This document shows positions 1 through 24,402 of a DNA stretch of 24,402 nt, in pieces. The position numbers were made by a program, and so were the translations under genes. Each line of letters starts with the position of its first letter. Position 1 is the stretch's first letter. The notes beneath the pieces are model-generated. The model saw only the letters and a list, made by a program, of their open reading frames with translations, had not been told where the DNA came from and made no database searches. Source of the stretch: an uncultured Novosphingobium sp. (lineage in GTDB: Bacteria; Pseudomonadota; Alphaproteobacteria; Sphingomonadales; Sphingomonadaceae); NCBI GenBank assembly GCA_946886365.1, contig CAMPIM010000050.1:1-24402 (forward strand), written 5' to 3'.

Positions 1-41
1 TGCCTCTCCCGCCCGCCCTGTTCCGACGAGCGGGAGAGGCA
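1..41 (-). terminator. Stem-loop after the TonB receptor gene
   Basis: Positions 1-12 and 30-41 are perfect 12-bp inverted repeats (TGCCTCTCCCGC / GCGGGAGAGGCA) around a 17-nt loop. The hairpin begins 3 nt past the stop codon of the minus-strand receptor gene, where a transcription terminator is expected. Any U-tract would lie outside the window, so intrinsic termination cannot be confirmed; it could instead be an mRNA-stabilising or repeat-type palindrome. Confidence 0.55.
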
Positions 42-44
42 TGA

Positions 45-2831
45 TCAGAAACTCCCGCGAAGCGTGATGCCGTAGGTGCGGGGTTCAGCCAGATAGGCCG
101 AGATCAGCTGGTTTGCCATCGGCGCGCCCAGAGCAAACTGGCCGGTCGTCGATGTTGATGGGCTGCTCGATTGCAGCGGGCTGCTGAAAGCCACCTGGGT
201 ATAATCCTGGTTGAAGATATTCTGGCCCCAGAATTCCACCGCCCAGCGCTGCTGCGGCCCACGGATGCCGACACGCGCGTTGAACACCGCATAACCGTCC
301 TGCCGCTTTTCGGGGAACAGGTCAGACCCCGTGTTGAAGTCGCTGGTCATGCGCCCGTCGATGTAGAACAGCGCCGACAGCCCCGTAGAGCCGATCTCCG
401 GCGTCCAGGAAGCGCTGACCGTGGTAACCACTTCGGGCGCCTGACTGTTGATCGATCCCGGCAGCAGGAACAGCGCCGGATCAAGCGGCACTGATCCATC
501 GCTGCTGCCTACAAGCCGGTTGGCGAACTTCGCCCGCGCGTAGGTCAAACCACCCGCCACGCGGACGTTGCGCACTGGCGACGCCGCCAGCTCCAGCTCG
601 ACACCCTGGCTGATCAGGCCCGGCCCCACATCGCCGCTGTCGCAGGTGCGCCCCGCCGAGAGCGATCCGTCGCAGCCATTGATATTCTGCACCACGAAGC
701 TGGTGCCGTTGAAGGTGTTTAGCTGGAAATTCTTGAACTCCTGCCGGAACGCCGCGATGTTCACGCTCCACTTGGGCTGGGTATATTTCAGACCCACTTC
801 GAACGCATCGACCTTTTCCGCAGCGAAGCGAAGGCTGGCCACATCCGCATTGCTACGTGGCGAAAAGACGGCGGGAACCGGGTTGAGCCCGGTCGATCCC
901 AGCTGGAAGCGATCTAGATTGTAACCGCCCGCCTTATAGCCCTTCGAATAGCTGCCATAAACCAGCATCTCATCCAAAGGCTTCCACGACAGCACGGCCG
1001 TACCCGAAAACTCGCCATTGCTGATCTTGTCATTGAGGTTCAGCGCATTGAGCCCGGTCGAGCTGTTGCCAAGGCATCCCAGCGTCAGGATACCCCTAGC
1101 CAATGCGCGCACGGTGGAATCTTCTCCCCCAAACGCGGGATTTGAAGCGATACCGGGAAGACTTGTCGCCTGTAGCGCCGCGCAAGTCGCGTTATTATTG
1201 CTGAAGTCCGCGGAGAAGTTCTTGCTTTCATGCGTGTAGCGCAGGCCGAGCGTCAAATCGAGCTTCTTGGTGACATGCACGATATTGTGCGTGAACAGCG
1301 CCCAATTCTCACTCTTCTGGTGATAGAGCGAAGCGATGTCGCCTGTGCCGGCCGGAATGGCGGCCAGCGCACGCAGCCCATTGCCAAACCCGGTCGAAAT
1401 CGCTCCAGCGGTCGGCGCTCCGACGGCTGGTGTCAACGCAGCATTAAGTTGCGCCTGCGTCCCGTTGATGAACAGTTGCGTGGCTGCGGGATTGCTACCG
1501 CACGCCGCCAACTGTGCCGCCGTGAGGTTGCTGTTTACGTCCTTGCCCGCCATCAGGCGGCAAGCGGCAAAGCGGCCATAGTCGTCGCCGAAGACGATAT
1601 TGTCCTCCAGCGTCAGCTTCTCATGCGCATAATAGCCGCCGACCAACCAGTCGAGCACCTCGCCAAAGGCCGAACCCTGCGCGCGCAATTCCTGCGTAAA
1701 GGTGCGGAACTGCCTGTAGGTGTTGGGATCGCGGTACAGCAGGTCCGCGCCGCTATAATCATAATCGCCATAATCCTGGCTCTTATAATCGCGATAGGCG
1801 GTGATGCTGGTCAGCTTCGCGCCGCCCAGATCATAATTGACCTCACCCGACAGCCCCCAATCCTTGACCTTGCTGACATAGTCGCGCCCGGGCGTGATCG
1901 TCAGTTCGCGGTCATAGGGATCGGCCGCGAACACGCTGCCCTGTCCGGCAAGGATCGCCGCGATGCGGTTGAACGGCGCGGTGCTGTATCCGCCACCCGC
2001 AACCGGCCGCCGCTCGCGCGTTTCGATATAGGCCGCGCCGCAGCAGCTTTCATCGCGATTGGTATAATCGCCGATCAAGCGGATCGACAGCGCATCATTG
2101 GGCTCGAACAGCGCCTGTCCGCGCACGAAATAGCGATCGCGATCGTTGGTTTCGCCAACCTTGTTGCCGCTCGTGTCCACCAGGTCGTAAAAGCCGTCCC
2201 GCTTCGACCACACGCCATCCAGGCTTAGCGCCAGCTTGTCGGAAACCGGCCCGGTGATACGTCCCGCCAGCCGCCAATAATCATAATTGCCGTAAGTGAC
2301 CTCGGCCTTGCCTCCCAGTTTGAACTCGGGCGCCTTGCTGATGACGTTGATCATACCCGCCGAAGCGTTGCGTCCGAACAGCGTCCCCTGCGGCCCGCGT
2401 AGCACTTCGACCCGCTCGATCTCGCCAAGCTCGTTAAGCCCCGCACCCGTGCGGGAACGGTAGACGCCATCGATGAACAGCGCGACGGAGCTTTCAAGGC
2501 CCGGATTGTCACCCACCGTGCCGATGCCGCGAACACGGGCGGACGCATTGGCTTCCGACCCGGTCGATGACACCAGCAGCGATGGCGCCAGCTGGTTGAG
2601 CGCCCGGATGTCGCTCGCGCCGCTATTCTGCATTGCCTGTGCGGAAACAGCCGATACCGCGATGGGCACGTCGGACAGAGGGCTGGGGCGGCGCGTCGCG
2701 GTGACGATGATGATGCCATCATCGTCCGCCACGCCGTTCTGCGGTTGTGCTTCCTGCGCCTGGGCTTGGGACACCGACCCGGCCAGCGCTATCATGCCAG
2801 CGGACAACAGCCAGAGATTTTTCTTATTCAT
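45..2831 (-). CDS. TonB-dependent outer-membrane receptor
   Basis: This 928-aa protein is an outer-membrane active-transport receptor driven by TonB-ExbBD. Residues 1-25 form a signal peptide ending QAQAQ. A TonB-box-like stretch (IIIVTATRR) follows near residue 42. The plug domain (about 50-170) carries the usual signatures RVRGIGT, LFIDGVY and IERVEVLRGPQGTLFGRNA. The rest is a beta-barrel ending in an aromatic residue (LRGSF), as needed for BAM recognition. The length suits the large receptors that sphingomonads carry in many copies. Several cysteine pairs (DESCCGAA, GCDGS...RTCDS) fall in probable extracellular loops. The ATG at 2831 is preceded by a purine-rich AGGAAAGGG. The substrate cannot be read from sequence: no siderophore, vitamin or sugar-use genes lie next to it, and no FecR or sigma-factor pair is adjacent. 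Confidence 0.95.
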   Translation of the reverse strand: MNKKNLWLLSAGMIALAGSVSQAQAQEAQPQNGVADDDGIIIVTATRRPSPLSDVPIAVSAVSAQAMQNSGASDIRALNQLAPSLLVSSTGSEANASARVRGIGTVGDNPGLESSVALFIDGVYRSRTGAGLNELGEIERVEVLRGPQGTLFGRNASAGMINVISKAPEFKLGGKAEVTYGNYDYWRLAGRITGPVSDKLALSLDGVWSKRDGFYDLVDTSGNKVGETNDRDRYFVRGQALFEPNDALSIRLIGDYTNRDESCCGAAYIETRERRPVAGGGYSTAPFNRIAAILAGQGSVFAADPYDRELTITPGRDYVSKVKDWGLSGEVNYDLGGAKLTSITAYRDYKSQDYGDYDYSGADLLYRDPNTYRQFRTFTQELRAQGSAFGEVLDWLVGGYYAHEKLTLEDNIVFGDDYGRFAACRLMAGKDVNSNLTAAQLAACGSNPAATQLFINGTQAQLNAALTPAVGAPTAGAISTGFGNGLRALAAIPAGTGDIASLYHQKSENWALFTHNIVHVTKKLDLTLGLRYTHESKNFSADFSNNNATCAALQATSLPGIASNPAFGGEDSTVRALARGILTLGCLGNSSTGLNALNLNDKISNGEFSGTAVLSWKPLDEMLVYGSYSKGYKAGGYNLDRFQLGSTGLNPVPAVFSPRSNADVASLRFAAEKVDAFEVGLKYTQPKWSVNIAAFRQEFKNFQLNTFNGTSFVVQNINGCDGSLSAGRTCDSGDVGPGLISQGVELELAASPVRNVRVAGGLTYARAKFANRLVGSSDGSVPLDPALFLLPGSINSQAPEVVTTVSASWTPEIGSTGLSALFYIDGRMTSDFNTGSDLFPEKRQDGYAVFNARVGIRGPQQRWAVEFWGQNIFNQDYTQVAFSSPLQSSSPSTSTTGQFALGAPMANQLISAYLAEPRTYGITLRGSF

Positions 2832-3017
2832 GGGACCCTTTCCTCTCCTTCAGCGCATGATTTTCTCATGTCGACTTTAGGAGTGCGATTATGCGGACAC
2901 AGCAGACTGAAGGCAAGGCAACCGAGCCTTTCCAACCCTTTGCGCCCGGCGTTTGACCTTATTACCGGCTTCTGTGTCTTAGCAGCAACAGCTTAACGCC
3001 AGGTTTCCGTAGCGTTT

Positions 3018-3677
3018 CTAGCCAAGCGGAAAGCGCAGCATCCTGTCCGCGACCGGCACCATCGCCATGGCGCCGGGACCCACCGCGCGGCGGATTTCTC
3101 TATGGCTCGCATCCAGTCCCCCTGTCAGCGCGCCCAGAGCAGGCAGGATCAACTTCGACGATGATCCCACGAAACAGCGCCGCGACACCCTTCGACCCCG
3201 CACCGACAGCCGCAGCTTCGGGTGGAAATGCCCCGAAATCTCAGGCCGCGGATCGACCGGATCAGCCTCATGCCGCAGCCAGACGCCATCGACCTCGGCC
3301 TCTGCCATCCGCCGCCCGCCCGGCGTCGCATCCATGCCTGCATCGTGATTGCCGGTAATCCACAACCAATCGAGCCGCGCCGTCAGTGCCTCCAGCCGCT
3401 CACGCGCCTTGGATGGCAGCCGCGCCGCCCCATCGGCATCGTGAAAGCTGTCCCCCAGCGACCAGACGGCCCGCGCCCCCGTCCGCGCCACCAGCGCCTC
3501 GATCACGTCCAGCGTCGCTTGACTATCATGCGGCGGCAGAAACTGGCCGAAACGGCTGAACCAGCTCGCCTTCTCGAAATGCAGGTCCGCGACCAGCAAC
3601 GCCGACCGCGCGGGCCAGAACAGCGCCGCTTCAGGCAAAGCCAGAAACTCGTGACCCGCGAACGAAAAGGGAACCAT
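3018..3677 (-). CDS. pdeM: PdeM-type calcineurin-like phosphoesterase (ligase-associated)
   Basis: This 219-aa metallophosphoesterase matches the ligase-associated DNA damage response endonuclease PdeM. The metal-binding motifs appear in order: DLHFEK (about residue 31), GDSFHD (about 75), GNHD (about 110) and SGHFHPK (about 149). Family members are predicted to act as nucleases or phosphodiesterases in a repair pathway with an ATP-dependent DNA ligase, an Lhr-like helicase and a second nuclease. None of those partners is in this window, so the gene stands apart from its usual set. It is divergent from trhO with 53 bp between starts. The receptor gene lies 186 bp downstream on the same strand, far enough to have its own promoter. 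No LexA box is visible upstream. Confidence 0.85.
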   Translation of the reverse strand: MVPFSFAGHEFLALPEAALFWPARSALLVADLHFEKASWFSRFGQFLPPHDSQATLDVIEALVARTGARAVWSLGDSFHDADGAARLPSKARERLEALTARLDWLWITGNHDAGMDATPGGRRMAEAEVDGVWLRHEADPVDPRPEISGHFHPKLRLSVRGRRVSRRCFVGSSSKLILPALGALTGGLDASHREIRRAVGPGAMAMVPVADRMLRFPLG

Positions 3678-3730
3678 GGCCCGCCTATGCGCGCTCGCGC
3701 CCGCCCTTTCAAGAGGGCCGTGAAGTCGCT

Positions 3731-4558
3731 ATGGCGCCCGCCATGGCTCCGCCCTTCACCATCGCCGCGCTCTACCGTTTCGCCGCCTTCCCGGATCCGG
3801 AAGCGCTGGCGGCACAGCTGCGCGACCTCTGCGGGCAGCTTGGCACATGCGGCACGCTGATCCTAGCGCGCGAAGGCATCAACGGCACGGTCGCGGGCAA
3901 CGAGCAAGCGATCGACGCCCTCCTCTCCCATATCCGCACCCTTCCGGGCTGCGCCGATCTGGATGTCAAATTCGCCACGGCGGACGAAGCCCCCTTCGCC
4001 CGCATGAAGGTCAAGGTGAAGGCGGAGATCGTGACCCTGGGCGCAGGCGATCTCGACCCCGCATCTCAAACGGGCCGCTATCTCGACCCCGCCGAATGGA
4101 ACGCGCTGATCGCCGATCCCGACACGATCGTCATCGACACGCGCAACGCCTATGAGGTCGCCGTCGGCAGCTTTGACCGCGCGATCGATCCCGGCACGCG
4201 ATCCTTCCGCGAATTTCCGGCATGGTTCGACCGCTTCGCCGAACAGCTGAAAGAGCAAGGCCGCGAACCCCGCATCGCCATGTTCTGCACCGGCGGCATC
4301 CGCTGCGAAAAATCGACCGCGCTGGTGCGGTCGCGCGGCTTTGAGCATGTCTATCACCTGCGCGGCGGCATCCTGCGCTATCTGGAGGAAATGCCGGAAG
4401 AACAAAGCCGCTGGCAGGGCGACTGCTACGTCTTTGACGAACGGGTGTCAGTCGGCCACGGCCTCGCCGCCGGTAATCATGTCATATGCCGCGACTGCGG
4501 TCTCGCTCATCAACCTGATGCCGCGCATGAGTGCCCGGCGGGTGACGCCGCACTCTAA
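3731..4558 (+). CDS. trhO: tRNA uridine(34) hydroxylase, rhodanese family (UPF0176)
   Basis: This 275-aa protein belongs to the TrhO/YceA family, which hydroxylates uridine 34 in the wobble position of certain tRNAs, the first step to 5-methoxy- or carboxymethoxyuridine. It has the family's acylphosphatase-like N-terminal domain (about 10-100) and a rhodanese domain (about 115-225) with active-site loop CTGGIRCEKS, the catalytic cysteine being C186. The C-terminus keeps a cysteine-bearing tail (CRDCGLAHQ). A second in-frame ATG at 3743 (MAPPFTIAALYRF) is an equally likely start; neither has a strong Shine-Dalgarno sequence. The stop codon overlaps by 4 bp the stop of the converging gene at 4555, leaving no room for a terminator between them. 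Confidence 0.93.
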   Translation: MAPAMAPPFTIAALYRFAAFPDPEALAAQLRDLCGQLGTCGTLILAREGINGTVAGNEQAIDALLSHIRTLPGCADLDVKFATADEAPFARMKVKVKAEIVTLGAGDLDPASQTGRYLDPAEWNALIADPDTIVIDTRNAYEVAVGSFDRAIDPGTRSFREFPAWFDRFAEQLKEQGREPRIAMFCTGGIRCEKSTALVRSRGFEHVYHLRGGILRYLEEMPEEQSRWQGDCYVFDERVSVGHGLAAGNHVICRDCGLAHQPDAAHECPAGDAAL

Positions 4559-5289
4559 ACCATATAGCGGTGCAGCCCCGCCCCATGCTCCCTCAACCAG
4601 GCACGGGCAGGCTTGGGATCCTCCCCCAATATCCGCGCATGGGCCGCATGGAATGCCGGGCTGTGATCCATGTGCAGCAAATGAGCGAGCTCATGCGCCA
4701 CCGTCGCCCGCCGGACATGCGGCGGGCACAGGATCAGACGCCAGCTATAGCGGATCGCCCCGCTCGACGCGCAACTCGCCCAGCGACTGCGCGGATCGCC
4801 GATGCCAACCGAAGCCACGATCAAGTCATGATCGCCCGCCATCGCATGGCTCTCCTCTTCCAGCACCACCTTCGCCCGCGCCTTCAACCAGCGCAGCACG
4901 CGCGGCCCCACCGACTGCGGCACACCGCCCAGCGTCAGCCTGTCACCCTCGATCCGCACGGTACGCGGCGCATCCGCCACCCAGCAGATCCGCACCTCCC
5001 GCCCTTCCAGAGGAAAGCATGTCCCATCCTCGAAGCGCACCGATTCAGGCCGCGCCGCCATCTGCGACCGCACCCATCCCTCGTGCCCCTGCGCCCATCC
5101 CAGCGCCCGGCTCAAATTGGCCCGCATCGGCAGCGACAGCCGCAATTCCCCGCGCGCATGATCCAGCGACAGGCGGTATGCCTTCGCCCGCGCCGACCGG
5201 CGGATACGAACCGGAACGGCAATGCCGTCGACGATGATGCTGCTGTCAGAGTTCGCGGTCGACAAGATGATTTTCCCAATCACCCGCAT
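4555..5289 (-). CDS. YgjP/SprT-like metal-dependent hydrolase (M48/DUF45)
   Basis: This 244-aa protein has the YgjP-like metallopeptidase fold (DUF45). The zinc motif HELAH lies at residues 199-203, followed by H209 in the family pattern HxxHSPAF. An upstream segment, VGIGDPRSRWASCASSGAIRYSWRLILCPP, carries the family's conserved RWGSC-like core, split here as SRWASC. The physiological substrate of the family is not known. I chose the ATG at 5289, which overlaps the end of the upstream Cys-cluster gene by 44 bp; the frame is open further upstream but that part lies inside the neighbour. No ATG, GTG or TTG exists between that neighbour's stop and the conserved domain, so an overlap is needed. 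It is the last gene of a minus-strand run with the Cys-cluster and SCO genes. Confidence 0.88.
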   Translation of the reverse strand: MRVIGKIILSTANSDSSIIVDGIAVPVRIRRSARAKAYRLSLDHARGELRLSLPMRANLSRALGWAQGHEGWVRSQMAARPESVRFEDGTCFPLEGREVRICWVADAPRTVRIEGDRLTLGGVPQSVGPRVLRWLKARAKVVLEEESHAMAGDHDLIVASVGIGDPRSRWASCASSGAIRYSWRLILCPPHVRRATVAHELAHLLHMDHSPAFHAAHARILGEDPKPARAWLREHGAGLHRYMV

Positions 5290-5671
5290 CCGCCTCGGCA
5301 ATGGTCCAGCCACGCACCGACTCCTGCGCGCGGTGCACGGCCTCCCGGTCGCCACTGATCAGATAATGCCAGGACGGCAGCGGCTTGCCCTCGCCCCGCA
5401 GCCGGTAGGCGCAGGTGCGCGGAAGCCAGCTGATCGTCTTCACCTTCTGCGGGGTCAACCGAACGCAGTCGGGCACAAAGCGCCGCCGCTCGCCATAATT
5501 GCTGCACTGCCCGCTATGCCGGTCGAGCAGGCGGCAGGCGACGTTGGTCGGATAGACGCGCCCGGTATCCTCATCCTCGGCCTTGTGCAGGCAGCATTTG
5601 CCGCACCCGTCGCACAGCGCTTCCCACTCCGCGCGGTCCAGCTTATCGAGGGGCTTTTCCCAGAAGTTCAA
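5246..5671 (-). CDS. YcgN/YkgJ-family cysteine cluster protein (UPF0260)
   Basis: This protein of about 141 aa belongs to the YcgN group of Cys-cluster proteins, thought to bind zinc or an Fe-S cluster; its role is unknown. The signature EALCDGCGKCCLHK lies at the N-terminus, followed by DEDTGRVYPTNVACRLLD, a further QCSNY..FVPDC and TCAYR, the usual conserved cysteines. Start choice is uncertain. The family normally begins a few residues before FWEK, which points to the TTG at 5671, 4 nt after the SCO stop. An ATG at 5710 preceded by AGGAAGG would give a 154-aa protein overlapping the SCO gene. It lies between the SCO gene and the YgjP-like gene and overlaps the latter, so the three are probably co-transcribed. 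Confidence 0.88.
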   Translation of the reverse strand: MNFWEKPLDKLDRAEWEALCDGCGKCCLHKAEDEDTGRVYPTNVACRLLDRHSGQCSNYGERRRFVPDCVRLTPQKVKTISWLPRTCAYRLRGEGKPLPSWHYLISGDREAVHRAQESVRGWTIAEADAGDWENHLVDREL

Positions 5672-5675
5672 ACCG

Positions 5676-6317
5676 TCACTTGACCCATTTTTCCAGGAAG
5701 GCGCGCACATCGTCCGCCGTGCCTTCCTGCTTATCCGCCGTTCCCGGATCATCCACCGGCACCAATGCCACAGGCTGGCCATCCGGGCCGAAAAGATAGG
5801 GCGTGCGGCTATGGCTTACCAGATAGCCGCTCGCCCCTTGCGCCTTTTCCTTGCTGGCGATGACGACGAAATCCTTCTCCACCTTCGCGATTTCCTCGGG
5901 CGTGCCCGTGAGCCCAATCAGCTTGGGGTGAAATGCCGCCACATAGGTCTTCAGAACCGCAGGCGTGTCACGCTCCGGATCGACGCTGATGAAGATCGGC
6001 TGCACCTTCGCCGCCCGCTTCGCATCCGCCTTCTCGAACTGCGAAAAGCCCTGCATGATATGCTGCAAATCCAGCGGACAGACGTCAGGGCAATAGCTGT
6101 AGCCGAAATAGACCAGCCGGTACTTGCCCTTGAAATCGTCCCACCGCACCTTCTTCCCATCCTGGTCGGTCAGGGTGAAGGGCGCTCCAATTCGCGCCCC
6201 GGCGAGATCGCCGCGCGTCCCTTCCATCTCGCTTGATGCATTGCCGCCAGCACCCATATTGCAGGCGGCCAGCAGGGCGGTGAACGGCAGGATGAGGGAA
6301 CGGATCGCTTTGTTCAT
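5676..6317 (-). CDS. SCO1/SenC family copper chaperone lipoprotein
   Basis: This is a 213-aa periplasmic thioredoxin-fold protein that delivers copper to the CuA site of cytochrome c oxidase or handles periplasmic thiol redox. A lipoprotein signal peptide ends in the lipobox LLAAC (C19), so it should be membrane-tethered. The copper-binding motif CPDVCP has C76 and C80, and the partner histidine is in GYLVSHSRTPY near residue 160. FISVDPERDTP is also a family signature. An ATG at 6332 would add five residues (MAGGA); the one at 6317 gives a more typical lipoprotein signal. No oxidase genes are adjacent. It is divergent from the ankyrin gene with 61 bp between starts and leads the run into the Cys-cluster gene 4-5 nt downstream. 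Confidence 0.92.
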   Translation of the reverse strand: MNKAIRSLILPFTALLAACNMGAGGNASSEMEGTRGDLAGARIGAPFTLTDQDGKKVRWDDFKGKYRLVYFGYSYCPDVCPLDLQHIMQGFSQFEKADAKRAAKVQPIFISVDPERDTPAVLKTYVAAFHPKLIGLTGTPEEIAKVEKDFVVIASKEKAQGASGYLVSHSRTPYLFGPDGQPVALVPVDDPGTADKQEGTADDVRAFLEKWVK

Positions 6318-6378
6318 GGCGCCGCCAGCCATGCCCTGCTATGGGCGCTATTGCAAATGCCAACGGGGCTTAAGGACG

Positions 6379-7002
6379 ATGATGAAGGCTTTTCCGGCTT
6401 GGATCGGCGCGGCGCGCGCAGCGGCTCTGGCGCTCGCGCTGCTGTCGCCAGTCGCGGCGCAGGCGCAATTTTCGGACAGCTATAATTTCCTGAAGGCGGT
6501 CAAGGACGCCGACGGGCAGAAGGTCACCGACCTCATCCAGAAGCCCGGATCGACTGTCATCAACAGCCGCGACGTCACCAGCGGCGAAACCGCGCTGCAC
6601 CTCGTCATCGCCCGTCGCGACAATACATGGCTGTCTTTCCTGCTCGCCAAGGGCGCCAATCCCAACCTTGCCGACAATCGTGGCAATACCCCGCTCATGA
6701 ATGCGGTGCAGGCGCGGTTCGAAGATGGCGTCAGGACCCTTCTGGCTGGTGGGGCGCAGATCGACAAGACGAATGGCAGCGGCGAAACCCCGCTGATCCG
6801 CGCCGTCCAGCTGCGCGACATCGGACTCGTCCGCCTGCTCGTCGCGCAGGGCGCGAATGCGGACAAGCGCGACACGATCGCTGGCATGTCCGCGCGCGAC
6901 TATGCGGAACGGGATGCGCGCACCTCCGGAATTGTCGAGGTGTTGGCGGCATCAAAGCCAAAGGCCGCGCCTTCGGGGCCGGTGCAGGGTCCAACCTTCT
7001 AG
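6379..7002 (+). CDS. Secreted ankyrin-repeat protein
   Basis: This 207-aa protein has an N-terminal signal peptide (AARAAALALALLSPVAAQAQ) and then ankyrin repeats from about residue 40 to 185. Recognisable units are GETALHLVIAR..LLAKGANPN, GNTPLMNAVQ..LLAGGAQID and GETPLIRAVQ..LLVAQGANAD, with a degenerate last unit (MSARDYAERDARTSGIVEVL). Such repeats bind other proteins, here presumably in the periplasm; the partner is unknown. AAGGA lies just upstream; the next ATG at 6382 has better spacing (5 nt), so the protein may begin one codon later. The gene is divergent from the SCO gene. The tail is AAPSGPVQGPTF, low in order. A frame open upstream to 6124 is not coding: it runs antisense through the SCO gene. 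Confidence 0.9.
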   Translation: MMKAFPAWIGAARAAALALALLSPVAAQAQFSDSYNFLKAVKDADGQKVTDLIQKPGSTVINSRDVTSGETALHLVIARRDNTWLSFLLAKGANPNLADNRGNTPLMNAVQARFEDGVRTLLAGGAQIDKTNGSGETPLIRAVQLRDIGLVRLLVAQGANADKRDTIAGMSARDYAERDARTSGIVEVLAASKPKAAPSGPVQGPTF

Positions 7003-7070
7003 GACAACCGGGTCAGACGCCTTCCTTGCGCCTGTTTTAGCGAATTGTGCCCTATATCGCGCTTATCTAA

Positions 7071-7128
7071 CCCCGCTCGGGCTGTCCGAACGAGTCACTT
7101 GCCTCGTTCGAATGTCGAAGCCCTTTCC
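7071..7128 (+). repeat. 58-bp compound palindromic repeat, copy 1
   Basis: This copy matches the unit at 23264-23321 at 55 of 58 positions. Its edges (CCGCTCGGGCTG and TGTCGAAGCCC) look like the two halves of a common REP-type element. Its centre is a 28-bp hairpin: TCCGAACGAG (7085-7094), loop TCACTTGC, CTCGTTCGAA (7103-7112), with one mismatch in the stem. The outer GGGCT and AGCCC can also pair. Confidence 0.85.
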
Positions 7129-7149
7129 GTGTTCTGAAAAGAAGGGGAG

Positions 7150-7175
7150 CCCTTCGACAAGCTCACGGCGAACGG
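7150..7175 (-). repeat. REP-type element, inverted relative to the 58-bp unit
   Basis: CCCTTCGACAAGCTCACGG followed by CGAACGG is the widespread REP-like sequence read in reverse. It sits 21 bp after copy 1 of the 58-bp repeat and in opposite orientation, so CTTCGACA here can pair with TGTCGAAG there, giving a BIME-like pair. Confidence 0.7.
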
Positions 7176-7291
7176 AGCGCTTTTCATTGGAGGCACGACG
7201 CTCCAGCCTCACGTCAAGCATGCCACATCTTGTCTCACGCCCTCCGCCTTCCCATCTCCTCTATATCATCCCAAGCCCGGAGAGGCCGGTT

Positions 7292-7525
7292 ATGGAGCGC
7301 AAGAACGACATCGAGAAAGCCTGGGAACAGGCCCTCGGCAATATCTTCCAGCCCTATACGCATGCACCGCATGAAACGAAGAAGGCGCTGGAGTCATTTC
7401 ATACCGAACTGAACAACAGCAGCTATGACATACGCCGCCACATGGCGCGGACAGCAGCGCGGCAGGGATCGACGGCGCTCCACCGATTCCTGGCCGATGA
7501 ATATTGGGGTACGCGCCCCCGCTGA
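7292..7525 (+). CDS. Small protein of unknown function, 77 aa
   Basis: I do not recognise this family. The ATG at 7292 has a good ribosome binding site (GGAGAGG, 6 nt spacing), and codon choice is like that of the surrounding genes. The product is soluble, rich in charged residues, with a predicted mostly helical character (DIEKAWEQALGNIF, ETKKALESFHTELN, SYDIRRHMARTAAR) and no signal peptide, membrane segment or cysteine. The frame is open upstream through the repeat region, but nothing there looks coding. It converges with mmcB, whose stop is 24 bp away. Its closeness to an SOS gene does not by itself imply a shared role. Confidence 0.65.
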   Translation: MERKNDIEKAWEQALGNIFQPYTHAPHETKKALESFHTELNNSSYDIRRHMARTAARQGSTALHRFLADEYWGTRPR

Positions 7526-7549
7526 CGCCTCATGGTGGATGTCCTTACG

Positions 7550-8059
7550 TCACCATCCCAGTTCGGCGGCATGATCGGGATCGGCCAATGCAGTCAGCCG
7601 CCGTGCCGCCCGCCGTGCAAAGCGCAGGGTCTCCGCTTTCCGTCGTGCCGCCGCGAGCGGTTCCACGGGCGCAGGCCGCAGCAATTCGGCATCATATTGA
7701 TCCGCGACGATCAGGCCCGTACGCGCTGGCCATAAAGCCTCGCTGTCGAACAACGACAGGTCAAAGCCGGAAGGCACCGCCCAGAAGAAGCGATCGCAAT
7801 AATCGAGATAGTCCGGCCATTTCATGTCACCCAGCAGGTCGGCGCGGCTGCACTTGATCTCGACGATGCTGATCCGCCCCGCGCTGTCCAGCGCCATAAT
7901 GTCAGCCCGGCGGCCATTGGGCAGCGGCACTTCCAATATCCCGCTCATATCATGGCGGAAAAACAGCCGCAGCGTGCCACGCGCTACGGCCAGCGCCGTA
8001 CCATCGGTTAGGGGAGAGCAATCCCGATCGGGGGCGGGCATGGAAGAAACCGGACTCAT
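7550..8059 (-). CDS. mmcB: MmcB-family DNA repair protein (PD-(D/E)xK nuclease-like)
   Basis: This 169-aa protein matches MmcB, an alphaproteobacterial SOS gene involved in tolerance of DNA damage such as mitomycin C lesions. The nuclease-like core is visible: RRADIMALD with D53, then IVEIKCSRADLLGDMKW with E67 and K69, the PD-(D/E)xK arrangement, and the family stretch YLDYCDRFFWAVP. The C-terminal third is Ala/Arg-rich. A LexA box lies 13 bp before the start codon (8072-8086), direct support for the assignment. AGGAG sits only 1 nt from the ATG; a second ATG at 8041 has no ribosome binding site. The gene has no operon partner: the cell wall hydrolase upstream ends in its own terminator. Confidence 0.9.
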   Translation of the reverse strand: MSPVSSMPAPDRDCSPLTDGTALAVARGTLRLFFRHDMSGILEVPLPNGRRADIMALDSAGRISIVEIKCSRADLLGDMKWPDYLDYCDRFFWAVPSGFDLSLFDSEALWPARTGLIVADQYDAELLRPAPVEPLAAARRKAETLRFARRAARRLTALADPDHAAELGW

Positions 8060-8071
8060 GCTCCTATCTTA

Positions 8072-8086
8072 GAACAAGAAGGGAAC
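8072..8086 (-). promoter_or_regulatory. LexA (SOS) box upstream of mmcB
   Basis: Read on the minus strand this is GTTCCCTTCTTGTTC, exactly the alphaproteobacterial LexA operator GTTC-N7-GTTC. It ends 12 bp before the mmcB start. A possible -10 element (TAAGAT, 8066-8071) lies directly next to it, so LexA bound here would block the promoter. Confidence 0.85.
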
Positions 8087-8121
8087 AAAAGAAAAGGCCG
8101 ATTCAGTTTCCTGAACCGGCC
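8087..8121 (-). terminator. Rho-independent terminator of the cell wall hydrolase gene
   Basis: On the minus strand, GGCCGGTTCAG - GAAA - CTGAATCGGCC forms an 11-bp stem with one G:T wobble and a GAAA loop (8096-8121), followed by TTTTCTTTT. It is 30 nt past the hydrolase stop at 8151, and its T-tract abuts the LexA box of the next gene. Confidence 0.85.
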
Positions 8122-8150
8122 CGCTGTCCTTGTGATGTGCGACCCGAGGA

Positions 8151-8798
8151 TCAGCGATAGAAAATATGATTGTCGATCGAGGCCAGTTGGCGCTTGCCCC
8201 AGCTCGGCGACACGCGGCGGGCATGGAAAAACAGGGCGCCTTCGGCCTTGCTGTTCCAGCTGTCCTGCATTGCGATCTGCGCGATCGCGACAGCATTGCG
8301 CCAGCTTTCGCTGGCCATGGGGATTGCCGGCATACCACGGCCACGGACGAAGCTGAATTGGCCCGGCTGATAGACGACGCCGCACAGGCTGCTGGCGAAA
8401 CGGCCCGACTTCACGCGATTGATGATGACGCGGGCAACGGCCAGCTGGCCTTCCAGGCTCTCGCCCTTCGATTCGAAATATACCGCGCCAGCCAGGCATT
8501 TCATGTCGCTGTCCAGGTCTTCGGCTGCACCCTGTGCATCGACCAGAGCGGACAGATTGTCGGCACGCACATCGGCGCTATTGGAAAGATCGGCCAGCGG
8601 CTGGGCGACTTCGCGCGGCGCGGCAAAAATAACAGCGGGCTTGGAAGCCGCCGGAGCTGCATTCAGCTCTTGATTCCCGGCAAAGGATACGACCGAAGGA
8701 GCGACTTCGCTAGCGCTCGACATGTCGGCCGCCGTAACCGCGACGGTGGCGGTCAGGGCAAATGCCGCGGCAGTCGCGGCCTTCAAACGAAAACTCAT
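8151..8798 (-). CDS. SleB/CwlJ-type cell wall hydrolase
   Basis: This 215-aa exported protein has a C-terminal SleB/CwlJ hydrolase domain (about 95-215), a lytic-transglycosylase-like fold that cuts peptidoglycan. The signature LAGAVYFESKGESLEGQLAV includes the conserved glutamate, and VIINRVKSGRFASSLCGVVYQPGQFSF and FFHARRVSPSWGK follow, as in the family. A signal peptide covers about residues 1-24 (AATAAAFALTATVAVTAA). A low-complexity Ala-rich linker precedes the catalytic domain. In non-sporulating alphaproteobacteria such enzymes serve growth or division rather than germination. The ATG at 8798 has only a weak ribosome binding site. It has its own 180-bp upstream region and its own terminator, so it is probably monocistronic. 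Confidence 0.92.
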   Translation of the reverse strand: MSFRLKAATAAAFALTATVAVTAADMSSASEVAPSVVSFAGNQELNAAPAASKPAVIFAAPREVAQPLADLSNSADVRADNLSALVDAQGAAEDLDSDMKCLAGAVYFESKGESLEGQLAVARVIINRVKSGRFASSLCGVVYQPGQFSFVRGRGMPAIPMASESWRNAVAIAQIAMQDSWNSKAEGALFFHARRVSPSWGKRQLASIDNHIFYR

Positions 8799-8979
8799 TA
8801 CAACTCAGAAACATGCGGTTCTTGGCCAGGGACGTCGGGAAAAACCCCATCACATAATCGACGTCAGGCCGCCCCCCGTCTGCGTGTTTACCTCGCCCGC
8901 CCCCCACGGGCGAATTTGGCAACCTGCGCGTTAAGCGTTGGGTGGGGCCAGTGCCTTTCCATCTGTTCAGAGTCAACGA

Positions 8980-9318
8980 TCAACAGATCGTTTCAGCGGC
9001 GAACCGTTCCGCATCCGCGATATCGAGTTCCACGACCCACAGATCGGGGTCTGATCTCCGACGCCTCGCTATATATTGATTGAGGGACTCGGTTCCCTCA
9101 TCCGGCGCGGGTCCGCAACGCTCCAACCTATATCCACCGGCAAAGTCGGAAACCCGTTCGAACAGGCCCATAGCCTGCCCTCTTTCAGCGGTTTCGATAA
9201 GGATTGCGCCGCTGATTTGATCGCCCTTGACCAGTACCGTGGCGAATCCGCCTGCCCCGGCCGCGCGCCTTACCAGCACGCCGACCAGCATCGCGCTGGT
9301 CAGCCGGTCAGCCTGCAT
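8980..9318 (-). CDS. DUF1491 family protein
   Basis: This 112-aa protein fits the alphaproteobacterial DUF1491 family, whose function is not known. Family landmarks are the start RLTSAMLVGVLVRRAAGAGGFATVLVKGD, the middle GAILIE, and the end DPDLWVVELDIADAERF. There is no signal peptide or membrane segment. The ATG at 9318 overlaps the end of the thioesterase gene by 11 bp, and the genes upstream (paaI, ptsN) are also packed, so it is probably the last gene of an hpf/ptsN-led transcript. A 7-bp hairpin (AACGATC/GATCGTT, 8975-8992) overlaps its stop but has no U-tract. Confidence 0.85.
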   Translation of the reverse strand: MQADRLTSAMLVGVLVRRAAGAGGFATVLVKGDQISGAILIETAERGQAMGLFERVSDFAGGYRLERCGPAPDEGTESLNQYIARRRRSDPDLWVVELDIADAERFAAETIC

Positions 9319-9763
9319 AGCCCGGCAGCGAAGATAGCGGAAATTGCGACCGCATGAAGGTGCCCGTTCCCCGGCCTACCTCTTCGCCGTCCATGTCGAT
9401 CAGGCTCGCTTCGGCGACGAACACCCGCCGCTTGCCGCTGATCCACCGCCCTTCGGCACGGATGCGGCCCGGCCCGATCGGGCGGGTGAACAGCAGGTTG
9501 AAGGCGGTCGTCAGCAGGAATCGATCGCTGACCAGGCTGTTCGCCGCATAAAAGGCGGCATCATCCATCATCTTGAAATAGACGGTCCCGTGGACGGCGC
9601 CGGCCGCGTGGAACTGTTCTTCATCGACATCGAACTCGATGATTGACCGGCCCGCCTCGGGAATCGTCAGCTCCGACCGGAACATCCGGTTGATCGGCGC
9701 GGAACGGTAGAGATTCTCCAGCGCACGGAAATGCGCCGCCTCGCCGCTCGGCGCGCCGTCCAC
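9308..9763 (-). CDS. PaaI-type hotdog-fold thioesterase
   Basis: This protein of about 151 aa has a single hotdog domain of the PaaI group, which hydrolyses acyl-CoA thioesters. Evidence: the motif FHAAGAVHGTVYFKMMDDAAFYAANSL, with HG plus the acidic residue expected in the active-site helix, then TTAFNLLFTRPIGPGRIRAEG and a closing strand VGRGTGTFMRS. The substrate is unknown. The start is uncertain: I chose the GTG at 9763, just past the ptsN stop, because related proteins begin shortly before HFRALENLY; GTG codons at 9778 and 9790 would overlap ptsN slightly. It lies between ptsN and the DUF1491 gene, with overlaps or near overlaps, so it is probably translated from the same mRNA. Confidence 0.85.
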   Translation of the reverse strand: MDGAPSGEAAHFRALENLYRSAPINRMFRSELTIPEAGRSIIEFDVDEEQFHAAGAVHGTVYFKMMDDAAFYAANSLVSDRFLLTTAFNLLFTRPIGPGRIRAEGRWISGKRRVFVAEASLIDMDGEEVGRGTGTFMRSQFPLSSLPGYAG

Positions 9764-9764
9764 C

Positions 9765-10232
9765 TCAGGCGGCGTCACGCGCTTCGCCACCGGCCAGCAG
9801 CGCGTGCAGCGCCTCCGCCGACTTCGCGCCACGCAGCCGGACGACATGCCCCTCATCGCGCAGATAGCGCGACACGCGGGCCAGCGTTTTCAGATGTTCC
9901 GCGCCGCTATCGACCGGCGACAGCAGGGCAAAGACGATATCGACCGGCGAATCATCAACCGCGTCGAAGGCAATCGGGGGATTGAGCAGGACGACGACGC
10001 CCCTCATCCTGTCCAGACCAGAAATCTTCGCATGGGGGATGGCGACTCCGCCCCCAAAGCCGGTCGATCCCAGCCGCTCACGCTCGAACAGCGCTTCCGA
10101 TACCGCGTTCGCGTTCAGACCATAGGCGGACGCCGCCAGTTGCGCGATTTTCTGGAACAGCGGCTTCTTGCCGTTTGTCGAGACCTCTGTGGCAAGTGCC
10201 TGCGGCGCGACGATGTCGTTGAAATGAACCAT
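9765..10232 (-). CDS. ptsN: PTS-Ntr regulatory protein EIIA(Ntr)
   Basis: This 155-aa EIIA domain protein is the last phosphate acceptor of the nitrogen-related phosphotransferase chain (EI-Ntr, NPr, EIIA-Ntr). It signals by protein contact rather than sugar uptake. The phosphorylated histidine is H67 in GGGVAIPHAK; the FERERLGSTGFG stretch before it and DIVFALLSP..HLKTLARVSRYLRD after it are typical. I chose the ATG at 10232 over a TTG two codons earlier. It lies 138 bp downstream of the hpf gene on the same strand, keeping the hpf-ptsN order often found in proteobacteria. No rpoN is present in the window upstream of hpf, where it is found in many relatives. Confidence 0.93.
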   Translation of the reverse strand: MVHFNDIVAPQALATEVSTNGKKPLFQKIAQLAASAYGLNANAVSEALFERERLGSTGFGGGVAIPHAKISGLDRMRGVVVLLNPPIAFDAVDDSPVDIVFALLSPVDSGAEHLKTLARVSRYLRDEGHVVRLRGAKSAEALHALLAGGEARDAA

Positions 10233-10369
10233 GACCAACCTGGAACAGCCGGCATGCGCGCTGCCCCTTAAAAACCGCGCTTGTCCGGGGATATAAAGCC
10301 CGGCCCCATAGGCTGCCTGCCGCTCTGGGTCAATGGCAGCCGGGGCCGGACCCCAGTGTCAGGCACCTG

Positions 10370-10975
10370 TCAGGCGCGCGCTTCCAACCTCGGTTCCACC
10401 CAGCCAATCGTCCCGTCGTGGCGGCGATAGACCATGTTATAGGCGGCCGTTCCGGCATTCAGGAACAGCAGCGCATTGGTGTTGCGCAGGTCCAGCATCA
10501 TCACCGCATCGGACACGCTGGCTTCAGGAATATCGACCCGCGTTTCCGCCACGATCAGCGGCGCGTCGGCCGGTTCCTCCTCCTCCGGCGAGGAAGCAAA
10601 GATGGTATAGCCCGCGCCGTCCATGCCGTTCAGCTCATATCCATTGGCCCGCTGAGCCTCCGCCGCAATGGCTTGGGGGTGGCGGTCCTTCAGGCGGCGC
10701 ATGTACCGCCGCAGCTGCCGTTCGATCTTTTCCGCGGCCTGGTCGAAAGCCGGATGCGCTTCCTGCGCTTCACCGGACCCTTTCAGGATCAGGCCGGTCA
10801 TCACATGGCAGACGATATCGCAATGGAAGGCGCCGTGCGGCGCGGGCCGGAACGTGACATGAGCGGAAATCGTGCGCGAAAAATATTTCTCGGCCATGGC
10901 CTCCAGCCGGGTCGCGACATGCTCCTTTAGAGCGTCGCCCGTATCGACCTGATGCCCAGAAACACGAATATCCAT
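10370..10975 (-). CDS. hpf: Ribosome hibernation promoting factor, long form
   Basis: This 201-aa protein is a long-form HPF, which inactivates ribosomes in stationary phase by pairing them into 100S dimers. The N-terminal S30AE domain (about 1-105) starts MDIRVSGHQVDTGDALKEHV and contains the basic helix IERQLRRYMRRLKDRH. A variable acidic linker (SSPEEEEPAD) leads to the C-terminal dimerisation domain (about 140-200) with VIAETRVDIP-like and MLDLRNTNALLFLNAGT..NMVYRRHDGTIGWVEPR signatures. The ATG at 10975 has a strong ribosome binding site (AAGGAGAAGG). Upstream is an 80-bp gap to the dnaQ stop, so it may have its own promoter or be read on from dnaQ. ptsN follows. Confidence 0.95.
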   Translation of the reverse strand: MDIRVSGHQVDTGDALKEHVATRLEAMAEKYFSRTISAHVTFRPAPHGAFHCDIVCHVMTGLILKGSGEAQEAHPAFDQAAEKIERQLRRYMRRLKDRHPQAIAAEAQRANGYELNGMDGAGYTIFASSPEEEEPADAPLIVAETRVDIPEASVSDAVMMLDLRNTNALLFLNAGTAAYNMVYRRHDGTIGWVEPRLEARA

Positions 10976-11055
10976 ATGCCTTCTCCTTGTTCTTGCCGGG
11001 CTGCAGGAGGCAGTCCGGGTGGGCGAAGCGTGAAGGGCAGTATGTCAGCCCGCCT

Positions 11056-11748
11056 TCAAGCCTCCTCCAGCCAGAGCGGCTTTTCCAGCGTCGCGACAAA
11101 CACTGCATGCCTCTCCAGCTCTACCGCGCTGGCCATGAAAACCCGCGCGGGACGAACAGGGCGAACCGCGATACCGCTCGCAAGTTCCACCCGAATGGCG
11201 TCTTTATCCTCCTCCTGTGCAAGACCGAGGCCGATCTGACGACCACCAGTCAGTTCGATATACAGCTGCGCCAGCAATTCAGCGTCCAGCAAAGCGCCGT
11301 GCTTGATGCGATGGCTGCGATCGATGCCATAGCGTGTGCAGAGCGCATCCAGGCTGTGCTTGGCGCCCGGATGCATCTGTCGCGCGATCGCGACCGTATC
11401 GATCATCCGGTGCAAGCCCACTTCCGGCAGGCCGCACAGTTTCAACTCATGGTTGAGGAAGCCGAAATCGAACCGCGCGTTGTGCGCGACAAGCTGGCTG
11501 TCCTCCAGAAAGTCCAGCAACTCCTCCACTCCATGAGCGAAGAGCGGCTTGTCCTTCAGGAATATGTCTGACAGCCCATGAATCGCCTCGGCGGCGGCGG
11601 GCATCGCCCGCTGGGGATTATAATAAGCATGGAAGGTGCGGCCCGAAGGCACCCGGTTCACGAGTTCGATACAACCGATTTCCACGAGCCGGTCGCCCGA
11701 TACAGGGTCAAATCCAGTCGTTTCGGTGTCGAAAATAATCTCGCGCAT
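11056..11748 (-). CDS. dnaQ: DNA polymerase III epsilon subunit (3'-5' proofreading)
   Basis: This 230-aa protein is the proofreading exonuclease of the replicative polymerase. Its DEDDh catalytic residues are all visible: D7 and E9 in FDTETTG, the Exo II motif VAHNARFDFGF, and the Exo III motif HGALLDAELL with its histidine and aspartate. The C-terminal tail (about 180-230) would carry the polymerase-binding segment. The start at 11748 has AGAGG at good spacing; the longer frame to 11805 adds an unlikely charged N-terminus. It is the last gene of the ppsR-maf-aroE-coaE-dnaQ cluster, 34 bp after coaE, an order seen near the replication origin of other alphaproteobacteria. Confidence 0.95.
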   Translation of the reverse strand: MREIIFDTETTGFDPVSGDRLVEIGCIELVNRVPSGRTFHAYYNPQRAMPAAAEAIHGLSDIFLKDKPLFAHGVEELLDFLEDSQLVAHNARFDFGFLNHELKLCGLPEVGLHRMIDTVAIARQMHPGAKHSLDALCTRYGIDRSHRIKHGALLDAELLAQLYIELTGGRQIGLGLAQEEDKDAIRVELASGIAVRPVRPARVFMASAVELERHAVFVATLEKPLWLEEA

Positions 11749-11782
11749 GGACCTCTTCACACCGACTCTGCCGGGTTTTTCC

Positions 11783-12376
11783 TTATCGACCTGTCTTTGA
11801 TCCAAGGCAAGCCGCCAAGCGCCTCACCTGTGCCCGCGTGGCGGCAAATGTGGTGCCTGTATAGATGATATAGTCCGCCCGCCGCCGTTTTTCAGCATCG
11901 GGCGTCTGCAAGTGCAGGATTCTGCGAAATTTCGCCGCCGTCATGCCCTTGCGCGCCAGCACGCGCTTGCGCTGCTTCCAGGCGGGCGCCGTCACGACGA
12001 TGACTCCCGACAGCGTCCGCTCCATATGGCCTTCGAACAGCAAGGGGATATCCAGCACGATGAAGGCGCGCGATCGATGGCGGCGCAGGAAAGCCTTCCG
12101 CTCTTCCTTGACCGCCGGATGGACGATCGCCTCCAATGCCTTCAATTCCTGGGGATGCCCAAACACCGCCGCGCCGAGCTTTGCCCGGTCCACGCCCAGT
12201 GGCCCGGTCGTTCCGGGAAAGCGCGCCTCAATCGCGGGCAACAACCTGCCGCCGGGTCCCTGCAACCGATGCACCTCGGCATCCGCATCGAACAGTGGCA
12301 CGCCTTCTTGGCCAAACATGGCGGCGACGGCCGACTTCCCCATGCCGATAGATCCGGTCAGCCCATAGACTTTCAT
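11783..12376 (-). CDS. coaE: Dephospho-CoA kinase
   Basis: This 197-aa P-loop kinase phosphorylates dephospho-CoA, the last step of coenzyme A synthesis. The Walker A motif is GSIGMGKS (residues 8-15), followed by the family motifs VPLFDADAEVHRL, ALEAIVHPAV and LDIPLLFE. The region RRADYIIYTG near the C-terminus is also typical. The length is normal. It starts 5 bp after the aroE stop and is followed by dnaQ, so it belongs to the same transcript. panC, another gene leading to CoA, lies in the same window at 16.7 kb but on the other side of the putative origin. Confidence 0.95.
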   Translation of the reverse strand: MKVYGLTGSIGMGKSAVAAMFGQEGVPLFDADAEVHRLQGPGGRLLPAIEARFPGTTGPLGVDRAKLGAAVFGHPQELKALEAIVHPAVKEERKAFLRRHRSRAFIVLDIPLLFEGHMERTLSGVIVVTAPAWKQRKRVLARKGMTAAKFRRILHLQTPDAEKRRRADYIIYTGTTFAATRAQVRRLAACLGSKTGR

Positions 12377-12381
12377 GGCCT

Positions 12382-13203
12382 TCAGGCCGCCAGCAGCAGC
12401 GCGCGCAATTCATCGTCCCGGTCGCGCGGCGCTTGCGCATCGAAGAAAATATCAAATGCCAGCGCGGCCTGCCCGATCAGCATCTCCAACCCATCCAGCG
12501 CCTTCAAACCCCGCGCCCGCGCCACCTTGAGCAGCCCGGTCTCCAGCGGCGCATAGACAATATCATAAACCGTCGCATCGTTGGCGAGCGGCGACAGATC
12601 AAGATCAAGCACCGGCTGCCCCACCATGCCGAGCGAGCTGGTGTTGACCAGAAGATCGGCCGCCGGAAGAGCATCACCCATGCCAATCACCCGCCCCTTG
12701 ACCTTGGCGCGGTCCAATAACGCCTGCCCCTTGGCCGCATCGCGCACCATGACGGTGATGTCCTCCACCCCCAGGCTCGTCAGCGCAAACAGGATCGCTC
12801 GCGCCGCGCCGCCCGCGCCGACCAGTACGGCGCTTCTCCCCGTCCACTTGTCGCGCAGTAGCGGCTGGAGGAATCCCCCCGCATCGGTATTGGTGCCGAT
12901 CAAAGGTCCGCCGGTCTCGCTGGCGATCGTGTTCATCGCCCCGATCCGCTCCCGCACGCCGCCCGGATCATCGGTATAATCCATCACCGCGATCTTGTGC
13001 GGAATGGTGACATTGCATCCCAGCCAATCGGGATCAGCCCGCCTCTCCAGAAAATAGGCGGCCAGACCCTCGGCCGTCACATGCGTCTTGCGATATTCCG
13101 CCTCGATCCCCAGGCAATCGAGCCAGAAATTGTGGATCAGCGGCGATTTGCTGTGCGCGATCGGATCGCCGATCACTTCTGCATAAGGGAGCTTGTCGGT
13201 CAT
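12382..13203 (-). CDS. aroE: Shikimate dehydrogenase
   Basis: This 273-aa enzyme reduces 3-dehydroshikimate to shikimate with NADPH in aromatic amino acid synthesis. The substrate-binding motifs AHSKSPLIHN (near residue 17), NVTIPHK with the catalytic lysine (near 70) and GTNTDAGGF are present. The Rossmann nucleotide loop is GAGGAARA (near 128), and NTSSLGM and the end motif GLEMLIGQAALAFDIF are typical. Its start codon overlaps the maf stop (ATGA), so translation is probably coupled. Length and motifs are normal. Confidence 0.96.
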   Translation of the reverse strand: MTDKLPYAEVIGDPIAHSKSPLIHNFWLDCLGIEAEYRKTHVTAEGLAAYFLERRADPDWLGCNVTIPHKIAVMDYTDDPGGVRERIGAMNTIASETGGPLIGTNTDAGGFLQPLLRDKWTGRSAVLVGAGGAARAILFALTSLGVEDITVMVRDAAKGQALLDRAKVKGRVIGMGDALPAADLLVNTSSLGMVGQPVLDLDLSPLANDATVYDIVYAPLETGLLKVARARGLKALDGLEMLIGQAALAFDIFFDAQAPRDRDDELRALLLAA

Positions 13204-13793
13204 GCTGGCAGAACGCCCCGGACGCGTAGAAAGTCAAGCAGCGGCAGCAACGGCAACCCCTGAATCGCGAACTGGCTGCCCTCAACCTTGCTGAACAGTT
13301 GCACACCCGGTCCCTCGATCCGGTAATTGCCGACGCACCAGCGGCAATGCTCCCATTCTTCGTCCAGATACTTAGCTATGAAACTATCTGACAACGTCCG
13401 CACCGTCATCCGCACCCGCTCGACATGCCGCCAAATCGGCTCGCCATTCAGCGCGATCACCGCCGCGCTGTGCAGATGATGGACCCGCCCCGACAACGAC
13501 CGCAAGATTTGCTCAGCATCAGCGCGGTCCACCGCCTTGTCGATCATGCTGCCATCATCCAGGCTCAACGTCTGGTCGCAACCCAATATCAACCCGCCCG
13601 GCACGCGGCGCGACACCCGCAACGCCTTCAATTCCGCCAGCGCATCGGCCAGAGCGCGCGCATCCAGCCCATCACCGCGCAACGCTTCTTTCGCCGCTTC
13701 TTCATCGACACCGGGCGACATAGCCTCGAACGGCACCCCCGCCGCCTGCAACAACGCCCTGCGGCTCGCGCTTTGCGACGCCAGCACGATCAT
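13200..13793 (-). CDS. Maf-family nucleotide pyrophosphatase
   Basis: This 197-aa Maf-fold protein hydrolyses non-canonical or modified nucleoside triphosphates. It has the N-terminal LASQSASRRALLQAAG motif and the C-terminal GNYRIEGPGVQLF..GSQFAIQGLPLLPLL. The central motif is GCDQTLSLD rather than the GADTVV of the canonical dTTP/UTP pyrophosphatase, which marks the alphaproteobacterial branch commonly linked to aroE and coaE. Substrate preference is therefore not certain. Both ends overlap neighbours by 4 bp (ppsR stop/maf start and maf stop/aroE start), a sign of coupled translation. Confidence 0.9.
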   Translation of the reverse strand: MIVLASQSASRRALLQAAGVPFEAMSPGVDEEAAKEALRGDGLDARALADALAELKALRVSRRVPGGLILGCDQTLSLDDGSMIDKAVDRADAEQILRSLSGRVHHLHSAAVIALNGEPIWRHVERVRMTVRTLSDSFIAKYLDEEWEHCRWCVGNYRIEGPGVQLFSKVEGSQFAIQGLPLLPLLDFLRVRGVLPA

Positions 13794-14617
13794 AGGTCAC
13801 TCCCCTCCGCCAATACGCGGTCGTTGAACAGATTGATGATAGCCGCCGCCGCTTCCTCGATCGACCGGCGCGTCATGTCGATCACCGGCCAGCCATTGTC
13901 GGCGAACATCCGCCGGGCAAAAGCCAATTCCTCCTGCACCTTATCCAGATCGACATAACTGGTTTCCGGCGCCTGATTCAAAGACAGCAGCCGGTTACGA
14001 CGTATCTGCACCAGCCGCTCGGGACTGACGGTCAGGCCCACAACCATCGGATGCTTCAACCCGTAAAGGCTACGCGGTGGCGGCGATTGCACCACCAGCG
14101 GGATATTCGCCGTCTTGTACCCACGGTTGGCGAGATAGATGGAGGTCGGCGTTTTGGACGCACGCGACACGCCCGCCAGAACGATGTCGGCCTCCTCCCA
14201 ATTCTCATGCCCCACACCATCATCATGAGCGATGGTGAACTGGATCGCCTCGATCCGCGCGAAATAGGCTTCGTCTAGGATATGTTTGCGCCCGGGCCGG
14301 TTGCGCGTTTCCTGCCCCAATATATTGGACAAAGCGTCGGTCACGCTGTCCAGCGCCGCAACATGCGGCAGGCCGAGCGCCCGGCAGCGCGTTTCCAGCC
14401 GCCGTCGCAACTGATGATTGGACAATGTGAACAGCACCAGCCCCGGATTAGCCGCAATCTCTTCCATGATCCGGTCGAGATGGACATCGGACCGCACCAT
14501 CGGCCAGAAATGGCGCACCGCCTCCACATTTTCGAACGCGCCGATCGCCGCCTTGGCGATATTTTCCAGCGTCTCGCCTGTGGAGTCAGACAGCAAATGC
14601 AGATGGATACGCGACAT
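13790..14617 (-). CDS. ppsR: Pyruvate, phosphate dikinase / PEP synthase regulatory protein (kinase-pyrophosphorylase)
   Basis: This 275-aa protein belongs to the PPSR/DUF299 family, bifunctional enzymes that switch pyruvate phosphate dikinase or PEP synthase off with ADP and on with phosphate. The family's P-loop-like motif GVSRASKTPTSIYLANRGYKTANIPLV lies at about residues 149-175, and the N-terminus IHLHLLSDSTGETLENIAKAA is typical. Its orthologue in Rickettsia, RP001, is numbered first because it borders the replication origin. Here too it points away from the putative origin, with its start codon at 14617 on the origin's left edge, and heads the maf-aroE-coaE-dnaQ cluster. Confidence 0.95.
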   Translation of the reverse strand: MSRIHLHLLSDSTGETLENIAKAAIGAFENVEAVRHFWPMVRSDVHLDRIMEEIAANPGLVLFTLSNHQLRRRLETRCRALGLPHVAALDSVTDALSNILGQETRNRPGRKHILDEAYFARIEAIQFTIAHDDGVGHENWEEADIVLAGVSRASKTPTSIYLANRGYKTANIPLVVQSPPPRSLYGLKHPMVVGLTVSPERLVQIRRNRLLSLNQAPETSYVDLDKVQEELAFARRMFADNGWPVIDMTRRSIEEAAAAIINLFNDRVLAEGSDL

Positions 14618-14640
14618 GACGCATATCTCTGTGGGGAGCC

Positions 14641-14649
14641 TGTGGATAA
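14641..14649 (-). promoter_or_regulatory. DnaA box (perfect consensus)
   Basis: TGTGGATAA, the reverse complement of the consensus TTATCCACA. A weak relative, TGTGGGGAG, lies just before it at 14630-14638. Confidence 0.85.
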
Positions 14650-14709
14650 AGCAAGGGATAGGTTGCGGGCAAAACTACCCCTTTTGGATAGTACCCATTG
14701 GCCGGAATC

Positions 14710-14718
14710 TTATCCACA
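14710..14718 (+). promoter_or_regulatory. DnaA box (perfect consensus)
   Basis: TTATCCACA exactly, in opposite orientation to the perfect box at 14641 and 60 bp from it. Confidence 0.85.
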
Positions 14719-14740
14719 TGCCCCCAACAGGCCCTCATTT

Positions 14741-14770
14741 TCATCCACAGCCTGTGGATAGCGTGGATGA
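14741..14770. promoter_or_regulatory. Cluster of three DnaA-box-like sites
   Basis: TCATCCACA (14741-14749, one mismatch) and TGTGGATAG (14753-14761, one mismatch, reverse strand) face each other. Together they form a palindrome ATCCACAG-C-CTGTGGAT at 14743-14759. A third, weaker site CGTGGATGA follows at 14762-14770. Confidence 0.75.
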
Positions 14771-14905
14771 CCCGCACTGACTCGGTCCCGAATCCTTGGT
14801 GCTGGAGAGTCAAGCTGTTGGCAAATCGGGGCGCTGCGCATAAACCCCGCTACCAACTGACCTACTATCTCCATCATCCTTTTAAGAATCTAAATAAGAG
14901 AGTTT

Positions 14906-15967
14906 ATGACGGGACCAGATATCGGCCTTTCCGCCGGGCCTTCCAAGCCACTGCTTTCCGTCCTGAAGGGGGAATGCCTTAGCCCACCGCCCATGTGGCT
15001 GATGCGTCAGGCGGGTCGCTATCTGCCCGAATATCGCGCCTTGCGGGCTGAAAAGGGCGGATTCCTCGAACTCGTCTATGATAGCCCCACCGCCGCCGAA
15101 GTCACGCTTCAGCCGCTGCGCCGTTTCGGCTTTGACGGCGCGATCCTCTTTTCCGACATTCTGATCGTCCCCTATGCGATGGGTCAGGACCTTTGGTTCG
15201 AGACGGGGGAGGGGCCACGTCTCGCCCCGATCCTCAGCGAAACGGACCTCTCCACCCTCAAGCCTGATCTCAGCCGCTATGAGGCCGTCTATGAGACCGT
15301 CCGTCAGGTGAAGGCAGCGCTGGACCCGTCTGTCACTTTCCTGGGCTTTGCGGGCAGTCCCTGGACCATCTCGACCTATATGGTGGCCGGGCAGGGCAGC
15401 AAGGATCAAGGCGCCGCTCGTCGTCTTGCCTATCAGGACCCCGAACGCTTCGGCGCGATCATCGACGCGATCATTGAATCTACCGTCACCTATCTTTCGG
15501 GCCAGATCGAGGCAGGGGTAGAGGCGGTGCAACTGTTCGACAGCTGGGCAGGCAGCCTCGCGCCCCTCCAGTTCGAACGCTGGGTGATCGAACCCAACCG
15601 GCGCATCGTCGAAAAGCTCAAAAGCCTTCACCCCAATATCCCCGTCATCGGCTTTCCCAAGGGCGCGGGCGCCAAGCTCGCCGATTACGCAGTGGGCACG
15701 GGCGTCGATGCGATCGGCGTTGATGAAACCATCGATCCGCATTGGGCCAACCGCGTCCTGCCGCAGGGCTTGCCGGTACAGGGCAATCTCGATCCGCTGG
15801 CGCTTATCGCCGGAAGCAGAGCGGTTGAGGAGTCGGTCGACAATATCCGCTCCGCCTTCGCCGACCGGCCCCATATCCTGAACCTGGGCCATGGCATTCT
15901 TCCCGACACGCCCATCGCCCATGTCGAAGCGTTGATCGCCTATGTCCGGCAAGGAAAGAGAAGCTGA
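14906..15967 (+). CDS. hemE: Uroporphyrinogen decarboxylase
   Basis: This 353-aa enzyme removes four acetate carboxyls from uroporphyrinogen III to give coproporphyrinogen III in haem synthesis. The substrate-binding signature PPMWLMRQAGRYLPEYR holds the arginines R34 and R38, and the catalytic aspartate is D84 in ILFSDIL. GFAGSPWTISTYM and GHGILPDTP are further family motifs. The ATG at 14906 follows AAGAGAG with short spacing. It is the first gene right of the putative origin and is read away from it. Its stop overlaps the hemJ start by one base (TGATG). Confidence 0.97.
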   Translation: MTGPDIGLSAGPSKPLLSVLKGECLSPPPMWLMRQAGRYLPEYRALRAEKGGFLELVYDSPTAAEVTLQPLRRFGFDGAILFSDILIVPYAMGQDLWFETGEGPRLAPILSETDLSTLKPDLSRYEAVYETVRQVKAALDPSVTFLGFAGSPWTISTYMVAGQGSKDQGAARRLAYQDPERFGAIIDAIIESTVTYLSGQIEAGVEAVQLFDSWAGSLAPLQFERWVIEPNRRIVEKLKSLHPNIPVIGFPKGAGAKLADYAVGTGVDAIGVDETIDPHWANRVLPQGLPVQGNLDPLALIAGSRAVEESVDNIRSAFADRPHILNLGHGILPDTPIAHVEALIAYVRQGKRS

Positions 15968-16407
15968 TGCCCTATCTCGGTGCCGCCTATCTGTGGGTGA
16001 AGGCCGCCCATGTGATCTTCGTCATCTTCCTGATGGCGGGATTGTTCATGATGCCCCGCTTCTTCGTCTATCACCACCAATGTGCCGTGGGATCAGACGA
16101 GGACCGAAAATGGATCGACCGCGAACGACGCCTGCTCAAGATCATCCTCAACCCCTCGCTGATCCTCGTCTGGGTCTTCGGGCTCATGCTGATGGTCGAA
16201 ATCGGCGCCTGGCATTTCGGCTGGTTCCACCTGAAACTGCTCTTCGTCCTTGGCCTCTCCGCCTATCATGGCTGGATCGCAGGCTATGCGAAGAAACTCG
16301 CCAAGGGTGAGCGTCCCTTGCCGGAGGGGAAGCTCCGTCTCATCAACGAAGTCCCCGGCATCGCCGCTGCGGTGATCGTCGTCGCGGTGATCGTCAAACC
16401 CTTCTGA
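15967..16407 (+). CDS. hemJ: Protoporphyrinogen IX oxidase, HemJ type
   Basis: This 146-aa integral membrane protein oxidises protoporphyrinogen IX to protoporphyrin IX, replacing HemG or HemY in many alphaproteobacteria. Four membrane segments are evident (about 7-29, 60-80, 88-105, 125-145). The conserved haem-ligand histidine is H15 in VKAAHVIFVI, and the conserved lysine is K90 in WFHLKLLFVLG; the sequence NPSLILVWVFG is typical. It is translationally coupled to hemE. In several alphaproteobacteria rho follows hemE/hemJ; here it does not. Confidence 0.95.
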   Translation: MPYLGAAYLWVKAAHVIFVIFLMAGLFMMPRFFVYHHQCAVGSDEDRKWIDRERRLLKIILNPSLILVWVFGLMLMVEIGAWHFGWFHLKLLFVLGLSAYHGWIAGYAKKLAKGERPLPEGKLRLINEVPGIAAAVIVVAVIVKPF

Positions 16408-16422
16408 GACAAACCCCAACGC

Positions 16423-16450
16423 CGTCATCCCAGCGAAAGCTGGGATCTCA
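16423..16450. repeat. Palindromic intergenic repeat after hemJ
   Basis: ATCCCAGC-GAAA-GCTGGGAT (16427-16446) is a perfect 8-bp hairpin with a GAAA loop, flanked by CGTC and CTCA. I recall this wording as a common dispersed intergenic palindrome in bacteria of this group. It begins 16 bp after the hemJ stop and could also act as an mRNA 3'-end stabiliser; no U-tract follows, so it is not a classic terminator. Confidence 0.7.
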
Positions 16451-16536
16451 TGAGGCCGGACGGAACACCGGGATAGAAAGCTCAACCACAATATCCCCGG
16501 CCAGCTTGGTCTGCTGCCACCCCTAACTTAATTCGC

Positions 16537-16561
16537 ATGTCGATCGACATATTGCAGCAAT
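16537..16561. promoter_or_regulatory. Two adjoining palindromes, possible operator
   Basis: ATGTCGATCGACAT (16537-16550) is a perfect 14-bp palindrome, and directly after it ATTGC-A-GCAAT (16551-16561) is a second one. They lie in a locally AT-richer stretch about 50-70 bp before the possible start codon at 16609. Their placement fits a regulator-binding site, but no regulator is identified. Confidence 0.4.
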
Positions 16562-16608
16562 GAAAGCCGACGCTAATTTCCTCGCCAAATAATAAGGGGA
16601 GAAGGGTC

Positions 16609-16734
16609 GTGAGCAGCTTCGTCCTGCGCGCATTGCGTGCATTCAGTCACCGTCGCCATGTTCGCAGGCGTCTTGAACAGATCAGGCGGCAAAATGCGGG
16701 CTCAGGCGCCAGCAGATTCAATCTGATTATGTAG
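16609..16734 (+). CDS. Possible 41-aa arginine-rich small protein
   Basis: A GTG-initiated frame of 41 codons has a strong ribosome binding site (GGGGAG, 7 nt spacing, plus AGAAGGG). The product begins MSSFVLRALRAFSHRR and has ten arginines, so it is strongly basic and probably a helix. It lacks the DIG motif of DUF1127 and I do not recognise it. Its stop overlaps the 3' end of panC on the opposite strand by 8 bp. The long gap (320 bp) after hemJ, unusual in this packed region, supports something functional here, but codon use alone does not prove coding. Confidence 0.35.
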   Translation: MSSFVLRALRAFSHRRHVRRRLEQIRRQNAGSGASRFNLIM

Positions 16735-17590
16735 TTGGGGCAAGCTCAGGCGGATCGACCGCGATATTGTCGATCAGCCGCGTCCGCCCCAATTTCGCCG
16801 CGCCCAGCAACCGGGCCGGACGTTCCAGCACATTCATCGGCTCCAGCGTCATCGCATCGCACAGCGTCACATAATCAATGGGATCAAAGCCATGCGCGGC
16901 CAGCATCGTGATCGCCTTGGCAATCGCCGCCTCGACGCTCGCGCCCTTTTCCATCTGCCGCGCCGCTTCACCCAGCGCGCGGGGCAGGGCGAGCGCGTCC
17001 TTGCGTTCATCTTCGCTCAGATAGGCATTGCGCGATGACAAAGCGAGCCCATCCTCGGCCCGCTGCGTCGGCACGCCGATGATCTCGATCCGCATATCAA
17101 GGTCGCGCACCAGCTGCCGGATCGTCGCGAGCTGCTGATAGTCCTTCTCGCCGAACAGCGCGACATCGGGCTGCACCTGGTTGAACAGCTTGGTAACGAC
17201 CGTCGCCACCCCGTCGAAATGCCCCGGCCGCGCTGCGCCATCGAGTCCCTCGGTGACACCCGAAACCGAGATGTTAGTGGCGTAACCCACCGGATACATA
17301 ACATCAGCCGTCGGCGCCCACAGAGCGTCAACCCCCGCCGCCTGCAACATCTGCGCATCCTTGGCTTCCCGGCGCGGATAAGCGTCCAGATCCTCATTGA
17401 CCCCGAACTGCCGCGGATTGACGAAGATCGACACGACCACATGTCCCGCATGTCGCCGCGCTTCCTCGACCAGCGCCATATGCCCCTCATGCAGTGCGCC
17501 CATGGTCGGCACCAAAGCAACAGGCCGCCCATCGCTTTTCATCGCATCGATGGCGGTTCGCAGGGAAGGAAGGTCACGCAGGGTTTGCAC
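16727..17590 (-). CDS. panC: Pantothenate synthetase
   Basis: This 287-aa enzyme joins pantoate and beta-alanine with ATP to make pantothenate, the precursor of coenzyme A. The nucleotidyl-transferase motif is PTMGALHEGH (residues 28-37, H34 and H37), and VVSIFVNPRQFGVNEDLDAYPR, LFGEKDYQQL and ALSSRNAYLS are hallmark segments. It is the only minus-strand gene right of the putative origin, so it is read against the expected fork direction. Its start is 103 bp from that of mipZ, in divergent orientation, so the two promoters share this gap. Confidence 0.97.
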   Translation of the reverse strand: MQTLRDLPSLRTAIDAMKSDGRPVALVPTMGALHEGHMALVEEARRHAGHVVVSIFVNPRQFGVNEDLDAYPRREAKDAQMLQAAGVDALWAPTADVMYPVGYATNISVSGVTEGLDGAARPGHFDGVATVVTKLFNQVQPDVALFGEKDYQQLATIRQLVRDLDMRIEIIGVPTQRAEDGLALSSRNAYLSEDERKDALALPRALGEAARQMEKGASVEAAIAKAITMLAAHGFDPIDYVTLCDAMTLEPMNVLERPARLLGAAKLGRTRLIDNIAVDPPELAPTT

Positions 17591-17693
17591 GGGACGAGGG
17601 GCTCCGATATGGCAGGGGTACGGGGACTATCCTGCTAAAGGCACGACCCGGCAAGTGGGTCAAGAATCGTTGCGGCAATAAACGGGGTTATCA

Positions 17694-18503
17694 ATGGGTC
17701 CGAACACCCAAACGCATCATATCGTCTTCGCCAATGAAAAGGGCGGGACCGGCAAGTCGACCACCGCTGTCCACACCGCGATCGCCTTGACCGCGCTCGG
17801 CTACAAGGTCGGCATGATCGACCTCGATCCGCGTCAGCGCACCGTCACGCGCTACATGGAAAACCGTGCGGAGACGGCCCGCCGCCGCAATATCGACCTG
17901 CCCGCGCCCGATTTCGCCGTGCTGAAGGGCGACACGGTCGAAGCGCTGGAGGAAGAATCCGCCGCCGTCGCCGATGGCAAGGATTTCCTGGTCGTCGACA
18001 CCCCCGGCCGCGATGACCTGTTCGCCCGCCACATGGCCGCGCGCGCCAACACGCTGGTGACGCCGATGAACGACAGCTTCGTCGACTTTGACCTTATCGG
18101 TCAGGTGGACGCTGAAACCTTCAAGGTCCGCCGCCTGTCCTTCTATTCCGAACTCATCTTCGAGGCGCGCAAGACCCGCGCGAAGGCCGATGGCGTCTCG
18201 ATCGACTGGGTCGTGCTGCGCAACCGCGTCCAGCATCATGACGCCCGCAACAAGAAGCGCGTCGGCGATGCTCTCATGGAGCTGTCCCGCCGCGTCGGTT
18301 TCCGCGTGATCCCCGGCCTGTCAGAACGAGTCATCTTCCGCGAACTCTTCCCGTCCGGCTTGACCCTGCTCGACAAGGGCCATCTGGGCGACCTTGGCGT
18401 CAGCCACATCGCCGCCCGCCAGGAACTGCGTGAGATGGTGTCCGGCCTCGCCCTCCCCGCCCGTGAGGAAAATTCGCCGGTCGATCTTCTCGGCGCGGCC
18501 TGA
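17694..18503 (+). CDS. mipZ: MipZ, ParA-like ATPase that positions the division plane
   Basis: This 269-aa P-loop ATPase forms gradients from the ParB-bound origin region and blocks FtsZ assembly except at mid-cell. The deviant Walker A is KGGTGKST (residues 16-23, signature lysine K16, K21), Walker B is FLVVDTPGRDD (about 100). MipZ-specific features are the central PMNDSFVDFDLIGQVD, the YSELIFEARKTRAKADG stretch and the VLRNRVQHHDARNKKR region, absent from chromosome-segregating ParA. The gene lies about 2.8 kb from the putative oriC, close to where the protein works. Its stop overlaps the next start by one base (TGATG). Confidence 0.95.
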   Translation: MGPNTQTHHIVFANEKGGTGKSTTAVHTAIALTALGYKVGMIDLDPRQRTVTRYMENRAETARRRNIDLPAPDFAVLKGDTVEALEEESAAVADGKDFLVVDTPGRDDLFARHMAARANTLVTPMNDSFVDFDLIGQVDAETFKVRRLSFYSELIFEARKTRAKADGVSIDWVVLRNRVQHHDARNKKRVGDALMELSRRVGFRVIPGLSERVIFRELFPSGLTLLDKGHLGDLGVSHIAARQELREMVSGLALPAREENSPVDLLGAA

Positions 18504-18946
18504 TGGGCCTTTTCGCCTTTCTTCTTCTCGGGCTTGCCGCCTGGCTCATCTGGACGGGACGATTGCAACGCATGAGTGTGAAGGATGGCATGGTGCTCGG
18601 CGGCGCGCTGGTCGGCGCGGTCATGGCGGCCAAGGGCAAACCGCTAGCCGGAGCGCCCCTGCTCCTCGGCGCGGCACTCTTCTTCCTGTCCCAATCGCAG
18701 CAGAAGAAAAGGCGATCCGCCGCTCCCAAAGCAGCCCCCGAATCCCCCAGCATCGCAAGAGCGCGCGCCCTCCTCGGCGTGCCCGAAGATGCCGATGAGA
18801 CCATGATCCGTTCAGCCCACCGGAGACTCATCGCCTCGGTCCATCCCGATCGCGGCGGCACCGAAGCGCTGGCGGCGGAAATCAACGCAGCCCGCGACCT
18901 GCTACTCGCCGAGCCCGAGAAAAAAGAAGCCGCACGCCGCCGCTAG
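18503..18946 (+). CDS. Membrane-anchored J-domain protein
   Basis: This 147-aa protein has two hydrophobic segments (about 2-18 and 33-65) and a C-terminal J domain (about 85-140). The J signature is intact: a helix ending LIASVHPDRGG contains HPD, and ARALLGVPEDADETMIRSAHRRL precedes it. J domains stimulate DnaK ATPase; here they would act at the inner face of the membrane. It is translationally coupled to mipZ through TGATG, hinting at a link to division or envelope work, though the same arrangement could be mere gene packing. A lysine-rich linker (QKKRRSAAPKAAPE) joins the two parts. Confidence 0.88.
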   Translation: MGLFAFLLLGLAAWLIWTGRLQRMSVKDGMVLGGALVGAVMAAKGKPLAGAPLLLGAALFFLSQSQQKKRRSAAPKAAPESPSIARARALLGVPEDADETMIRSAHRRLIASVHPDRGGTEALAAEINAARDLLLAEPEKKEAARRR

Positions 18947-18964
18947 GGCTGTAGAATAGGACCC

Positions 18965-20335
18965 ATGGCCCACCGCTTCCATCCCTCGCTGCTGCGCGAA
19001 TATGACATGCGCGGCATCGTCGGCAAAACCTTGGGAGAGGAAGACGCCTACGCGCTGGGCCGCAGCTTCGGCACGATCGTCAGGCGCAAAGGGGGATCAT
19101 CGGTCGCGGTCGGCTATGACGGCCGCCTCAGTTCACCGATGCTGGAATCGGCCGTGGTCGATGGCCTCACCGACAGCGGCATCGACACGCTGCGCATCGG
19201 CATCGGCCCCACGCCAATGCTCTATTATGCCGAAGCGACGCTCGATGTTGATGGCGGCATCCAGATAACCGGCAGCCATAATCCCGCCGATCACAATGGC
19301 TTCAAGCTGGTACTTGCGCATGAAGCCTTTTTTGGCGCCGACATCGCCGGTCTGGGCGCCATGGCTGCTGCGGGCGATTGGGAACAAGGAAGCGGCAGCT
19401 GCTCCACCATCGACATCATGGACCGCTATGTCGCCCGCCTGATGGAAGGGTTCGACGGCGCTGCCTGCCGCATCGGCTGGGACGCGGGCAATGGTGCCGC
19501 AGGCCCCGTCGTGGACAAGCTCGTCCAGCTGCTCCCGGGTGAGCATCACACGCTTTTCACCGAAATAGACGGCAATTTCCCTCATCATCACCCCGACCCG
19601 ACAATCGAGGCGAATCTGCACCACCTGCGCGCCCTTGTCCTCGCCAACAACCTCCATTTCGGACTGGCTTTCGACGGGGACGGCGACCGGATTGGCGTGG
19701 TCGACGGGCAGGGGCGCACCATCTGGGGCGATCAACTGCTTTCTTTGTTTGTGGAACCAGTGCTGATCGACCGGCCCGGCGCCACCATTGTCGCCGACGT
19801 GAAATCCAGTCAGGCGCTGTTCGATCGCGTCACGGCGCTGGGCGGCACCCCGCTGATGTGGAAAACCGGCCACAGCCTCATCAAATCGAAGATGAAGGAA
19901 ATCGGCAGCCCATTAGGCGGCGAAATGACCGGCCACATCGTCTTCGCCGATGATTATTACGGCTTTGACGATGGCCTTTACGCCGCCGTGCGCCTCATCC
20001 GGCTGGTCAGCCGCCTCGGTAAGAGTGTGACGGCTCTTCATGACGCACTGCCGCCGCTGATGAATACGCCCGAATTACGATTCCCGGTCGATGAAGACCA
20101 AAAATTCGCGATCGTCGCAGAGATAGTTTCGCACTTGCGGGCAGAAGGTGCGAGCGTCAATGCGATCGACGGCGCCCGGGTCACCACCGGAGACGGATGG
20201 TGGCTGCTGCGCGCATCCAATACGCAAGCGGAACTGGTGGCCAGAATCGAATCGACGAATCAGCAGGGCCTCGATCGCCTGCGGGCCGATCTTTTCCGCC
20301 ATTTGTCCGAATCGGTGCTCGATTTCTACGCTTGA
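18965..20335 (+). CDS. Phosphoglucomutase/phosphomannomutase
   Basis: This 456-aa alpha-D-phosphohexomutase interconverts sugar 6- and 1-phosphates, feeding nucleotide-sugar and polysaccharide synthesis; it is most like the PgmG/AlgC type of sphingomonads with both specificities. The phosphoserine loop is GIQITGSHNPADHNGFK (S104), the metal loop is DGDGDR (D237, D239, D241), the sugar-specificity loop is GGEMTGH (near 320) and the phosphate loop is LLRASNTQAELVARIE. All four are intact. It starts 18 bp after the J-domain gene, without a strong ribosome binding site, and is probably read on the same mRNA. Confidence 0.95.
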   Translation: MAHRFHPSLLREYDMRGIVGKTLGEEDAYALGRSFGTIVRRKGGSSVAVGYDGRLSSPMLESAVVDGLTDSGIDTLRIGIGPTPMLYYAEATLDVDGGIQITGSHNPADHNGFKLVLAHEAFFGADIAGLGAMAAAGDWEQGSGSCSTIDIMDRYVARLMEGFDGAACRIGWDAGNGAAGPVVDKLVQLLPGEHHTLFTEIDGNFPHHHPDPTIEANLHHLRALVLANNLHFGLAFDGDGDRIGVVDGQGRTIWGDQLLSLFVEPVLIDRPGATIVADVKSSQALFDRVTALGGTPLMWKTGHSLIKSKMKEIGSPLGGEMTGHIVFADDYYGFDDGLYAAVRLIRLVSRLGKSVTALHDALPPLMNTPELRFPVDEDQKFAIVAEIVSHLRAEGASVNAIDGARVTTGDGWWLLRASNTQAELVARIESTNQQGLDRLRADLFRHLSESVLDFYA

Positions 20336-20414
20336 GTCGGATCGCCACAGCCGATCCCTCCCAAATCTTCACCGACCGCCTTCTCCATTTCCGCTACGGA
20401 AATCGCCCCAAATG
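20336..20414. other. Untranslated gap after the phosphohexomutase gene
   Basis: Nothing recognisable lies between the phosphohexomutase stop and the small-RNA promoter: no clear terminator hairpin, repeat or ORF. Confidence 0.5.
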
Positions 20415-20445
20415 TTGACAGTTGCAATAAACGCAACCGTATACT
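20415..20445 (+). promoter_or_regulatory. Sigma-70 type promoter of the putative small RNA
   Basis: The -35 box is a perfect TTGACA (20415-20420) and the -10 box is TATACT (20440-20445), with a long 19-bp spacer. Inside the spacer lies the inverted repeat GTTGC (20421-20425) and GCAAC (20433-20437), which could be an operator. Confidence 0.7.
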
Positions 20446-20449
20446 TGTC

Positions 20450-20551
20450 TTTCGCAGTTGCGAAAGAAAGCGTCGGCCCGCAAAGAGAACGGGCCTTTCA
20501 GGCATCCTCTCCTAAAACTTTCCAAGCCGTCCTTCGGGGCGGCTTTTTTTT
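20450..20551 (+). ncRNA. Putative trans-acting small RNA, about 100 nt
   Basis: An independent transcription unit is suggested by a near-consensus promoter and a strong terminator with no ORF between. Predicted parts are a 5' hairpin CTTTCGC-AGTT-GCGAAAG (20449-20466), a second hairpin GGCCCG / CGGGCC (20475-20495, loop CAAAGAGAA), an unpaired pyrimidine-rich stretch with TCCTCTCCT (20505-20513) that is complementary to ribosome binding sites, and the terminator. The unpaired anti-Shine-Dalgarno segment between hairpins is typical of base-pairing regulators. The layout resembles the alphaproteobacterial suhB/mmgR class, reported from a sphingomonad in catabolite control, but I cannot confirm family membership by eye. 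Confidence 0.72.
20524..20551 (+). terminator. Rho-independent terminator of the small RNA
   Basis: AAGCCGTCC-TTCG-GGGCGGCTT forms a 9-bp stem (one G:T wobble) capped by a very stable TTCG loop, followed by eight T residues (20544-20551). Confidence 0.92.
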
Positions 20552-20657
20552 CGCCTGGCGCACAGGCTGCCCGAACCGGAAATTAACCATATCGCTGCCA
20601 TAGCGCGGGATGATAATGCGTGCCCGACGCCGCAACGGGATTTCAAAGGGGAATTGC

Positions 20658-21965
20658 ATGTTTTTAAGCCGCCGCATTGCCACCACTTTCCTGTCTGCGG
20701 GCTTTCTGGCGCTTCCCATGCCCGCGCTAGCCGGCGGCTTCTATCTTCAGGAACAATCGCCCAAGGAAACGGGCAGGGCCTTGTCCGGTGCCGGTGCGGC
20801 GGCGGATGACCCGTCGGCCATCTATTTCAATCCTGCCGCGATCACCGAACTTCCCGGCGTGCAATTGTCCACTGGCGCCGTGGCGCTTTTCGCCACCGCT
20901 CAGCAATCGAACCAGGGCAGCGATCGCACCGTGCCGGGTTTTCCGGGTGTCACTGTGCCGATCACCGGCAATTCGGGCGGCAATCCGTTTGACAAGGTCA
21001 TTCCCGTGCCCAGCTTCTATGTCACGGGTCAGGTCACCGACCGGCTGTGGCTCGGCGCGGGCGTCAACGCGCCCTTCGGCCTGAAGCTGGATTATGACCC
21101 AGGCTTCTTTGGTCGCTATGAATCGCTCCACACCGACCTCAAGGCTTATAATGTCCAGGCGTCCGCCGCCTATAAGCTCGACGATCATTTCTCCATCGGC
21201 GGCGGCGTGGACGTCCAATATGTGAAGGTTACGCTGACCAACGCCCTGCCGCAACTTTCGCCGCTGATCACGACCGATGGCCTCGCCCGGGTGACAGGCA
21301 AGGATTGGACGCTGGGCTGGAATGCGGGCCTTTTCTATACCGACGGCGACACGAATGTCGGCATCTCCTATCGCTCCGGCATGGGCCATCATCTGACCGG
21401 CACGCAGACGATTTCGGGCCTCCAAAGTCTGCTGGCGCCGCAAAATGGCAGCAGCGACGCCACCGCGCCGCTTGAACTGCCCGACATCGTGACCGTCGGA
21501 TTCATGCATCGGCTGACGCCCAGCCTTCGCGCCATGATCAGCGCACGCTGGTATAATTGGTCGGTCTTCAAATCGATCGCGATCACGGCGGCTGGCCGCA
21601 CCTCGGTCAAGGAACTGGATTACAAGGACAGCTACAGCGTCAGCCTGGGCGGCGAATATGACGTTAGCCCCGCGCTCACCTTGCGCGCGGGCACGATGTT
21701 CGATCGCTCGCCCACCAATCCTCAGCATCTGACGACGCGGGTGCCCGATGGCGATCGCGCCTGGCTGTCGGCCGGGGCGACCTACAATATCTCGCCCGCC
21801 ATCGGCCTCAACCTCAGCTACGCGCATAATTTCGTGGAAAAGGCGAATATCATCCGCCCCGAAACCTATTATGCCGGGACTGCGGCGGCGACCACCGTCA
21901 CCACCCTGTCCCGAACCAGCGGCAATGCGGACCAGATCGCCGCATCAGTGACGGCGCGCTTCTAA
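20658..21965 (+). CDS. FadL/OmpP1-family outer-membrane transport protein
   Basis: This 435-aa outer-membrane barrel belongs to the FadL family, which takes up long-chain fatty acids or other hydrophobic compounds such as aromatics. A signal peptide ends PMPALA, and the mature N-terminus GGFYLQEQSPKETGRALSGAGAAADDPSAIYFNPAAITEL is the family's plug-forming hatch with its conserved NPA. The C-terminus ends in phenylalanine (ASVTARF). The ATG at 20658 follows AAAGGGGA at good spacing; a longer frame to 20610 has no ribosome binding site. Regulation by the small RNA next door is possible but unproven. No fatty acid or aromatic degradation genes are adjacent. Confidence 0.93.
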   Translation: MFLSRRIATTFLSAGFLALPMPALAGGFYLQEQSPKETGRALSGAGAAADDPSAIYFNPAAITELPGVQLSTGAVALFATAQQSNQGSDRTVPGFPGVTVPITGNSGGNPFDKVIPVPSFYVTGQVTDRLWLGAGVNAPFGLKLDYDPGFFGRYESLHTDLKAYNVQASAAYKLDDHFSIGGGVDVQYVKVTLTNALPQLSPLITTDGLARVTGKDWTLGWNAGLFYTDGDTNVGISYRSGMGHHLTGTQTISGLQSLLAPQNGSSDATAPLELPDIVTVGFMHRLTPSLRAMISARWYNWSVFKSIAITAAGRTSVKELDYKDSYSVSLGGEYDVSPALTLRAGTMFDRSPTNPQHLTTRVPDGDRAWLSAGATYNISPAIGLNLSYAHNFVEKANIIRPETYYAGTAAATTVTTLSRTSGNADQIAASVTARF

Positions 21966-21984
21966 CTTGGCTCGTGAATCACTA

Positions 21985-22012
21985 TAGGGGCTCCATCAGC
22001 ACGGAGCCCCTA
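21985..22012 (+). promoter_or_regulatory. Hairpin covering the ispG ribosome binding site
   Basis: TAGGGGCTCC (21985-21994) and GGAGCCCCTA (22003-22012) pair perfectly over 10 bp around the loop ATCAGCAC. The 3' arm contains the only plausible Shine-Dalgarno sequence (GGAG, 22003-22006), and the stem ends 4 nt before the ispG ATG. No T-run follows, so a terminator for the gene upstream is less likely. Confidence 0.6.
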
Positions 22013-22016
22013 GTTC

Positions 22017-23177
22017 ATGTCCGACCATAATCCCGGCCTGCGTCCCTGGCGCGACATCGCCCGTCGCCCATGCCGCCAGATCATGGTGGGCAATGTGCCC
22101 GTCGGTGGCGGCGCGCCCGTCACCGTGCAGACGATGACCAACACGCCGACCTTCGATGTCAAAGCGACGATCGACCAGATCCGCCGCTGCGAGGAAGTGG
22201 GCGTGGACATCATCCGCGTATCCTGCCCGGACGAAGAATCGACCGCCGCGCTGAAGCAGATCGTGCGCGCCGCCCGCGTGCCGATCGTCGCCGACATCCA
22301 TTTCCACTATAAACGCGCGCTCGAAGCCGCCGACGCGGGCGCCGCTTGCCTGCGCATCAATCCCGGCAACATCGGGTCGGAAGCCCGCGTCAAGGAAGTG
22401 GTCGACGCCGCCAAGTCCAATGGCTGCGCCATCCGCATCGGCGTTAATGCAGGCTCCCTTGAAAAGGACCTGCTCGAAAAATATGGCGAACCCTGCCCGG
22501 AGGCACTGGTCGAAAGCGCGCTCGACCATATCAAGCTGCTCCAGGATCAGGATTTCCACGAATATAAGGTCGCGGTGAAGGCCAGCGACGTCTTCCTCGC
22601 CGTCGCCGCCTATATGCAGCTGGCCGAAGCCGTGGATTGCCCGCTCCACCTTGGCATCACCGAAGCGGGCGGCCTGATCGGCGGCACGGTCAAAAGCGCG
22701 ATCGGCATCGGCAACCTCCTCTGGGCCGGGGTCGGCGACACGATCCGCGTCTCCCTTTCCGCCGAACCGGAGGAGGAAGTGCGCGTCGGCTATGAAATCC
22801 TCAAATCCCTCGGCATCCGCACGCGCGGGGTAAAGGTCATCTCCTGCCCCAGCTGCGCGCGTCAGGGTTTCGACGTCATCCGCACGGTGCAGGCGCTGGA
22901 GGAACGGCTTCAGCATATCCACACGCCCTTGTCGCTCTCCGTCCTCGGCTGCGTCGTCAACGGCCCCGGCGAAGCGCGGGAGACCGACATCGGCCTCACC
23001 GGCGGCGGCGCTGGCAAGCATATGGTCTATCTCTCCGGCCTCACCGACCACACCATCCAGGACGAAGGCATGATCGACCACATCGTCAATCTGGTCGAAG
23101 CCAAGGCGGCGGAGATCGAAGCGGCCAAGCTCGAAGCGGAAACGACCGACGCAGGTCGGGCCGAAGCAGCGGAGTAG
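22017..23177 (+). CDS. ispG: (E)-4-hydroxy-3-methylbut-2-enyl-diphosphate synthase
   Basis: This 386-aa Fe-S enzyme carries out the penultimate step of the MEP isoprenoid pathway, turning MEcPP into HMBPP. The N-terminal TIM-barrel contains [17 protein letters not shown] and the C-terminal domain binds a 4Fe-4S cluster through C277 and C280 (SCPSCAR), C312 (GCVVNGPGE) and E319. All ligands are present. An Ala/Glu-rich tail (about 362-386) extends past the normal end. The gene starts 51 bp after the FadL-type gene, with a hairpin over its ribosome binding site. Confidence 0.97.
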
Positions 23178-23263
23178 GCGCGGGGAGGGCGTTTCCGCCG
23201 CCCAGCCGCTCCCTAGCTGCGATCCCTCCACAGGGCGAGTCAACGTTCGTCGCACAACCCCAC

Positions 23264-23321
23264 CCCCGTTCGGGCTGTCCGAACGAGTCACTTGCCTCAT
23301 TCGGATGTCGAAGCCCTTTCC
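23264..23321 (+). repeat. 58-bp compound palindromic repeat, copy 2
   Basis: This copy matches the unit at 7071-7128 at 55 of 58 positions. In this copy CGTTCGG and CCGAACG (arms either side of GCTGT) pair perfectly, and TCCGAACGAG can alternatively pair with CTCATTCGGA, so two rival hairpins are possible. It lies between ispG and the transporter gene, in the same orientation as copy 1. Confidence 0.85.
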
Positions 23322-23375
23322 TTCTTCTTCCTCCACGCTCAAAAACACCGAGCACCCCCCCGCCGCCCCCATGCT

Positions 23376-24305
23376 ATGACCATGACCCAACCCCGCTCGC
23401 TCGCCATCCCTTTCGCGGTCTGCTGCGCCGCCGTCCTGCTCTTCGCCATCATGGACGCGGCGATGAAGGGGTTGAGTCTTTCCATCGGCCTCTTCAACGC
23501 CCTCTTCTGGCGCGCGCTGGCCGGAACGCTGCTCGGCCTTGCGATCATGTTGCCGGGCCGCCATCGCTGGCCGGGCAGGGCGGCCCTGCGCCTGCATGTC
23601 CTGCGCGGCTGTGTCGTGACTCTGATGGCCAGCCTCTTCTTCTTCGCGCTGATGCGCATGCCGCTCGCCGAAGCCATCGCCCTGTCCTTCATCGCGCCGC
23701 TCATCGCCCTTTATCTTGCCGCGCTGCTGCTGGGCGAACGGATCGGCAAGCGCGCCATCAGCGCCTCTCTCCTCGGACTCGTCGGCGTCGCGGTGATCCT
23801 GTCGGGCCGAATGCAGGACAGCTATAATTGGGACGCCCTGCTTGGTGCCGCCGCCGTGCTGATTTCGGCGGTCCTCTTCGCCTGGAACCTCATCATCCAG
23901 CGGCAGCAGGCGCAGCTTGCCTCGCCGGTCGAGGTCGCCTTCTTCCAGCACTGCGTCATGCTCATCCTCTTTGGCCTGTGCGCGGCCGCCGCATGGGCCG
24001 CGCCTGATCTGGTGCCGCTGCACCTTGATCTGCCCCGGCCGGATTCCGGGCTCCTCATCATCGCCTGCGCGGCCTTCGCCTTCACCTCGCTCGCCGCCTT
24101 CGCCTGGGCCTATGCGCGGGCAGAGGCGCAGCATCTCATCCCCGTCGAATATACCGCCTTCATCTGGGCAGCGATCATCGGCCGGCTCGCCTTCGGGGAA
24201 CGGCTGACCCTCACCACCCTCGCGGGCGCGGCGCTGATCGTCGCCGGATGCCTCATCGCCCTGCGCGCCGCTCCCCCCGCGCAAATGCATGAAGGAATCG
24301 CATAG
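23376..24305 (+). CDS. EamA-family (DMT) transporter
   Basis: This 309-aa inner-membrane protein has about ten membrane segments in two EamA repeats, the drug/metabolite transporter superfamily. Evidence includes the first-repeat motif AEAIALSFIAPLIALYLAALLLGERIG and its second-repeat counterpart LIPVEYTAFIWAAIIGRLAFGERL; each ends in the typical GER. The substrate is unknown; amino acids, purines or metabolites are common. The start is either the ATG at 23376 or that at 23382, neither with a ribosome binding site; the frame continues upstream to 23292, through part of the repeat, which is unlikely to be translated. The stop is TAG at 24303. Confidence 0.92.
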   Translation: MTMTQPRSLAIPFAVCCAAVLLFAIMDAAMKGLSLSIGLFNALFWRALAGTLLGLAIMLPGRHRWPGRAALRLHVLRGCVVTLMASLFFFALMRMPLAEAIALSFIAPLIALYLAALLLGERIGKRAISASLLGLVGVAVILSGRMQDSYNWDALLGAAAVLISAVLFAWNLIIQRQQAQLASPVEVAFFQHCVMLILFGLCAAAAWAAPDLVPLHLDLPRPDSGLLIIACAAFAFTSLAAFAWAYARAEAQHLIPVEYTAFIWAAIIGRLAFGERLTLTTLAGAALIVAGCLIALRAAPPAQMHEGIA

Positions 24306-24402
24306 CGTTCCGATTCACCTGCAAAATCCGTTCTTCTCGCCACTTTCTTCATGACTTTCCCACGACCAGCCGAACCGCCGGACTCTTGACGCGGACTCCC
24401 CG
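24306..24402. other. Window end, no gene recognised
   Basis: The last 97 bp after the transporter stop hold no ORF or hairpin I can support. A TTGACG near 24386 could be a -35 box of a gene beyond the window, with no visible partner. Confidence 0.4.

Follow-up and report, generated by a model that had tools for sequence, protein, structure and literature searches.

A probable main-chromosome replication origin between ppsR and hemE in a Sphingobium-type bacterium

Results and discussion

The 288-bp non-coding gap at positions 14618-14905 of the window (the whole stretch of DNA analysed, 24,402 nucleotides) can be assigned with high confidence, judging from its sequence, as the oriC of the main chromosome of a Sphingobium-type bacterium. 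An initial annotation of this DNA had proposed an origin here, and the proposal gained support from four results: the gap holds the top DnaA-box cluster in the 1.99 Mb read of a related chromosome (genome G001), its boxes are conserved in the genus, parS lies 25-35 kb away, and the orientation of polar 8-mers flips at the gap in G001.

Locus and relatives

From the ORF coordinates and the domain assignment, the gap was found to separate two divergent genes, its previously given limits being exact. On the minus strand, ppsR (13790-14617; PF03618) encodes a kinase/pyrophosphorylase of the COG1806/DUF299, RP001 type, and is followed outwards by maf, aroE, coaE and dnaQ. On the plus strand, hemE (14906-15967; PF01208) encodes uroporphyrinogen decarboxylase, and its neighbours are a UPF0093 gene, which we take to be of the hemJ type, panC and mipZ. 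COG1806 and RP001 are taken to be equivalent, in line with PMC1914354.

The closest named relatives were Sphingobium and its near kin, with ppsR identities of 92-98% in most of the upper rows. G001 was the nearest genome compared, having 33% of the sampled 31-letter words in common with the window, and the chromosome-wide tests were run in its contig C1 (2.85 Mb) in place of the window's own genome. The divergent hemE/ppsR arrangement was present in all 80 named relatives, with gaps of 264-943 bp. These comprise a Sphingobium-type set of 31 loci and 49 others; the former excludes L042 (Rhizorhapis) and L044 (a MAG that carries the name Sphingobium), which were counted with the latter for GANTC. 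A class-wide search of 190 genomes detected ppsR in 118. Among the 30 best-scoring of these matches, the divergent pair was kept in 29 (gaps of 288-866 bp), and the remaining locus had no hemE in the stretch examined.

DnaA boxes

The boxes described in the initial annotation were all recovered by the sequence scan. Two perfect TTATCCACA boxes stand on opposite strands, box 1 at 14641-14649 (minus) and box 2 at 14710-14718 (plus), the second starting 69 bp past the start of the first. Two boxes with one mismatch follow, namely TCATCCACA (box 3, 14741-14749, plus) and CTATCCACA (box 4, 14753-14761, minus), the latter being perfect in some relatives. A weaker site, TTATGCGCA, starts at 14835 on the minus strand. 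When the bases of the gap were shuffled 20,000 times, no shuffle yielded four boxes with at most one mismatch to TTATCCACA, or two perfect ones. In the window as a whole, 13 sites with at most one mismatch to TTATNCACA were counted against 5.25 expected, a number attained in none of 100 shuffles. Within aroE, a copy of TGATCCACA was also noted (13131-13139, minus strand); it resembles the G-type DnaA boxes of Caulobacter.

In an alignment of 32 rows (the 31 Sphingobium-type loci and the window), the mean column identities of boxes 1 to 4 were 99%, 95%, 92% and 94%, compared with 76% for the whole gap. Box 1 was perfect in 31/31 Sphingobium-type gaps and kept its position in 30, being shifted in L046; it was perfect in L042 too, but not in L044. 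Boxes 2-4 varied in some Sphingobium-type loci, and variant second boxes were common. Of 61 genus genomes, 37 contained the pattern TGTGGATAA-N55-65-TYATCCACA, each at a single place, and the other 24 lacked it; the reversed control gave no match in any of the 61. In the family, at least one perfect box was present in 46 of 80 gaps. Perfect boxes were often lost outside Sphingobium: 34 of the 80 gaps had none, and L061 had no box even at one mismatch.

The identical box pair was found in G001 at C1:2485338 and 2485407, with the same spacing of 69 bp. In the 1,992,500 bases read of the 2.85 Mb contig, 167 boxes with at most one mismatch were counted, and the hemE-ppsR gap was the richest 288-bp cluster (four boxes, two perfect); the runner-up at a separate place had three boxes, one of them perfect. 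The whole genome contained 14 perfect boxes, and the pair in the gap was the only close pair. A rival box cluster beside dnaA or parS had been named as one of the results that would speak against the origin. None was detected in G001: the dnaA region (C1:1-3000, with dnaA at C1:406) held two single one-mismatch boxes and the parS region (2450000-2457000) held one.

If this origin works like others known from bacteria, DnaA would bind the strong inverted boxes at 14641 and 14710 together with the weaker boxes at 14741-14843. The bound protein would oligomerise and help to melt the AT-rich DNA next to hemE (14881-14905); two forks would then depart in opposite directions.

AT-rich stretch and hemE promoter block

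The AT-rich stretch was confirmed by recounting (20 of 25 positions A/T). It may act both as unwinding element and as hemE leader; it reaches the hemE start codon and so overlaps the expected ribosome-binding region too. It was poorly conserved and poorly alignable, with a mean column identity of 62% against 76% for the gap.

A block at 14815-14860 on the plus strand, containing TTGGCA-N17-TAAACC at 14818, was conserved at 88% and may be the hemE promoter. All 32 alignment rows contained TGTTGGCAA, as did 54 of 80 gaps in the family; TTGGCA occurred in 62 of the 80 but only in 5 of 29 class-wide gaps. A scan of the gap for sigma-70 consensus promoters called none, so the assignment of this block as a promoter is a proposal.

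Box 4 and the GANTC sites lie upstream of this block. This arrangement would suit DnaA-controlled operators of hemE and/or ppsR, with replication starting at another place, such as near parS or dnaA. Such a function is considered very unlikely to be the whole explanation of the boxes, since neither of those two regions of G001 offers a comparable cluster, and since the gene pair is kept class-wide (29 of 30 loci) and also borders the experimentally identified origin of Caulobacter, according to PMC1914354. The replication polarity described below bears on the same question.

GANTC, CtrA and IHF sites

Five GANTC sites, the target of the methyltransferase CcrM, were found in the 288 bp of the gap. 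The first (14705-14709) directly precedes box 2 and was present in 21 of 32 rows; those at 14779-14783, 14790-14794 and 14807-14811 were present in 31, 6 and 28 rows, respectively. The fifth (14886-14890) lies inside the AT-rich stretch and was found in 27 rows, distributed over three neighbouring columns (3, 21 and 3). The density of GANTC was 15.7/kb in the gaps and 2.0/kb in the flanks of the 31 Sphingobium-type loci, and 15.9 and 2.6 for the 49 other loci, although the flanks are mostly coding and GANTC enrichment is reported in PMC8116508 to be general in intergenic DNA. All seven control pentamers composed of the same letters were rarer in the gaps. Among the class-wide gaps, 28 of 29 exceeded their own flanks; L249 had no GANTC at all. 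A density of at least five GANTC per 288 bp was reached at about eight places, the gap included, in 1.99 Mb of G001. A second such cluster (C1:2490745-2491225) lies on the hemE side, some 5.4 kb away from the origin. The gaps of three Sphingomonas loci (L094, L089 and L078; 278 bp) each contained 11 GANTC and a lone DnaA box with one mismatch. The numbers of GANTC sites and DnaA boxes were only weakly linked (Spearman -0.21, p 0.06).

A full CtrA site (TTAA-N7-TTAA) was absent from the window gap, where a single TTAA was found; in the Sphingobium-type set, 2 of 31 gaps had a full site and 10 had one with at most one mismatch, the corresponding numbers for the 49 other gaps being 2 and 5. One simple IHF consensus was searched for, and it was absent from the window gap and from all 80 relatives. 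An origin free of CtrA sites is unsurprising, given that in Sphingomonas melonis the loss of CtrA caused no reported growth defect (PMC8116508).

Methylation of the GANTC cluster by CcrM may mark newly copied origins. A stronger proposal would be that, in sphingomonad origins without CtrA sites, the cluster is a once-per-cycle gate, the alphaproteobacterial counterpart of Dam/SeqA: hemimethylated GANTC would keep the origin off after replication until CcrM acts. We regard this timing role as unlikely. The oriC of E. coli carries a cluster of GATC sites that serves Dam and SeqA. Methylation sites are clustered among DnaA boxes in both origins; the window has GANTC in place of GATC, and in this comparison a sequestering protein is known only on the E. 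coli side.

Replication polarity

The gene strand flips at the gap, as had been pointed out in the initial annotation, but GC skew does not: it was negative on both sides and through nearly the whole window. A skew minimum at the site had also been anticipated and was not observed in G001. There, the cumulative GC skew (1.94 of 2.85 Mb sampled) peaked at about 0.77 Mb and formed a broad basin at 1.93-2.85 Mb, about 0.9 Mb wide; as this basin is flat, a minimum elsewhere is not established either. At fourfold sites, the two arms of G001 differed after correction for gene strand. The minimum was equally broad (about 0.9 Mb), and 1.25% of 2,000 bootstrap minima fell within 50 kb of the gap. Both measures were therefore rejected as origin locators, the arm effect in the second being real. 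That single-base skew does not indicate the gap is a point in favour of the boxes being operators only.

Oriented 8-mers were more informative. In E. coli, KOPS motifs point from origin to terminus (PMC2680272). The orientation of GGGNAGGG (KOPS) in G001 flipped between 2472617 and 2485903, the plus-strand share being 18/103 before and 77/94 after, which places the flip at -12.7 to +0.6 kb relative to the gap when KOPS alone is used. No KOPS flip was seen at dnaA, if the contig is circular. A second test covered 1.63 Mb of G001. The arms were labelled on the assumption that the gap and 1.053 Mb are the two ends, and all stretches whose start falls at 2.335-2.635 Mb were kept apart as a held-out region. 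Among 15,235 scored 8-mers, GGGCAGGG was the most polar, the motif not having been preselected. In the held-out stretch, the five top 8-mers, three of which are KOPS, switched polarity at -330 to +565 bp of box 1. This flip across the gap argues against an operator function alone and for the assignment as oriC.

The KOPS flip on the terminus side of G001 was at 1.053-1.055 Mb, and 3-5 kb from it lies the best dif-like site (C1:1050134-1050161). It is a weak candidate, because 19 of its 28 letters match E. coli dif and the next best site has 17.

The sole exact parS of G001 was located 31.7 kb from the gap, and in 5/5 genomes examined (G001, G004, G019, G030 and G033) parS lay 25-35 kb off on the ppsR side. 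The window, with no more than 14.6 kb on that side, contains none.

In the window itself, no KOPS was found on the ppsR side, and seven on the plus and two on the minus strand were found on the hemE side. Four other genus genomes were scanned for KOPS change points within +/-100 kb of the gap. In G004 the change point was at -10.5 to -3.6 kb (five top words: -14.7 to -14.4 kb). It was at -69 to -60 kb in G019 (five top words: -91 to -88 kb) and at -60 to -57 kb in G033 (-79 to -78 kb). In G030 it was at +54 to +55 kb with KOPS and with the five top words alike (region C1 ~4254-4305 kb). Thus, of the five genomes, only G001 and G004 have the KOPS flip at the gap or close to it; in the remaining three it was offset by 54-69 kb.

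These offsets, which would also be expected if the boxes were operators and replication started elsewhere, could alternatively reflect a start that has moved by tens of kb in some related species, the gap being oriC here and a relic or one of two starts there. That some family members have lost their perfect boxes would agree with such a move. It is nonetheless extremely unlikely in our estimation. The box pair is intact in G019, G033 and G030. Compared with G001, G019 and G033 carry a one-arm inversion (about -43 to -16 kb), with parS inside, which by itself turns KOPS; as the cause of the offset flips it was set aside, since it covers only part of the offset. G030 is collinear with G001 to 26 kb and then has about 24 kb of other DNA, so that nearly half of its 54-kb stretch is not collinear. 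The KOPS offset in three of five genomes is thus only partly explained.

Within +/-10 kb of the 80 loci, KOPS showed no flip at the gap. On the hemE side of these relatives (L015-L094), 220 motifs pointed away from the gap and 50 towards it; on the ppsR side, 119 pointed towards the gap and 49 away, opposite to expectation. This bias would be consistent with a flip located, on average, some 10 kb into the ppsR side. When both sides were summed, 51 of the 68 loci with a non-zero balance pointed away from the gap. The control GGGANGGG gave 51/52 and 96/41 in the same 80-locus count (ppsR and hemE side, respectively). KOPS was the most biased of 56 letter permutations on the ppsR side, in a near tie with GGNGAGGG, and the third on the hemE side.

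Comparison with known origins

The flanks had been likened beforehand to those of the Caulobacter origin, and the likeness was borne out. Cori of Caulobacter crescentus (hemE/CC0001) is located between hemE and COG1806 and shares with the window the DnaA boxes, the AT-rich stretch and several GANTC sites, according to PMC1914354 and PMC3973325. Unlike Cori, the window gap has neither a CtrA TTAA-N7-TTAA site nor an IHF consensus. PMC3973325 reports that the origins of C. crescentus and its close relatives contain several GANTC motifs; a GANTC cluster at an origin is thus not new in kind.

The position is likewise that of predicted Sphingomonadaceae origins. According to PMC4741004 and PMC4059872, DoriC predicts oriC near hemE for most of the family, the DnaA boxes of Sphingopyxis (Sphingopyxis granuli TFA) are well conserved, and a putative origin of Novosphingobium PP1Y lies near hemE. 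The present locus belongs to another genus, and here the box spacing, the GANTC cluster and the KOPS flip were measured. A limited literature search returned no title announcing experimental origin mapping in Sphingobium. The origin in the window is very probably real, well supported, of an already predicted kind and largely ordinary.

An origin delimited to 288 bp, whose sites are conserved and testable, would be useful for vectors of Sphingobium-type bacteria, and also for setting coordinate zero; the contig of G001 starts at dnaA, 367 kb off if it is circular. GC skew would miss the origin in G001, where FtsK-orienting 8-mers place it sharply. Finally, a design free of CtrA sites and rich in GANTC would allow one to ask what gates initiation without CtrA.
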